Source: Bacteroidales bacterium (GTDB taxonomy: Bacteria > Bacteroidota > Bacteroidia > Bacteroidales > VadinHA17). Taken from it: DNA of 64,000 nucleotides. The position numbers and the translations under genes were made by a program. Of the stretch, positions 1 through 64,000 are shown one piece after another. Numbering within the stretch: position 1 is the stretch's first letter; every line of letters begins with the position of its first letter. Location of the stretch: assembly GCA_029974835.1 (NCBI GenBank), contig JARKQN010000110.1, forward strand, positions 17,187-81,186. The letters run 5' to 3'. The notes beneath the pieces were generated by a model, which was not told where the DNA came from, did not search any database, and saw only the letters and a list, made by a program, of their open reading frames with translations.

Positions 1-70
1 CTTTTGTGTAGATTTCTTCCTTGCCGGCTTTCCCATCATTTTCAATGTTTACCCCGGTTTCTTCTTCCAT
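1..70 (-). CDS. 5' end of a divergently transcribed gene, truncated by window edge; product unknown (MEEETGVNIENDGKAGKEEIYTK...)
   Basis: Open frame from ATG (complement of 68-70) to window edge; TACATTTG promoter-like -7 element on the minus strand at 99-106. Confidence 0.5.
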   Translation of the reverse strand, partial: MEEETGVNIENDGKAGKEEIYTK

Positions 71-166
71 ACCGTGAATGATTTAGTTATAACCCTGTCA
101 AATGTAGCAATTATTTTTTCAAATCAAAATATTCCACCTTACGGCTGTTAATTAACAGTCAGGAAT

Positions 167-196
167 TTTGAAGCTTGATTAAAATGAATATTTTTG
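167..196 (+). promoter_or_regulatory. Bacteroidota-type promoter for nusB (TTTG-N18-TATTTTTG)
   Basis: TTTG 167-170 and TATTTTTG 189-196, matching the -33 TTTG / -7 TAnnTTTG consensus; nusB ATG at 222. Confidence 0.65.
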
Positions 197-221
197 CACG
201 GTCAATTACAGGTTCTTTAGA

Positions 222-1184
222 ATGATAAGCAGAAGATTGTTGCGTGTCAAGGCCCTTATGTGTCTTTATGCATATAACCGCCGCGACGATGGAGACCTCG
301 CTAAGGCTGAGAAGGAACTTCTTCTGAGTCTTAACAAGTCCTATGAACTCTATTTCTATCTCCTTCTGCTTCTGATAGAACTTGCCGACACAGCATCTGA
401 GAAAATAGCATTTGCCCTTCAGAAAAAAATGCCATCGCCTGAAGATCTCCGTCCAAACAGGAGATTTGCAGACAATATGCTTATTAACCAGCTCAGGGAA
501 AACAACGAACTGAGAAAATATCAGTCCTCAACCGGCCTCTCATGGGCTGCTCACAGCGGGGTTATAAAAACTCTTTACTCAAAGCTGACCGAATGGGACG
601 AGTACCGGAAATATATGTCGGGAGTAAAACATGGCTACACCGAGGATAAAAAGTTCCTTATGAAACTGATAAGTGTTTTTATTCCTGCCTCGGAAGATCT
701 GATTACAGCTTTTGAGGAAATGAGCATATACTGGAATGATGACCTCGAAAACATAGTCGTAATGACCGAAAAAACTCTTCGAAGGTTCAGCAAAACCTCC
801 GGGCCCGAAACCCCTTTGATGCCATTGTTCAGGAATGATGAAGATAAGGAGTTTGTAATTAATTTGTTCCGTAAGGCCATCCTGAATACCGATAAGGTTA
901 CTGATCTGATTGACAGAAACACCACAAACTGGGAGGTTGAAAGAATAGCGCTGATGGACAGGCTTGTGATGCAGATGGCTATAACCGAGGTGATGTGTTT
1001 TGAGGAAATACCTGTAAAAGTAACACTGAATGAATATATAGAGATTGCAAAGAATTATTGTACCGCAAAAAGCAATACTTTTGTAAACGGTATTCTCGAC
1101 AAGATAGTAAGAGAGATGAGAGAGAAAAAACTCTTCCGCAAAACAGGAAGAGGTTTGCTTGGCGAAGACGGGAATAATGGTTAG
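222..1184 (+). CDS. nusB: Transcription antitermination factor NusB
   Basis: C-terminal NusB-like domain (DRNTTNWEVERIALMDRLVMQMAITEVMCFEEIPVKVTLNEYIEIAKNY); long N-terminal part typical of Bacteroidota. Confidence 0.92.
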   Translation: MISRRLLRVKALMCLYAYNRRDDGDLAKAEKELLLSLNKSYELYFYLLLLLIELADTASEKIAFALQKKMPSPEDLRPNRRFADNMLINQLRENNELRKYQSSTGLSWAAHSGVIKTLYSKLTEWDEYRKYMSGVKHGYTEDKKFLMKLISVFIPASEDLITAFEEMSIYWNDDLENIVVMTEKTLRRFSKTSGPETPLMPLFRNDEDKEFVINLFRKAILNTDKVTDLIDRNTTNWEVERIALMDRLVMQMAITEVMCFEEIPVKVTLNEYIEIAKNYCTAKSNTFVNGILDKIVREMREKKLFRKTGRGLLGEDGNNG

Positions 1185-1200
1185 AATAACGATTAGAATA

Positions 1201-1632
1201 ATGAAGCAGATTACAGGAATAATTTTCTTATGCACACTGATTCTCGCAGGTTTTGCTTGCGGTAACAATTCAGGTGCACAGAAGAATGCATCAGGTCAGA
1301 TTTCCATATCCGACACTGCGGTAATCGTTTTTTCGGAGTATGAGCATGATTTCGGGAAAATTGCCGCAGGGGAAAAAGTTGCAGCCATTTTTACCTTTAC
1401 CAATGCAGGGAAAGGCCCTCTCATAATAAATTCTGTTACCACCAGTTGTGGCTGTACAGCTTCGAAATACTCCCGAAAACCCGTTGCTCCAGGCCAATCA
1501 GGTACTATTGAGATAGTTTTTGATTCATCAGGTTATAACGGCCCTCAGCGAAAAACTGCAACAGTCAGGTCAAATGCATCACAACCTTATGTGTTGCTTC
1601 AGATAAAGGGAGAAGTTGTCCAGATTCCGTAA
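1201..1632 (+). CDS. DUF1573 domain lipoprotein
   Basis: DFGKIAAGEKVAAIFTFTNAGKGPLIINSVTTSCGCTASKY motif; lipobox LAGFAC. ORF opens at 1159, but MKQITGIIFLC at 1201 gives a proper signal peptide. Confidence 0.85.
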   Translation: MKQITGIIFLCTLILAGFACGNNSGAQKNASGQISISDTAVIVFSEYEHDFGKIAAGEKVAAIFTFTNAGKGPLIINSVTTSCGCTASKYSRKPVAPGQSGTIEIVFDSSGYNGPQRKTATVRSNASQPYVLLQIKGEVVQIP

Positions 1633-1656
1633 ATTATTAATTATAAATACATTAAG

Positions 1657-1983
1657 ATGAGCAATTATTATTTATTACTTATGACCCAGCCTGCCGGTGC
1701 TTCAGGTTCAGGTAATGCATGGGTGAGCCTTATGCCGCTGATCCTTGTTTTTGTGGTGTTCTATTTCTTCATGATAAGACCGCAGATGAAGAAACAGAAA
1801 GAGCTATCCAACTACAGAAACTCCCTCAAGAAAGGGGATAAAGTGGTTACCACCGGCGGAATCTACGGAAGAGTGGCAGAGGTGAAAGACAATGTGGTAA
1901 TTCTGGATGTCGGAGGAGATGTAAAGCTTAAGATTGATAAAAGCGCTCTGCTTAAGGATCCGACCGACATAGAGCAGAAATAA
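1657..1983 (+). CDS. yajC: Preprotein translocase subunit YajC
   Basis: Single TM then FFMIRPQMKKQKE...LKKGDKVVTTGGIYGRV. Confidence 0.93.
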   Translation: MSNYYLLLMTQPAGASGSGNAWVSLMPLILVFVVFYFFMIRPQMKKQKELSNYRNSLKKGDKVVTTGGIYGRVAEVKDNVVILDVGGDVKLKIDKSALLKDPTDIEQK

Positions 1984-1985
1984 CC

Positions 1986-2450
1986 ATGAATATACGGCAG
2001 AGTATACGTCAAAATCCAGTCAGGAGAGCATTTCAAAAGCTTCTCAAACGCGATCTTGCCGTATTCTTGGTCTTCCTTATGATTTCATTCATCCTCTGGT
2101 ATCTCAATTCCCTGAGAAAAACCATGGAATCGGAGGTTGCCTTCCGGATTAAAGCCGGGAACTTTAATACTTTTCCGGTTTCAGATGAATCCCTTCGTGC
2201 AAAGGCTTATCTGAAACTTGCGGGAACGGGATTTTTATTACTTAAGACTTCTGTGAGTTCCGTTTTCTCCACCTTCATTGTTGATATCGGGGAAATTAAA
2301 ACCGGAACTTATAACAAGGGCACATCCGTGGGATTTTATGTTCTTGCTGCCGACCTCAAACCGGTGTTTGAAAAAGGTCTTAAACCCGACCTTCAGGTAA
2401 TTTCAATAAGACCCGACACGATCTTTCTGGTTCAGGTCCGTAAACAATAA
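1986..2450 (+). CDS. YbbR-like domain membrane protein
   Basis: N-terminal TM and YbbR-like body; located between yajC and coaE. Confidence 0.6.
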   Translation: MNIRQSIRQNPVRRAFQKLLKRDLAVFLVFLMISFILWYLNSLRKTMESEVAFRIKAGNFNTFPVSDESLRAKAYLKLAGTGFLLLKTSVSSVFSTFIVDIGEIKTGTYNKGTSVGFYVLAADLKPVFEKGLKPDLQVISIRPDTIFLVQVRKQ

Positions 2451-2464
2451 AGCCTTTAAAAATC

Positions 2465-3052
2465 ATGGTACTGGGAATTACCGGAGGCATCGGCAGCGGC
2501 AAATCGGTTGTCTGCCGGGTATTCAGCATACTCGGCGCTCCTGTTTTTTCGGCAGATGATGAAGCAAGAATCATCATGGAAACAGATCCTGGCATAATGA
2601 ATGAAGTCGAAAAAGCTGCGGGAGAGAAGGTATATGAAAACGGAGTATTAAACCGTAAAAAATTGGCTGCCCTGATTTTCAACGACAGGGAAAAGCTTAC
2701 AGCTGTAAACCGTATTGTTCACCCTGCTGTATTTGACAGATTCAGAAGATGGAAGGAAAATAACAGTGCCCCTCTTGTGATATTTGAATCTGCAATACTT
2801 TTTGAAAGCGGGGCCGATAAACTTGCCGACAGGGTGCTGAACGTTTATGCTCCGGCGGAAATCAGAACAGAGAGGGTAATGGAGAGAAACAGTCTGTCCG
2901 AACAGGAGGTTGTTGAAAGAATAAGAAACCAGTGGAGTGATGAACAGAGATCAGAGTTGTCGGATTACATTATCAATAATTCAGGTAATGAATTGATTCT
3001 TCCTTCAATACTCAGGATTTACAGGGAGTTGATTAGTTTATCAGGCAGATAA
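2465..3052 (+). CDS. coaE: Dephospho-CoA kinase
   Basis: P-loop [19 protein letters not shown]; family-wide similarity. Confidence 0.93.
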
Positions 3053-3059
3053 TAACGTT

Positions 3060-3776
3060 ATGGGAAATTTTGTTAAGTGGCTTGGAGGAGGCCTTGGCTG
3101 GGTTCTTGGAGGACCGATAGGAGGGTTGCTTGGTTTTCTGGTGGGCTCATTCTTTGATGAGGTATCCAGCCCCTCCCGGCAGGTTCAGGATTCTGCCCCC
3201 GGAAGCTTCGGAATAAGCCTCCTTGTCCTTACTGCGGCCGTTATGAAAGCCGACAACAGAGTCCTGAAAACGGAACTTGAATATGTTAAACAGTTTTATA
3301 TAAAACAGTTCGGGAAGGAATCAACCCGGGAAGCGATGATGATTCTCCGCGACCTGCTTAAGCAGGATATTCCGCTTAAAGATGTCTGCCGCCAGATCGC
3401 CGCAAATATGGACTATTCATCCAGACTGCACCTTTTGCATTTCCTGTTCGGCATAGCAGGGGCCGATAATAAATTTGATACTGCCGAGGTAAAAGTAATC
3501 GGCATAATTGCCGAATACCTCGGGATTTCAAACAGTGATTACACTTCGGTCAGAAACATGTTTATTCCCGAAACAGATTCTGCCTACAGGATTCTGGAAA
3601 TTGAACCCTCTGCAACCGACGAGGAGGTGAAAAAAGCCTACCGGAAAATGGCGCTGAAATACCATCCCGACAGGGTAAGCCATCTTGGAGAAGATTTCAG
3701 GAAAGCTGCGGATGATAAATTCAAGAAAGTAAATGAAGCTTACGAAAAAATAAAAAAAGAACGAAACCTTATCTGA
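3060..3776 (+). CDS. TerB-like / DnaJ domain protein (DjlA-like)
   Basis: Glycine-rich N-terminus, TerB-like helical region, C-terminal J domain with HPD (YHPDRVSH). Confidence 0.85.
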
Positions 3777-3841
3777 TTAATAATTTACTGCATTATCAGG
3801 AAAATTCATAAACAAGAATTATTTTTGCAAAAAATCAACCT

Positions 3842-4432
3842 ATGATTCTTAAGGATTATTTATCGGTGTCGGGACAGCATGGACTGTTTAAGTTTATAGC
3901 CCAGGGACGGAATGCTATGATTGTGGAAAATCTTGAAACGGGAAAAAGAACCACTGCATTTGCATCTTCAAAAATCAGCAATCTCGAAGATATATCTGTT
4001 TACACGGGTGACGGTGAGGTGGCTCTGTCAGCAGTGTTTGATAAAATTTATGAAAAGGAAAACGGAGGGCCTGCTCCCGACGAAAAATCAGACATTAACG
4101 TTCTTCGCGAATATTTTGCACTGATTCTGCCCGAATACGACAGGGAAAGGGTTTATGCATCCGATATAAAGAAGATTTTAATGTGGTACAACACTCTTCA
4201 GAAACTCAATCTCCTGGTGAAAGAGGAACCTGAGAAGGAAAAGCCTGAAGAAAAGAGTGAGAAAAAGGCTGAAACCACAGATACAGGTGCACAGGATTCA
4301 CAGGCAGAGGCTGAAGAAACAAAACCTGCAGCCAGACAGGCTAAGAAGAAGACTGCAGGTGATTCCGAAAAGCCGGCTAAATCAAAAGCAGAACCAAAAA
4401 CAAAAAAGTCAGGAAAGACTGAAAAGAAATAA
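3842..4432 (+). CDS. DUF5606-family protein with Lys/Glu-rich tail
   Basis: MILKDYLSVSGQHGLFKFIAQGRNAMIVENLETGKR N-terminus; low-complexity C-terminus. Confidence 0.75.
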   Translation: MILKDYLSVSGQHGLFKFIAQGRNAMIVENLETGKRTTAFASSKISNLEDISVYTGDGEVALSAVFDKIYEKENGGPAPDEKSDINVLREYFALILPEYDRERVYASDIKKILMWYNTLQKLNLLVKEEPEKEKPEEKSEKKAETTDTGAQDSQAEAEETKPAARQAKKKTAGDSEKPAKSKAEPKTKKSGKTEKK

Positions 4433-4557
4433 CAATTCCCTTTGTTTTTATTAATTTCATTCTTTTGTATTTGTCATATCCTGAATGACATGTGCAAAAA
4501 AAATCTGTTTTTTTGAAAAAATCAGATCACAGATTGAAAAAAATATTAATATTGGTT

Positions 4558-4565
4558 TATATTTG
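4558..4565 (+). promoter_or_regulatory. Promoter -7 element TATATTTG upstream of arginine decarboxylase
   Basis: Exact TAnnTTTG match 48 nt upstream of the ATG at 4613. Confidence 0.5.
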
Positions 4566-4612
4566 CAACCCAAATTAAATTAGTATTAACTCAATTGTAA
4601 TTTATGACGTAG

Positions 4613-5215
4613 ATGCAGAATTTTGTTTTGAGAGAGTTACACCCCGGTAATTCCTTCGAAGGGCTGAACGCCCCCCTCAGAGGATTCATCGTCGGAAACC
4701 GTATCCCGAAAGATTACTTCGTTACAACGGGAAGCGGTCAGAGTGACATCGCAATTCATGCAGGATCCTACCACCTGGCTCTAAAAGATGCCGGTATCGA
4801 AATGGCCAACATAATGACTTACTCATCCATCCTACCGGGAATGGCCACCCAGATTGAAAAACCCGAGAAAATTACGCACGGCGAAGTAATGGAATCTATT
4901 ATGGCTGTTGCAAACGGCCGTAAAGGGGAGAGAATTTCCGCCGGCATAATCTACGGATGGCTGAATGAGAAAAAGACAGGCGAGCGATACGGCGGTCTTG
5001 TGTGCGAACACAACGGTAATTATACTGAAGAGGAACTTGACAGACTCCTGCGCCTCAGTATAAATGAGTTATATACCAATGGGTTCGATAAAGATTATAC
5101 TCTTGGTGATCTGAATATTATTAAAAGATCATTCGTACCTCTCAAAACTTACGGCACCGTCCTGGTGGCGCTTTGCTTCACCAGTTATTTCTATCCGGTA
5201 CTCGAGACAATTTAA
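4613..5215 (+). CDS. Pyruvoyl-dependent arginine decarboxylase
   Basis: GNRIPKDYFVTTGSGQSD...YSSILPG with the Ser-Ser self-cleavage site (codons 4823-4828); followed by agmatinase. Confidence 0.88.
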   Translation: MQNFVLRELHPGNSFEGLNAPLRGFIVGNRIPKDYFVTTGSGQSDIAIHAGSYHLALKDAGIEMANIMTYSSILPGMATQIEKPEKITHGEVMESIMAVANGRKGERISAGIIYGWLNEKKTGERYGGLVCEHNGNYTEEELDRLLRLSINELYTNGFDKDYTLGDLNIIKRSFVPLKTYGTVLVALCFTSYFYPVLETI

Positions 5216-5314
5216 TCCCGGCTGCCGGTTCCCGGCTGAATGCGGCTGCTGCATGAAAAAATAAACTGTCTGCAGAAAGCCGGCATCCGGAAACCGGCAC
5301 CTTAATTTCGCTAT

Positions 5315-6163
5315 ATGAACTTCGGAGGCCACGAAGTAGTTTACAGCTACCCCCAATCCCGTATAGTAATGCTTCCTGTACCTTACGACGAAACAAGTAC
5401 ATGGATAAGGGGAGCAGACAAGGGACCTGATGCAATTTTCAAGGCATCGGTGAATCTTGAATTTTACGATATCGAAACAGGTACGGAAGTTCATAAGAAC
5501 GGCATATTCACTCTCGACCCGGTAGTTGAAAAAAGCTCCCCCGAAGCTCTCACTGAGGAGGTGAGAAAAAGGGTGAAACAATTACTGGATGAACAGAAAT
5601 TCCCTGTCATCGTCGGCGGAAATCATACCGTCAGCATAGGGGCTTTCTATGCCTTCAGCGAAAAATACAGGGATCTTTCAATTCTCCAGCTCGACGCTCA
5701 TTCCGATCTCAGAAACGAATACGAAGGATCCGCCTTAAACCATGCATGTGTAATGGCAAGGGCAAGGGAGAAGGCACATATCGTTCAGGTTGGTATAAGA
5801 AGCATGTCGGCCGAAGAAGCTTCAGAAGCCGGCTGGGAAAATATTTACCCGGCTCATGAACTTATCAGGGATAATTCCCTGTACCTTAAAGCAGCAGCCT
5901 CACTTAAAGAGAAAGTCTATGTTACAATAGACATGGATGTTTTCGATCCTTCCCTCGTGCCATCTACCGGAACACCTGAACCGGGCGGACCGGATTATTC
6001 AGACCTGATGAATTTTCTGAGGCATGTGGCTGATAAAAGGAATATAGTCGGATTTGATGTTGTTGAACTCTGTCCTTCAGATGCCAACCATACGCCCGAT
6101 TTCGTCGCCGCTAAAGTGATTTACCAGTTCCTGAGCTATATTTTTTCAGGCGGAAGGCAATAA
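5315..6163 (+). CDS. speB: Agmatinase
   Basis: Ureohydrolase metal motifs GGNHTVSIG, LDAHSDLR, TIDMDVFDPSLVPSTGTPEPGG. Confidence 0.92.
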   Translation: MNFGGHEVVYSYPQSRIVMLPVPYDETSTWIRGADKGPDAIFKASVNLEFYDIETGTEVHKNGIFTLDPVVEKSSPEALTEEVRKRVKQLLDEQKFPVIVGGNHTVSIGAFYAFSEKYRDLSILQLDAHSDLRNEYEGSALNHACVMARAREKAHIVQVGIRSMSAEEASEAGWENIYPAHELIRDNSLYLKAAASLKEKVYVTIDMDVFDPSLVPSTGTPEPGGPDYSDLMNFLRHVADKRNIVGFDVVELCPSDANHTPDFVAAKVIYQFLSYIFSGGRQ

Positions 6164-6173
6164 TGTCTCCTCA

Positions 6174-6962
6174 TTACTCTTCCTTCGCTTTGGCTTCATC
6201 CCATATCCTGTTCATCTCATCAAGCGACATGTCGTGCAGTGACTTCCCTTTGGCAATTGTTTCATTCTCGAGATAATTGAACCTCGATATAAATTTCCTG
6301 TTTGTTTTTTCAAGCGCGGCTTCAGGATCTATACCATATAACCGGCAGGCGTTAATAAGACTGAAGAATACATCACCTGTCTCCGATTCAATATTACGTG
6401 TGTTACCGTTAAGAACCTCCTCCTTTAATTCGGTAATCTCCTCGAGAACTTTATCCCATATCTGTTCAGGTTTCTCCCAGTCAAAGCCGACGCCCCTCAC
6501 TTTCTCCTGAATCCTGTTCGCCTTTATAATTGCAGGCAGAGAGGAGGGGACACCGGAAAGAACCCTTTTCCCTCCGTTTTCACCGTGAAGCTTCAGGGCT
6601 TCCCAGTTCTTCTTTACTTCGTCTGCGTTGTTTACTTCAATCGAACCGAATACGTGCGGGTGCCTGTAAATAAGCTTTTCGTTGATGCTTTTAAGCACTC
6701 CCGCAATGTCAAAAGTGCCGTTCTCACTCCCGATTTTCGAATAAAATACCAGATGCAGCATCAGATCGCCCAACTCTTCCTTTATACCTTCCTCGTCACC
6801 TGAGATTATCGCATCGGCCAGTTCATAGGTCTCTTCAATTGTAAGCTTACGGAGGCTCTCATAAGTCTGTTCCCTGTCCCACGGGCATTTCTCCCTCAGG
6901 TTATTCATTATGTCAAGCAGCCTTGCAAACTCTTTCAGGGCATTTTCCTTGTAATCTGTCAC
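6174..6962 (-). CDS. mazG: Nucleoside triphosphate pyrophosphohydrolase MazG
   Basis: CPWDREQTYESLRKLTIEETYEL; EELGDLMLHLVFYSKI. Confidence 0.93.
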   Translation of the reverse strand: MTDYKENALKEFARLLDIMNNLREKCPWDREQTYESLRKLTIEETYELADAIISGDEEGIKEELGDLMLHLVFYSKIGSENGTFDIAGVLKSINEKLIYRHPHVFGSIEVNNADEVKKNWEALKLHGENGGKRVLSGVPSSLPAIIKANRIQEKVRGVGFDWEKPEQIWDKVLEEITELKEEVLNGNTRNIESETGDVFFSLINACRLYGIDPEAALEKTNRKFISRFNYLENETIAKGKSLHDMSLDEMNRIWDEAKAKEE

Positions 6963-7756
6963 TTTGTATGATGTTTGAGTATTTTTTCCTCTGCAGCCAG
7001 TTCAACACGCACTACCGACCCTGTTTCAACCCCTAGCAGTTCTGATATGCTTCCGCCGTTTATCGCAACCTCGAGGAGATCAAGCATATTGAATCTTGTA
7101 ACCAATTCACCCACAGGCTCATCGCTGTATCTGGCACTTATCCGGTCTGTACTGTAGCTGTTGCTTTGTATCAGAATCCGGTACTTTTTCCCCGAAAAGA
7201 CCCTGTTAAAGATATCTCTTGTGACATTGGTTATCGCATTCCCGTAGGAATCGATGAATATTACACTACCAGTAATCACTTCCTTTTCGATGGTAGCCCT
7301 AAGGGGTACCTTCTCACTTACAGCGGTTACAGGGGTTCCTATTTCCCGGAGAGACTTTCCCTTTACAAGAAATGAGGCTGCATCGGCAAAAATGCCGATT
7401 TCATCAGAAACCTCACCATCCCCGATCTCTACCATCTCATCGGGCTGCTGGTTAAGTATCAGATTAAAAATTCCGTTATCGGCGCCTATGAAGTAATGAT
7501 CATTTGCACGGAGAAGAAGATACCTTGCATCGCTGCCTCCATCGGTATGAACACAGATTATATGAATGCTGCCTGCAGGGTAGTTCATATATGTGTTCCG
7601 GATGACGAATGATGCATGTGTAATGTTAAAGGCCGGTATATTGAAAGCATTGTCAATGACCTGAGTATCCGGACAGAGGGAGCATAACCTTCCCTTGAGT
7701 ATCCCGGAATAGAAATCGTCGGGTCGCCATTCGGTGGTAAGTGTAATTACCGGCAT
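6959..7756 (-). CDS. SAM hydroxide adenosyltransferase (DUF62)
   Basis: ITLTTEWRPDDFYSGILKG; FIDSYGNAITNV. ORF opens at 7774, but a TATCTTTG promoter element lies at 7772-7779, so MPVITLTTEW (7756) is the preferred start. Confidence 0.82.
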   Translation of the reverse strand: MPVITLTTEWRPDDFYSGILKGRLCSLCPDTQVIDNAFNIPAFNITHASFVIRNTYMNYPAGSIHIICVHTDGGSDARYLLLRANDHYFIGADNGIFNLILNQQPDEMVEIGDGEVSDEIGIFADAASFLVKGKSLREIGTPVTAVSEKVPLRATIEKEVITGSVIFIDSYGNAITNVTRDIFNRVFSGKKYRILIQSNSYSTDRISARYSDEPVGELVTRFNMLDLLEVAINGGSISELLGVETGSVVRVELAAEEKILKHHTK

Positions 7757-7872
7757 GGGAAAATCTTTCGACAAAGATAATCTTCTAATGAAAAATAAGC
7801 TTATTTTGTACCACCGTGAATTATTTTTTAATTTAAATATTTGCTGGTGTAGGAAAAGGGCTTAAAACGGTA

Positions 7873-8844
7873 TTGATGACTGAAAAGACTGTATACCTTG
7901 AGGAAATCGATCCGGTGATATTTTCCGGTTCGAACAATGCTGTAATTAACCAGATTAAGTCTTATTTCCCAAAATTGAAGATAATTGCACGGGGAAATGA
8001 GATAAAATGCATCGGCGACAGTACAGATGTTGAGGAATTTACTTCAAGGCTGAATGATATCATTGAATATTACAGGAAGTATAACAGGCTCGATCCGGAG
8101 GATATTGAGCGACTTTTTTCCGATGATGAGCATATCAGCAGGGCTTCAGAGGGAGAATTCGAGGATGTAATCTTATTCGGCGCAACGGGAAAGCCCATAA
8201 GGGCCAGGACGGTTCACCAGCTGCAGCTTATCAGGGATTATGCTTCCAACGACCTGATTATTACCGACGGCCCTGCAGGAACGGGAAAAACATATACTTC
8301 CATCGCCCTGGCAGTAAGGGCCCTGAAAAACAGGGAGGTTAAGAAAATAGTCCTTACAAGGCCTGCCGTTGAAGCAGGGGAGAGACTAGGCTTTCTGCCC
8401 GGCGACATGAAGGATAAGCTCGATCCTTATCTCCAGCCGCTATACGACGCCCTGCATGATATGATACCTTTCAGAAAGCTTGAAACCTGGATCGAAGAAG
8501 GAACCGTACAGATTGCACCATTGGCTTTCATGAGGGGCAGAACACTCGAAAACGCGGTCGTGATACTCGATGAGGCTCAGAACGCTACTGTAAGCCAGCT
8601 TAAAATGTTCCTTACAAGAATGGGAATGTGCTCAAAATTTATTATGACGGGTGATACAACTCAGATTGACCTCCCCCGGAAAAATGAATCCGGCCTGCTG
8701 CAGGCAATGAGAATTCTGACCGGAATTGAAGGAATTTCAATCATTCGTTTCGACGAAAGAGATATTGTCCGGCACCGCCTGGTGAAAATGATTGTGAGGG
8801 CTTATGAAAATGATGAAACCGCTAAGGAACAAAACCAGGAATAA
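7873..8844 (+). CDS. phoH: PhoH family ATPase
   Basis: ITDGPAGTGKTYTSIALAVRAL; ILDEAQNAT; N-terminal KH-like region. Confidence 0.93.
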   Translation: MMTEKTVYLEEIDPVIFSGSNNAVINQIKSYFPKLKIIARGNEIKCIGDSTDVEEFTSRLNDIIEYYRKYNRLDPEDIERLFSDDEHISRASEGEFEDVILFGATGKPIRARTVHQLQLIRDYASNDLIITDGPAGTGKTYTSIALAVRALKNREVKKIVLTRPAVEAGERLGFLPGDMKDKLDPYLQPLYDALHDMIPFRKLETWIEEGTVQIAPLAFMRGRTLENAVVILDEAQNATVSQLKMFLTRMGMCSKFIMTGDTTQIDLPRKNESGLLQAMRILTGIEGISIIRFDERDIVRHRLVKMIVRAYENDETAKEQNQE

Positions 8845-8863
8845 CCAAGCAACAAGATAACAG

Positions 8864-9817
8864 ATGAATCAGACTATCTTAAAGACCGATTTCAAATTCG
8901 ACAGACTGAAAAGCTTTTACAAGGGAAAAGTCAGGGATGTTTACAACATCGGTGATGAACTCCTTCTGATGATCGTAACCGACAGAATATCAGCCTTTGA
9001 TGTTGTACTGCCACGCGGCATACCATACAAGGGACAGGTTCTGAACCAGATAGCCTCAAAGTTTCTTGATGCCACATCTGACATTGTTCCGAACTGGAAA
9101 ATCGCCAGCCCCGATCCTAACGTCACAATAGGAGTGAAATGTGAACCATATCCCGTGGAGATGATTGTGAGGGCCTTTCTCACAGGAAGCTCATGGCGTA
9201 CCTACAAGGCAGGGGCCAGATCAATTTGCGGCATCCCCATACCGGAAGGAATGAGGGAACACCAGAGATTTGAGAAGCCGATCATCACACCAACAACAAA
9301 GGCCGAACAGGGAGCGCACGACCAGGACATTTCGGCAGAAGAGATAATTGAAAATGGCCTGGTGCCTGAAGAAGAATACAGGCTTCTCGAGAAATATACA
9401 ATGGAAGTTTTTATGAGAGGCTCCGAGATCGCGGCAAAGCATGGACTTATACTTGTCGATACAAAATACGAGTTCGGCAAAAAAGACGGGAAAATATATC
9501 TTATTGACGAAATCAACACGCCCGATTCTTCAAGGTATTTCTACGCTGAAGATTATAATGACCGGTTTGAGAAAGGACTGCCTCCCAGGCAGCTTTCAAA
9601 GGAATTTGTAAGAGAGTGGCTGATGGCAAACGGTTTCCAGGGCAAAGAAGGACAACAGGTGCCTGAAATGACTGATGAATTCGTGAATGAGGTATCGGAA
9701 AGATACATAGAACTGTATGAAAAAATAACCGGAGAACGTTTTATAAGAGAAAATATTGATGACATTCACAACAGGATATTCCGCAACTGCCAGAAATTCC
9801 TTGAAGATTACAGATAA
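8864..9817 (+). CDS. purC: Phosphoribosylaminoimidazole-succinocarboxamide synthase
   Basis: [39 protein letters not shown]. Confidence 0.95.
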
Positions 9818-9830
9818 TAAGATATTGACA

Positions 9831-11846
9831 ATGAACTGCTTCCTTGCTGATGCAGGAGGGTATGTGCATACCTGTACTCTGTACAGGAAGATTACCGGAG
9901 TAATCCTGATGCTTTCCCTTTTCCTGTTAAGCCCTCTGAAAACATCGGGTCAGGTTGTTGTGGAAAAGTCGAAAGACAAGGTCATAATTTCCGGCACGCA
10001 GTATTATATTCATGTGGTCAGGAAGGGTGAGACTGCCTATTCCATATCAAGGGCTTACGGCATTACTGTCGATGAACTTGTGAGAAATAACCCGGGATCC
10101 GGAAACGGCCTTAGAACAGGCCAGGCCCTGAGGATACCTGTAGTGGAAACCCCTGCTGCCGGCCAGGAGCAGGATAAAAAGAACCAGACACCGGAAAAGC
10201 AGAGAGATGAATCAAAGTTTTTTTATCACAGGCTGAAACCCGGAGAAACGGTATATTCACTTGCCCGAAATTACGGTGTTTCCGTTCAGGAGATTACTGA
10301 AAGCAACCCCGGCGTTGAAATCAACAAACTTCCGGTAAATTATGAAATAGCCATTCCAAGGCGTACTGTTAAACAAACCACAGAGGAGATTCAGCCCCAG
10401 GAGAAGAAGGGTTTTCTCGAACACAGGGTTGTGAAAGGTGAAACACTTGCGTCAATAGCCGAAAAATACGGTATTTCGGTCAGGGATATCAGAAGGGAAA
10501 ACAAGGGAATAATATTCCCGCACGTTAACGACATTCTAAGAATACCTGTTACCCGCGTAAATGAGATTAAGGAAGAAGCAATAGCGGTAACCGACACCAT
10601 CACTATTCCCGAAAAACCGGTAATTGAAATTCCCGCGGGAATTACCCCGGTGAAAAACCTGAAAGGAAGATTCAATGTGGCGGTATTGCTGCCTTTTAAT
10701 ACTCCGGCGAACTCGGTCAGAACAGAAATAGATTCCTCCCAGGTTATAAAAGGCAAGCCTGTTTATAAAACAGTTGTCAGACCCGACGAGTGGCTGTACC
10801 CTCAGACAATTCAGTTTGTCGAATTATACGAGGGAATTCTGCTGGCAGCTGATACTCTGCGATCAATGGGACTTGATATAAATATTTTTGCGTTTGATAC
10901 ACAAAGCGAAGAAGAGACACCTGAAATTCTCATTGAATCAGGAAAACTAAGGGATATGGACCTTATAATTGGTCCTGTTTACTCAAGAAATCTTTTAGGT
11001 ATTGCCCAATATGCCGGCCGTTACGGTATACCTGTAGTATCACCTGTTACCCTAATAAGCAATCAGCCACTGGCCGACAACCCGAACCTTTTTCTTACAA
11101 TCCCTTCCGTTGATGTCGCACAGGATGCGATAATCAGGAGGGCGGGGGAGCACAGAAATTCAAATTTTGTTTTTATCAAAACAGACTCTTCAGGCGAGGA
11201 TGAGGCAACCAACCGGTTCAGAAACAGACTGCTGAAGGAACTGGATTCGGAAAACGGGGGCGACACGCTGCGGTTCAGGGAACTCCTCTTTATCAGCAGG
11301 TCATCGCTGCCGGCCGATTCAATAAACAGGCTTGAGCATTCCCTTTCGCCACGCCACGAGAATGTCATCATTATAGCTTCAGAAGAACATCCCGTACTGA
11401 GCGAAATAATTATGTCGTTGCATACCCTGATGAGAAAATACAGAATAAAACTTATCGGCCTTCCGGCAGTAAGAGAACTCGTTAATCTGGACCCGAAACT
11501 ATATTTTGATCTTGGCATTGAACTTTACTCGTATTACTGGATTGACTATGGAAAACCGGACGTGAAGGCATTCATCAGAAAGTTCAGGAATAAATTTCTT
11601 ACCGAACCCGGCGAAAACAGCTACGCATGGATGGGTTATGACATTATGTATTATTTCCTCAGCGGCCTTTCAATTCATGGAAAAGATTTTGTAAAACACC
11701 CCGAAATGCACAATCCCGAACTCCTTCAGACAAAGTTTTATTTCGGAAGGAAAAGTAAGGACAACGGGTTTGAGAATAATCACCTTTACCTGATAAAATA
11801 CACCGGTTCGATGGATATTGTACTGATAGAGGACATGGAACCTTAA
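9831..11846 (+). CDS. LysM-repeat protein with periplasmic-binding-protein-like domain
   Basis: Three LysM motifs (HVVRKGETAYSIS, HRLKPGETVYSLA, HRVVKGETLASIA) then PBP1-like domain. Start moved from 9756 (overlaps purC) to 9831. Confidence 0.85.
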   Translation: MNCFLADAGGYVHTCTLYRKITGVILMLSLFLLSPLKTSGQVVVEKSKDKVIISGTQYYIHVVRKGETAYSISRAYGITVDELVRNNPGSGNGLRTGQALRIPVVETPAAGQEQDKKNQTPEKQRDESKFFYHRLKPGETVYSLARNYGVSVQEITESNPGVEINKLPVNYEIAIPRRTVKQTTEEIQPQEKKGFLEHRVVKGETLASIAEKYGISVRDIRRENKGIIFPHVNDILRIPVTRVNEIKEEAIAVTDTITIPEKPVIEIPAGITPVKNLKGRFNVAVLLPFNTPANSVRTEIDSSQVIKGKPVYKTVVRPDEWLYPQTIQFVELYEGILLAADTLRSMGLDINIFAFDTQSEEETPEILIESGKLRDMDLIIGPVYSRNLLGIAQYAGRYGIPVVSPVTLISNQPLADNPNLFLTIPSVDVAQDAIIRRAGEHRNSNFVFIKTDSSGEDEATNRFRNRLLKELDSENGGDTLRFRELLFISRSSLPADSINRLEHSLSPRHENVIIIASEEHPVLSEIIMSLHTLMRKYRIKLIGLPAVRELVNLDPKLYFDLGIELYSYYWIDYGKPDVKAFIRKFRNKFLTEPGENSYAWMGYDIMYYFLSGLSIHGKDFVKHPEMHNPELLQTKFYFGRKSKDNGFENNHLYLIKYTGSMDIVLIEDMEP

Positions 11847-11937
11847 AAATGATAGTCTTGCCTGTTACCATAAAACCGGACGATGATAAATATTGTTAAT
11901 AAAAATTAACAAAGCCGGAATATAAACGTAACCCCGG

Positions 11938-12531
11938 TTGTCTAATATGCAGAAGCATGCAAATAAATATAAGGAAGCTGACGATTCCGAACTGGTAAAA
12001 GCTGCCATTGAAGGTGACAGCAATGCCTTCGGTGAGATAGTTAACAGGTACAGACAGATGGTGGCAAGAACTGTTAAAGGCATGCTCGGGGATACGGTCT
12101 TTGCAGAGGATCTGGGGCAGGAGGTATTCATAAACCTCTATAATTCATTGTCCGGCTTCAGGGGAGAGGCAAAATTATCAACCTATATACAAAGGATAGC
12201 CGTAAATCTTACCCTGAACGAGATCAAAAGAAGAAAGAGATTCTTTTCCATGTTCTCCAGGACAGATGATGACGAGGTAATTGAATACAACGTTGCCGAT
12301 GATTCTGATAACGAGGGAAAAAGAGATGCACGTGAAGTTGTAAACAAGGCACTGATGAGTCTCGAACCGAAATTCAGAATCGTTGTGGCAATGAGGATGC
12401 TGCAGGGTTATTCCACAAAGGAAACTGCTGAAATTCTTAAACTCCCGGTCGGTACGGTGCTCTCAAGACTGGCAAGGGGACAGGAACAGTTAAAGAAAAT
12501 ATTGAAAGCTCGAAGATATGAAAACCAATGA
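11938..12531 (+). CDS. ECF-type RNA polymerase sigma factor
   Basis: Region 2 (AFGEIVNRYRQMVARTVKGMLGD..AEDLGQEVFINLY) and region 4 (GYSTKETAEILKLPVGTVLSRLARG). Confidence 0.93.
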   Translation: MSNMQKHANKYKEADDSELVKAAIEGDSNAFGEIVNRYRQMVARTVKGMLGDTVFAEDLGQEVFINLYNSLSGFRGEAKLSTYIQRIAVNLTLNEIKRRKRFFSMFSRTDDDEVIEYNVADDSDNEGKRDAREVVNKALMSLEPKFRIVVAMRMLQGYSTKETAEILKLPVGTVLSRLARGQEQLKKILKARRYENQ

Positions 12532-12871
12532 AGTAAAAGACATTATTATCAGGTTGATGGAAGGCGATGAACCTGACGAGGGTCTTCTGCTTAAGCTGCG
12601 GGAGGCAGGAGCAGATTATTCATTCAGCGAAGGTTTTACCGACCGTGTGCTGGCATCCATTAATAAAACAGCCATTGTCATTAACAGGGAGTCTGAATTC
12701 CTGAGGTCTTTCAGTAATGTATTCTACAGGATTGCCCTTACCGGGATTGCCGCAATCATCTTCCTGCTCATTTCAATTTATATTTCCCAGGGAACAATCT
12801 CCTTCGATTCGTTCCTCGGGCTCACGGATGCGAACAATGAAAGCATTATCTCGGTATTGACAGAAAACTGA
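12518..12871 (+). CDS. Small single-TM protein, possible anti-sigma factor
   Basis: Overlaps sigma gene end; short cytoplasmic N-terminus and one TM segment (IALTGIAAIIFLLISIYI). Confidence 0.55.
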   Translation: MKTNEVKDIIIRLMEGDEPDEGLLLKLREAGADYSFSEGFTDRVLASINKTAIVINRESEFLRSFSNVFYRIALTGIAAIIFLLISIYISQGTISFDSFLGLTDANNESIISVLTEN

Positions 12872-12876
12872 AACAG

Positions 12877-13401
12877 ATGAAGATCCGGGCAATTATACTT
12901 ATAATAGCTACATTGATAATCGGGTTTGTCCTTGGCATGCTCGTTTCGGCACAGATACGCTATGCCAGGCTTAAACCGGTAATGATTTTATTTTCTGAAG
13001 AGAGGTTCAGGGAGGGTTTCTTCAGAATGCTTCAACCTGATGATCAGCAGGAAAAAACCATTACTCAGATCCTTTCCAAATATGCAAAGTTAAACACTTC
13101 CATTCAGAGCGATTTCAGGCGTAAGACAGATTCACTTATGAAGGAGTTGTGGAAGGAAATTGAACCCAACCTTACAAAGGAACAAATCGAAAGGCTCAAG
13201 GAAGCCGAACAGCGAAGGCTGGAAATGATAAAGCGCAGCTGGAGACCGCAGGGTGATTCATCAAGATTCAGACAGGGGCCGGGCCAGCGACCGGACGGGC
13301 CATGGCAGGGCCCGAGGCGTGATATGTCCCATCCTCCTGATTTTGACAGAAGAATGCCTCCGCGCACAAAACCTGACACTGCCGTTCAGCCGGCAATATA
13401 A
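12877..13401 (+). CDS. Spy/CpxP-like periplasmic protein
   Basis: N-terminal TM, LxxEQ-type helical region, Pro/Arg-rich tail; adjacent to ECF sigma. Confidence 0.55.
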   Translation: MKIRAIILIIATLIIGFVLGMLVSAQIRYARLKPVMILFSEERFREGFFRMLQPDDQQEKTITQILSKYAKLNTSIQSDFRRKTDSLMKELWKEIEPNLTKEQIERLKEAEQRRLEMIKRSWRPQGDSSRFRQGPGQRPDGPWQGPRRDMSHPPDFDRRMPPRTKPDTAVQPAI

Positions 13402-15611
13402 AACAGATAATCAAGCAGTATCGGAAAATCGCCGGCATCAGCTCCGTTTGATGTAAGTATCTCTCTGTCCTCGTTAAATATCTTAACAAGTTCCTGCATC
13501 CCTATATTGTGAGTTGCAACAGCCTGCCTGTAATAGCCTGCTGCTTCCTGTTTCTGGCCCCTGCACAAGGCAAGGTGACCTTTGTTGATATAGTCATACC
13601 CCGTAAGCTTGTCGGCCGGGATGCGCTCAAGATACTTTTCTGCATCCTCTATTTTACCCAGGGCAAAATAACACCACGCTATGGGCCTGAGTACTTTCAG
13701 GTTGCCGGGTTCGTTATATTCAACCCTGAAATAATGTTTAAGAGCCCTGTCGTAATCTTTGAGATCGAGACAGCAGTGAGCTATCATTATTTCGGTATGA
13801 ATATTATCCGGCTCCATCTCGGCCGCCTGCCGGTAATACTCAAGCGATTCACTGTACCTGCCCAGCTTTCTGAGGCAATAACCTATTTTTTTGATAGTCC
13901 ATACCTTTGAACTTATCAGGTCGGCCTTCCTGTAGAATCCAAGAGCTTCATCGTATAAACCTGCCTGCTGGTAACAGTAGCCCGCCTTCTCATACAAAAG
14001 TGAATCGTCGGGTTTTTGTTCAAGCTGCCGCAGGTATATTTCAAGAGCATCATCGAAATAATCCTTGCTGAAAAGATAATCGGCAAGGCTTAGTTCGGAT
14101 TCTGAGCCGGGGCATGCCAGCCGGAAGAAAAAGGAATTGTATATGTCGAGCCTTCCGGTGAAGACATCTTCAAAGTCTTTTTTATATGGCGAAAGCTTAA
14201 AGAACCGGTACATATCCTGCAGGTACTGGGTGACGTTTATCCTGAAGGTTTTGTAAGGATCAGTGCCTGCATCCTCAGAACCCATCTGGCCGAGGCCTTC
14301 GAGCTCCATCCGGAAGACTTTCAGCATCATCGATTTTTGTGCAGACGGAAGATTCTTAAGATTAAGCAGCAGGGAATACTTGTCGGAGTTGCAGATAAAC
14401 GGAGTTTTATAAAGGGCTTCAGCGAGTTCGTTGATGCCGGGGCCGAGAACTTCATCGTTATAGATCACGTCTACAGCTTCATGGTCGGGATAAAAGGGTA
14501 CAAACCAGTTATGGAGATCGCGGAAAAAATCAAAATGCTTTAGGTTTGCAAATGCTGACATATAAACATCGGCTCCTTCCATCTGGAGATTTGTAAGCTC
14601 CTCCATGGTCTTGAAGATCTCATCCTGCCCTTCAAATATCCTCGACCAGTCGGGATTCCTGTCATCATCCTTTCCGAGGGGCAGTATGTTATCAAGGTCG
14701 AGCTTCTCGTCGAGCCTTGGTTTCAGACTTGCCACTTTCGGAAGTATCTCTTCGTTAAGCCTCCTGCTCAGTGCCTCCGTTTCCCTCGATCTTACCGCCT
14801 GAAGAACAAGTATCCGGCAATGTTCCCTGAATGCTGTCTTCCGGCTCATCTTCTTAATCTTTTCGGTTATTTCAGGGTACAATTCAAGCCTGTTGTTGTA
14901 ATAATGCAGTCCGAGTACTATTCCTGCCAGCGCCCTTCCCTTTACCTGGTCATCACCCTTGTTGTAAAAATCGGCAAGGATGAGGACCTTCTCGGGTTGC
15001 CAGAACCGGAAAAGACTCAGTGTAACGGCACTGACAAAAATACAGGCCTCATGCCACTGAAATCTGCCTGAATCCCTTATGCTGACGCAAAGGTTCTCCT
15101 CGGCCTCTCCGTAAGTGTCGGTCAGCCAGAGATGATTGAAAATGCTGTTAATGATGCTTTTGTGTTTCTTCAGGTAATCAGATTCAGGGTCGGCGGGGGC
15201 TGATGCCTTAAGCCAGTCGTCAAGATCCTGCCTGAAAATAAGATCGTTCACACTCTCCGGAAAGCTCTTCCCGCTCAGCCTGTGCTCCTTTTCAATCTGC
15301 TGCCGGAGCCAGTATGTGTACCATCCGGAATAGTATGACAATATGTCCTGTTTGACACGGTCGGCAAGATTAAGAATAGATCTCCTCAGATTGTTGTATA
15401 TTCTCTCCCTTTCCGGATCCCTAACCCCTTCAATGGTGTATTTGACAATATTCCTGTAGGTCAGGTTAAGGTTCTCATACTCGTCGCGGAACTGGCCCGA
15501 CATGGCCATGGATATCATATTCTCAAGAATATCAAGACTTTGCCGGATTCTTTTTTCCGCAACCAGCCTGCACACGGATTTATGCTGTTCGTTTATCTGC
15601 CTTGTATCCAT
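13386..15611 (-). CDS. Tetratricopeptide repeat protein
   Basis: C-terminal TPRs (DALEIYLRQLEQKPDDSLLYEKAGYCYQQAGLYDEALGFYRKADLIS...). Confidence 0.8.
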   Translation of the reverse strand: MDTRQINEQHKSVCRLVAEKRIRQSLDILENMISMAMSGQFRDEYENLNLTYRNIVKYTIEGVRDPERERIYNNLRRSILNLADRVKQDILSYYSGWYTYWLRQQIEKEHRLSGKSFPESVNDLIFRQDLDDWLKASAPADPESDYLKKHKSIINSIFNHLWLTDTYGEAEENLCVSIRDSGRFQWHEACIFVSAVTLSLFRFWQPEKVLILADFYNKGDDQVKGRALAGIVLGLHYYNNRLELYPEITEKIKKMSRKTAFREHCRILVLQAVRSRETEALSRRLNEEILPKVASLKPRLDEKLDLDNILPLGKDDDRNPDWSRIFEGQDEIFKTMEELTNLQMEGADVYMSAFANLKHFDFFRDLHNWFVPFYPDHEAVDVIYNDEVLGPGINELAEALYKTPFICNSDKYSLLLNLKNLPSAQKSMMLKVFRMELEGLGQMGSEDAGTDPYKTFRINVTQYLQDMYRFFKLSPYKKDFEDVFTGRLDIYNSFFFRLACPGSESELSLADYLFSKDYFDDALEIYLRQLEQKPDDSLLYEKAGYCYQQAGLYDEALGFYRKADLISSKVWTIKKIGYCLRKLGRYSESLEYYRQAAEMEPDNIHTEIMIAHCCLDLKDYDRALKHYFRVEYNEPGNLKVLRPIAWCYFALGKIEDAEKYLERIPADKLTGYDYINKGHLALCRGQKQEAAGYYRQAVATHNIGMQELVKIFNEDREILTSNGADAGDFPILLDYLFYIAG

Positions 15612-15766
15612 TGGTGTTTTCCTCTTTTTTCTGAAAAAATTCCGTTCGGTTCAGAAATTTTCACATTAAACAATTGCAACAATCGGGCCGGAAAAGAGAT
15701 TGTCATAATCATATTTGCTTGTTAATGGAGATGTTTTTATGATCTTTACGGAAAATTAGCCGGAAA

Positions 15767-17533
15767 TTGAGATCAGGTTTTGAAAAGAGAATATGGCTGC
15801 CTGCCTCTGCCAGGGAAGTTGAGGAAGCCGGATGGGATCAGCCTGATGTGATTATTTTCAGCGGTGATGCATACATCGACCATCCCTCCTTCGGCCCTGC
15901 TGTGATAGGCAGGGTGATAGAGTCGGAAGGACTTAATGTTGCCATTGTACCCCAGCCAAACTGGCGCGACGACCTGCGGGATTTTAAGAAGCTGGGCCCT
16001 CCGCGCCTCTTTTTCGGAGTTACGGCGGGGAATATGGACTCTATGGTAAACCATTATACGGCATTCCGCCGCCTGCGTTCCGATGATGCATATACGCCAG
16101 GGGGAAAGGCTGGATTCAGACCGGATTATCCCACAATTGTTTATACAAACATTCTTAAGAAGCTCTATCCCTCCGTTCCGGTGGTTATCGGAGGCATCGA
16201 GGCTTCTATGCGCCGGCTGACACACTACGACTACTGGAAGGATATGCTGCAGCCCTCGGTTCTGGTTTCATCCGGAGCCGACATGCTTGTGTACGGAATG
16301 GGAGAACAGCCTGTACGTGAGATATGCCGCCTCCTGAAAAAAGGGGTACCGTTTGGTTCACTAAGAACAGTTCCACAGACAGTTATCAGGCAAAGCCGCG
16401 ACCAGGAGCTCCCTGTAAACAAAAACTGGACAGACAGGTATATGCATTCCTTCGAAGCGTGCCTTGCCGGCAGGAAGGAGTTCTCCGAAAATTTCGTCGC
16501 CTTCGAAAAGGAATCGAACAAGGTTAATGCCGCCCGTCTCATAGAGCCCTCGGGCGGATACAATGTCATTGTCAATCCTCCCTTTCCTCCATTGACGACC
16601 CCCGAACTGGATAGAATCTATGATCTGCCTTTCACATATATGCCCCACCCGCGGTATTCGAAGAAGGGGGCAATACCGGCCTGGGAAATGATTAAATTCT
16701 CCGTCAATATTCACAGAGGATGCTTCGGGGGTTGCAGTTTCTGCGCCATAGCATCCCACCAGGGGAAGTTTGTTTCTTCGCGGTCGGAAGAATCGGTGAT
16801 GAAGGAGATTGACAGGATATCCGCATTGCCTGATTTCAGGGGTTATCTTTCCGACCTTGGAGGGCCATCCGCCAACATGTACGGGATGAAGGGGAAAAAC
16901 CGGGAAATCTGTGATAAATGTTCGCGCCCCTCATGTATATGGCCATCGGTATGCAGCAACCTTAATACATCCCACAGGGAACTCACTCAGCTCTACCGGA
17001 GGGTAAATGCAAGAAAAGATATCAAAAAGGCTTTTATCGGCAGCGGGATAAGATATGATCTTCTTTTCAGGGAGTGGAATCCGAAGGCAGGAGAGGAGGA
17101 GAGGGAGTATTTAGCCGAACTGGTGCTTAACCATGTGTCGGGAAGGCTCAAGGTGGCTCCTGAACACACTGCAGATCACGTTGTTAACCTGATGCGCAAG
17201 GTTCCCTTCAGCCTCTTTATGAAACTCAAAAAGGAGTTTGATAATCTGATTGCCGAAAACTCCCTTAACTACCAGCTTGTTCCGTATTTTATTTCCTCAC
17301 ACCCCGGCTGCACCGAAAAAGATATGGCTGACCTGGCACAAACTATGCAACATCTCGGATTAAATCCCGAACAGGTGCAGGATTTCACACCCACCCCGAT
17401 GACGCTTTCAACCGTAATTTACTACACGGGGTACGATCCGTACACCGGTAAAAAAGTTTTTGTCGAGAGAACAATTGACGGAAAACGCCGGCAGAAGAGC
17501 TACTTCTTTAAAAATAGGTCTGAAAGGAAATAA
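15767..17533 (+). CDS. YgiQ family radical SAM protein
   Basis: GCFGGCSFCAI Cx3Cx2C motif; PDVIIFSGDAYIDHPSFG; APEHT. Confidence 0.93.
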   Translation: MRSGFEKRIWLPASAREVEEAGWDQPDVIIFSGDAYIDHPSFGPAVIGRVIESEGLNVAIVPQPNWRDDLRDFKKLGPPRLFFGVTAGNMDSMVNHYTAFRRLRSDDAYTPGGKAGFRPDYPTIVYTNILKKLYPSVPVVIGGIEASMRRLTHYDYWKDMLQPSVLVSSGADMLVYGMGEQPVREICRLLKKGVPFGSLRTVPQTVIRQSRDQELPVNKNWTDRYMHSFEACLAGRKEFSENFVAFEKESNKVNAARLIEPSGGYNVIVNPPFPPLTTPELDRIYDLPFTYMPHPRYSKKGAIPAWEMIKFSVNIHRGCFGGCSFCAIASHQGKFVSSRSEESVMKEIDRISALPDFRGYLSDLGGPSANMYGMKGKNREICDKCSRPSCIWPSVCSNLNTSHRELTQLYRRVNARKDIKKAFIGSGIRYDLLFREWNPKAGEEEREYLAELVLNHVSGRLKVAPEHTADHVVNLMRKVPFSLFMKLKKEFDNLIAENSLNYQLVPYFISSHPGCTEKDMADLAQTMQHLGLNPEQVQDFTPTPMTLSTVIYYTGYDPYTGKKVFVERTIDGKRRQKSYFFKNRSERK

Positions 17534-17562
17534 CCGGAAAAATGCCGTATTATCCTTTTCTC

Positions 17563-18051
17563 TTATTTATCCTTGTATTCTTTCAGTATGTTTCTTACAT
17601 CGTCGGGTGCCACCCTGCCGTAAGTCTTCTCTCCGACGAGTACCACGGGTGCAAGTCCGCAGGCTCCCACACACCTTAGGCTCGAAAGCGAGAATTTTCC
17701 GTCTTTTGTGGTCTGACCAACCTGTATGCCAAGTTCTTTCTTGAATTCCTCAAGTACCTTTTCGGCGCCCCTTACATAACAGGCAGTGCCCATGCAGATG
17801 CTTACGGGATGTTTACCTTTGGGAGTCATAGTGAAGAAAGAGTAGAATGTGACCACACCGTATATTTTGGCAGTGGGTACACCCATGCAATCAGAAATCA
17901 CCTCCTGAACCTCGGCGGGCAGGTAACCGAAATGTTCCTGGCACTTATGAAGTACATTAATGAGTTCCTGCTCATCGTTATTGAAAGAAGCACATATTTC
18001 CCTTATCTTCGAAATGTCTTCCTGCCTGAGTTCTATTTTAATGCTTGACAT
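17563..18051 (-). CDS. NADH dehydrogenase-like subunit E (NuoE/HndA) of FeFe hydrogenase
   Basis: Thioredoxin-like [2Fe-2S] motifs CMGTACYVRGA and CVGACGLAP. Confidence 0.9.
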   Translation of the reverse strand: MSSIKIELRQEDISKIREICASFNNDEQELINVLHKCQEHFGYLPAEVQEVISDCMGVPTAKIYGVVTFYSFFTMTPKGKHPVSICMGTACYVRGAEKVLEEFKKELGIQVGQTTKDGKFSLSSLRCVGACGLAPVVLVGEKTYGRVAPDDVRNILKEYKDK

Positions 18052-18074
18052 AATCTTGAATTTTGATTATCACT

Positions 18075-19853
18075 TTACGGTTTTACAAAGATTTTCTTTT
18101 TTCTTTCGAAATAGTGAGTATGAAGCAGGTGGTGAGCCTTCTCACTGTTTGGTTCTCCCAGGTACTCTTTGTAAAGTTCAATGATGAAAGGATTTTCATG
18201 CGATTTCCTGAGAGGTTTGTTTTTATCCTCGCGGTAAATTGCGGCGGCCCTGGCCTTGAGAATCTCCGATTTGCCGTGATGTAATGGCTGACCGCCTCCG
18301 CCGATGCAGCCACCGGGGCAAGCCATAATCTCGATGGCATGGAACTGCGATTTGCCCGATTTCACGTCGTCGAGAAGTTTCCGTGCATTACCCAGCCCGT
18401 GAGCAATGCCTATATTAAGCTTCAGTCCGTCAAAGTCGACTGTGGCGCTTCTCACTCCTTCAAAACCGCGGAGTTCTGTAAAATCAAGTCTTTCAAGTTT
18501 CTTGCCGGTGTAAAGTTCATAGGCTGTTCTTACTGCAGCCTCAATAACGCCTCCGGTGGTACCGAAAATAACGCCGGCTCCGGTAGACTCTCCGAGAGGG
18601 TTGTCGAACTCTTCCTCCGGAAGGTTGTTAAAGTCAATGTTTGCCTGTTTAATAAAAGCGGCAAGCTCTCTGGTGGAGATTGAGTAATCGACATCGGGGT
18701 TTCCGTCGACCGAAAACTCCCCGCGCTGGCATTCATATTTCTTGGCAAGGCAGGGCATTACGGAAACCACAACCATATCTTTCCTGTTTATGCCTTTTTT
18801 CCCGGCAAAGTACGATTTGGCTACAGCTCCGAACATTTGCTGTGGCGATTTAGCCGTAGACGGCACATCTTTCAGATCGGGGTAATAATACTCGAAGAAG
18901 TTCACCCAGCCCGGGCAGCATGAAGTCAGAATCGGGAGCCGGGCAGTTTTATCGCCGCTGAGGTGCCTTTTAAGCCTGTCGAGCAGTTCTGTGCCTTCCT
19001 CCATTATTGTGAGGTCAGCGGCAAAGTCAGTATCGAACACGTAATCAAAACCAAGAGCCCTGAGTGCGGCAACCATTTTCCCCGTTACAAGAGTGCCGGG
19101 TTCAAGTCCGAACTCCTCACCCAGTGCTGCCCTTACGGCCGGGGCAGTCTGAACAACAACGGTTTTTGAGGGGTCGGCAAGCGCCCTCAGCACGTCGGGA
19201 GTATGATTCACTTCAGTAAGTGCGCCGGTGGGGCATACGGCAACGCATTGTCCGCAGTAGGTGCATGGTGAGTATTCCAGGTTCTGCTCAAAGGCGGGTG
19301 CCACGGCCGACATGAATCCCCTGTTGATTGCCGATAGAGCCCCGACGGTCTGGACCTCGTTGCACATCATCTCGCAGCGGCGGCACATGATGCATTTATC
19401 GAGGTCTCTTATAATTGAGGGTGACGTGTCTTTCCTGTAAGTTGACATGGCGGCAATCTCCTGGCCCGGTATCTCCCTGATGCCAAGTCTTTTTGCCATA
19501 TCCTGCAGCTCGCAATGGCCTGATTTGGGGCAGATAAGACAATCCTTGGGGTGGTCGGAAAGGATAAATTCCATAACTGTCCGTCTCGCATTTAACACTC
19601 TTGTGGTATGAGTCTTTACCACCATACCTTCTTCGCAGGTTGTAACGCATGATGGTGCAAGGTTACGCCTTCCTTCCACTTCCACTACGCATATCCTGCA
19701 GCCGGCCGGTTTGTTTTCAATGCCGAGGTCATGAAGTTCCATATGACAGAGCAAAGGAATATCTATCCCGAGCATTCTGGCTGCTTTGCTGACCGTGGTG
19801 CCTTTCGGGACTTCAACCGTTTTGTTATCTATTGTAAGTTTTACTGTTTCCAT
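18075..19853 (-). CDS. [FeFe] hydrogenase catalytic subunit, group A (HydA/HndD)
   Basis: H-cluster motifs TSCCPGW, MPCLAKKYE, MACPGGCIGGGGQP; N-terminal 2Fe-2S, His-Cys3 and 2x4Fe-4S domains; C-terminal small-subunit domain. Start at METVKLTIDN (ORF opens at 19907). Confidence 0.95.
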   Translation of the reverse strand: METVKLTIDNKTVEVPKGTTVSKAARMLGIDIPLLCHMELHDLGIENKPAGCRICVVEVEGRRNLAPSCVTTCEEGMVVKTHTTRVLNARRTVMEFILSDHPKDCLICPKSGHCELQDMAKRLGIREIPGQEIAAMSTYRKDTSPSIIRDLDKCIMCRRCEMMCNEVQTVGALSAINRGFMSAVAPAFEQNLEYSPCTYCGQCVAVCPTGALTEVNHTPDVLRALADPSKTVVVQTAPAVRAALGEEFGLEPGTLVTGKMVAALRALGFDYVFDTDFAADLTIMEEGTELLDRLKRHLSGDKTARLPILTSCCPGWVNFFEYYYPDLKDVPSTAKSPQQMFGAVAKSYFAGKKGINRKDMVVVSVMPCLAKKYECQRGEFSVDGNPDVDYSISTRELAAFIKQANIDFNNLPEEEFDNPLGESTGAGVIFGTTGGVIEAAVRTAYELYTGKKLERLDFTELRGFEGVRSATVDFDGLKLNIGIAHGLGNARKLLDDVKSGKSQFHAIEIMACPGGCIGGGGQPLHHGKSEILKARAAAIYREDKNKPLRKSHENPFIIELYKEYLGEPNSEKAHHLLHTHYFERKKKIFVKP

Positions 19854-19869
19854 CGGGTAATATTGATTG

Positions 19870-21663
19870 TTACTGGATAATAATTGCGTCGAACTTGCAT
19901 TTCTCATAACATGCGCCGCACTTGATGCAGACCGACTGGTTTATCAGGTGTGGTTCTTTCCTTTCGCCGGAAATGGCATTTACGGGGCAAACCCTTGCAC
20001 AGGCTGTACAGCCAACGCAGTTCTCTTTCACTATTAAATACTGCATAAGGTCGCGGCACTTTCCTGCGGGGCATTTTTTTGCATCGACATGTGCGATATA
20101 TTCGTCCATGAAGTTATCGAGAGTTGAAAGAACAGGGTTGGGAGAGCTTTGCCCGAGTCCGCACAGCGAAGTATCCTTTATCACAACGCTCATGTTTCTG
20201 AGCCTGTCGAGGTCAGCCCTTGTTCCGTGGCCTTTGCTAATATGTTCAAGAAGCTCGTGGAGTCTTTTGTTTCCGATACGGCATGGAGCGCATTTACCGC
20301 ATGATTCTTCAACGGTGAAGTCGAGGTAATACTTTGCCACGGCAACCATACAGTCGACTTCGTCCATGACAATCATACCCCCCGATCCCATCATTGAACC
20401 GGCGGCCACGAGGTTGTCGAAGTCGATCGGCGTGTCGAGGTGTTTTTCGGTGAGGCAGCCGCCCGAGGGGCCTCCGGTCTGCACCGCCTTGAATTTCTTA
20501 TCTTTTGGCAGTCCGCCTCCTATTTCAAAGATGACTTCCCTGAGAGTTGTACCCATGGGAACTTCGATAAGGCCGACATTATTTACTTTGCCGGCCAGGG
20601 CGAACACCTTTGTACCTTTCGATTTCTGTGTCCCGATGCTGCTGAACCAATCGGCGCCCTTAAGAATGATAGGCGAAACGCAGGCAAATGTCTCCACGTT
20701 GTTCACGTTTGTGGGTTTGCCCCTGAAGCCCGACTGGGCAGGGTAGGGTGGTTTCACTGTCGGTTCGCCCCTGAGACCTTCCATTGAATGAATAAGAGCT
20801 GTCTCCTCTCCGCATACGAAAGCTCCGGCTCCGTAACGGATTTCGATATCGAAGTCGAAGCCCGTACCTATAATATTTTTACCCAGGAGGCCGTATTCCC
20901 TTGCCTGGGTGATGGCAATCTTGAGACGCTGGACTGCCAGAGGGTATTCTGCACGGATATAAATCAGTCCGTTGGATGAGCCTATGCAGTATCCGCATAT
21001 AGCCATAGCCTCGAGTACGGCATGAGGGTCGCCTTCGAGTACCGACCGGTCCATAAAAGCGCCGGGGTCTCCTTCATCTGCGTTACAGACGACGTATTTT
21101 TCATCGGACTGGTTCTTACGGGCTATTTCCCATTTTAGTCCGGTCGGAAAACCACCTCCGCCTCTGCCCCTGAGACCTGAATCCTTAATGATTTTAATGG
21201 CATCCTCAGGCTGCATTTCGGTTAATACTTTTGCCAGAGCCAGGTAAGCTCCGTGAGCTATTGCATCTTCAACGTTTTCAGGATCTGTTATTCCGCAGTT
21301 GCGCAGGACAATCCTTAGCTGTTTTTTGAGGGATGTCAATGACTTTTCGTCGGGGATCTTTTTTCCCGTAGCCGGGTCGGTGTACAGAAGTCTTTCCACT
21401 TTCCGGCCTTTGAGAATGTGTTCGTTTACTATTTCGGCAGCGTCGTCGGGCGAGACCCCTGTGTATATTGTACCTTCGGGCCAAACCTTAACCACCGGTC
21501 CGGCATTGCAGAGGCCGAAACAGGCAGTTCTTACAACCTGTACCTTATTTTCGAGAGACACAGCCTCAAGTTCAAGCTTCAGAGCATCGGTTATGTCGTC
21601 GCCCTGTTTTCTGCTGCAGTTTTTACCACTGCAGACCATTAATTTTATAATCTTCTCTGACAT
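19870..21663 (-). CDS. NuoF-like NAD(P)-binding flavoprotein subunit of FeFe hydrogenase (HydB/HndC)
   Basis: GLRGRGGGGFPTGLKWE; ESCGKCAPCRIG; C-terminal 2x[4Fe-4S]. Confidence 0.93.
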   Translation of the reverse strand: MSEKIIKLMVCSGKNCSRKQGDDITDALKLELEAVSLENKVQVVRTACFGLCNAGPVVKVWPEGTIYTGVSPDDAAEIVNEHILKGRKVERLLYTDPATGKKIPDEKSLTSLKKQLRIVLRNCGITDPENVEDAIAHGAYLALAKVLTEMQPEDAIKIIKDSGLRGRGGGGFPTGLKWEIARKNQSDEKYVVCNADEGDPGAFMDRSVLEGDPHAVLEAMAICGYCIGSSNGLIYIRAEYPLAVQRLKIAITQAREYGLLGKNIIGTGFDFDIEIRYGAGAFVCGEETALIHSMEGLRGEPTVKPPYPAQSGFRGKPTNVNNVETFACVSPIILKGADWFSSIGTQKSKGTKVFALAGKVNNVGLIEVPMGTTLREVIFEIGGGLPKDKKFKAVQTGGPSGGCLTEKHLDTPIDFDNLVAAGSMMGSGGMIVMDEVDCMVAVAKYYLDFTVEESCGKCAPCRIGNKRLHELLEHISKGHGTRADLDRLRNMSVVIKDTSLCGLGQSSPNPVLSTLDNFMDEYIAHVDAKKCPAGKCRDLMQYLIVKENCVGCTACARVCPVNAISGERKEPHLINQSVCIKCGACYEKCKFDAIIIQ

Positions 21664-21681
21664 AATCTTTCCTCCGGTTTA

Positions 21682-22077
21682 TCAGATTGTTATGGTTCTG
21701 AAGTTGGCAGGGATAATACCGTCGGTAAGCTCACCGTTCTTAATGAATTTTTCGATGATCTCATCGGCTCTGAAAGTGTCGACGTTACCGAATACGACGG
21801 GTTCTTCGCCGGCCCTGGTTACCTCAATAGTTGGTTCGGCAAAGCTGTAACCCATATCACCGGTACGGATGACAGTACCGCTGATATTTCTTTTTTCTAG
21901 TTCGGTGACAAGGAAGTTATAAACGTCGAGGGCTCCGGAAGCTATTCCGCTGGTGCCCATGTGAACACGGATTCTCACTCTTCCGGGGGCCGGGTAACTG
22001 TTATCGGAAGGTCTTTTGCCCGAGAGAATATCTTCTCTGAGTTTTACAAGTTCGTCAGTTGATTTCAGTGTCTTCAT
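21682..22077 (-). CDS. [2Fe-2S] thioredoxin-like hydrogenase subunit (HndB-like)
   Basis: RVRIRVHMGTSGIASGALDVYNFLVTELEKR; first gene of the hydrogenase operon. Confidence 0.85.
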   Translation of the reverse strand: MKTLKSTDELVKLREDILSGKRPSDNSYPAPGRVRIRVHMGTSGIASGALDVYNFLVTELEKRNISGTVIRTGDMGYSFAEPTIEVTRAGEEPVVFGNVDTFRADEIIEKFIKNGELTDGIIPANFRTITI

Positions 22078-22125
22078 ACAGATAGTCTGTTTTTATATAA
22101 AGGTATAAACCCTGATTTTCTTTTG

Positions 22126-22133
22126 CAAAAATA
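22126..22133 (-). promoter_or_regulatory. -7 promoter element (TATTTTTG) of hydrogenase operon
   Basis: Plus-strand CAAAAATA; exact TAnnTTTG on minus strand, 48 nt from ATG. Confidence 0.5.
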
Positions 22134-22142
22134 ATAATTTTA

Positions 22143-22176
22143 TTGTTAATAAAATAACAATGTTAATAAAATAACA
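22143..22176. promoter_or_regulatory. Two tandem Rex-like palindromic operators
   Basis: TTGTTAATAAAATAACAA (22143-22160) and TGTTAATAAAATAACA (22161-22176), 17-bp period, adjacent to the hydrogenase promoter. Confidence 0.6.
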
Positions 22177-22281
22177 CAAAAATATTTTTTAAATATATCA
22201 GGGGTATTGCTGTGCAGAAAAGCAAAGTTCTGTTATTTAAACGACAATGTTTCTAGAAACATCAATGGTTCAGGGTTTAAA

Positions 22282-24807
22282 TCACCTTAAGATGGTGTTT
22301 CCGAGCAGCACTCTTCCGCTTTTCCAGAATGCCCTGAAATATGGATTGTCGGTTATATAAATGATTTCGCCGCTTCCCATAGTTTCTGAGGCGGCCACAA
22401 TAGTGTTTTTGATTTTATCCCTGAATTTAAATCCTGCGAAACCAGCAACAGGGTCTTTGCCGGTGATATATCCGATATTGTAACCCGACTGAAGAAAAGG
22501 ATAACCTGCAGAGCGTTTCATGATAAACCATTCTTTTCCAAGTCCGAAAGCATAAGGATTGGTTTCGTCGGTTTTTACCCTGTATATACTTCCGGCAGAA
22601 CGTTCCGAAATCATGTACCGCCGTTCATCACCGAATTTTCTGAGCAGGGTGGTATCGTCACTTTTCAGCTTTTTCTCAGCTGCCTTTTCCTCGGCTGTTC
22701 TGGCTTCAATTGCCTTGTTGAGTGCAGTGCCCTTTTCATCGGCAAAGAGCTGAATAGCGCTTTCAAGTGCGACAATTCTGCCGCCTTTTCTCGCGAACTC
22801 AAGAAGTTTATCCTTTGCTTTTGCATAGCTGCCCGACGGAAGCATGATTACGTCGTATTTTGAAAGATCCGTTCTGTCGATCGCTGAAATGTTAAGGAGT
22901 GTAACGGGGTATTCGAGCTCTCTTTCGAAGAAATACCATAATTCTCCCACACCGGTTGATGATGTACCCTCGCCGCATACAACTGCCACTACAGGTTTTT
23001 TCTTAAGTTCGGAGTATCCCGATCCCAGGTCCTTCCCGGTATCGGCGATACCTGTTCTGGTCTTTTCAAGCATTACCCTGTTTCGGTTGGCGGCTTCATT
23101 TACAATACGGTCAAAATCATCGCCCCTGCTTTTGTTGTCTCCCCTGGCAATGATTATTGTTCCGGCATTGTAGGTCTTACCGTTTATACCGAAGGGTTTT
23201 AACATATATCTCAGCTTCAGGTCATTCTTAAAGAGGTCGGCCATTAGCTTCAGCTCAGCGAATCCGGTAAAGGGAGCTATATATGCGTAAGGTCTTTCTC
23301 CGGGAGTGGTTACATTCAGTTTTTCTTCAGTCTCTGTTTTTCCAGGGTCGGCTTCAAGTTTTTCCTTCACCGCATAGGCTTTCAGGTTATAAACGTAAGG
23401 GAGCGACCATGCAGTAAGGTCGTAACTTATTGAGTCTGAAGATTTGCTGTCGGGTTCGAACAGCACCCTGAGAAGCCTTGACTGAGGCTGGTAAGCCGAT
23501 ATCAGTATATCGCCTTTCTCGGGCGTGACCTCCCCCTCTTTGTTGGCAAGGTAATCGAATCCCTTCAGTTTACGGGCTGAAGGTTTAACATAAGAATATC
23601 TTATCTGGTTCTGTTTCAGCAGTTCGAGCATGGATCCGACAGCCGATTTTTCATTGTTGCCCTTGATGATTATTGATTTGTAAACAAAGTCCGGGTTTTT
23701 TGCGCCGTCTTCAAAGAACTTGTTGAATTCCTTTACAAGTCTTTCCCTGTTCTCGTATGAGACCGTAATTGTGGCAAGTGAAGCCAGGTAATGTCCCTCA
23801 ATCCGTGTTTTCAGCGTCAGAGTGTCGTCGGTGCTGAGTCTTATTGCCAGTCCCGACACGCCTCCGCCTCCCTGTTCGTATGTGATTCCCATGGCTCCGT
23901 TAAAGAGCGGCCATGTATCGCCGTAGTTGGGAGCAAACAAGTCATAGGTTTCACCGGTGAAGTATAGTCTGAATTTCTCATCGAACATTTTTGAGTTACC
24001 GGTACCCATCAGTTTGTGGAATTCGCGCTGCCATGATGTTAAGACTTCATGAAGAGGGTTGGCGCCGGGAGGGAAGAAGAAGGTTGATTCGGCTCCCATC
24101 TCGTGAAAGTCGGCATGTACCTGCGGCATGTACTGGTTGTAGAGGGCAATCCTCTGGCGTGTTTCGGTTTGTGTCTGCCATAGCCAGTCGCGGTTGAGAT
24201 CAAACAAATAATGGTTTGTTCTCGCTCCCGGCCATCCCTGGTTATGTTCCCAGGCATTGGGGTCGGGGTTAATAATCAGGTTCTGAGACTGCCTGTAACG
24301 GGTGGCATAGAGATCGCGGCCGTCGGGGTTCTGGCAGGGATCGATTACGATAATGCAGTTATTAAGCCACTCCGGGGTGCCGGGGCAGGAGCCTGAAACA
24401 AGGGTATGCAGCACCTTCATGGCAGTTTCCATCCCTGCCGATTCATTTCCGTGGACGTTGTATGCGAGCCAGATAAAAGGTATCTGCCTGCCGGTGAAGT
24501 TCCCTTCAAGCAGTCCGGTTTTAATAAGATTGTTTTTTCGGAGTTCTTCAAGATTTTTAAGATTTTCGGGTGATGAGACAAAACATACACCCAGCGGACG
24601 GCCTTCATAAGTAGTTCCGTAGCTGCGGTATTCCGCAAGCGGCGAGGCTTCGGCCACATATCTGAAGTATTCTACGGCTTTATGGTGGTAGGTGAATTGA
24701 GTGCCAAGGTCGTATCCCAGGAATTCGGAGGGCGATTTAACCTGCTGGCTGTTTATGAATGAAGAAGTCAGGACAGAAACTGAAAGAATAGATAAAAACC
24801 TTCGCAT
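22282..24807 (-). CDS. M14 family zinc carboxypeptidase
   Basis: HGNESAGME zinc motif, DLNRDW; signal peptide MRRFLSILSVSVLTSSFINS at 24807. Confidence 0.88.
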   Translation of the reverse strand: MRRFLSILSVSVLTSSFINSQQVKSPSEFLGYDLGTQFTYHHKAVEYFRYVAEASPLAEYRSYGTTYEGRPLGVCFVSSPENLKNLEELRKNNLIKTGLLEGNFTGRQIPFIWLAYNVHGNESAGMETAMKVLHTLVSGSCPGTPEWLNNCIIVIDPCQNPDGRDLYATRYRQSQNLIINPDPNAWEHNQGWPGARTNHYLFDLNRDWLWQTQTETRQRIALYNQYMPQVHADFHEMGAESTFFFPPGANPLHEVLTSWQREFHKLMGTGNSKMFDEKFRLYFTGETYDLFAPNYGDTWPLFNGAMGITYEQGGGGVSGLAIRLSTDDTLTLKTRIEGHYLASLATITVSYENRERLVKEFNKFFEDGAKNPDFVYKSIIIKGNNEKSAVGSMLELLKQNQIRYSYVKPSARKLKGFDYLANKEGEVTPEKGDILISAYQPQSRLLRVLFEPDSKSSDSISYDLTAWSLPYVYNLKAYAVKEKLEADPGKTETEEKLNVTTPGERPYAYIAPFTGFAELKLMADLFKNDLKLRYMLKPFGINGKTYNAGTIIIARGDNKSRGDDFDRIVNEAANRNRVMLEKTRTGIADTGKDLGSGYSELKKKPVVAVVCGEGTSSTGVGELWYFFERELEYPVTLLNISAIDRTDLSKYDVIMLPSGSYAKAKDKLLEFARKGGRIVALESAIQLFADEKGTALNKAIEARTAEEKAAEKKLKSDDTTLLRKFGDERRYMISERSAGSIYRVKTDETNPYAFGLGKEWFIMKRSAGYPFLQSGYNIGYITGKDPVAGFAGFKFRDKIKNTIVAASETMGSGEIIYITDNPYFRAFWKSGRVLLGNTILR

Positions 24808-24991
24808 GATAATAAAATTTGAGAGCCAAATATATGGTTTTTTGAAATCACTCATAAGAATTCTTCAGATTGAGGATAAGCATAAAGAGTATATAATTTT
24901 ATCAGAGGATCTGGTGGTTATATTCCGGGTTGAAATAAAAATATTGCTTGTTGAAGCGGGTTGTCAGGGGCAAAGGCAGGATTAAAAACAA

Positions 24992-25045
24992 ATCCCGGCA
25001 GTCATAGGCGGGGAAGTGGGGGACTGTTAAGCAGACTGCCGGGAT
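24992..25045 (-). terminator. Long-stem hairpin, candidate terminator of the kinase/phosphatase operon
   Basis: Perfect 12-bp inverted repeat ATCCCGGCAGTC/GACTGCCGGGAT (30-nt loop), followed on the minus strand by TTGTTTTTAAT. Confidence 0.45.
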
Positions 25046-25346
25046 GATCGGGGATAATATTTCTTAATATTTTTGTTTTTCAGCCGTCAGAATTACGATA
25101 TTTTTATTTGTGGTTCCTGATGTTAATATTTTAAAGTTTAACCGCGGATTAAATTTAGTAATTGACAGAGAGACCGGAATCACCATTTTTAAGTATCGGG
25201 TCTGTGATTTATTGATGATTTTTATTGGTGGTTTTAGATTCTGTTTGTTAATCAGTCTGAAACCGGGACTGTGGCAAAGATGAACCCGCGAAGCGGGGCT
25301 CAACTTTCGTTTTTCCTCATGTACTCACCCCCAACCCCCTCTCTGC

Positions 25347-26021
25347 TTATTCATCCATCTTCTCCACCGAAATAAGTTCCATTGTGTTTATTTCGAGGGC
25401 TGACAGATAACCGTAATTCATCTCCCTTCCGTAAACGCATCCGGTGTCGATGGGTATCACCTGGCTGTTTTGTGATATCATGCTCCTGACATAATCAAGC
25501 TGTTTTGGCCTGTGACCATGGATTATTCGCGTATTGGTGAAGACCGGGTTTGAGTAGGAGAATCTCGATTCCCAGATCATCGCTTCTCTGTCGGCAAACG
25601 GATCTTCAGCCTCATCGTTAAAACCGGCATGGACAAACAGAAAATTTTCTTCCCTGTGAAAATACTTCAGGTTCCTGAAAAAGCCAATATACGTCCTGCT
25701 AAATCCGGAAATTTCATCCAGCGAAAAGCTTTCAATGGTTGTCTGCCCGTCGTTCATCAGCCACAACGGCAGCATATCGTGATTGTCATATGAACTCAGA
25801 AGCATCCACTCGTGGTTTCCGGAAAGAGGAACAACATCATATCCCTCCTCCTGAAGATTCATAATCAGATCAATTACCTGCCGGCTCATGCTCCCCCTGT
25901 CGATATAATCTCCCAGCATTATAAGGCGGTCGGTTTTTTCAAGTCTGATCCGGTTAAAAACCAGTTCGTAAAGTGTTTTATAGCAGCCATGTATATCACC
26001 TATTGCAAAAATGCGTTTCAT
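25347..26021 (-). CDS. PPP-type metallophosphatase (serine/threonine phosphatase-like)
   Basis: GDIHGCYKTL, GDYIDRGS, GNHEWML, HAGF. Confidence 0.9.
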   Translation of the reverse strand: MKRIFAIGDIHGCYKTLYELVFNRIRLEKTDRLIMLGDYIDRGSMSRQVIDLIMNLQEEGYDVVPLSGNHEWMLLSSYDNHDMLPLWLMNDGQTTIESFSLDEISGFSRTYIGFFRNLKYFHREENFLFVHAGFNDEAEDPFADREAMIWESRFSYSNPVFTNTRIIHGHRPKQLDYVRSMISQNSQVIPIDTGCVYGREMNYGYLSALEINTMELISVEKMDE

Positions 26022-28339
26022 AACACAAAGTTCTTTAACCCCGGGTTTTTGCCGTTTAACAAAGGTATTTTCAGAATAAACTCTGAGCCTTTTCCTGTTT
26101 CTGACCTGAGCAGAATTTCACCGTTGAGCAGTTCAGCGTATGCTTTGCTGATAGCCAGTCCCAGGCCTGTTCCTTCGGTTTTGTTTGTTCCCTTTTTCAT
26201 TATCTGGAAGAATCTTTCAAATATTTTTTCACGGTACTCTTCGGGAATGCCGGGCCCGGTATCTTTCACCGAGAAGCTTGCATAACCGGGCAGCTTTTCA
26301 AACTCAAATTCTATAAGCCCTCCTGCAGGAGTAAACTTAAAGGCATTGTTAAGCAAGTTGGTGATTATCTGCACAAGTTTTGTTTCGTCGGTCATAACGG
26401 AATGTTCGCCTGCCTGGAACTTAGTTTTGAAAACAATACCCGACTGGTCGGCTTTCAGGCTATACTGGAGGGCAAGATTGTCCAACACCCGGTTGAGGCT
26501 GACTTCTGAGATCTCCACTTTTACTCTTCCTGTTTCGATATTGGATATTTCCACAATGTCGGAAATTATTGACAGCAGTTGTTTGCTGCTTTGCACGATC
26601 AGCTCCGCGTAATTGCGGTTTGTTTCGTCGAGGCCACCCTCTGAGGCGAGCAGCGAGGCGAAGCCCACGATTGAGTTCATCGGGGTTCTTATTTCATGCG
26701 ATATATTGTGCAGAAATGCCGTTTTCAGCCTGTCGCTTTCTTCGGCTTTCTCCTTGGCCGTGACAAGGTCGGAATGAATCTTTTTCTTTTCAGTTATGTC
26801 GTGGATGATGGAATAGAGGTATGCTTTTCCTCCGGTTTCTATTCTGGTAGAAAAGACTTCAACCTCTTTTTTTGTTCCGTCGGCCAGCCTGTGGATGGCT
26901 TCAAAATTTGTTTCACCTTCCCTGATCACCTGAGCCATCAGGCTGTTTACCTTTGCATTGGAAGCTTCATTAATATTGAAAATTGTCATATGCTTCAGAT
27001 CTTCACAGGAGTAGCCATAAAAATCTGAAGCGGCCCTGTTTGCATCAACAATTCTGCCGGAACCTGGCTCGATGATAAGCATAACCGAAGAATGGGCCTC
27101 AAACAGCTTACGGAATCTTTCCTCACTCTGTCTCAGGTAATCTTCTGTTTTTTTTCTGTCGGTAATATCGGTGGCCACTCCCAGTACAGCAGGTTTGTCA
27201 TGGCCGGGATGCATATACGGAATTTTCACTGTCTGGAACCATCCTTCACTGCCGTCCCTTCTGAGTACTTTTTCTTCGGGGATAAAGACCGGTTTACCTT
27301 TTCTTATGACCTCCAGGTCAAATTTCCGGTACCATTCCACCTGTTCCTCGGATGCTCCGTAGTCGCGGTCGGTCTTTCCCTCTATTTCTTCGGGCGACAG
27401 GCCGAACAGGTCTGCCAGAGCCTTATTGGCAAGCAGGAACCTGCCTTCCATGTCTTTAGCGAATATATAAGCCGGTACGAGATCCATTATCTGCCGGAGC
27501 TGTCTGAGCCTGAGCCTTATTTCCTCCTCCGCCCTTCGCCGGTCGGTGATATCGCGCATGGTGTCCATAATATAGAGGGGCTGCCCCTCGCTGCCGGTGA
27601 TGAGATTGGCACAAAGCTCTGCCCGGAACCATGAACCATCCTTTCTCAGAATTCTTATTTCCTTGTCCCTCAGAGAACCTTTATGCAAAATTTCCTCAAA
27701 AAATTCAACAGCCATACCCCTGTCGTCGGGATGAATCATTTCAAATGTGTTAACCTTCATTATTTCATCATCACTGTCATATCCGAGCATTTCCCTTTTG
27801 CGCCGGTTAATATAACTCAGTCTGCCTTGCAGGTCGAATAGAGAGAGCCCGTCCTGGATTGTCTCGACCAGAGTGTGATACCGGTTCTCGCTTTCACGGA
27901 GGGCTTCCTCTGCATTTTTGCGTGAAGTTATATCGATCAGTGTGCCTTCAAAGTACAGGATCTTTCCGTTTGCATCGTAAACCGGATAGGAATTTTCGAG
28001 GACCGTTATATTCCTTCCATCCTTTCTTTTCAGTTTAAGTTCAACATCATTCAGGACACCTTTTTGCAGAATCCTGCTGATAAAGAGATCCCTGTCGGCA
28101 GGATTTACATAGAGGTCGGTTGAAATATTCAGTTGCTTCAGTTCGTCTTCCGAATCATAGCCCAGCATTTTTATGAGAGCCGGGTTGGCAGTTAATATTT
28201 TACCTTCGGGAGTGCTGCGGTAAATGCCATCGTGTACGTTGTTGAAAAGAATCTTATATATATCCTCATTTTCGGTACCGGCAGATTCCTTCTGCCTCAT
28301 GGTTTTACTGGTCTGGTTCATCAGCGATGAATTTTTCAT
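26018..28339 (-). CDS. Multi-PAS sensor histidine kinase
   Basis: Four PAS-like segments, H box FLHNISHEIRTPMNSIVGFAS, N box NLLNNAFKFTP, G boxes; no receiver domain. Confidence 0.92.
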   Translation of the reverse strand: MKNSSLMNQTSKTMRQKESAGTENEDIYKILFNNVHDGIYRSTPEGKILTANPALIKMLGYDSEDELKQLNISTDLYVNPADRDLFISRILQKGVLNDVELKLKRKDGRNITVLENSYPVYDANGKILYFEGTLIDITSRKNAEEALRESENRYHTLVETIQDGLSLFDLQGRLSYINRRKREMLGYDSDDEIMKVNTFEMIHPDDRGMAVEFFEEILHKGSLRDKEIRILRKDGSWFRAELCANLITGSEGQPLYIMDTMRDITDRRRAEEEIRLRLRQLRQIMDLVPAYIFAKDMEGRFLLANKALADLFGLSPEEIEGKTDRDYGASEEQVEWYRKFDLEVIRKGKPVFIPEEKVLRRDGSEGWFQTVKIPYMHPGHDKPAVLGVATDITDRKKTEDYLRQSEERFRKLFEAHSSVMLIIEPGSGRIVDANRAASDFYGYSCEDLKHMTIFNINEASNAKVNSLMAQVIREGETNFEAIHRLADGTKKEVEVFSTRIETGGKAYLYSIIHDITEKKKIHSDLVTAKEKAEESDRLKTAFLHNISHEIRTPMNSIVGFASLLASEGGLDETNRNYAELIVQSSKQLLSIISDIVEISNIETGRVKVEISEVSLNRVLDNLALQYSLKADQSGIVFKTKFQAGEHSVMTDETKLVQIITNLLNNAFKFTPAGGLIEFEFEKLPGYASFSVKDTGPGIPEEYREKIFERFFQIMKKGTNKTEGTGLGLAISKAYAELLNGEILLRSETGKGSEFILKIPLLNGKNPGLKNFVL

Positions 28340-28507
28340 TAATGACCCAACAGGTTATTCGGGCAGTTAAAAATAGTATTTGTAATTTATAATCTTAATA
28401 ATCAGGTTAAAATTATGTAAAACCTTTTCAATATTACGCAGCGATAAAAATTAGTATTTTAGAATCGTTAAAAACTTATTCACCTAAGCCGGTAAAACCT
28501 GTAACGA

Positions 28508-29557
28508 ATGAAAAAATATTTATGGTTAATGCTTGTGGCAGGGTTGCTGCTTTCCTGCAAAACACAGCAACTTTACCTTAATGTAACAGAGCCTGCCGTT
28601 GTCACGCTTCCTCCGGGTGTACATTCGGCGGGGATAGTCGACAGGAGTGAAGCCTCGAAGGAAGCAAAGGCGCTCGATGCTATCGACAAAGTGCTTACCC
28701 TTGAAGGGGCAGGACTCGACAGAGCGGGGGCAGATGCAGCCATTGAGGGACTGGCATCGAAACTGGTCGCCGACGGCCGGATCACCGAACTGAAAAGGAT
28801 TAATGAGAAATTTGATGCAGTCCATCTTGCCGGTCCTTTTCCGCCGCCGATCGACTGGACTGTTGTCGACAGGGTATGCTCTGAGAATTCGGTGGATATA
28901 CTGTTCTCCCTTGAGGCATTTGATACAGATACCAGAATAAACTACCAGGTCATTAAAGGAGGCCCTCCAAAAACCCTCCTTGGCGCCGTGACAGGAGTCG
29001 AGCACAGGGCCGATATGCAGACACTGGTAAAAACCGCATGGAGAATATATTATCCTTCCCGCCAGACAGTCCTTGATGAGTTCCCTGTTGTCCACAGCCT
29101 CAATTTCTCGGCAACGGGACTTACCCCGGTGGTGGCTGCCGCCGCCCTTATTGACAGAAAGGAAGCTGTTAAAAAGGTAGGAATCAGAGCAGGGGAAATC
29201 TATGCGTCAAGAATAATCCCCTACCAGATTGAAGTTGAAAGAGATTATTATGTAAAGGGAACGGATAACTTCAGAACAGCAATGAGAAAAGCAAGGACAG
29301 GAAAATGGGATGAGGCCGGTGACCTATGGAGGAAGGAAACACAGAATCCTTCCGGAAAAATAGCCGGCCGTGCTCATTACAACATGGCCATAATTGAGGA
29401 GATTAACGGCAACCTGCCCGCTGCCCGGGAATGGGCGGAGAAGGCTTATGAAAACTATAATCTCAGAAAGGCGCTCAAATACGTCAGAATTATTGAGAAC
29501 AGGATGAGAGAGAACGAACTTCTGCAAATACAGGAAGAAAGACAATACCAGAGATAA
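28508..29557 (+). CDS. DUF6340-family lipoprotein
   Basis: Lipobox LLLSCKTQQ; N-terminal pattern and late TPR-like region. Confidence 0.7.
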   Translation: MKKYLWLMLVAGLLLSCKTQQLYLNVTEPAVVTLPPGVHSAGIVDRSEASKEAKALDAIDKVLTLEGAGLDRAGADAAIEGLASKLVADGRITELKRINEKFDAVHLAGPFPPPIDWTVVDRVCSENSVDILFSLEAFDTDTRINYQVIKGGPPKTLLGAVTGVEHRADMQTLVKTAWRIYYPSRQTVLDEFPVVHSLNFSATGLTPVVAAAALIDRKEAVKKVGIRAGEIYASRIIPYQIEVERDYYVKGTDNFRTAMRKARTGKWDEAGDLWRKETQNPSGKIAGRAHYNMAIIEEINGNLPAAREWAEKAYENYNLRKALKYVRIIENRMRENELLQIQEERQYQR

Positions 29558-29579
29558 ACAAACCAAAACCTTTTTAACC

Positions 29580-30986
29580 ATGAAAAAAACTACCGGAAGA
29601 AGCACCAGGCGCGAATTCCTGGCTAAAACCACCGTTGCTGCAGCAGGCCTTGCACTCGGAACCAAGGCATTGACAGCATCTGAATACAGCAGGATAACCG
29701 GCTCTAACGAAAAAATCAGGGTCGGCTTTATCGGCCTCGGAAACAGAGGGTCGCAGTTGCTGCGGCTCTTTATGTCGAACCCCGATTGCGAAGTCGCAGC
29801 TTTCTGCGACGTTTATGAACCTTACATGTCCCGCGACAGGAGCCTGGTGGAACCGAGATATATCAGGGAACTCGGAAGCCAGATTCCTCAGATGGGTGAG
29901 AAATTTCAGAATCCCGTAAAAAAATATTCCGATTTCAGAAAACTGCTGGAAGACAAAGATATCGATGCCGTGGTTATTGCAACTCCCGACCACTGGCACA
30001 CCATCCAGACTATCCAGGCAATACAGGCCGGGAAAGATGTTTATGTCGAAAAGCCGTTAACGATAACAATCAGAGAGGGAAGAATGATGGTCGAAGCCCA
30101 GGCAAAAAGCAAACAGGTGGTGGCAGTCGGTCTTAACAGAAGGGGCAATTCCGTATATCAGAAACTTGCCAGGGAGATTCCCGCCGGCAAAATAGGGAAA
30201 GTAACTGTGGCCCAGGCTTTCAGAATAAACAATATGTTTCCCGACGGCATCGGCAAAATGAAGGATGAAAACCCTCCTGCAGGTCTTAACTGGGACATGT
30301 GGCTGGGTCCAAGGGCCTACAGGCCTTACAGATACAATATTTCACCCTATAAATTCAGATGGTGGAGCGATTATTCAAGCCAGATGGGTAACTGGGGTGT
30401 ACATTTTATGGACGTAATAAGATGGATGGCAGGGGAAACCGCACCCGTTGCAATTTCAGCTCACGGAGGCAGGTACATCGTTGCCGACGACAGCGATATC
30501 CCCGATACAATGCAGGTAACATACGAGTTTAAATCGGGACTGATTGTTAATTTCTGCATATACGAAGCAAGCAGCGGCGGACTTTTTCAGTTCGGAGAAG
30601 TGGAACTGAGAGGTACAAAAGGAACCCTGTGGGCCAATGAAAGCGGCTACAGAATTACTGCAGCCCGGCCGGGACAGTTCCAGACATGGACAAAACAGAT
30701 TGAGGATGAGGTTTTTGATTCACGCAATGAGCCTCTTCCCGATGGCAGCAGCCGCGACAGTACTGCAGCCCTTGTACGTAATTTCCTCGACTGTGTCAAA
30801 TCGAGGCAGACACCCCTCTGCCCGCTCGAAGAGGGACACAGGTCAACAAGCTTTGCCCACCTCGCAAATATCGCGGTTAAGGTTAAATCAAGGCTCGAAT
30901 GGGATCCGGTGAAGGAAAGATTTACAAATAATGAAGCTGCCAACCATCTGCTTCATTATGAATACCGCAAACCCTGGAAATTATAA
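29580..30986 (+). CDS. Gfo/Idh/MocA family oxidoreductase, Tat signal
   Basis: Tat motif RREFLAKT; RVGFIGLGNRG; DVYVEKPL. Confidence 0.92.
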   Translation: MKKTTGRSTRREFLAKTTVAAAGLALGTKALTASEYSRITGSNEKIRVGFIGLGNRGSQLLRLFMSNPDCEVAAFCDVYEPYMSRDRSLVEPRYIRELGSQIPQMGEKFQNPVKKYSDFRKLLEDKDIDAVVIATPDHWHTIQTIQAIQAGKDVYVEKPLTITIREGRMMVEAQAKSKQVVAVGLNRRGNSVYQKLAREIPAGKIGKVTVAQAFRINNMFPDGIGKMKDENPPAGLNWDMWLGPRAYRPYRYNISPYKFRWWSDYSSQMGNWGVHFMDVIRWMAGETAPVAISAHGGRYIVADDSDIPDTMQVTYEFKSGLIVNFCIYEASSGGLFQFGEVELRGTKGTLWANESGYRITAARPGQFQTWTKQIEDEVFDSRNEPLPDGSSRDSTAALVRNFLDCVKSRQTPLCPLEEGHRSTSFAHLANIAVKVKSRLEWDPVKERFTNNEAANHLLHYEYRKPWKL

Positions 30987-30997
30987 AATCGGGTGGC

Positions 30998-31975
30998 ATG
31001 GAAAAGGGAAAAAATCATTACACACGAAGAGGCTTTGTTAACCTGATGGCTTCTGCAGCTGCCGCCGCTCCGGCAGCTTATGTGACAGGTTATCTCCCCG
31101 AAACACCTCAGGAGCCCGAAGGGAAACGATATATTCACATATTTACAAAACCCCTGCAGTGGCTCTCTTACGATATGATGGCCGGGACGGTTGCAGCTGC
31201 CGGCGCCCACGGAATCGATTTACCGGTGCGCCCCGGCGGCCATGTTCTGCCCGAAAATGTTAAAAGAGACCTGCCCCTCGCCGTAAAGGCTGCCAGAAGT
31301 CACGGCCTCAGGGTCGATATGATCGTGACTTCCATTACAGCTGCAGGAGAAAAATATACCGAAGATATTCTGGGAACGGCATCAGACCTCGGAATAAAAT
31401 ACTACCGGCTCGGGTATATCAACTATGACGAAAAAACAGGCATCTGGAATACTCTTCAGAAATACAAACCTGTTTTCGGGGAGCTCGAAAAATTAAACAG
31501 AAAATACGGTATTCACGGAGCTTACCAGAACCATTACGGAACAAGGATTGGAGGACCGGTATGGGACCTGTTCGAACTCCTTAAAGACCTGGATCCCCGG
31601 TATATCGGATGCCAGTACGATGTGAGGCATGCCGTGGCTGAAGGAGGTAGCTCGTGGGTGAACGGCCTTAAACTGATTGCCCCGTGGGTGAAATGCACCG
31701 ATATAAAAGACTTTAAATGGACACAGGCCGGAAACGGCAGGTGGAACCCCGAAAGTGTCCCGCTCGGAAACGGGATGGTGAACTTTGAAGAGTATTTCAG
31801 AATAGTAAAAAGTTACAATATCACCGGTCCCGTGTCAATACACCTCGAATATCCTCCGTTTGAAAGATTCAATGAGAAACTGCCCGACGAAGAGAAACGG
31901 AAACTCTTCATCACTGCAATGAAGAAAGATGTAGATACACTGAAGGGATTTTTTGAGAAATATCAGCTTGATTGA
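30998..31975 (+). CDS. Sugar phosphate isomerase/epimerase-like TIM barrel, Tat-like signal
   Basis: TRRGFVNLMASAAAAAPAA leader; AP-endonuclease-2/XylA-like barrel (YRLGYINYD; GCQYDVRHAVAEG; SIHLEYPP). Confidence 0.82.
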   Translation: MEKGKNHYTRRGFVNLMASAAAAAPAAYVTGYLPETPQEPEGKRYIHIFTKPLQWLSYDMMAGTVAAAGAHGIDLPVRPGGHVLPENVKRDLPLAVKAARSHGLRVDMIVTSITAAGEKYTEDILGTASDLGIKYYRLGYINYDEKTGIWNTLQKYKPVFGELEKLNRKYGIHGAYQNHYGTRIGGPVWDLFELLKDLDPRYIGCQYDVRHAVAEGGSSWVNGLKLIAPWVKCTDIKDFKWTQAGNGRWNPESVPLGNGMVNFEEYFRIVKSYNITGPVSIHLEYPPFERFNEKLPDEEKRKLFITAMKKDVDTLKGFFEKYQLD

Positions 31976-31984
31976 GAAAAACGG

Positions 31985-33367
31985 ATGAACAGAAGAGAAT
32001 TTGCAAAAAAGGCCGGCATTGTGGCTGCCGGTCTGGGTGCCTTGCAGGCAGCGGGAGTGTCCGGCTGCGCAGGCAGGAAAAATACCATTGAGATCATTGC
32101 CGCAAAAGGCGCTTTTGAGAAAGAACCTCTTTTAAGACCTTTCGGATTCAAGGGAGGATACATGACTGAAATATGGCAGACGGCAGCAATGCTTGAAAGT
32201 GCCAGCGGTATAAAAAAGACAGGTGTCTGCACGCAGAATGTGCTCTGGAGCGACGCCGGAGTATTCGCCGCCAACGACGAAGAAAAGGGGAATGCCCTGA
32301 TGTACGACCTGACAAACCATGCTCTTAAGCTTGTAACCGGAAGAAGGTTCAGGACACCGGTCGACCTCCTTGAATCAGTTATTGACGAGTTGCTCGATTA
32401 CGGCCGCAAATCGACAGGCAAAGCCGATCTCAGGAAAACATTCGTGCTTAATTCCCTCGTCGGAGTTGACAATGCCGCCTGGCTTCTGTATGCCGCAGAG
32501 AACAAAATTAACTCCTTCGATGAGATGATCCCTGAGGAGTACAGGGCAGGTCTGAGCAATCATCATGATAAAATTGCCAGCATTCCGCTTATGGCATATT
32601 CCATCCCGGTGGAAGAAATCAGGGCTGCTGCTGATCAGGGTTATTTCTTTATGAAGATAAAGATCGGACAACCCGGGACACAGGAGGAGATGCTTCAGAA
32701 GGACATGGAGCGTCTCACCGCAATACATGACGCCATCGGGGGCGCAAGAACGCCATGGACCGGTGACGGCAGGCTTCCGTACTATTTCGATGCCAACGGC
32801 AGGTATGAAAAAAAGGAGACTCTTCTGAGACTGCTTGACCATGCCCGGAAAATAGGTGCTTTCGATCAGATAGCAATTATTGAGGAGCCGTTTCCGGAAG
32901 AGGCTGAAATCGATATATCCGATATCCCGGTGAGAATTGCAGCCGATGAGAGTGCGCATACCGATACTGATGCCCTCGAAAGGATAAAAAGAGGATACCG
33001 CGCCATAGCTTTGAAGGCAATAGCCAAAACCCTCAGCATGACTCTGAAAATCATAAAAGTTGCAAGGGAACATAAAATACCATGTTTCTGCGCCGACCTG
33101 ACCGTCAACCCGCTTCTGGTGGAATGGAATAAAAACGTGGCAGCAAGGCTTGACCCTTTCCCGGGACTGGGTCTTGGTCTGCTCGAAACCAACGGACACC
33201 AGAACTACGCCAACTGGGCCGCAATGCGCGGGTATCACCCGTACCCGTCAGCCCGCTGGGCGGAAACGCGAAACGGCTTATTTGAACTTGACGACGATTA
33301 TTACAGCAAGAGCGGCGGTATTTTCATCGAACCGAAACATTTTACAGATCTGATAAACCGGAAGTGA
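31985..33367 (+). CDS. Enolase-superfamily (mandelate racemase/muconate lactonizing) enzyme, Tat lipoprotein
   Basis: NRREFAKKAG plus lipobox SGC; KIKIG, FDANG, IEEPF, ADES and ALKAI acid/base and metal-ligand motifs. Confidence 0.85.
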   Translation: MNRREFAKKAGIVAAGLGALQAAGVSGCAGRKNTIEIIAAKGAFEKEPLLRPFGFKGGYMTEIWQTAAMLESASGIKKTGVCTQNVLWSDAGVFAANDEEKGNALMYDLTNHALKLVTGRRFRTPVDLLESVIDELLDYGRKSTGKADLRKTFVLNSLVGVDNAAWLLYAAENKINSFDEMIPEEYRAGLSNHHDKIASIPLMAYSIPVEEIRAAADQGYFFMKIKIGQPGTQEEMLQKDMERLTAIHDAIGGARTPWTGDGRLPYYFDANGRYEKKETLLRLLDHARKIGAFDQIAIIEEPFPEEAEIDISDIPVRIAADESAHTDTDALERIKRGYRAIALKAIAKTLSMTLKIIKVAREHKIPCFCADLTVNPLLVEWNKNVAARLDPFPGLGLGLLETNGHQNYANWAAMRGYHPYPSARWAETRNGLFELDDDYYSKSGGIFIEPKHFTDLINRK

Positions 33368-33430
33368 TACATCAGGCAACCCGGAGACGCCGGTAGTGTC
33401 CGGTTCAATAGCCGTCTGCTGCGACCGGCG

Positions 33431-34564
33431 TTAATCGTCAAATGTCATCTTTTTGAAATCAGTAAGGTCGAGGGCCTTCCTGCGGTACATCCTTTTAAGC
33501 TGTTTTTCCTCCTCCTTTTGGGTCAGGCGGCTGAGTCCGAAATAGGAGTACGAAGTAAATTCGTTACCGTATGCCTCAAAAGGCACAAGTGCTTCAATGG
33601 CAGATTTGTATAAGCTTTTTGCAGCATTGTTGTTGCGGTATTTCTTTTCCTGCAGCAATCCTTTAAAAACCAGCAATTCAGCTCTGTAATAAGCATTCGT
33701 ATCGGATCCGGAATGACTCAGAATAACACTTTCAGCTTCATTATATTTCTTAAGCAGAAGCAGGTTCTTGATATACATGGACCTGAAAAGGACATTGGAA
33801 GGATACCTGTTGTACAGTTCCTTTGAATAGGGAAGAGCCCCCTGGTAATCCGTTTCAAAATGCATTTTGATCCAGGAAAGCATTGAGAGCGCTTCAGCTT
33901 TAAGCGCCATGGCTTTATTACTGCAGATTTCGAGCTGTTCGATGCCCTTCTTCATGTTACCCTGTGGAAAAAGAAAAGCAACAGTTTTATATACCGGCCT
34001 TACTTTCGGATATGCATCCCGGTAATAATTATAGACTCCTGAAAAGAAATAGAAGTCAGGGCATTCGTTTGTCAGCTTCATTGAACGCATAAGCGGCCTG
34101 TATGTCTGGGACGCCAGCGGCATTACTTCGCTGCTCAGTCCGTTGTCGGCGTAGAAGAGAAGCAGTAACCCTCTGGCGCTGAGGTTGGCCAGCAGGTATT
34201 CAGTGGAATATCCGTCGGGAGGGTAACTGGCAGGTTCCGATTTTTCAATGCACCCCCGAAGTATCTTCTCATATTTTGCCCTGCCGGGTGAAGAAGCGGT
34301 TAAGGGAAATCCTTCCCAGTAAATCATCATACCCCGGTAAAGATCACAAACAGGATGTCCGGGATGCCGCCGCGCAAGTTCGGCATACACTTCCTCCGCT
34401 ACGCGGAAATCCATATTGTAAATACTTTCTATCCCTTCACTGATCAGTCTTACCGATACCGAGTCCTTTAAAACCTGTCCCTGAGATTTTTCTGCCGGAT
34501 TCAAAAAAAGAAAGGCAGCTGCCAGCAAAAAAATCATGAACTTCTTTATTTCACCCCGGTACAT
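33431..34564 (-). CDS. Secreted TPR-like protein
   Basis: Signal peptide; helical repeats (FRVAEEVYAELARRHPGHPVCDLYRGMMIYWEG). Confidence 0.6.
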   Translation of the reverse strand: MYRGEIKKFMIFLLAAAFLFLNPAEKSQGQVLKDSVSVRLISEGIESIYNMDFRVAEEVYAELARRHPGHPVCDLYRGMMIYWEGFPLTASSPGRAKYEKILRGCIEKSEPASYPPDGYSTEYLLANLSARGLLLLFYADNGLSSEVMPLASQTYRPLMRSMKLTNECPDFYFFSGVYNYYRDAYPKVRPVYKTVAFLFPQGNMKKGIEQLEICSNKAMALKAEALSMLSWIKMHFETDYQGALPYSKELYNRYPSNVLFRSMYIKNLLLLKKYNEAESVILSHSGSDTNAYYRAELLVFKGLLQEKKYRNNNAAKSLYKSAIEALVPFEAYGNEFTSYSYFGLSRLTQKEEEKQLKRMYRRKALDLTDFKKMTFDD

Positions 34565-34630
34565 AAATTAAGGATAATGAAACGGAATTAAGGAATGTAA
34601 AGGTAATCAAATAACATTTACAATCCGGTG

Positions 34631-34661
34631 TTTGATATACCTGGCTAAATTTCTATTTTTG
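34631..34661 (+). promoter_or_regulatory. Bacteroidota promoter TTTG-N19-TATTTTTG
   Basis: TTTG 34631-34634, TATTTTTG 34654-34661, antiporter ATG at 34679. Confidence 0.65.
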
Positions 34662-34678
34662 GATAGCGGTAGAAACAG

Positions 34679-36154
34679 ATGACGCTCACAACAGATAATA
34701 TATTGCTGATTGGTTCACTCCTTTTATTTGTGAGCTTACTGGCGGGAAAGGCCTCTTTCAGGGTAGGAATTCCCACTCTTCTGTTTTTCCTGGCAGTAGG
34801 GATGATTGCCGGTTCGGATTATATCGGCGGAATAAGTTTCAACAACCCCGGTGTTGCACAGTTAATAGGAATTATAGCACTCTGTTTCATTCTTTTCTCC
34901 GGCGGATTTGAAACTGACTGGAGCTATGTGAAGCCCGTGATAGGGCAGGGGCTTATGCTGTCCATTCTCGGGGTTTTCATTACGGCTGTTACCCTTGGTC
35001 TCTTTGTCTGGATTATTTCGGATTTTTCAATCTGGGAAGGATTGCTGCTCGGTGCTATTGTTTCATCAACTGATGCTGCTGCTGTTTTTTCAATACTGAG
35101 AAGTAAGAACCTGGCGCTGAAGGGGCATATAAGGCCGCTCCTGGAGTTTGAGAGCGGCAGCAACGATCCGATGGCGAACATCCTTATGGTCGTCTTTATC
35201 AGTATCATACTGAACCCGGGAAAGCCTGTCTGGTCGGTTCTTCCGCTCTTTGCCGAACAGTTGCTGATAGGTGCCGCCTTCGGAGTATTCTTCGGTTTCG
35301 TAGGCAGGTTTGTCATCAACCGGATTGGCCTCGATTATGAAGGGTTATACCCGCCGCTGGCCATAACCCTTATGCTGATGACTTATTCCGTAACTTCGTC
35401 CATCGGAGGGAATGGTTTTCTGGCAGTTTATCTTTCGGCCCTCTGGCTTGGCAACCAGGAACTGCTTCACAAACGGACAATAATGAAGATGTTCGACGGC
35501 CTGGCATGGCTCATGCAGATCATATTGTTTATAACGCTCGGACTGCTGGTTACTCCCGGACATATTCTTCCTGTTATCGGTATCGGCCTTGCAGTATCCG
35601 CATTTCTGATTTTTGCCGCAAGGCCTCTGGCTGTCTATATCTGCCTTCTTCCTTTCAAAATGAAAAACAGGGTCAGAGGCTTCATTTCATGGGTGGGACT
35701 GAAAGGTGCAGTGCCGATAGTTTTTGCCACGTTCCCGCTGATGGCCGGCCTCGAAAAGGCAGAAATGATATTCAATATTGTATTCTTTATTTCAATCACA
35801 TCCGTACTGCTTCAGGGCACAACAATACCGGTTATGGCCAGATGGACGCACGTTTCCCTTCCTTCCAGGGTGAAGCCTGTTACTCCCGCCGATATATTGC
35901 TCTCGGAGCCTTTCAATAACGCGATGGCCGAAGTAACAATTACGGCTGCATCACCAGCGGCAGGCAAAAAGGTTATTGACCTCGGTTTCCCTGAAAACTC
36001 AAGAATAGCGCTTTTAAGGAGAGATGAGAAATATCTGATCCCCGACGGCCAGACAATTATAATGCCAGAAGATAAACTGATACTTATTGCGGGAAATAAA
36101 AAAATTCTTGATTTCCTCATTCAGGAAATTTGTTCTCTTAAACAATCCGAATGA
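34679..36154 (+). CDS. Potassium/proton antiporter (NhaP2/CvrA-like, CPA1)
   Basis: About 12 TM segments; FSGGFETDW, SSTDAAAVFSIL, LEFESGSNDPMA; C-terminal RCK_C-like domain. Confidence 0.9.
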   Translation: MTLTTDNILLIGSLLLFVSLLAGKASFRVGIPTLLFFLAVGMIAGSDYIGGISFNNPGVAQLIGIIALCFILFSGGFETDWSYVKPVIGQGLMLSILGVFITAVTLGLFVWIISDFSIWEGLLLGAIVSSTDAAAVFSILRSKNLALKGHIRPLLEFESGSNDPMANILMVVFISIILNPGKPVWSVLPLFAEQLLIGAAFGVFFGFVGRFVINRIGLDYEGLYPPLAITLMLMTYSVTSSIGGNGFLAVYLSALWLGNQELLHKRTIMKMFDGLAWLMQIILFITLGLLVTPGHILPVIGIGLAVSAFLIFAARPLAVYICLLPFKMKNRVRGFISWVGLKGAVPIVFATFPLMAGLEKAEMIFNIVFFISITSVLLQGTTIPVMARWTHVSLPSRVKPVTPADILLSEPFNNAMAEVTITAASPAAGKKVIDLGFPENSRIALLRRDEKYLIPDGQTIIMPEDKLILIAGNKKILDFLIQEICSLKQSE

Positions 36155-37803
36155 AAAAATCCATTGTATTTTCAATTATGCTTATTATTCTTCTGGTTAC
36201 CTCCTGCAAGGGTGATAACCGAGGACTAACTGCGCGGGCCGATATAATAATTTACGGAGGTACTTCTGCGGCTGTCACGGCTGCGGTGCAGGCTGCCGGA
36301 ATGAAACATTCTGTTGTGGTTGTATCGCCCGACAGGCACCTGGGTGGCATGTCATCGTCGGGGCTGGGTTTCACCGATACGGGCAACAAGGAAGTGATAG
36401 GAGGCCTGGCCCGGCGGTTTTACCAGCTGATATACCGGCATTATGCCGACTCATCAGCCTGGGTATGGGAGAAAAGATCGGAGTATGGCAACAGAGGACA
36501 GGGCAACCCAGCTATTGACGGCGAGAAACGTACCATGTGGATATTTGAACCTCATGTCGCCGAGGCGGCCTTCGAAGAGATGATTTCACATCCGCTTATA
36601 AAGGTCTATCGCGAAGAGTGGCTCGACCGTGAAAAGGGGGTGAGAAAAAACGGAAACAGAATAACCTCAATTACAACCCTTAGCGGCAAAACATTCAGCG
36701 GAAAGGTTTTTATTGACGCCACATACGAAGGCGACCTGATGGCCGCAGCAGGTGTTTCTTATACCGTTGGCCGGGAGGCTGACACTGTTTACGGTGAAAC
36801 ATGGAACGGTGTTCAGAAAGGGGTTTTTCACCATGGTCATTACTTTAAAACAGATATTAGTCCGTATGTCATTCCGGGCGACCCTTCGAGCGGCCTGCTG
36901 CCGCGCATATCACCCGACGACCCCGGAGAGAACGGATCGGGCGATAATAAAATTCAGGCATACTGTTTCAGATTATGCCTTACAAAACATCCTGATAATA
37001 AGGTCCCCATCACTGCACCCGAAGGATATGACTCTACACAGTATGAGCTTCTGGTCAGGGTGGCCGAATCGAACTGGAAAGAGTTCTTTTCAAAATACGA
37101 CGCCATACCCAACCGGAAAACAGACGTAAACAACCATGGCCCGTTCAGCTTCGATAATATCGGTATGAACCTGGATTATCCGGAGGCTTCCTATGAAAGA
37201 AGGAAGGAAATTATCGGGGAGCATATCAGGTACCAGAAAGGACTGCTCTATTTCACCGCCACATGTAAACGCCTTCCCGAATGGGTAAGGGAAAGAATGA
37301 AAGAATGGGGATTTGCAAAGGATGAGTTTGTTGATAACGGTTACTGGCCTTATAATATTTATGTGAGGGAAGCCAGACGAATGATTGGCGAATATGTCAC
37401 AACCGAACATGATATCTTAAGCAAAAGGGAAGTTCCTGAATCTGTCGCCATGGGATCATATACCATGGATTCACATAATGTGCAGCGCTATGTAACACCA
37501 GAAGGATTCGTGCAAAACGAAGGCGATATAGGTGTTAAAGTGCCGAAACCCTACAAGATATCACTCGGCTCAATCCTGCCAAAAAGAGAAGAGTGCACCA
37601 ACCTGATTGTCCCTGTCTGTGTTTCATCGTCGCACATTGCATTCGGATCAATAAGAATGGAACCTGTGTTCATGATCCTTGGCCAGAGCGCCGCCACACT
37701 TGCCTCGATGGCAGTCGAAGAACGAAAAACCATATATGAAATTCCGTACAATGAATTAAGAGAGCAACTTATAAAGGACGGCCAGGTGCTTGAATACCGG
37801 TAA
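36151..37803 (+). CDS. Secreted FAD-dependent oxidoreductase
   Basis: Lipobox VTSC; ADIIIYGGTSAAVTAAVQAA FAD motif; GGMSSSGLGFTD. Confidence 0.88.
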   Translation: MKKSIVFSIMLIILLVTSCKGDNRGLTARADIIIYGGTSAAVTAAVQAAGMKHSVVVVSPDRHLGGMSSSGLGFTDTGNKEVIGGLARRFYQLIYRHYADSSAWVWEKRSEYGNRGQGNPAIDGEKRTMWIFEPHVAEAAFEEMISHPLIKVYREEWLDREKGVRKNGNRITSITTLSGKTFSGKVFIDATYEGDLMAAAGVSYTVGREADTVYGETWNGVQKGVFHHGHYFKTDISPYVIPGDPSSGLLPRISPDDPGENGSGDNKIQAYCFRLCLTKHPDNKVPITAPEGYDSTQYELLVRVAESNWKEFFSKYDAIPNRKTDVNNHGPFSFDNIGMNLDYPEASYERRKEIIGEHIRYQKGLLYFTATCKRLPEWVRERMKEWGFAKDEFVDNGYWPYNIYVREARRMIGEYVTTEHDILSKREVPESVAMGSYTMDSHNVQRYVTPEGFVQNEGDIGVKVPKPYKISLGSILPKREECTNLIVPVCVSSSHIAFGSIRMEPVFMILGQSAATLASMAVEERKTIYEIPYNELREQLIKDGQVLEYR

Positions 37804-37866
37804 AAAACAGAATCCGCGAAGATCTGATGCCTGCAGAATCGTTGTTATACCGAAAAACCAGAAACC

Positions 37867-39663
37867 ATGAAAAAGAAAATTCTATTCATCCCGCTTTTGC
37901 TGATCTCCTCAGTAATTCTTTCACAGGAGGATCCTTTTCCGCTGATCGACCTGCATGTTCATACAAAAGCAGATTTTACCATCGAAAAAGCCCTTCAGAA
38001 ATCAAGGGCCGAACATATACAGTACGGCATTGCCGTTAACTGCGGGATAGGATTCCCGGTTCACTCCGGCAAACAGATCGATTCTTTCCTTCTGGGAATG
38101 CGAAAATACCCCGAATTCTTTGTCGGCATGCAGGCCGAGGGCCGGGAATGGGTGAAGATATTCTCAAAAGAGTCGATCGCAAAATTCGACTACGTCTTTA
38201 CCGACGCGATGACATTCACCGACTCAAAAGGAAGACGAAACAGGATATGGATAAAAGATGAAACATGGATAGACGACGAACAGAAATTCATGGATTACCT
38301 GGTGAGAACCATTGTGAAGATAATGAATGAAGAACCGATAAACATATACGTCAATCCTACATTCCTCCCCGAACAGATGGCCGGCAGGTACGACCTCTTC
38401 TGGACAGACAAAAGGATGGATGCGGTTATTGATGCAGCAAAGAAAAACGGAATAGCCATTGAAATAAACAACAGGTACAGGATACCTTCGGAGAAGTTTA
38501 TTCTCAGGGCGAAACAGGCCGGCATTAAATTTACCATCGGTACCAACAACGCCGATTCAAATTTCGGCAGGGCCGAGTATGCACTTGAGATGATAAAAAA
38601 GTGCGGCCTCACCGAATCAGATTTCTGGAAGCCGGTGAAAAAGAACAGAACGGTCGTCACTATCATTGACGATAAGTTTTACATCAACGGCGAAATAACA
38701 TATAAAGGCCGCTACTGGAAAGGCAACAGGATTGAGGGCCTGCTGATGAATTCAAGAATGGTGCAGGGTATATTTGACGACCTTAACCCCGAAACCGTCC
38801 ATCGCTGGGCATACCCCGATACAAAAAAATGGGACCCTGAAAGAAATACCAGTGAGTTCATTCTTAATATGAAAAAATGGGCTGACCACGGCATGCTCTC
38901 CTTCACGGTAAACCTCCAGGGCGGATCACCCCAGGGATACTCCCGGGAGCAGCCATGGCATAACTCGGCGTTTCTGGCCGACGGCAACCTGCGGCCTGAA
39001 TATATGGCCAGGCTTGAACGTATCCTCAACAGGGCCGACGAACTCGGAATGGTCCCCATACTCGGGCTTTTCTATTTCGGGCAGGACGAACGCCTCAAGG
39101 GCGAGGCTGCCATCAGGAACGCCGTCGACAACGTTCTGAACTGGCTCTTCGTAAGAGGTTACAGGAACATACTTATTGAAATCAACAACGAAGCGAATGT
39201 AAAATACGACCATGACATTCTGAAACCCGAAAGGGTACATGAACTTATCGACCTCGTTAAACAAAAAAACCGCAACGGCTTCAGGTTTTATGCCGGTACA
39301 AGCTTCGGAGGCGGATTTATCCCCGTGCCTGACGTGGTAAAATCATCAGATTTTATCCTGATACACGGCAACGGAGTCTCAAACCCCGACAATATACTCT
39401 CTATGGTCAACAAAACAAGGGCGGTGGCAGGATATACTCCCAAGCCTGTCCTCTTCAATGAAGACGACCATTACGATTTTGACAGGGAGTGGAACAATCT
39501 TACCGCCGCAGTGAAGGGATATGCTTCGTGGGGTTTCTTTGACTTCAGGATGAATGATGAGCCTTTTGAGTGCGGCTACCAGAGCGTGCCTGTCGACTGG
39601 GGTATCAATTCAGCCAGGAAAAAGGCTTTCTTTGCCCTGCTGAAAGAAATTACGGGCTATTAA
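37867..39663 (+). CDS. Secreted two-domain protein: PHP/amidohydrolase-like N-terminus fused to glycosidase-like TIM barrel
   Basis: Signal peptide; PLIDLHVHTKADFT; C-terminal barrel with EINNEAN and LFNEDDHYDFD resembling clan GH-A acid/base and nucleophile strands. Confidence 0.6.
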   Translation: MKKKILFIPLLLISSVILSQEDPFPLIDLHVHTKADFTIEKALQKSRAEHIQYGIAVNCGIGFPVHSGKQIDSFLLGMRKYPEFFVGMQAEGREWVKIFSKESIAKFDYVFTDAMTFTDSKGRRNRIWIKDETWIDDEQKFMDYLVRTIVKIMNEEPINIYVNPTFLPEQMAGRYDLFWTDKRMDAVIDAAKKNGIAIEINNRYRIPSEKFILRAKQAGIKFTIGTNNADSNFGRAEYALEMIKKCGLTESDFWKPVKKNRTVVTIIDDKFYINGEITYKGRYWKGNRIEGLLMNSRMVQGIFDDLNPETVHRWAYPDTKKWDPERNTSEFILNMKKWADHGMLSFTVNLQGGSPQGYSREQPWHNSAFLADGNLRPEYMARLERILNRADELGMVPILGLFYFGQDERLKGEAAIRNAVDNVLNWLFVRGYRNILIEINNEANVKYDHDILKPERVHELIDLVKQKNRNGFRFYAGTSFGGGFIPVPDVVKSSDFILIHGNGVSNPDNILSMVNKTRAVAGYTPKPVLFNEDDHYDFDREWNNLTAAVKGYASWGFFDFRMNDEPFECGYQSVPVDWGINSARKKAFFALLKEITGY

Positions 39664-39718
39664 AGCAAAACTGAAAAATATTACCATGCCAATATTAACC
39701 AACCAATTAACCTGCAAT

Positions 39719-41605
39719 ATGAAGACAACCGATTCTGCTCTCAACCTGGTAATTGCATTATCAATGTCACTCTTTTTTTCAGCCTGCAACAGAGATGATT
39801 CCACAGTGATTGCAGGCCCCGTCCCTGACCATCCCCGCATACTTCTTCTGAAGGGTGAGGAGGCGGCAGTTAAATCGGTAATGACAGCCGACCCCTACCG
39901 AAAGATAATCCATGATATGATTATCAATGAATGCAACTCCATCCTGTCGAAACCGCCGGTGGAGAGGGTGCTTATCGGAAGGAGGCTTCTCGATAAGTCG
40001 CGTGAGGCTCTGAAAAGAATATTTTACCTGTCGTATGCATACCGTATCACGGGCAATAAGGCTTTCCTCGACCGGGCAGAAAAGGAGATGCTCGCCGTTT
40101 CGGCCTTTACCGACTGGAATCCATCGCATTTTCTCGATGTTGCCGAAATGACCATGGCAGTCTCCATAGGATACGACTGGCTTTACGGGTCTCTTTCCGG
40201 AAACTCGCGCACGGTTATACGCGATGCCATTATAAACAAAGGACTTAAACCTTCTTTCGATTCAAAATATAACAGCTGGCTAAGGGCCACCCACAACTGG
40301 AATCAGGTATGCAACGCCGGCATGACTTACGGTGCGCTCGCAATATGGGAGGACGATTCGGCTCTTGCTGCATCAGTCGTAAAAAGGGCTGAAGAATCAA
40401 TACTTCTTCCGATGGAGGACTATAAGCCCGACGGGGCCTACCCTGAAGGCTACGGCTACTGGGGTTACGGCACGAGCTTTAATGTTATGTTCATAAGCGC
40501 CTACGAGAAAGCCTTCGGGAAGAAATTTGAAACACCCCTGACGGAAAGCTTCCTGAAAACAACATGTTACATGGTAAACATGACCGGGCCAACCGGACAG
40601 TGTTTCAACTATTCCGACAACGGCTCCGGAGCGGGCCTGCATCCTGCCATGTTCTGGCTGGCCTCAAGACTCGGGGAGTATTCGGTTCTCTATGAAGAAA
40701 TGAAGTTCCTGGGCAGGATGAAGAGCGTCAGCGACAGGCTTATGCCCGCCATAATGATCTGGGGCGCAGGCTTAAACACATCTCAGGTAAAACCGCCTGA
40801 AAAGCTTATGTGGACCGGAAACGGCAAAAACCCGGTTGCCCTGATGCGTACCTCATGGGATGATCCTTATGCACTCTTTGTCACACTAAAGGCAGGATCG
40901 CCTAAAGTAAACCACGGCCACATGGACGTCGGATCGTTCGTGATGGAATCGCAGGGAGTCAGATGGGCAATGGATTTTGGTGCGCAGGACTATAACTCTC
41001 TGGAACAGAAGGGTGTAAATTTATGGAGCATGACACAAAACTCACAGCGGTGGGAAGTGTTCCGCTATAATAACTTTGTTCATAACACCCTTACTGTCAA
41101 CGGCCAGCTTCAGCGGGTAGACGGCAAGGCTGAAATAATATCCTCTTCTTCCGGTCAGGCTTTTATGAATGCCGTAACCGACATGACAACCGTTTACAAC
41201 GACCAGCTGTCGGCTGCTAAAAGAGGCGTTGCAATTATTGATAAAAAATATGTGATTGTACGTGATGAGGTGAAACCCGTCGCAGGAAACAAAACGGTGA
41301 GATGGACTCTGCTGACTTCAGCATCAGCCTCAGTTACAGGTCCTTCAACCGCAGAGCTGACCAAAGGCGATAAGAAACTGGTAATTAAAGTTACGCAGCC
41401 TGCCTCGGTGACTATGAAAACATGGACTACAGAACCGCCTCACGATTATGATGCACCTAATCCCGGAACCATTCTCGTCGGTTTTGAGACCGTCATACCG
41501 GAAGGTACAACCACCGCAATAGAGGTATTGCTTATCCCCGGAAATGTTAACGTTTCTGATGCGGCAGGAAAGGGAGAACTTAAAATGTGGCCCGTTACAA
41601 AATAA
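39719..41605 (+). CDS. Heparinase II/III-like / alginate-lyase-like lipoprotein
   Basis: Lipobox FFSAC; (alpha/alpha) toroid then LKAGSPKVNHGHMDVGSFVMESQGVRWAMDFGAQDY heparinase II/III motif. Confidence 0.85.
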   Translation: MKTTDSALNLVIALSMSLFFSACNRDDSTVIAGPVPDHPRILLLKGEEAAVKSVMTADPYRKIIHDMIINECNSILSKPPVERVLIGRRLLDKSREALKRIFYLSYAYRITGNKAFLDRAEKEMLAVSAFTDWNPSHFLDVAEMTMAVSIGYDWLYGSLSGNSRTVIRDAIINKGLKPSFDSKYNSWLRATHNWNQVCNAGMTYGALAIWEDDSALAASVVKRAEESILLPMEDYKPDGAYPEGYGYWGYGTSFNVMFISAYEKAFGKKFETPLTESFLKTTCYMVNMTGPTGQCFNYSDNGSGAGLHPAMFWLASRLGEYSVLYEEMKFLGRMKSVSDRLMPAIMIWGAGLNTSQVKPPEKLMWTGNGKNPVALMRTSWDDPYALFVTLKAGSPKVNHGHMDVGSFVMESQGVRWAMDFGAQDYNSLEQKGVNLWSMTQNSQRWEVFRYNNFVHNTLTVNGQLQRVDGKAEIISSSSGQAFMNAVTDMTTVYNDQLSAAKRGVAIIDKKYVIVRDEVKPVAGNKTVRWTLLTSASASVTGPSTAELTKGDKKLVIKVTQPASVTMKTWTTEPPHDYDAPNPGTILVGFETVIPEGTTTAIEVLLIPGNVNVSDAAGKGELKMWPVTK

Positions 41606-41628
41606 CAGGGAAAATAAAACTGAATATC

Positions 41629-43791
41629 ATGTTACACCGGAGCACCGAATATATTTTTGCCGGAGCCTTAACGGTTTTCACGGGCGCTTTGTTGATATTC
41701 CTCAATTCATGTTCAGACAGTGGATCGCCAATCGACCGGTATGCCGTGGTGAGCAGGCATAACGTTGAAATAAGATCGATTGACAGCCTTAATTCCCTTA
41801 CAGCCGGAAACGGCAGGTTTGCCTTCACCGTCGATATTACGGGTCTTCAGACGCTGCACGAATACCATTCCGGTGGAATACCTCTTGGTACCATGGCCGA
41901 CTGGGGGTGGCACAGTTCAATAAATAATAACGGGTACTCGCAGGAACAGGTTTTTAAGAGATGGGATGTTCACGGGCGTCAGATTGACTATGTCCACAGG
42001 TATTCCGACCGCCGCGACACAGTCAGGTACATGGCTTCGGAGTGGCTGCGGGAGAATCCGCATAAAATCCATCTCGGGATGATTGGCCTTGATTTTCCGG
42101 GTGCCGGAAATGACGTGAAAAGCCTGATAGAGAATCCTGTGCTGAAACTCGATCTTTGGAGGGGGGTGATTGAAAGCAGGTTCATGATTTCCGGAAACGG
42201 TGTGACAGTCAATACCGTATGCCACCCCGGACACGATATGATATCTTCATCTGTAACTTCATCCATGCTGAAAGATAAGAAGCTGAGAGTCAGATTGCAA
42301 TTTCCGCTGGGGATTCCCGGGCAGACGGCGTATGATTTCAGCAGACCTGAGGGGCACATTACCGAAATAATTTCGCAGAACGACACCACTGTGATTTTTA
42401 TGAGGAGGCAGGATGAAAATGTTTATTACGTCAAACTTTTCAAACCCGGTCTGGATCTCGTGAAAGGAGAGGAGGAACACCTCTGGTATCTCGTGACACA
42501 CCCCGGCGATTCTGTCCTCCGTTTTACATGTCTCTTCACGCCGGATAGGCCAGATAATTCGCCGCTTCCTGATTTCACGGAGACAGAGTCGGCGTCGGCA
42601 GATTTCTGGAAGGAATTCTGGAGTACAGGCGGAGCGGTCGATTTCTCCGGGTGTACCGATCCGCGCGCAGCAGAACTCGAAAGAAGAGTGATTCTTTCGA
42701 GGTATCTGACAAGGGTTCAGTGTGCCGGAGATTATCCGCCCGCGGAGACGGGACTTACATACAACACCTGGTACGGCAAGTTCCATCTCGAGATGCACTG
42801 GTGGCACGGCGTCCATTTTGCACTGTGGCAGAAGCAGGAAATCCCGGAGGACCAGTTGATTTATTACTTAAAGATATCTGACAAGGCGAAAGCCACTGCC
42901 CGCAGGCAGGGTTACGACGGCGTAAGATGGCCGAAGATGACCGATCCGCAGGGGAATGAAAGTCCGAGCAACGTGGGGCCTTACCTGATCTGGCAGCAGC
43001 CTCATATCATATATTTTGCAGAACTACTTTATGCCGGTGCGAAGAGTGCAAAGGAAAAAAGGGCAGTTCTTGAGAAATACAGGGAACTTGTTTTTGCAAC
43101 GGCCGATTTCATGGCGTCGTATGCATGGTACGACACAACAGGCAACCGCTATGTCCTCGGACCGGCACTTATCTCCGCACAGGAGAGCCTGAGACCCGAG
43201 ACTACCATCAATCCCACGTTTGAGCTTGTTTACTGGTACTGGGGACTGAAAACAGCGCAGCAGTGGCGAAGGCGTCTGGCCATGAAACCCGACGCCCGGT
43301 ATGCAGACGTGATCAGGAAGTTATCGCCCCTTGCCGTAAAAGATGGTCTTTACCTCTGTTCGGAAGATACCCGCGACACATGGGAAAACTCACGCTATAT
43401 GAGCGATCACCCTGTCATTGCCGGCATTGCGGGGATGATACCCGTAACCCCGCTGGTCGATAAAAACATTCTGCGCAATACACTCGACACCATCCGTAAG
43501 GTATGGAACTGGAACACAACCTGGGGGTGGGATTTTCCGCTGCTGGCAATGTCGGCGGCAGCGGCAGGTGAGCCGGAACAGGCGGTCGGCTTCCTTATGA
43601 TGGATGCACCCAAGAACAGATACCTTCCAAACGGCCATAATTTTCAGGATGCAACAAGGCTTATGATATATCTTCCCGGCAACGGCGGACTGCTTACCGC
43701 GGTCGCATATATGTGTACCACAAACACTTTTCCGGACAACGGAAAGTGGAAAGTGAAATGGGAAAATCTTAACCCTCTTCCCGCTCGCTGA
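41629..43791 (+). CDS. Six-hairpin glycosidase-like lipoprotein (GH65/GH95-like fold)
   Basis: Lipobox LNSCS; YNTWYGKFHLEMHWWHGVHFALW...GVRWPKMTDPQGNESPS. Confidence 0.6.
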   Translation: MLHRSTEYIFAGALTVFTGALLIFLNSCSDSGSPIDRYAVVSRHNVEIRSIDSLNSLTAGNGRFAFTVDITGLQTLHEYHSGGIPLGTMADWGWHSSINNNGYSQEQVFKRWDVHGRQIDYVHRYSDRRDTVRYMASEWLRENPHKIHLGMIGLDFPGAGNDVKSLIENPVLKLDLWRGVIESRFMISGNGVTVNTVCHPGHDMISSSVTSSMLKDKKLRVRLQFPLGIPGQTAYDFSRPEGHITEIISQNDTTVIFMRRQDENVYYVKLFKPGLDLVKGEEEHLWYLVTHPGDSVLRFTCLFTPDRPDNSPLPDFTETESASADFWKEFWSTGGAVDFSGCTDPRAAELERRVILSRYLTRVQCAGDYPPAETGLTYNTWYGKFHLEMHWWHGVHFALWQKQEIPEDQLIYYLKISDKAKATARRQGYDGVRWPKMTDPQGNESPSNVGPYLIWQQPHIIYFAELLYAGAKSAKEKRAVLEKYRELVFATADFMASYAWYDTTGNRYVLGPALISAQESLRPETTINPTFELVYWYWGLKTAQQWRRRLAMKPDARYADVIRKLSPLAVKDGLYLCSEDTRDTWENSRYMSDHPVIAGIAGMIPVTPLVDKNILRNTLDTIRKVWNWNTTWGWDFPLLAMSAAAAGEPEQAVGFLMMDAPKNRYLPNGHNFQDATRLMIYLPGNGGLLTAVAYMCTTNTFPDNGKWKVKWENLNPLPAR

Positions 43792-43877
43792 CACTATTCG
43801 ACCCACAGCTTCGTAACATCAAACAGTTTCCCTGGTAAGGCTCTTCTGCCTGGGGAGTACACTATATCATGTATTAT

Positions 43878-43942
43878 ACCCCCCTCTCCCTTGGATAGGG
43901 GTGCCGGGGGGTGAGGCAAAAACAGGGGGTGAGGCAAAACAG
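43878..43942. repeat. REP-like intergenic element with direct repeat
   Basis: ACCCCCCTCTCCCTTGGATAGGGGTGCCGGGGGGTGAGGCAAAA followed by a second partial GGGGGTGAGGCAAAA copy. Confidence 0.5.
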
Positions 43943-43976
43943 GGTTAACCCGGGGTAACGCAGGTGCGTCCGGTTG

Positions 43977-44735
43977 TTACTTCAATCTGTGTACCCGCAC
44001 CCAGTCCACAAACACGGTATCGGGAAACAATGAGGTTGAATCGGGGTTGCCTGGCCAGGAGCCGCCGATGGCAAAATTCAGAAGAATGTAAAATGGTTTG
44101 TGAAACTCCGAGGTACTGTTGACGCTGTCTTTAATGCTTATGCCGTAATATCTTTTCCCGTCGAGCAGCCATACCAGCGAGTCGGGTGACCATTTAACCG
44201 CATACACATGGTATTCTCGCACGTTGCACGGTATCGTACCGCCGGAGCTGACATGTTTTTCATTGTGCCAGTGGGCGGTGCCGTGAAGGACCATGGTGCT
44301 GTTTATATGCTCCATCACGTCTATCTCGCCGCAGCGCGGCCACCCGACCTCACGGCGGTTGATACCCATCATCCAGAAAGCCGGCCATTTACCCTGCCCG
44401 GCCGGAAGCTTCATCCGGGCTTCGGCGAGGCCATAGAGGAATGAAAACTTATCAAGTGTGTTGATACTCGCCGACGTGTATTCAAAACCTTCCCAAGGCT
44501 CCTTTATGCCTGTAAGCAGTAGATTCCCGTCCTTTACCACGGCATTCTCCTGCCGCCTGTAAGTGTAATACTGAAGTTCCCTGTTCCGTATGTACCCGAC
44601 TTCGTAACCCCATTTTGCAGTATCGGGCAACCCAGTGTAATTGAATTCATCCGACCAGATGATGTCGCTCTTTTCCTTTGAGCACGATAAAAGCATTACA
44701 GAAATAAGAAAGGCAAGAGTAGTAGTGCGGTTCAT
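43977..44735 (-). CDS. GH16 family glycoside hydrolase lipoprotein (beta-glucanase/laminarinase-like)
   Basis: Catalytic ExDxxE (GEIDVMEHI); lipobox LLSCS; WSDEFNYTG. Confidence 0.93.
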   Translation of the reverse strand: MNRTTTLAFLISVMLLSCSKEKSDIIWSDEFNYTGLPDTAKWGYEVGYIRNRELQYYTYRRQENAVVKDGNLLLTGIKEPWEGFEYTSASINTLDKFSFLYGLAEARMKLPAGQGKWPAFWMMGINRREVGWPRCGEIDVMEHINSTMVLHGTAHWHNEKHVSSGGTIPCNVREYHVYAVKWSPDSLVWLLDGKRYYGISIKDSVNSTSEFHKPFYILLNFAIGGSWPGNPDSTSLFPDTVFVDWVRVHRLK

Positions 44736-45122
44736 TGGTTTTCAGGTTATTTGCTGAAATCAAATGTATTAAATTATTCCCAATAATACCTCACACCGGA
44801 AGAATCCATCCAATCCTTTTCAGTAACTGCGTAAAAATTTTAATAATTTCCTGATTGCATGCAGCATAAATCTTTCAGAAGTGTCTTTAATACAACAGGC
44901 AACCTGAAAACAGAAAGTGAATTCCAGGTCTATGCCATAATAATTAAGGTGTTGTTTTGATAATCAGGATCTGAAGGATGTCGGTTTTCCGAATAATTCT
45001 TCAATTAACCGGCAAAAAAAAGCTATTCACCGGTGCTCTGTAGATGAAATAAATCCTTAACAGTAAATTTGCTTTGAAAAGATTTAATGAACCTGATCTT
45101 AATTTTAAACTTAAACCGCAGA

Positions 45123-46070
45123 ATGAAAAAACTTTTCTTTACTTTTATTTCGGTCTTGATTCTCTTCCCTGCAATGGCCCAGCAGGACGCAGACCTCAGG
45201 TTAAATCCTGAAAAAAACAAAACCTACCGTTTCAGGTCCTTTACAAAACAGACAGTCATCCAGACGGTTAACGGCAACCAGCAAACTATAGAATCGGAAG
45301 TCCTTTATTCCTTTACCCTCAAAATGATGGAAGCTACTCCTGAGTTTATTGTTGCTGAGGTTCACCTCGAAACCATCGCAACAAAAACAAATCAGATGGG
45401 CAGAATTTAAAATATAAGCTCTGAATCAGAGGGAGATATAAAATCTACGGAGCCGTCAAAGGTAATGTCGGCCATTATGAACCGGCTGAGCAGGACTGCA
45501 ATTTTTGTGAGGATTGATTATGCCGGACAACCACTGGAAATATTAAATCACAGGATGATTTCGGAAATGATCCTTAAAGACACATCATCAATAACAATCT
45601 CCGAACCCCAGGCATCAGCTTTGAAGACCCAGATTATGGCAACTGTGAGTGAAGGAAACCTAAAGACCATGGTAAAAAGCTTTACATGGCACCTCCCCGG
45701 CAAAAAGGTCGCCAGAGACGGTGAATGGAAGATAGCTGACCAGGTAAATTCGGGCGGAATGCTTCTGACGTTGAATACCTCTTACCGCCTCGGCAGTATC
45801 AACGGCAGCAGCGCGGCAATAACTTCTGAATCTGATATCAGGCCGCCTGAGAATGCCCCGTCAATTAATTCGGGTGGCGCAACGGTAATATATAACAGCC
45901 TCAGGGGTATGAACAGATCGAATCTTCTGATTGATACTTCAACAGGACTCTTAACCGAAAGCAAATCCAAAACGCGAATTACCGGCAACCTTGCAGTGAG
46001 CGGCCCCGGCTTCAGCATGGAAATACCCATGGATATCAACGGCGAAACGATTATTACGGCTTTAAAATAA
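45123..46070 (+). pseudogene. DUF6263-like secreted protein interrupted by one in-frame TAA
   Basis: ORFs 45087-45410 and 45465-46070 share a frame; only TAA 45408-45410 interrupts, with no other stop between. The continuation N-ISSESEGDIKSTEPSKVMSAIMNRLS reads as one protein. Confidence 0.7.
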
Positions 46071-46087
46071 TCTCTTAAACTTCTTAC

Positions 46088-48466
46088 ATGATCAGACAAT
46101 TGAATCTGCCGGCTGCGGTTCTTCTTCTGGCATCAACAGGTGCCTTTGCTCAGAATATTAAAGGTTATGTGAACTATTCAGGCGACAAATCACCGGTACA
46201 GTTTGCAACGGTGGCCCTGCTGCAAGTGCCCGATTCGGAAATAGTCACAGGAGTAATAACCCTCACCGATGGAAGCTTTAACATCGAAAAGGTGAAGCCG
46301 GGAAACTATTTCGTAAGGGTTAGTTTTGTAGGCTACCGTACCTCAGGGAGGCCGGTCGAAGTACTCCAGGGTACTTCTGAGATTGTTGTCGACACAATTT
46401 TCCTTGAAGAATTGACGGCTACATTGAATGAGATCACCGTCACTGCAGAAAGGCTGAAGGGAAAGGAGATGGTTGACCGCACCGTCTATTCAATACCCGA
46501 AGTGGTAGGTAAATCGGCAACAAACGGATACGACCTGTTAAAAAAGATTCCACAGGTAACTGTCGATTTTCAAAACAACATTACCCTCAACGGCAGCACC
46601 AATTTTATTATACAGGTGGATGGCCGGCAGCGCGACAGGGAGTTTCTTGCCCGTCTGCTTCCGTCCGATATACAGAGTGTCGAAATCATAAACAATCCGG
46701 GCGGGAAATATGAAGGGAATATCGACGGAGTTATAAACATTATTCTCAAGAAGGAAGCACGTTACGGAGTTAACGGTAATATCGTTGAAGCCCTGAAACC
46801 AATCGGCAAAATCACAAACGTAACCCAGGGAAGTATCGATTACACTTCAGGGAAAATAACATTCTATGCTACTGGCTCTTATATCGGGCAGTCGCTCAAC
46901 ATCTTCCCGGTTACCGAAAGCAGATTTGCAACCATCGACTCCACAACTTCTTTCAGGGGTGACGGGAAAATAAAAGTGTCTCTGGGTTCAGTAAATGCCG
47001 GTTTCGATTATTTTCATAACGATAAAAACAACATAAACTTCAATATAAGCTTTAAACCTGTTCGGCAGAATGTTGATATACCGGGAAGTACTCTTCTGTC
47101 AAAGAATGACATTCCGGTGAGTTATCTCACATCTCTTACCTCTAACGGGATTAAAAGCAATGAGTCGTCAGTCTCCTTATTTTATAAAAGGGCGTTTAAG
47201 AAACCGGTTGAGGAGTTTTCCGCCGAGTTAACATATTACATGTTCAGATCTGTCTCAGACAATTCTTTTTCAAACAATCGTTTCGCTTATGGGACAGAAA
47301 CATTACTTGACTCATATTCGCGGACAGAGGACGATCTGAACAGGAGAAACTACTTTCAGACTAAGCTTGATTATGTTTATCCCCTTGGCATGAATGCAAA
47401 AATTGAAGCAGGATACCATTTCTATTACCAGGATTTGGGTTATGATTTTAAAATAAACAATCAGCCTGAAAGTAATCTGTTTGAATACTCTGAGTTCAGA
47501 AACTCAGCCTATACGGGTTTTGCAGTTAATCTCAGGAAGTTTGGTTTCCAGGCATCCTTAAGGGTTGAGAATAGCCACATTGAGGCCGATTCGGTCACGA
47601 AACCCGACTATACGTGTATTCTTCCGTCGGCAAACGTGCAGTATAAGTTTTCAGCTTCCCACAATATAAAGTTAACCTATAACAGGAGGATAAACCGGCC
47701 GGGCATTTACAGCATGAATCCCTATCTAAAGGTGGGACAGTCGTATGATGTTTCGCAGGGAAATCCCGATCTGAGGCCTGATTACCGTAACCGAATGCAG
47801 CTGACCTATACATGGAATTTCGGCAGCAATTACTTTTCGCCATATACTTATTATGAATATTTCACCGACAGGGTGAGTAACCGGTACAGCATTATCCTCT
47901 CTCCTGAAACCGGGTCAATAACCACTATTTCGAAACCCTTCAACCTTCTCAGCGGTTACGAATACGGAGGAGGGGTAAATGCCACCTTATGGTATGCCAA
48001 TATCAGCGCCAGGGTTTATAAAGGCCACTATGCCGAATACTCTGAAGGTTTATTTAAAATACAGGCAAGAGATTATTTTTCCTATACCATAACCTCCACC
48101 GGTTATTTTAACCCCGATAAGAAAAAGAAGGTTACACTCTTCGCATACCTGCAGTACAACGGTGTAAATACCGATGCACAGGTTAAGACCAGCACGCTTC
48201 CACTTTACGGATTCGGAGGACAGTGGCAGATAAAGGATCATGCGGTCGGACTTTTCTGGTTGCTTCCTTTCTCGAAGAAACTTGATTACCAGACCGTTGA
48301 AACTAACACGCCTGCTTTCTCCTCCATCACCAGAACAGGAATTGATTTTTCAGGATGGTTTCAGTTCCAGTATGTTTATAAATTCAATAAAGGAAGAAAT
48401 GTGAAGAAGCTGGGTCGCAACGTGGAAATAGAAAGTGACAGCAAAGCTCAGACAATAGGAAGGTAG
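46088..48466 (+). CDS. TonB-dependent-receptor-like outer membrane beta-barrel protein
   Basis: Carboxypeptidase-regulatory-like N-domain (IKGYVNYSGDKSPVQFATVALLQ), plug-like domain, C-terminal beta-barrel. Confidence 0.88.
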   Translation: MIRQLNLPAAVLLLASTGAFAQNIKGYVNYSGDKSPVQFATVALLQVPDSEIVTGVITLTDGSFNIEKVKPGNYFVRVSFVGYRTSGRPVEVLQGTSEIVVDTIFLEELTATLNEITVTAERLKGKEMVDRTVYSIPEVVGKSATNGYDLLKKIPQVTVDFQNNITLNGSTNFIIQVDGRQRDREFLARLLPSDIQSVEIINNPGGKYEGNIDGVINIILKKEARYGVNGNIVEALKPIGKITNVTQGSIDYTSGKITFYATGSYIGQSLNIFPVTESRFATIDSTTSFRGDGKIKVSLGSVNAGFDYFHNDKNNINFNISFKPVRQNVDIPGSTLLSKNDIPVSYLTSLTSNGIKSNESSVSLFYKRAFKKPVEEFSAELTYYMFRSVSDNSFSNNRFAYGTETLLDSYSRTEDDLNRRNYFQTKLDYVYPLGMNAKIEAGYHFYYQDLGYDFKINNQPESNLFEYSEFRNSAYTGFAVNLRKFGFQASLRVENSHIEADSVTKPDYTCILPSANVQYKFSASHNIKLTYNRRINRPGIYSMNPYLKVGQSYDVSQGNPDLRPDYRNRMQLTYTWNFGSNYFSPYTYYEYFTDRVSNRYSIILSPETGSITTISKPFNLLSGYEYGGGVNATLWYANISARVYKGHYAEYSEGLFKIQARDYFSYTITSTGYFNPDKKKKVTLFAYLQYNGVNTDAQVKTSTLPLYGFGGQWQIKDHAVGLFWLLPFSKKLDYQTVETNTPAFSSITRTGIDFSGWFQFQYVYKFNKGRNVKKLGRNVEIESDSKAQTIGR

Positions 48467-48561
48467 TAAAAGAATAACCAGAGAGTAAGGAAGAGTTATC
48501 AGACAGCCGGGAAGATTTCTGAGTAGTATTACAAATAATCGCGGAAGCTATCTCAGGATTA

Positions 48562-50727
48562 CTACCAGTCCCGAAATGTGCTCATGTATTTCCATTCAAC
48601 CTTCCCGATATTATCAGGTTTTCCCCTGACGGCCTTTGATAGGGTGCCTGCAGGCTTTCCATCCCTGCCGGGCACAACCGTTATTTCTCTCCACGAGTAA
48701 TTGCCCTTTTCATAATCAAAAGAGATACCGTCGTCGTCGTAAAGCATGTACTTTCCCGGTTTCTTTCCGTAATACCTTATTTCGAGGTCAAATTTCTGTC
48801 CCGCCGCCGGGGCATGCAGGGCAGGCGGCATCATGGGAATGATACCTCCGTCCTTTACAAATACAGGTATCCTGCCCGATTCCGGAGCAACAGTGATAAC
48901 CTCCCCGTTTCCTGCATATTTTCCCGTGTAAAAGTCATACCAGTTTCCTTCGGGCAGAACCACGCTCCTCGATGTCTGTCCGGTAAAGAGCGGAGCAACC
49001 AGCAGGTACTCACCGGCCATGTACTGGTCTTTTATTTCCCTGGTGATTGCTTCGGCATAGGGATTGTCGTTAAGGTTTGTATTTTTCACCTCCTGCTGAG
49101 TTCCTGACCTGAAGCCGGGCTCGAGAGCCATTCCCCTGAAAGGCGGGGTGCCCTCGAAATGGTATTTTGCAAACTCGCTGTAGAAATAAGGCATCAGCTG
49201 AATGCGCAGAAGCGCGTAGTATCTTATTTCATTCTCAACCTCAGGGAACGACCATGGTTTTGTGCCCGAAGCCCAGGCATTTATCATAGCCATGGGAGAG
49301 AAGACCACAGTCTGGAACCTTCTCAGCCACTCCTCGCCCGTTTTGGAACTTCTCACTTCGGGTGTCCAGAGTACGCCGCTGAAGCCGCTGTTGATCAGTG
49401 CCGTTATGAAATCCTCATGACTGTAATAGTCGTTGTAGATCACATAGGGGAACGATACCCCTCCGCCGTTGGAGGCCCTTGTCAGTCCCCACGTGCGCCG
49501 GTCAGATTCGCGGAACATTTCTGCAGTTATCCTTTGGAGAAGAAGCCCGTAAGTCTGTCTCATCTGCTCGGCGCTGTTGCCTGATGGGAATTTCGCGACA
49601 TCGGGCCACAGCCACTTGTCGTAGCCGTCTATTTCATCGAGTTTGTAACCTGCAACCCCGATGGAGACCTGGCTCTGTTTCAGTTGGCCGGTAAATATGT
49701 CGCATGCATCCTTTATCGAGAAATCAGGTACCACGCCGCCCCAGACAGTATGCGTTGCAGTATGGGGAAGAATGCGGCCGTAAACCGGCGATTCGGGCGA
49801 TACATAGGGGTTTGTCCACAGGTTGAGGCGTATTCCCATCTCATTCATGGTATTGACGAACCCCACGGGGTCGGGATACCGTGTTCTGTCCCATTCGAAT
49901 GAGCAGGGATAGGCTTTGCTCTGCCATCCGGGTTCCAGGCCGATAAAGTCGAGAGGGAAATTATGCTCTCTGAACTCTTTTGCTTCCTCAATAACCTTTT
50001 CTGCCGTATAAAGGGTTGGCACTCTCTGGGTGAAACCGAGTCCCCACCTGGGGGGCAGCGGACCTCCTCCGCAGAAAAGGTTGAACCGGCGCACGGCATC
50101 AAGGGCAGTAGGACCGGAAAAGACGTATATCTCGCATCCAGCCGCAGGGACAAGAATTTCCACGGCATCGGAATATGGTGCGGATGTCCATCGTTTGTCG
50201 GTGTTGCGGTCGCGGACGGCCGAAGGGTCCTGCCTCTCCTTATTGACTGCCGTTCCGGCCCACACTCTTATGTACCTTGCACTGTTTATAAAGACCCCGT
50301 AACCTCTGTCCGATACATAGAAAGGGACGGGAGCGTGAGTGCGGCCGTTGTCCGTCCCGCCGTAATGATCGACATGCAGCGTCAGAATCTTTCCCCTCTG
50401 ATGCACACTTTTGAAATTAAGCCCGAAACCGAAAATCTGTTCGTTCCTGATAAGAGGGAATTTTATATAAGTCTCTCCGTCAACAACCCCGGCAGTGATC
50501 TCTTTTTCATTGAGAGGGAAGGGTAGGGGTTTCATTTTTCCGAGTGCTTCAATGGCAGGTCTGGCCCCTGAGGCGGTCAGCAGACTCTGTTTTTCAGGTA
50601 TGCCGGCCTCCGCCTTCCACACTCCGGGAGCAACCTCTTTCCATAAGAGACTCTGCGCAGATGCCGGAGCTGTGAGAATTGACATTAAAGCTGAAACGTA
50701 TGCGATGCGCTTAAGTACGGTTTTCAT
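48562..50727 (-). CDS. GH31 family glycoside hydrolase
   Basis: N-domain, barrel GLGFTQRVPTLYTAEKVIEEAKEFREHNFPLDFIGLEPGW, GYKLDEIDGYDKW, RASNGGG. Confidence 0.9.
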   Translation of the reverse strand: MKTVLKRIAYVSALMSILTAPASAQSLLWKEVAPGVWKAEAGIPEKQSLLTASGARPAIEALGKMKPLPFPLNEKEITAGVVDGETYIKFPLIRNEQIFGFGLNFKSVHQRGKILTLHVDHYGGTDNGRTHAPVPFYVSDRGYGVFINSARYIRVWAGTAVNKERQDPSAVRDRNTDKRWTSAPYSDAVEILVPAAGCEIYVFSGPTALDAVRRFNLFCGGGPLPPRWGLGFTQRVPTLYTAEKVIEEAKEFREHNFPLDFIGLEPGWQSKAYPCSFEWDRTRYPDPVGFVNTMNEMGIRLNLWTNPYVSPESPVYGRILPHTATHTVWGGVVPDFSIKDACDIFTGQLKQSQVSIGVAGYKLDEIDGYDKWLWPDVAKFPSGNSAEQMRQTYGLLLQRITAEMFRESDRRTWGLTRASNGGGVSFPYVIYNDYYSHEDFITALINSGFSGVLWTPEVRSSKTGEEWLRRFQTVVFSPMAMINAWASGTKPWSFPEVENEIRYYALLRIQLMPYFYSEFAKYHFEGTPPFRGMALEPGFRSGTQQEVKNTNLNDNPYAEAITREIKDQYMAGEYLLVAPLFTGQTSRSVVLPEGNWYDFYTGKYAGNGEVITVAPESGRIPVFVKDGGIIPMMPPALHAPAAGQKFDLEIRYYGKKPGKYMLYDDDGISFDYEKGNYSWREITVVPGRDGKPAGTLSKAVRGKPDNIGKVEWKYMSTFRDW

Positions 50728-50927
50728 GGTTTGGTAAAGCTAAAAACACGATCAAAGATACATTTTCCTGAATTATCCGGTTATGAGACTTCTTCACGGG
50801 TATCTGTTACATGTTTTCTGTCTTCAGCCGGATACCGGTTATCTTCTGCCGACAGTCTGATAAGCCTTTCTTCTTCATATTATTTCCTGGCCTGCACAGG
50901 AGGGAAAACATGAATAAGAAAAAAAAT

Positions 50928-50939
50928 GTTAACGTTAAC
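50928..50939. promoter_or_regulatory. LacI-family-like palindromic operator GTTAACGTTAAC
   Basis: Perfect 12-bp palindrome in the divergent GH31 / Gfo-Idh intergenic region. Confidence 0.45.
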
Positions 50940-51008
50940 GAAATTTCAAATGTTTGATTACTTTTACGATGGAGATTTACAAAGTTTAATTACTAACACA
51001 TAACCAAC

Positions 51009-52340
51009 ATGACAAGCAGAAGAGAATTTATCCGTAACGCGGCCCTGGGCTCGGCCGCAGTTGCTTTCAGCGCAAAAAGCTATGGCCGCATTATCGGTGC
51101 CAACGACAGGGTGCGCGTGGGCATAGTAGGCTACTCTGACCGTTTCAGAGGGGCACTCTACCCGGCTTTCACAGCCCTTCAGAAAGAGCTCAATTTTGAA
51201 TTCACGGCTCTTTCCGATATTTGGAGCCTACGCCGCGAAGAGGCGGACCAGTTCTTTAAATCGAAAGGTGTTACGCTTAAGCTCTACAGGAACAATGATG
51301 AGCTTTACAGTGCAAAGGACACTGATGCCGTTATTATCAGCACCGCCGATTTCCAGCATGCTCTGCATTGTGCAGAGGCAGTAAGGGCCGGCCGCGACGC
51401 TTACGTTGAAAAACCTTTCGCAGAAACCATGGCCGATGCACGCACTGCCCTGCAGGCCGTTAAGGAAACGGGGAAAATTGTTCAGATAGGTTCACAGAGA
51501 CGCAGCGCCCCAAACTATATTGCCGCCAACGAGTACCTGCGGTCAGGTAAATTCGGGAAGATAGTGATTGTTGAGATGACATGGAACGTCAATCAGCCGG
51601 GCAGGTGGAGAAGACCTAACGTGGTACCTCTTCTCAAGGAAGCCGATACCGACTGGAAACGTTTTTTACTGAACCGCCCGTTCGAGCCTTTCGATGCAAG
51701 AAAACATCTTGAATTCAGGCTTTTCTGGCCATTCTCGTCAGGCATACCCGGTCAGTGGATGGCTCACCAGATCGATACCGTTCACTGGTTCACCGACCTG
51801 GCTCATCCCCGCAGCGTGGCAGCCAACGGAGGCATATACCTCTGGAAGGACGGCCGTACCAACTTCGACACCATGACCGCCGTTTTTGATTACGGCTCAG
51901 ACACCGATCCCAATATGAGCTTCCAGGTTGTCTATTCTTCGAGGTTTACCAACTCGGCAGGCGGCACGAAAGAGCTCTATTATTCCAACGGAGGAATGCT
52001 CAACCTCGACACAAACAAGGTTACTTCCGAGGGCGGACTGAGGGCAAATGACGCCAAAGCCATGAATATGAAGCCCAACCTGCTCGAGCCGTTCGATCTT
52101 CCGTCTGTCACTATTGAAACAGGCGCCAACACGGGAGGTGACCCGATGACAACCGCCCACATGCGCAACTGGATGGAGTGCGTTCGAAGCCGTAAAAAAC
52201 CAAATGCCGACGTTGTGGCCGGTTACAATCATTCAATTGCCAATATAATGTGCACTGCCGCCCTGCGTACAGGCGAAAAGGCAACCTTCAATGAAAAAAC
52301 CCAGGAGGTGATGGCCGGAGGTAAAGTGTTCCAGTATTAG
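51009..52340 (+). CDS. Gfo/Idh/MocA family oxidoreductase, Tat signal
   Basis: SRREFIRNAALG; DAYVEKPF; RVGIVGYSDR. Confidence 0.92.
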   Translation: MTSRREFIRNAALGSAAVAFSAKSYGRIIGANDRVRVGIVGYSDRFRGALYPAFTALQKELNFEFTALSDIWSLRREEADQFFKSKGVTLKLYRNNDELYSAKDTDAVIISTADFQHALHCAEAVRAGRDAYVEKPFAETMADARTALQAVKETGKIVQIGSQRRSAPNYIAANEYLRSGKFGKIVIVEMTWNVNQPGRWRRPNVVPLLKEADTDWKRFLLNRPFEPFDARKHLEFRLFWPFSSGIPGQWMAHQIDTVHWFTDLAHPRSVAANGGIYLWKDGRTNFDTMTAVFDYGSDTDPNMSFQVVYSSRFTNSAGGTKELYYSNGGMLNLDTNKVTSEGGLRANDAKAMNMKPNLLEPFDLPSVTIETGANTGGDPMTTAHMRNWMECVRSRKKPNADVVAGYNHSIANIMCTAALRTGEKATFNEKTQEVMAGGKVFQY

Positions 52341-52360
52341 AAATCCGTAAAATAAATTGT

Positions 52361-53392
52361 ATGAAGACAAGGTATTTTATTGCAGCTGCATTGATGCTCT
52401 CCTGCATGGCGGCATACGGCCAGAACGTAAAACTGGTCAGGGATGATGCGGGCAGAAAAGTCGATGTTTTTATCGGAGATAAACTCTTTACATCGTACAG
52501 GTATCCTGCCGGTCTTGAGAAACCGTTCCTGTTTCCCGTATATGCTCCCAACGGTGCTGTTGTAACACGCGGTTATCCGATCGAACCAAGAAAAGGAGAG
52601 AGAGTTGATCATCCTCACCATATAGGACTATGGTTTAATCACGGTAACGTAAACGGCCTCGATTTCTGGAATAATTCATCCGCCATCCCTGCAAACCGCA
52701 AAGACCAGTACGGCCATATTGTGGTGCAGAAAATCGCAAAGGCAAAAGGGGGTAAGACCGGCGTGCTTGAAGTGGTCTCGGAATGGAAAGACAACAAGGG
52801 AAACACGGTTCTCACCGAGAACACTCAGTACATTTTCAAAGCCTCCAAAACAGGATGGATGGTGGACCATGTGGCAACTCTCACTGCTACCAACGGACCT
52901 GTGAAATTCACCGATAACAAGGAGGGTATGTTTGCCATCAGGGTTGACAGGGCTTTTGAGATGCCGACCAACGAGGCTCTCATATTTACCGATGATAAGG
53001 GTAACCCCACCACCGTGAAAGCCACCGACAACACCGGAGTTACGGGAATGTATGTTTCAAGCAACGGCAAAAAAGGGGATGCCGTCTGGGGTACGAGAAA
53101 CAAGTGGGTGATACTGAGCGGTGTGAAAGACAATGTCCCAGTATCATTTGCAATCTTCGATCATCCGAAAAATCCCGGCTACCCTGCTTATTCCCATGCG
53201 CGCGGTTACGGACTCTTCTCGGTTAACAACCTCGGACAGAAGTCGTACGACCCGAAACAGGAAGAAGTGGTTTACAACCTTGCACCGGGCCAGTCAATGA
53301 AGCTCGTTCACAGGTTTTATATTCAGTCGGGTTCGGAGCTTACTCCGGAAGGCGCCGAGGCAATATTCACTGAATTTTCGAAGTCATACTGA
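52361..53392 (+). CDS. DUF6807 (PmoA-like) secreted protein
   Basis: DHPHHIGLWFNHGNVNGLDFWNN; HARGYGLFSVNNLG. Confidence 0.82.
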   Translation: MKTRYFIAAALMLSCMAAYGQNVKLVRDDAGRKVDVFIGDKLFTSYRYPAGLEKPFLFPVYAPNGAVVTRGYPIEPRKGERVDHPHHIGLWFNHGNVNGLDFWNNSSAIPANRKDQYGHIVVQKIAKAKGGKTGVLEVVSEWKDNKGNTVLTENTQYIFKASKTGWMVDHVATLTATNGPVKFTDNKEGMFAIRVDRAFEMPTNEALIFTDDKGNPTTVKATDNTGVTGMYVSSNGKKGDAVWGTRNKWVILSGVKDNVPVSFAIFDHPKNPGYPAYSHARGYGLFSVNNLGQKSYDPKQEEVVYNLAPGQSMKLVHRFYIQSGSELTPEGAEAIFTEFSKSY

Positions 53393-53569
53393 CTTTAATG
53401 TATTATTGTTCTGTAACCGGTTGACAAAAAACAAAGATTGCCGGGTATCCGCCCCTCCTCCTCCCCAGACGGGGAGGAGAAAAAGGCAATACACACCGTC
53501 CTTTTTTGTTTTGCGGCAACCCCGGGGGAAAATCTATTTTTGACTGTAAAACGTTTAAAACAACCTGTA

Positions 53570-54355
53570 ATGAAGATCAGAAATCTAATTTTTGCAACAG
53601 CTCTCCTCGCTTCAGGTATGGCATCAGCCTCCGCCGCTGTACCCGTAATCAGGGAATATTATGAGATCAGGATTTACCATGTCACGGGCAAAGCGCAGGA
53701 AGCAGCTACCGACAAATTCCTGAAGGATGCCTTCCTTCCCGCGCTGCACAGGGCCGGCATAGAGAAAGCCGGCGTATTCAAACCGGTGGAATCGGACACT
53801 GCTTTCGGGAAAAGAATTTACGTTTTCATCCCGTTCAAATCATCCGACCAGATGATACAACTCCCGGCAGTGCTGGCAGTGGATCAGAAATACAACGAGC
53901 AGGGAAGAGATTTCCTCGACGCGCCGTTTGATAATCCTCCCTTCAGGAGATATGAGAGCATCTATCTTTTTGCCTTTAAGGACATGCCGTTGTTCAGGCC
54001 GCCGAAATTCAGCACTCCGCCTGCATCCAGAATCTATGAACTGCGCAGTTATGAGAGCGCCACCGAAGCAAAGGCCGCAAAGAAGATTGAGATGTTCAAT
54101 GACGGAGGGGAAATGAAGCTGTTTGAGAAGCTTGGATTCAATGCCGTCTTTTTCGGTGAAGTGCTTGCCGGAAGCACAAAGCCGAATCTTATGTACATGA
54201 CCTCCTTTGCCGATCAGAAATCGAGAGATGATCACTGGAACGAATTCCGTAATCATCCGGAATGGAAGGCAATATCCGGCATGGAAGAGTACAAAAACAC
54301 TGTTTCAAAAGCTAATGTTTTCCTTCTTCATCCGACCGATTATTCGGATTTTTAG
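53570..54355 (+). CDS. NIPSNAP family protein, secreted
   Basis: YYEIRIYHVTGK and RIYELRSYESATEAK repeats; signal peptide from 53570 (ORF opens at 53438). Confidence 0.85.
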   Translation: MKIRNLIFATALLASGMASASAAVPVIREYYEIRIYHVTGKAQEAATDKFLKDAFLPALHRAGIEKAGVFKPVESDTAFGKRIYVFIPFKSSDQMIQLPAVLAVDQKYNEQGRDFLDAPFDNPPFRRYESIYLFAFKDMPLFRPPKFSTPPASRIYELRSYESATEAKAAKKIEMFNDGGEMKLFEKLGFNAVFFGEVLAGSTKPNLMYMTSFADQKSRDDHWNEFRNHPEWKAISGMEEYKNTVSKANVFLLHPTDYSDF

Positions 54356-54379
54356 AAGGGATTTATAATCAGTATATAA

Positions 54380-54460
54380 CAGCACACGGTTGACGCGGAT
54401 GGTACGGATTTTCAATGATCTGATCCGTCAGGCCCCTGTCAGCCGCGTGCTGTTTGTTTT
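54380..54460 (+). terminator. Structured terminator between NIPSNAP gene and trpB2
   Basis: CAGCACACGGTTG (54380-54392) pairs with CAGCCGCGTGCTG (54440-54452), nested ACGGAT/ATCCGT, then TTTGTTTT. Confidence 0.5.
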
Positions 54461-54484
54461 CACGGGTATAATCAGTGAGGTGCC

Positions 54485-55849
54485 TCAGGCAACCGGCAGA
54501 TTGATTTTCGACAGGGCCTCCTCAACTTCTGCATCGGTAAGTTCATGGTCGGGCAGGTTACCCTCAAAATATTTCTCGTAGGCCGAAATGTCGAAATGTC
54601 CGTGACCGCTGAGGTTAAAGAGTATGGTCTTTGAGACTCCCTCCAGATCTGCCTTTCTTGCTTCGTCAAGTGCACCGGCAATAGCGTAGGTCGATTCGGG
54701 TGCCGGAAGTATTCCCTCGGTACGTGCGAACAGCACTCCGGCCTCAAAACATTCCCTCTGCATTTTTGCCTTTGCCTCAATAAATCCGTCTTTAAGGAGC
54801 TGGCTAACAAGCACGCCTGCACCGTGATAACGAAGTCCGCCTGCATGTATCTTTTCGGGTATAAAATTGTGGCCGAGTGTGTACATCGGCAGGAGGGGGG
54901 TCATGCCTGCTGTGTCGCCGAAATCATACAAAAACTTTCCCTTTGTCAGTTTGGGGCATGAAGCGGGTTCCACTGTCAGAAGCCTTATGTTTTTCCCGTT
55001 AAGCAGTCGTTCCCTCAGGAAAGGAAATGCTATTCCTGAGAAGTTTGATCCGCCTCCGAAACATCCGATCACCACATCGGGATAATCGCCTGCCTTTTCC
55101 ATCTGTATAAGCGCCTCCTGGCCGATGATGGTCTGGTGAAGGATGACATGATTAAGGACGCTTCCGAGCGAGTATTTTGTGTACGGATCCTGAAGGGCTA
55201 CTTCCATGGCTTCGGAGATAGCTATCCCGAGACTTCCGGGTGACTCCGGATCCTCTTCAAGAATCTTTCTTCCGGCGGCGGTCATCATGCTTGGTGACGG
55301 AACCACCCTGGCGTTGTATGCGTTCATCAGAAGCTTCCGGCCCGGTTTATGGTTATAGCTTACCTTTACCATGAAAACCAGCAGTTCGAGGCCGAAATGG
55401 TTGCATGCAAAGCTCATGGCGCTTCCCCATTGCCCCGCACCCGTTTCGGTGGTGATCCTTCTTACACCCTCCTTTTTGTTATAGTATGCCTGGGCAATGG
55501 CCGTATTGGCTTTATGTGAGCCGGAGTAATTGCCTCCTTCATACTTGTAATATATTTTGCTTTTCGTTCCGATCGCCTTCTCGAGGTATTCGGCCCTGTA
55601 GACAGGCGAAGGCCGGTAAGTGCGGTATAGATCGACTACCTCATCGGGGATGTCGATGTACCTCTCGGCCGACACCTCCTGTTTAATCAGTTCCATGGGA
55701 AAAACCGCCGCCAGGTCTTCCGGGCCAATGGGCTGCCTCGTTGCAGGATGCAGCGGAGGCAGAGGCTTGTTTGGCATGTCGGCAAGGATGTTATACCATT
55801 GCCTCGGCATCTCTTTTTCACTAAGGATAATTTTTCTTGATCGTTTCAT
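54485..55849 (-). CDS. trpB2: TrpB-like pyridoxal phosphate enzyme (tryptophan synthase beta chain, TrpB2 type)
   Basis: TrpB2-type N-terminus (PLPPLHPATRQPIGPEDL), PLP lysine GSHKANTA, GCFGGGSNFSG. Confidence 0.93.
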   Translation of the reverse strand: MKRSRKIILSEKEMPRQWYNILADMPNKPLPPLHPATRQPIGPEDLAAVFPMELIKQEVSAERYIDIPDEVVDLYRTYRPSPVYRAEYLEKAIGTKSKIYYKYEGGNYSGSHKANTAIAQAYYNKKEGVRRITTETGAGQWGSAMSFACNHFGLELLVFMVKVSYNHKPGRKLLMNAYNARVVPSPSMMTAAGRKILEEDPESPGSLGIAISEAMEVALQDPYTKYSLGSVLNHVILHQTIIGQEALIQMEKAGDYPDVVIGCFGGGSNFSGIAFPFLRERLLNGKNIRLLTVEPASCPKLTKGKFLYDFGDTAGMTPLLPMYTLGHNFIPEKIHAGGLRYHGAGVLVSQLLKDGFIEAKAKMQRECFEAGVLFARTEGILPAPESTYAIAGALDEARKADLEGVSKTILFNLSGHGHFDISAYEKYFEGNLPDHELTDAEVEEALSKINLPVA

Positions 55850-55890
55850 TTTTTTATGGGTTAAGTGGTTAATAATAATTTTAAAATTAA

Positions 55891-55918
55891 AAAGGCACGC
55901 TGTGGTCTGCGTGCCTTT
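55891..55918 (-). terminator. trp attenuator terminator hairpin
   Basis: Minus strand AAAGGCACGC-AGACCACA-GCGTGCCTTT then TTAATTTT; perfect 10-bp stem. Confidence 0.85.
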
Positions 55919-55954
55919 CGGGTTTCCTATTGAGATATCATTACATGGCAGGAC

Positions 55955-56011
55955 TCACAGCGTAAGAGTTTTGCTGCGCCACCACCAGGTATATGACATT
56001 CTTGTTTTCAT
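55955..56011 (-). CDS. trp leader peptide MKTRMSYTWWWRSKTLTL
   Basis: Minus strand ATG AAA ACA AGA ATG TCA TAT ACC TGG TGG TGG CGC AGC AAA ACT CTT ACG CTG TGA; three tandem Trp codons upstream of a terminator and trpB2. Confidence 0.85.
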   Translation of the reverse strand: MKTRMSYTWWWRSKTLTL

Positions 56012-56016
56012 ACCGG

Positions 56017-56046
56017 CAAATCTATAATTAATTTTTAAATAAACAA
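56017..56046 (-). promoter_or_regulatory. Promoter of trpB2 attenuator (TTG-N19-TAGATTTG)
   Basis: Exact TAnnTTTG at 56017-56024 (minus); TTG 19 nt upstream; leader ATG 5 nt downstream. Confidence 0.65.
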
Positions 56047-56112
56047 CAATCGGATATAATAAAATTAAAAAAATGTGCCTTCCGGCTAGAAAGTAGAAAT
56101 TTAATGCTCAAA

Positions 56113-57222
56113 TTATTTGTTGTTGTTAAGCATTTCCTTATTAATGATTCGTATCTGCCGGTTGATTGATTCCTGGTGAATTGCCTTAAACACGGCATCT
56201 ATAAGCTCGGCGCTGAGTCCCTTGTCCTTTCCTTTTACAACTGCTTTTGATATTACTTCATCCCATCTTGCGCTCTGCAGTACGGTAATGTTATTGTGTT
56301 TCTTGAATTCTCCTATCCTGTCGGCTATCTGCATTCTCTGTTCGAGCAGTTCTATCAGGTGGTCGTCGAATACATCTATCTGCTGTCGCAGTTCACCCAA
56401 GGTGTCGAGCAGTTTCGGGTCGGCCGGGTCGGGGTTTCTGAGCACCAGCCTTGCCAGCACCTCCACCAGTTCGTCGGGTGTGATCTGCTGGGCTGCATCG
56501 CTCAGGGCTTTTTCGGGGTCGTAATGCGACTCTATTATCAGTCCCTCGAAATTCAGGTCCATCGCCTTCTGCGAGAGTTCGAAGATGTATTTTCTTGCCC
56601 CGCCTATGTGACTTGGGTCACAGATGATGGGCAGGCCAGGGATTCTTCTTCTGAGCTCAATTGGTATCTGCCAGTTGGGCTGGTTGCGGTAGGCAGTCTT
56701 TTCGAATGTGGAGAAACCGCGGTGTATGGCTCCGATTCTCTTTATTCCGGCACTTGCAATTCTTTCGATGGCGCCTGTCCAGAGGTCAATGTCAGGGTTT
56801 ACGGGGTTCTTGACCAGGACGATGACATCGGTGCCGGCAAGAGCGTCTGCTATCTCCTGCACCGTGAAGGGATTGACGGATGTGCGGGCTCCTATCCATA
56901 GTATGTCGACACCGTATTTAATGGCTTCGAAGACATGCTTTTCATTTGCCACCTCGGTGGCGGTGAGAAGTCCGGTCTCTTCCTTTACTTTCCTGAGCCA
57001 TTTCAATCCTTTCGATCCCACCCCCTCAAAAGAGCCGGGGCGTGTTCTCGGTTTCCATATACCCGCCCTGAAGGCCTTTACCTCCTTTATCCCGGCGAGT
57101 GTTATCGCGGTTTTCATGACCTGTTCTTCCGATTCGGCGCTGCAGGGGCCGGAGATTATGAAAGGTCTTCCGCCTCCCTGCATCCACTGGTTAAGTGGGG
57201 TAATTTCAATCTGCAGTACCAT
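56113..57222 (-). CDS. Bifunctional 3-deoxy-7-phosphoheptulonate synthase / chorismate mutase type II
   Basis: ISGPCSAESEEQV DAHP synthase core; C-terminal chorismate mutase (LGELRQQIDVFDDHLIELLEQRMQIADRIGEFK). Confidence 0.93.
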   Translation of the reverse strand: MVLQIEITPLNQWMQGGGRPFIISGPCSAESEEQVMKTAITLAGIKEVKAFRAGIWKPRTRPGSFEGVGSKGLKWLRKVKEETGLLTATEVANEKHVFEAIKYGVDILWIGARTSVNPFTVQEIADALAGTDVIVLVKNPVNPDIDLWTGAIERIASAGIKRIGAIHRGFSTFEKTAYRNQPNWQIPIELRRRIPGLPIICDPSHIGGARKYIFELSQKAMDLNFEGLIIESHYDPEKALSDAAQQITPDELVEVLARLVLRNPDPADPKLLDTLGELRQQIDVFDDHLIELLEQRMQIADRIGEFKKHNNITVLQSARWDEVISKAVVKGKDKGLSAELIDAVFKAIHQESINRQIRIINKEMLNNNK

Positions 57223-57232
57223 AGTTATTTGT

Positions 57233-58078
57233 TTAATGTAATATTTTCTGTATCCTGTTTGCTTCTTCCATCAGCTGTTTCAGACCTTCTGCATTTCGTC
57301 CTTCAATCAGGCTGCGGAAAGAGTTCATTTTGTCGATGTAGGTGTCAATTACTTCAAGTATATGTTCGGCATTTTCGGTAAAAATAGGAGCCCATGTTTC
57401 GCTGCTGCTCTTGGCCAGCCTCACCGTACTTTCGAAACCTCCGCCGGCCAGGGCGGTGATGTTTTCTGTCTCCTTCTCCTTGTCGAGCACACACAGTGCG
57501 AGTGAAAAGGAAGTGATATGGGAGATGTGCGACACATAAGCCACATGGACATCATGGTCGACGGAGTCCATGTACAAAATGTTCATATTGAGCACGCCGA
57601 ACATGCTTTTTACCGTTTCGATGGCATCGGGATCGCTTTTTTCCCGGTCGCAGATGATGGCTCTTTTGTAGTCGAAAAGACGGCTGTGTGCGGCAAGGGG
57701 CCCGCTGTATTCCGTACCGGCCATCGGGTGGGCGGCCACAAACCTTCCTCTGGCAGGATGGCCGTCGGCAACGCGGCATATTGAACCCTTGGTCGAACCC
57801 ATGTCGGTAACAACCTTGTTCGTACCGTCGACCAAATCAAGAATGGATGGCAGCAGGGTGCAGTTGGTGTTCACCGGAGCGCTTAGGATAATCAGATCAC
57901 ACCGGTTAACGGCGTTCTCCAGAGTGTCGGTCTCATCAACAAGTCCGCACAGCTTTGCAATATTGCCGTGCTGGATGCTTGAGTCAACACCGGTTATCCT
58001 GTCTGCAAAGCCTCTCTTCCTGAGATCTATCGCCAGAGAACCTCCGATAAGTCCTATTCCCACTATTCCGATTGTCAT
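57233..58078 (-). CDS. tyrA: Prephenate dehydrogenase
   Basis: GIVGIGLIGGSLAIDLRKRG; HPMAGTEYSGP; SHISHITSFSLA. Confidence 0.9.
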   Translation of the reverse strand: MTIGIVGIGLIGGSLAIDLRKRGFADRITGVDSSIQHGNIAKLCGLVDETDTLENAVNRCDLIILSAPVNTNCTLLPSILDLVDGTNKVVTDMGSTKGSICRVADGHPARGRFVAAHPMAGTEYSGPLAAHSRLFDYKRAIICDREKSDPDAIETVKSMFGVLNMNILYMDSVDHDVHVAYVSHISHITSFSLALCVLDKEKETENITALAGGGFESTVRLAKSSSETWAPIFTENAEHILEVIDTYIDKMNSFRSLIEGRNAEGLKQLMEEANRIQKILH

Positions 58079-58088
58079 AAAAAATGAA

Positions 58089-59252
58089 TTAACTGATTAT
58101 GTTTTTTATTCTCTCTTTTGCGTTTGCCAGCAGTTCCTCGCTGGCGCAGAGGGATATTCTTATGTATCTTTTTCCGTTATTTCCGAAAATAAATCCGGGG
58201 GTTACAAATACATGTGCTTCCTCAAGGATTTTTTCGGCCAGTTCCTCTCCGCCGCCCGATGATTCAGGCACTTCACCCCAGAGGAAGAGGCCCGACTGTC
58301 GTTTGTCGAACCGGCATCCGAGGAGGCTCATGATCTCTTCGGCAATTTCCCTTCTGCGCCTGTATATGCTGTTCAACTCATCATACCATTCCCTGCCTGC
58401 CATGAGGGCTTCAGCTGCTGCAAGCTGAACGGGAAGAAACATGCCCGAATCCATATTGCTTTTTACTTTCAGGATTTCGGTGATATAGTCGCTGTGGCCG
58501 GCAACGAGGCCTATCCTCCAGCCTGCCATATTATGTGATTTGCTGAGTGAATTGAGTTCCAGCGCAACATTTTTTGCCCCGTCGGCGTATAATATACTTT
58601 TATAGTCGCGGCTTAGTATAAAGCTGTATGGGTTGTCGTTGATAACCAGTATGTTGTGTTTTGAAGCAAATTTGACCAGCCTTTCGAAAAGAATCATCGA
58701 CCCTCTCTGTCCGGTAGGCATGTTCGGGTAGTTTACCCACATCATTTTGACCATTTCAAGGTCGGTGTCTTCAAGCCTGCAGAAGTCGGGCATCCATGAG
58801 TTTTTTGCCGTAAGGTCATAGGTTCTTACGATACCTCCGGCAAGTCTGGTAACCGATGAATAGGAGGGGTATCCTGGATCAGGGACGAGCACCTCATCGC
58901 CGGGGTTAACGAAGGCCATTGTGATGTGCATGATGCCCTCCTTGCTGCCTATCAGAGGAAGGATCTCATTTTCGGGATTAAGCCCGACGCCGAAGTATTT
59001 CTGATACCATTCGGCCATGGCTTTTCTGAGGGCGGGGACACCGTTATAGCTCTGGTAGCCGTGGACGCCGGGTTTAAGGGATTCTTCCCTCAGCTTTTCA
59101 ATAGCCGAAGGCGGGGGTGGCAGGTCGGGGCTTCCTATGCCAAGGTTGATGACATCAATGCCCGACTGTCGCATCGCGGCTATCTGCCTCAGTTTTGCGG
59201 AGAAATAGTATTCCTGGACAGTTTTGGTCCTGTCGGCCGGTTTAACTTTCAT
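58089..59252 (-). CDS. PLP-dependent aminotransferase class I/II
   Basis: VINLGIGSPDLPPP; PLP lysine SLSKSHNMAGWRIG. ORF track start at 59591 reads through pheA; start MKVKPADRTK at 59252. Confidence 0.9.
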   Translation of the reverse strand: MKVKPADRTKTVQEYYFSAKLRQIAAMRQSGIDVINLGIGSPDLPPPPSAIEKLREESLKPGVHGYQSYNGVPALRKAMAEWYQKYFGVGLNPENEILPLIGSKEGIMHITMAFVNPGDEVLVPDPGYPSYSSVTRLAGGIVRTYDLTAKNSWMPDFCRLEDTDLEMVKMMWVNYPNMPTGQRGSMILFERLVKFASKHNILVINDNPYSFILSRDYKSILYADGAKNVALELNSLSKSHNMAGWRIGLVAGHSDYITEILKVKSNMDSGMFLPVQLAAAEALMAGREWYDELNSIYRRRREIAEEIMSLLGCRFDKRQSGLFLWGEVPESSGGGEELAEKILEEAHVFVTPGFIFGNNGKRYIRISLCASEELLANAKERIKNIIS

Positions 59253-60081
59253 ATATTGTTTCGTCTTTCTTGTAAATACCGAGTATTTCCAGGTCGGTTG
59301 TATCATCGCCGAGGACGCCGTGGATAAGCTCCATCGTAGCGGTTTCGGGGATCTCAAGGTCGAGGTAGAACATATATTCCCATCCGCCGTTAAGTCTGGG
59401 CACCGACTGTATTTTTGAGAGGTTGATGTTAAGTTCGGCCAGTTTAACCAGTACGTTTGCCAGGCTTCCCGGTTTATGGTTAAGTGAAAAGCAAACGGAA
59501 GCCTTGTTGCCGTTTCTGAGGCCTTTGCTCCTGCTTCCGATAATGAGGAATCTTGTATAGTTTTCCCTGTAGGTTTCAATTCCTTCGGCAATTATTTCGA
59601 GTCCGTATATCTCTGCAGCCACGGTTGAGGCGATAGCCGCCACACCCTTCAGCTTCTTCACGCTTATCTCCCTGGCGCTTCCTGCAGTATCTTCTGTTTC
59701 AATAAGGGTTATTCCGGGGTGGTTATTAAGAAATGACATGCATTGCGATAATGCGATGGGGTGTGACCTGATCTCACGTATATCGCTTATGGTCTGGCCG
59801 GTAAGGGCCATCAGGTTCTGTTTAATTCTGAGGTCATGCTCCCCGAGTATTTTCAGACCCGATTCCCTGAGAAGTGAATAATTATAAAGGATGCTTCCCG
59901 CCCTTGCATTTTCAATAGCCATCACGGCAAAATCGGCCCTGCCTGTTTTGGCCTCGGCCAGTGTCTGGTCGAAGGTTGCGCAGGGAATTATCTCAATGTT
60001 TTTACCGAAATAGTTTTTGGCTGCCACCTCGTGGAAACTTCCCGGCTCACCCTGGATAGCTATTTTTCTCACCAATTCCAT
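59242..60081 (-). CDS. pheA: Prephenate dehydratase
   Basis: IAIQGEPGSFHEVAA; NYTRFLIIG; C-terminal ACT domain HKPGSLANVLVKLAELNINLSKIQS. Confidence 0.93.
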   Translation of the reverse strand: MELVRKIAIQGEPGSFHEVAAKNYFGKNIEIIPCATFDQTLAEAKTGRADFAVMAIENARAGSILYNYSLLRESGLKILGEHDLRIKQNLMALTGQTISDIREIRSHPIALSQCMSFLNNHPGITLIETEDTAGSAREISVKKLKGVAAIASTVAAEIYGLEIIAEGIETYRENYTRFLIIGSRSKGLRNGNKASVCFSLNHKPGSLANVLVKLAELNINLSKIQSVPRLNGGWEYMFYLDLEIPETATMELIHGVLGDDTTDLEILGIYKKDETIYES

Positions 60082-60104
60082 AGATACACCTTGTTATAAA
60101 CGCT

Positions 60105-60135
60105 CAAGGGCCCCTCTTTCTCTGAGGGACCCTTG
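60105..60135 (-). terminator. phe/tyr attenuator terminator-like hairpin
   Basis: Minus strand CAAGGGTCCCTC-AGAGAAA-GAGGGGCCCTTG, 12-bp stem with one G-U; U-tract weak. Confidence 0.75.
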
Positions 60136-60177
60136 CTTATTGTCTTTATCTTAAGTCATATACAAAAATCCCTCTTT

Positions 60178-60240
60178 CTATCTCGTGAAAAAATAGAAAT
60201 AGAAGAAAGCGAAGAAATAATTTTTGTATGACTGTATCAT
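60178..60240 (-). CDS. phe/tyr leader peptide MIQSYKNYFFAFFYFYFFTR
   Basis: Minus strand ATG ATA CAG TCA TAC AAA AAT TAT TTC TTC GCT TTC TTC TAT TTC TAT TTT TTC ACG AGA TAG; 7 Phe and 4 Tyr of 20 residues, immediately upstream of pheA/tyrA operon. Confidence 0.88.
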   Translation of the reverse strand: MIQSYKNYFFAFFYFYFFTR

Positions 60241-60259
60241 TTTTCTTAAAAACAGTGTA

Positions 60260-60289
60260 CAAAAATAGTCTTTTAATCAAAAAAACAAA
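60260..60289 (-). promoter_or_regulatory. Promoter of phe/tyr operon (TTTG-N18-TATTTTTG)
   Basis: TTTG at 60286-60289 and TATTTTTG at 60260-60267 on minus strand; leader ATG 19 nt downstream. Confidence 0.65.
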
Positions 60290-60307
60290 CAAAAACGGAT
60301 AAAAATA

Positions 60308-60904
60308 TTATTTATTCTTATGACGGTTCATGAGAATTTCCTCAATCTCTTCGAGTTTACATCCTTTTGTCCGGAGCAGCAGCAGCAGGTGGTAGATGAG
60401 GTCGGCGGCCTCATTTTTGAAGGCCTCGCTGTCGTCCTTCAGGGCCTCGATAACCAGTTCGACAGCTTCCTCTCCGGTTTTCTGTGCCACTCTTCCGATG
60501 CCTTCCCTGTACAGTTTATTGGTGTATGAGTTTTCGGTGTTTTCGTAGATGCGTTTGTTTATTATTTCCTCGAGCCTGTAGATAAATCCTTTTGGCTGTG
60601 CATCGCCGAAACATGAGGTGGTACCCTTGTGGCAGACCGGACCGGCGGGTTTGACCTTTATCAGTATTGCATCGTCATCGCAATCGGTCAGTATCTCTTC
60701 CGCATACAGAAAATTGCCGGATGTCTCGCCTTTGGTCCACTGTTTCTTCCTTGACCGGCTGAAGAAGGTTACTTTGCCCTCATTTATTGTACGGTTGAAT
60801 GTCTCCTCATTCATAAAACCGACCATCAGTACCTGAAGGGTGGTGCTGTCCTGGATAATTGCAGGCACGAGGCCTGATCCTTTGCTGAAATCAATTTTGT
60901 TCAT
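60308..60904 (-). CDS. hisIE: Bifunctional phosphoribosyl-AMP cyclohydrolase / phosphoribosyl-ATP diphosphatase
   Basis: HisI domain ([31 protein letters not shown]) plus HisE domain ([13 protein letters not shown]). Confidence 0.95.
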
Positions 60905-61653
60905 CGTACTTCGATATTATAGGTTGAAAGATATTTTTTCAGTTCGTTCACGGATATTTCGCCATAGTGAAATATGCTTGCCGCGAGGGCGGCGCTGCAG
61001 CCAGTATTGATAAACACATCCCTGAAATCTTCTTTTGTACCGGCGCCGCCCGAAGCGATGACGGGGATGTTTACGCTTTCGACAATTGTTTTTGTAATCC
61101 CGATCGAGAATCCTGCTTTTGTACCGTCGGCTGCCATTGATGTAAGCAGTATTTCGCCGGCACCCGATTCTTCTGCCTTTACTGCCCATTCGGCGGTATC
61201 GGCCTGTGTCGGTGTTCTTCCTCCGTTAATGAAGACTTTCCACTTTCCGTCCACGAAGCCCGTGTCGATAGCCACCACAACGCACTGGCTTCCGAACCGG
61301 CCCGCGATATCTGATATCAGGCCGGGATTGTTTACCGCCGATGTATTGATGCTTATCTTATCGGCCCCTGCATTAAGGAGGGTTGCGGCATCGGCGGCGG
61401 TTTTGATGCCTCCGCCCACGGTAAAAGGTATGTTGAGAGCCTTTGCCACTTTCTCGACAAGGACGGCAAGGGTTTTTCTTTTTTCCACTGTGGCCGTGAT
61501 GTCGAGGAAGACAACTTCATCGGCTCCCTCGGAGGCATACCTGGCGGCCAGTTCCACGGCGTCGCCGGCGTCGCGCAGGTTAACGAAGTTGACCCCCTTT
61601 ACGGTGCGCCCGTCCTTTATATCGAGGCATGGAATGATTCTTCTTTTCAGCAT
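60901..61653 (-). CDS. hisF: Imidazole glycerol phosphate synthase subunit HisF
   Basis: [20 protein letters not shown]. Confidence 0.96.
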
Positions 61654-62360
61654 AATGCAGAGAGTTCTTCAGGTTTGACAATGCCCTCATAGAATGCCTT
61701 CCCGATTATGGCCCCCTCGCAGCCGGCATCCTTAAGTTCAAGCAGGTCGTTAAAAGATGAGATGCCGCCGCTTGCAATAAGATTTATTCTGCATTCCGAC
61801 AAAATCTCCCGGTACAGATCTGACGAGGGGCCCTTCATCATCCCGTCCTTCGAGATGTCGGTGCATACAACATACTCCACACCAAGAGCGGCATACTCTT
61901 TTATAAACGCAGCAACATCCGTGTCTGAACCTTCCTTCCAGCCGTGTGTCGCTATTTTTCTGTTGATTGCGTCGGCGCCAAGGATTATTTTTCCGGGGCC
62001 GTATTTTTCCAGCCACTCAAGGAATATGCCTTTTTGTTTAACCGCCACGCTGCCGCAGTTAACCTGTTTTGCGCCGGCGCTGAAAGCTGTTCTTATGTCG
62101 CTGTCCGATCTGATGCCGCCTCCGAAATCGATTTCGAGCGAGGTGCGGGATGCAATTTGTTCAAGAACGGCATGATTGACGATCTTTCCCTCCCTGGCCC
62201 CGTCGAGGTCGACAAGATGGAGATATTTCAGTCCGGCATCTTCAAGACTTCTCGCCACATCGGACGGGTTATCGCTGTAAATGGTGCACCTGTTGTAATT
62301 GCCCTGTTCAAGCCTTACACATTTGCCGCCGAGTATATCTATTGCAACAATTGCTCTCAT
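61647..62360 (-). CDS. hisA: ProFAR isomerase HisA
   Basis: [37 protein letters not shown]. Confidence 0.95.
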
Positions 62361-62935
62361 AATGAAAGGAAATTGCGTAATACCTTCTCTCCGGCTGCGG
62401 CTGATTTCTCGGGATGGAACTGGGTTGCCATGAAGTTATCCTTCCTCAGCGCCGCACTGAATGTGACCATATACGTGCATGCGGCTGTTGTATGACTGCA
62501 GAGTCCGGCATAATAACTGTGCACATAATACATGTTGTCATCTATGGTCAGGCCTTTGAAGAGATCATCATTTAACCAGGTGAAGTTATTCCATCCCATG
62601 TGGGGAATGATGCCGGAAGGGGGGAACTTAACGACATCGGTATCGAATATGCCGAGGCATCCGGTGTTTTCTTCTTCCGACCATCTGCACATAAGCTGAA
62701 GGCCGAGGCAGATGCCCAGCACTGGCTGTTTAAGCGATTTGATCACCCTGTCGAGGCCCCTTTCGCGCAGGTATCTCATTGCCGGACCCGCATTGCCAAC
62801 ACCGGGAATAATCACCTTGTCAGCTGCGGCAAGCTCCTTCTCATCATCGGTGAGGATGCACCCGACTCCTTCCCTCTCAAGGGCGTTCCGGACAGATTTA
62901 ATGTTGCCTGCGTTATATTTCAGTATTGCTATCAT
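62357..62935 (-). CDS. hisH: Imidazole glycerol phosphate synthase subunit HisH
   Basis: GATase: VLGICLGLQLM, YVHSYYA, QFHPEKS. Confidence 0.95.
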   Translation of the reverse strand: MIAILKYNAGNIKSVRNALEREGVGCILTDDEKELAAADKVIIPGVGNAGPAMRYLRERGLDRVIKSLKQPVLGICLGLQLMCRWSEEENTGCLGIFDTDVVKFPPSGIIPHMGWNNFTWLNDDLFKGLTIDDNMYYVHSYYAGLCSHTTAACTYMVTFSAALRKDNFMATQFHPEKSAAAGEKVLRNFLSL

Positions 62936-64000
62936 AATATTCCCTTGGTGCTTGGTATAATTCCGGTTCCGGTATGCCTTACAGCCATTCCGAGAGCTTT
63001 TGCGAATGCCTTGAAAACCGCTTCTGCCTTATGGTGTTCGTTTTCGCCTGCGGCCCTGATATGTATGTTACAGGCAGCGTTATCGGAGAGGGTTTTAAAG
63101 AAATGGTAAAACATCTCGGACGGCATTTCGCCAATTTTCTCCCTTTTGAATTTCACTTTCCAGACCAGCCATGGTCTGCCTCCAAGGTCGACGGATGCGG
63201 CTGCGTTTGCATCGTCCATCGGGAGGGTAAAACCGAAGCGGCCAATTCCCTTTCTTTTGCCAAGGGCCCTGTTGATGGCTCTTCCGAGGGCGATGGCCGT
63301 ATCTTCTATTGTGTGGTGTTCATCTGTTTCAAGATCTCCTGAAGCTTCGACTGACAGGTCAATTCCACTATGCCTTGCAAGGTGAACAAGCATGTGGTTA
63401 AAAAAGCCTATTCCCGTCTCTATGCGGCTGTCACCTTTCCCGTCAAGATTAACTGTTACCTTGATTCTTGTTTCCCCGGTAATATATTCTTCGGTTGCCT
63501 TGCGGTTCAGGCCTGTGAGATATCTGTAAATCTCATTCCAGTCGGTTGTACATAATGAGGCATAGTCGTCGTGGCCGGCAGTAATCAGGATGGCCCTGCA
63601 GCCCAGGTTTCTGGCCAGTTCCGCATCGGTTTTCCTGTCGCCTATTACATACGACGATTCCATATCCACGCCTTCAGCCAGGTATTTTGTCAGCATCGCC
63701 GTGCCGGGTTTCCGTGTCGGGGCATTCTCGTGAGGGAAGCTTCTGTCGATAAAAACCTTCGCAAATCTTACTCCCTCTCCTTCGAGGATTGAAAGCATTT
63801 TATTGTGAACGGGGAGGAACGCTGATTCGGGAAACGAATCTGTGCCTAACCCGTCCTGGTTGGTGACCATAACAAGTTCAAAGTCGGTTTGGGATGCTAT
63901 TCCGGCCAGTGCCGTTATTGCCCCGGGTAGGAATTCCATCTTCTCAAAGCTGTCAACCTGCTCGTCGGGAGGTTCTTTGAGAATAGTGCCGTCGCGGTCG
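62932..64000 (-). CDS. hisB: Bifunctional histidinol-phosphatase / imidazoleglycerol-phosphate dehydratase, 5' end beyond window
   Basis: IGPD motifs (FFNHMLVHLARHSGID; DEHHTIEDTAIALG); N-terminal HAD motif DRDGTILKEPPDEQVDSFEK reads off the window edge. Confidence 0.95.
   Translation of the reverse strand, partial: DRDGTILKEPPDEQVDSFEKMEFLPGAITALAGIASQTDFELVMVTNQDGLGTDSFPESAFLPVHNKMLSILEGEGVRFAKVFIDRSFPHENAPTRKPGTAMLTKYLAEGVDMESSYVIGDRKTDAELARNLGCRAILITAGHDDYASLCTTDWNEIYRYLTGLNRKATEEYITGETRIKVTVNLDGKGDSRIETGIGFFNHMLVHLARHSGIDLSVEASGDLETDEHHTIEDTAIALGRAINRALGKRKGIGRFGFTLPMDDANAAASVDLGGRPWLVWKVKFKREKIGEMPSEMFYHFFKTLSDNAACNIHIRAAGENEHHKAEAVFKAFAKALGMAVRHTGTGIIPSTKGIL

Follow-up and report, generated by a model that had tools for sequence, protein, structure and literature searches.

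The window, a 64,000-nucleotide stretch of a Bacteroidales genome, carries on its minus strand an operon whose gene order by Pfam is prephenate dehydratase, aminotransferase I/II, prephenate dehydrogenase and DAHP synthase/chorismate mutase. This confirms the statement of an earlier note, made from the sequence, that both pheA and tyrA are encoded here. The his operon lies directly upstream of the leader on the same strand. The features, in the order of transcription, are:

60260-60267, minus strand: leader promoter, Bacteroidota-type -7 element TATTTTTG (TAnnTTTG), from sequence and conserved spacing in relatives
60178-60240, minus strand: leader peptide ORF MIQSYKNYFFAFFYFYFFTR, then stop; 7 codons for Phe and 4 for Tyr, the control region spanning codons 5-18, from sequence and from genus and class conservation
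60220-60232, minus strand: segment 1, codons 3-7, GTCATACAAAAAT, partner of segment 2, from the minimum-free-energy (MFE) fold, genus co-variation and swap test
60155-60174, minus strand: segment 2, GAGGGATTTTTGTATATGAC, from sequence, fold, swap test and ribosome-position folding
60124-60135, minus strand: segment 3, CAAGGGTCCCTC, which can pair with segment 2 and also forms the left arm of the terminator hairpin, from sequence, fold and swap test
60105-60116, minus strand: segment 4, GAGGGGCCCTTG, which completes the terminator hairpin as its right arm (-22.3 kcal/mol), from the fold
60095-60104, minus strand: weak U-tract AGCGTTTATA 3' of the hairpin, by base count 4 T in 10 (most relatives have 6-10 T here)
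59242-60081, minus strand: pheA, the opening gene of the operon, for a prephenate dehydratase with ACT region (PF00800, E = 4e-59)
58089-59252, minus strand: class I/II aminotransferase, a candidate aromatic aminotransferase (PF00155, E = 4e-59)
57233-58078, minus strand: tyrA, prephenate dehydrogenase (PF02153/PF20463)
56113-57222, minus strand: bifunctional DAHP synthase/chorismate mutase (PF00793 and PF01817)
55890-55919, minus strand: terminator-like hairpin at the operon end, from a consensus scan only, with a regional site count equal to the shuffled expectation

The end of the his operon and the leader ATG are separated by 67 nt (60241-60307) on the same strand, with no evident terminator between them, so that any read-through from the his genes would also meet the Phe/Tyr attenuator described below.

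The promoter element TATTTTTG (60267-60260) is followed by 19 nt and then by the leader ATG at 60240 on the minus strand, and the peptide comprises 20 codons, 7 for Phe and 4 for Tyr; the promoter, spacing and composition given in the earlier note are exact to the base. Just 3' of the leader stop codon begins GAGGGATTTTTG (60174-60163, minus strand), which can pair over 12 nt, with three G-U pairs, with CAAGGGTCCCTC (60135-60124). The latter is also the left arm of a 12-bp hairpin with GAGGGGCCCTTG (60116-60105; one G-U), and the two pairings exclude each other, again as had been described. Segment 2 has two alternative partners: segment 1, reached via 60169-60155, and segment 3, reached via 60174-60163 (the antiterminator). 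A ribosome standing at the stop codon of the leader would cover its 5' part. In the MFE fold, leader codons 3-7 (60232-60220) are paired with AUUUUUGUAUAUGAC at 60169-60155, and the leader as a whole folds to -48.3 kcal/mol, compared with -32.5 ± 3.5 kcal/mol for dinucleotide shuffles (z = -4.6; 0 of 200 shuffles). Mutually exclusive 1:2, 2:3 and 3:4 pairings are therefore all present in this single leader-terminator unit. The earlier note had taken the element for an unusually compact version that dispenses with this ladder; the MFE fold and the co-variation of the 1:2 stem within the genus rule out a compact variant without that stem, and the arrangement is the classical one.

The element is conserved in the genus of the window. 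Among the pheA loci of the genus, all 30 for which 5' DNA is available keep the Phe/Tyr leader, segment 2, the hairpin and the TAnnTTTG promoter. The leader is an ORF of about 20 codons that starts about 20 nt after TAnnTTTG (30/30, a conserved spacing); segment 2 is GGGATTTTTGTATAC-like and lies at or directly after the leader stop; and the hairpin is of the AAGGGTCCC/GGGCCCTT type, mostly with a T run. The order of Phe and Tyr codons is not fixed, and the two residues interchange. A covariance model built from the genus leaders matches 51 of the 62 genomes of the genus, almost always just once; in the genome of the window it finds one copy and no convincing additional ones. Used across the order this model is weak, and its matches include chance ones (e.g. 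L264, L266-L268).

To define a leader in the wider class we required an ATG ORF, 10-40 codons long, in which a stretch of ten codons includes six or more for Phe/Tyr, no more than 400 nt upstream of pheA, and applied this criterion to prephenate dehydratase loci gathered from 296 class genomes and from additional members of the order. A Phe/Tyr leader precedes pheA in 71 of 99 class loci (∼72%), while dinucleotide shuffles give a mean of 1.4 and a maximum of 5; the other 28 sampled loci have no such leader. The same criterion yields none on the antisense strand of the class pheA loci, none upstream of 30 tyrA genes and none in other classes of the phylum, for which 50 pheA loci were covered. 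TAnnTTTG accompanies 39 of the 71 class leaders, against ∼5% in shuffles. In a collection of named genomes the leader is found at about 71 of 80 pheA loci, and its carriers include Phocaeicola vulgatus ATCC 8482 (leader MKALYNTYFFFFYYFYFSNKVKREFVCVR), Bacteroides caecigallinarum, Chitinophaga, Hymenobacter, Sphingobacterium, Pedobacter and many Flavobacterium. The comparison that the earlier note had proposed, a search for the leader and co-varying stems in related pheA operons, is thus borne out at every same-genus locus examined and at ∼72% of class loci.

Two side observations concern the distribution and composition of the leaders. Families f41, f50, f90, f93 and part of f44 have no Phe/Tyr leader at pheA; in f41 a TAnnTTTG promoter stands ∼30 nt before pheA, and this proximity suggests that the leader has been lost there. 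A Trp codon is also present in 30 of 121 class leaders, about a quarter (e.g. L070, L095, L185), and may possibly allow the third aromatic amino acid to be sensed weakly.

The paired segments co-vary. When we exchanged pairing arms among 121 distinct class leaders, the predicted duplex of segment 2 with its own segment 3 had a mean of -13.8 kcal/mol, compared with -9.2 kcal/mol for foreign arms, and the corresponding means for the 1:2 stem were -17.3 and -12.9 kcal/mol. For each stem, in the genus and in the class, none of 2000 permutations reached the observed advantage of own over exchanged partners. Compared with shuffled antiterminator regions, the class leaders have mean z values of -3.65 for 2:3 and -2.24 for 1:2. 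Within the genus, 93.7% of the cells of the 1:2 stem are paired and 15 cells are changed on both sides, versus 3.2 ± 1.5 in shuffles (0/500). The equivalent genus-level count for 2:3 is uninformative, since its core pairs are nearly invariant, and the evidence for 2:3 co-variation therefore rests on the class-wide swap test.

These results bear on a rival explanation of the region: that a terminator of the his operon merely adjoins a pheA promoter, with an ORF that arose by chance in AT-rich DNA. The end of the his operon only 67 nt upstream, the ease with which Phe and Tyr codons arise in AT-rich DNA and the weak U-tract of the window all fit this explanation. However, the element is also found in genomes without upstream his genes, segments 1 and 2 co-vary, and the promoter stands before the hairpin, not after it. 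The shuffles (a mean of only 1.4 in 99 loci), the antisense strand and the regions upstream of tyrA rule out a chance ORF. We therefore give this explanation almost no credence.

We then evaluated the mechanism by folding the RNA stretch that begins at the 3' boundary of a ribosome (A-site +12) and ends with segment 3. When the ribosome occupies the first Phe/Tyr codon, the antiterminator is predicted to form, with ∼10.5 expected 2:3 pairs in the genus and 8.8 in the class; when it has moved on to the stop codon, no antiterminator is predicted, and 2.6 and 1.4 pairs, respectively, are expected. In 31 of 32 genus leaders and 115 of 121 class leaders, stalling at the first Phe codon raises the expected number of 2:3 pairs by 3 or more over the stop position, and the order is never reversed, a contrast that follows in part from the location of segment 2 in the stop footprint, itself the conserved feature. 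The folding thus agrees with the earlier proposal that a ribosome at the stop codon would mask segment 2 and that a stalled one would free it. In the window itself, with the ribosome at the stop codon, the structure competing with the terminator is predicted to reach only -3.6 kcal/mol, and 3:4 then forms. In the naked window transcript, 2:3 is predicted to prevail over 1:2 at equilibrium, which leaves the state without translation uncertain in the window species.

Termination, ribosome stalling and the response to starvation would, we infer, be connected as follows. When Phe- and Tyr-tRNA are ample, the leader ribosome would reach the stop codon and cover GAGGGA of segment 2; segment 3 would then be free to pair with segment 4, and transcription would end before pheA. 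When Phe or Tyr is short, the ribosome would halt on the Phe/Tyr codons, so that segment 1 would be covered or displaced; segment 2 could then pair with segment 3 as antiterminator, and RNA polymerase would continue. Without translation, the 1:2 stem could favor termination, a prediction that is clear in several relatives but does not hold at equilibrium in the window species. Such a sensor most likely switches the operon on only when Phe/Tyr run short.

The end of the terminator deserves separate consideration. The class hairpin has a median stability of -17.4 kcal/mol, and in 97 of 121 class leaders it is followed by 10 nt of which 6 or more are T. The earlier note had raised a weak U-tract as a caveat, and in the window this stands: the tract holds 4 T in 10, beginning 4 nt after the 12-bp stem. 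The weakness is, however, a trait of the window's subclade, shared with its nearest relatives L002 and L272, while most relatives carry a canonical tract of 6-10 T; judged from these sequences, a strong U-tract appears to have been lost in the subclade and kept by most of the genus. At 15 loci in at least eight lineages, two complete leader-antiterminator-terminator units stand in tandem before pheA: L263 (G782), L313 (G751), L167, L231, L090 and L096 (Hymenobacter and family f76), L169, L170, L173 and L174 (Chitinophaga), L091, L104, L120, L125 and L182. One could suppose instead that the leader ribosome acts on translation, altering access to the pheA start or stability, and both the weak U-tract of the subclade and the end of the hairpin, 23 nt 5' of the pheA ATG, would suit such control. 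We consider it improbable: the pheA start lies outside the hairpin, relatives have canonical U-tracts of 6-10 T, and tandem complete units with terminators fit control of transcription.

Which amino acids would be sensed? The leader is a short ORF rich in codons for the amino acids that its operon produces, a match that the earlier note had drawn from the presence of both pheA and tyrA. Both residues, Phe and Tyr, occur in 152 of the 153 distinct leaders. Nevertheless, Phe codons alone could matter, with Tyr codons carried as tolerated passengers. TTY and TAY differ by a single transversion, Phe and Tyr interchange with no conserved order, and E. coli pheL, one of the Proteobacterial pheL leaders for which attenuation is established, senses Phe. 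Against this stands, besides the near-universal presence of both residues, the one Tyr-less leader, which belongs to a monocistronic pheA. In its genome (G053; L129/L311, L261/L349) pheA and tyrA occupy separate loci: the pheA leader MTRFFTHFFFFFTQQ has 7 Phe and 0 Tyr, and a separate leader, MNNTFGYYAFYYYFFYNN, with 4 Phe and 6 Tyr, stands with a terminator before tyrA, after which comes DAHP synthase/chorismate mutase. In the other genomes of this family in which both genes were found, pheA and tyrA lie near each other on a single contig; a mixed leader precedes pheA, and tyrA has none. The leader of a second monocistronic pheA (L215) carries 4 Phe and 1 Tyr; pooled, the two monocistronic leaders have 11 Phe to 1 Tyr, versus 808 to 595 in the others (Fisher p = 0.018, a post hoc comparison). 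In two Pedobacter loci (L222, L186), pheA adjoins DAHP synthase/chorismate mutase and not tyrA, and the leaders keep both residues, as expected because that enzyme serves both products. The split in G053 strengthens the dual reading, and we regard sensing of Phe alone as unlikely.

Together, these observations lead us to conclude, with a probability of roughly 90%, that the element is a ribosome-mediated transcription attenuator that senses Phe and Tyr and controls the pheA-aminotransferase-tyrA-DAHP synthase/chorismate mutase operon. For its history we lean towards a joint pheA-tyrA attenuator ancestral to class Bacteroidia that would sense Tyr in addition to Phe, perhaps as the first leader peptide to respond to Tyr, with control codons re-tuned when the operon split and with repeated doubling into tandem units.

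By analogy, the element would work like the attenuators pheL, thrL (Thr/Ile) and ilvL (Ile/Val/Leu), the latter two being multi-amino-acid attenuators of enterobacteria. With Phe_leader (RF01859) of Gammaproteobacteria it shares a pheA operon, a Phe-rich leader, three exclusive stems and a terminator; it differs in its Tyr codons, an operon with tyrA and DAHP synthase, the TAnnTTTG promoter and its restriction to Bacteroidia. Like thrL and ilvL, it has leader codons for several amino acids matching the operon products, but the amino acids and the lineage are others. Rfam contains no family matching the window element. RF01859 scores an insignificant 21.8 bits (E = 1.2) at the window and at best 33.7 bits in 20 class loci (several at 27-34), all below its gathering score of 55, which excludes membership. 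No T-box riboswitch appears among the Rfam matches of the window up to E = 5. Bacteroid-trp RNA (RF01692) serves trp operons, a different operon from that of the pheA element. It is a predicted cis-regulatory RNA of Bacteroidetes (PMC2864571). Its covariance model matches neither the site nor the genome of the window, while the control, Bacteroides ihuae, is matched; membership is thereby rejected.

A transcriptome study of Flavobacterium psychrophilum describes a structured 5' element of pheA that Flavobacteriaceae share and that has no Rfam match, and gives clues to leader-peptide attenuation of amino-acid operons (PMC9723704). This is probably the same element, although the portions of that report we refer to mention neither a Phe/Tyr peptide nor stems, a spread across the class or dual sensing. 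In view of these hints, the window element is a well-supported addition to an already known class of attenuators. Tandem attenuators are known in Salmonella mgtCBR (PMC3641672). Some relatives resemble that case in having a single operon preceded by two consecutive leader ORFs; the signals are different, and the window has a single unit.

Bacteroidia are dominant in the human gut and in many environments, and to our knowledge little is known of how they control aromatic amino-acid synthesis. Our comparison predicts that most class members with pheA share one sensor for Phe and Tyr. The change of leader codons at an operon split constitutes a natural experiment, and tandem units together with split operons make the evolution of signal integration in attenuators directly testable.
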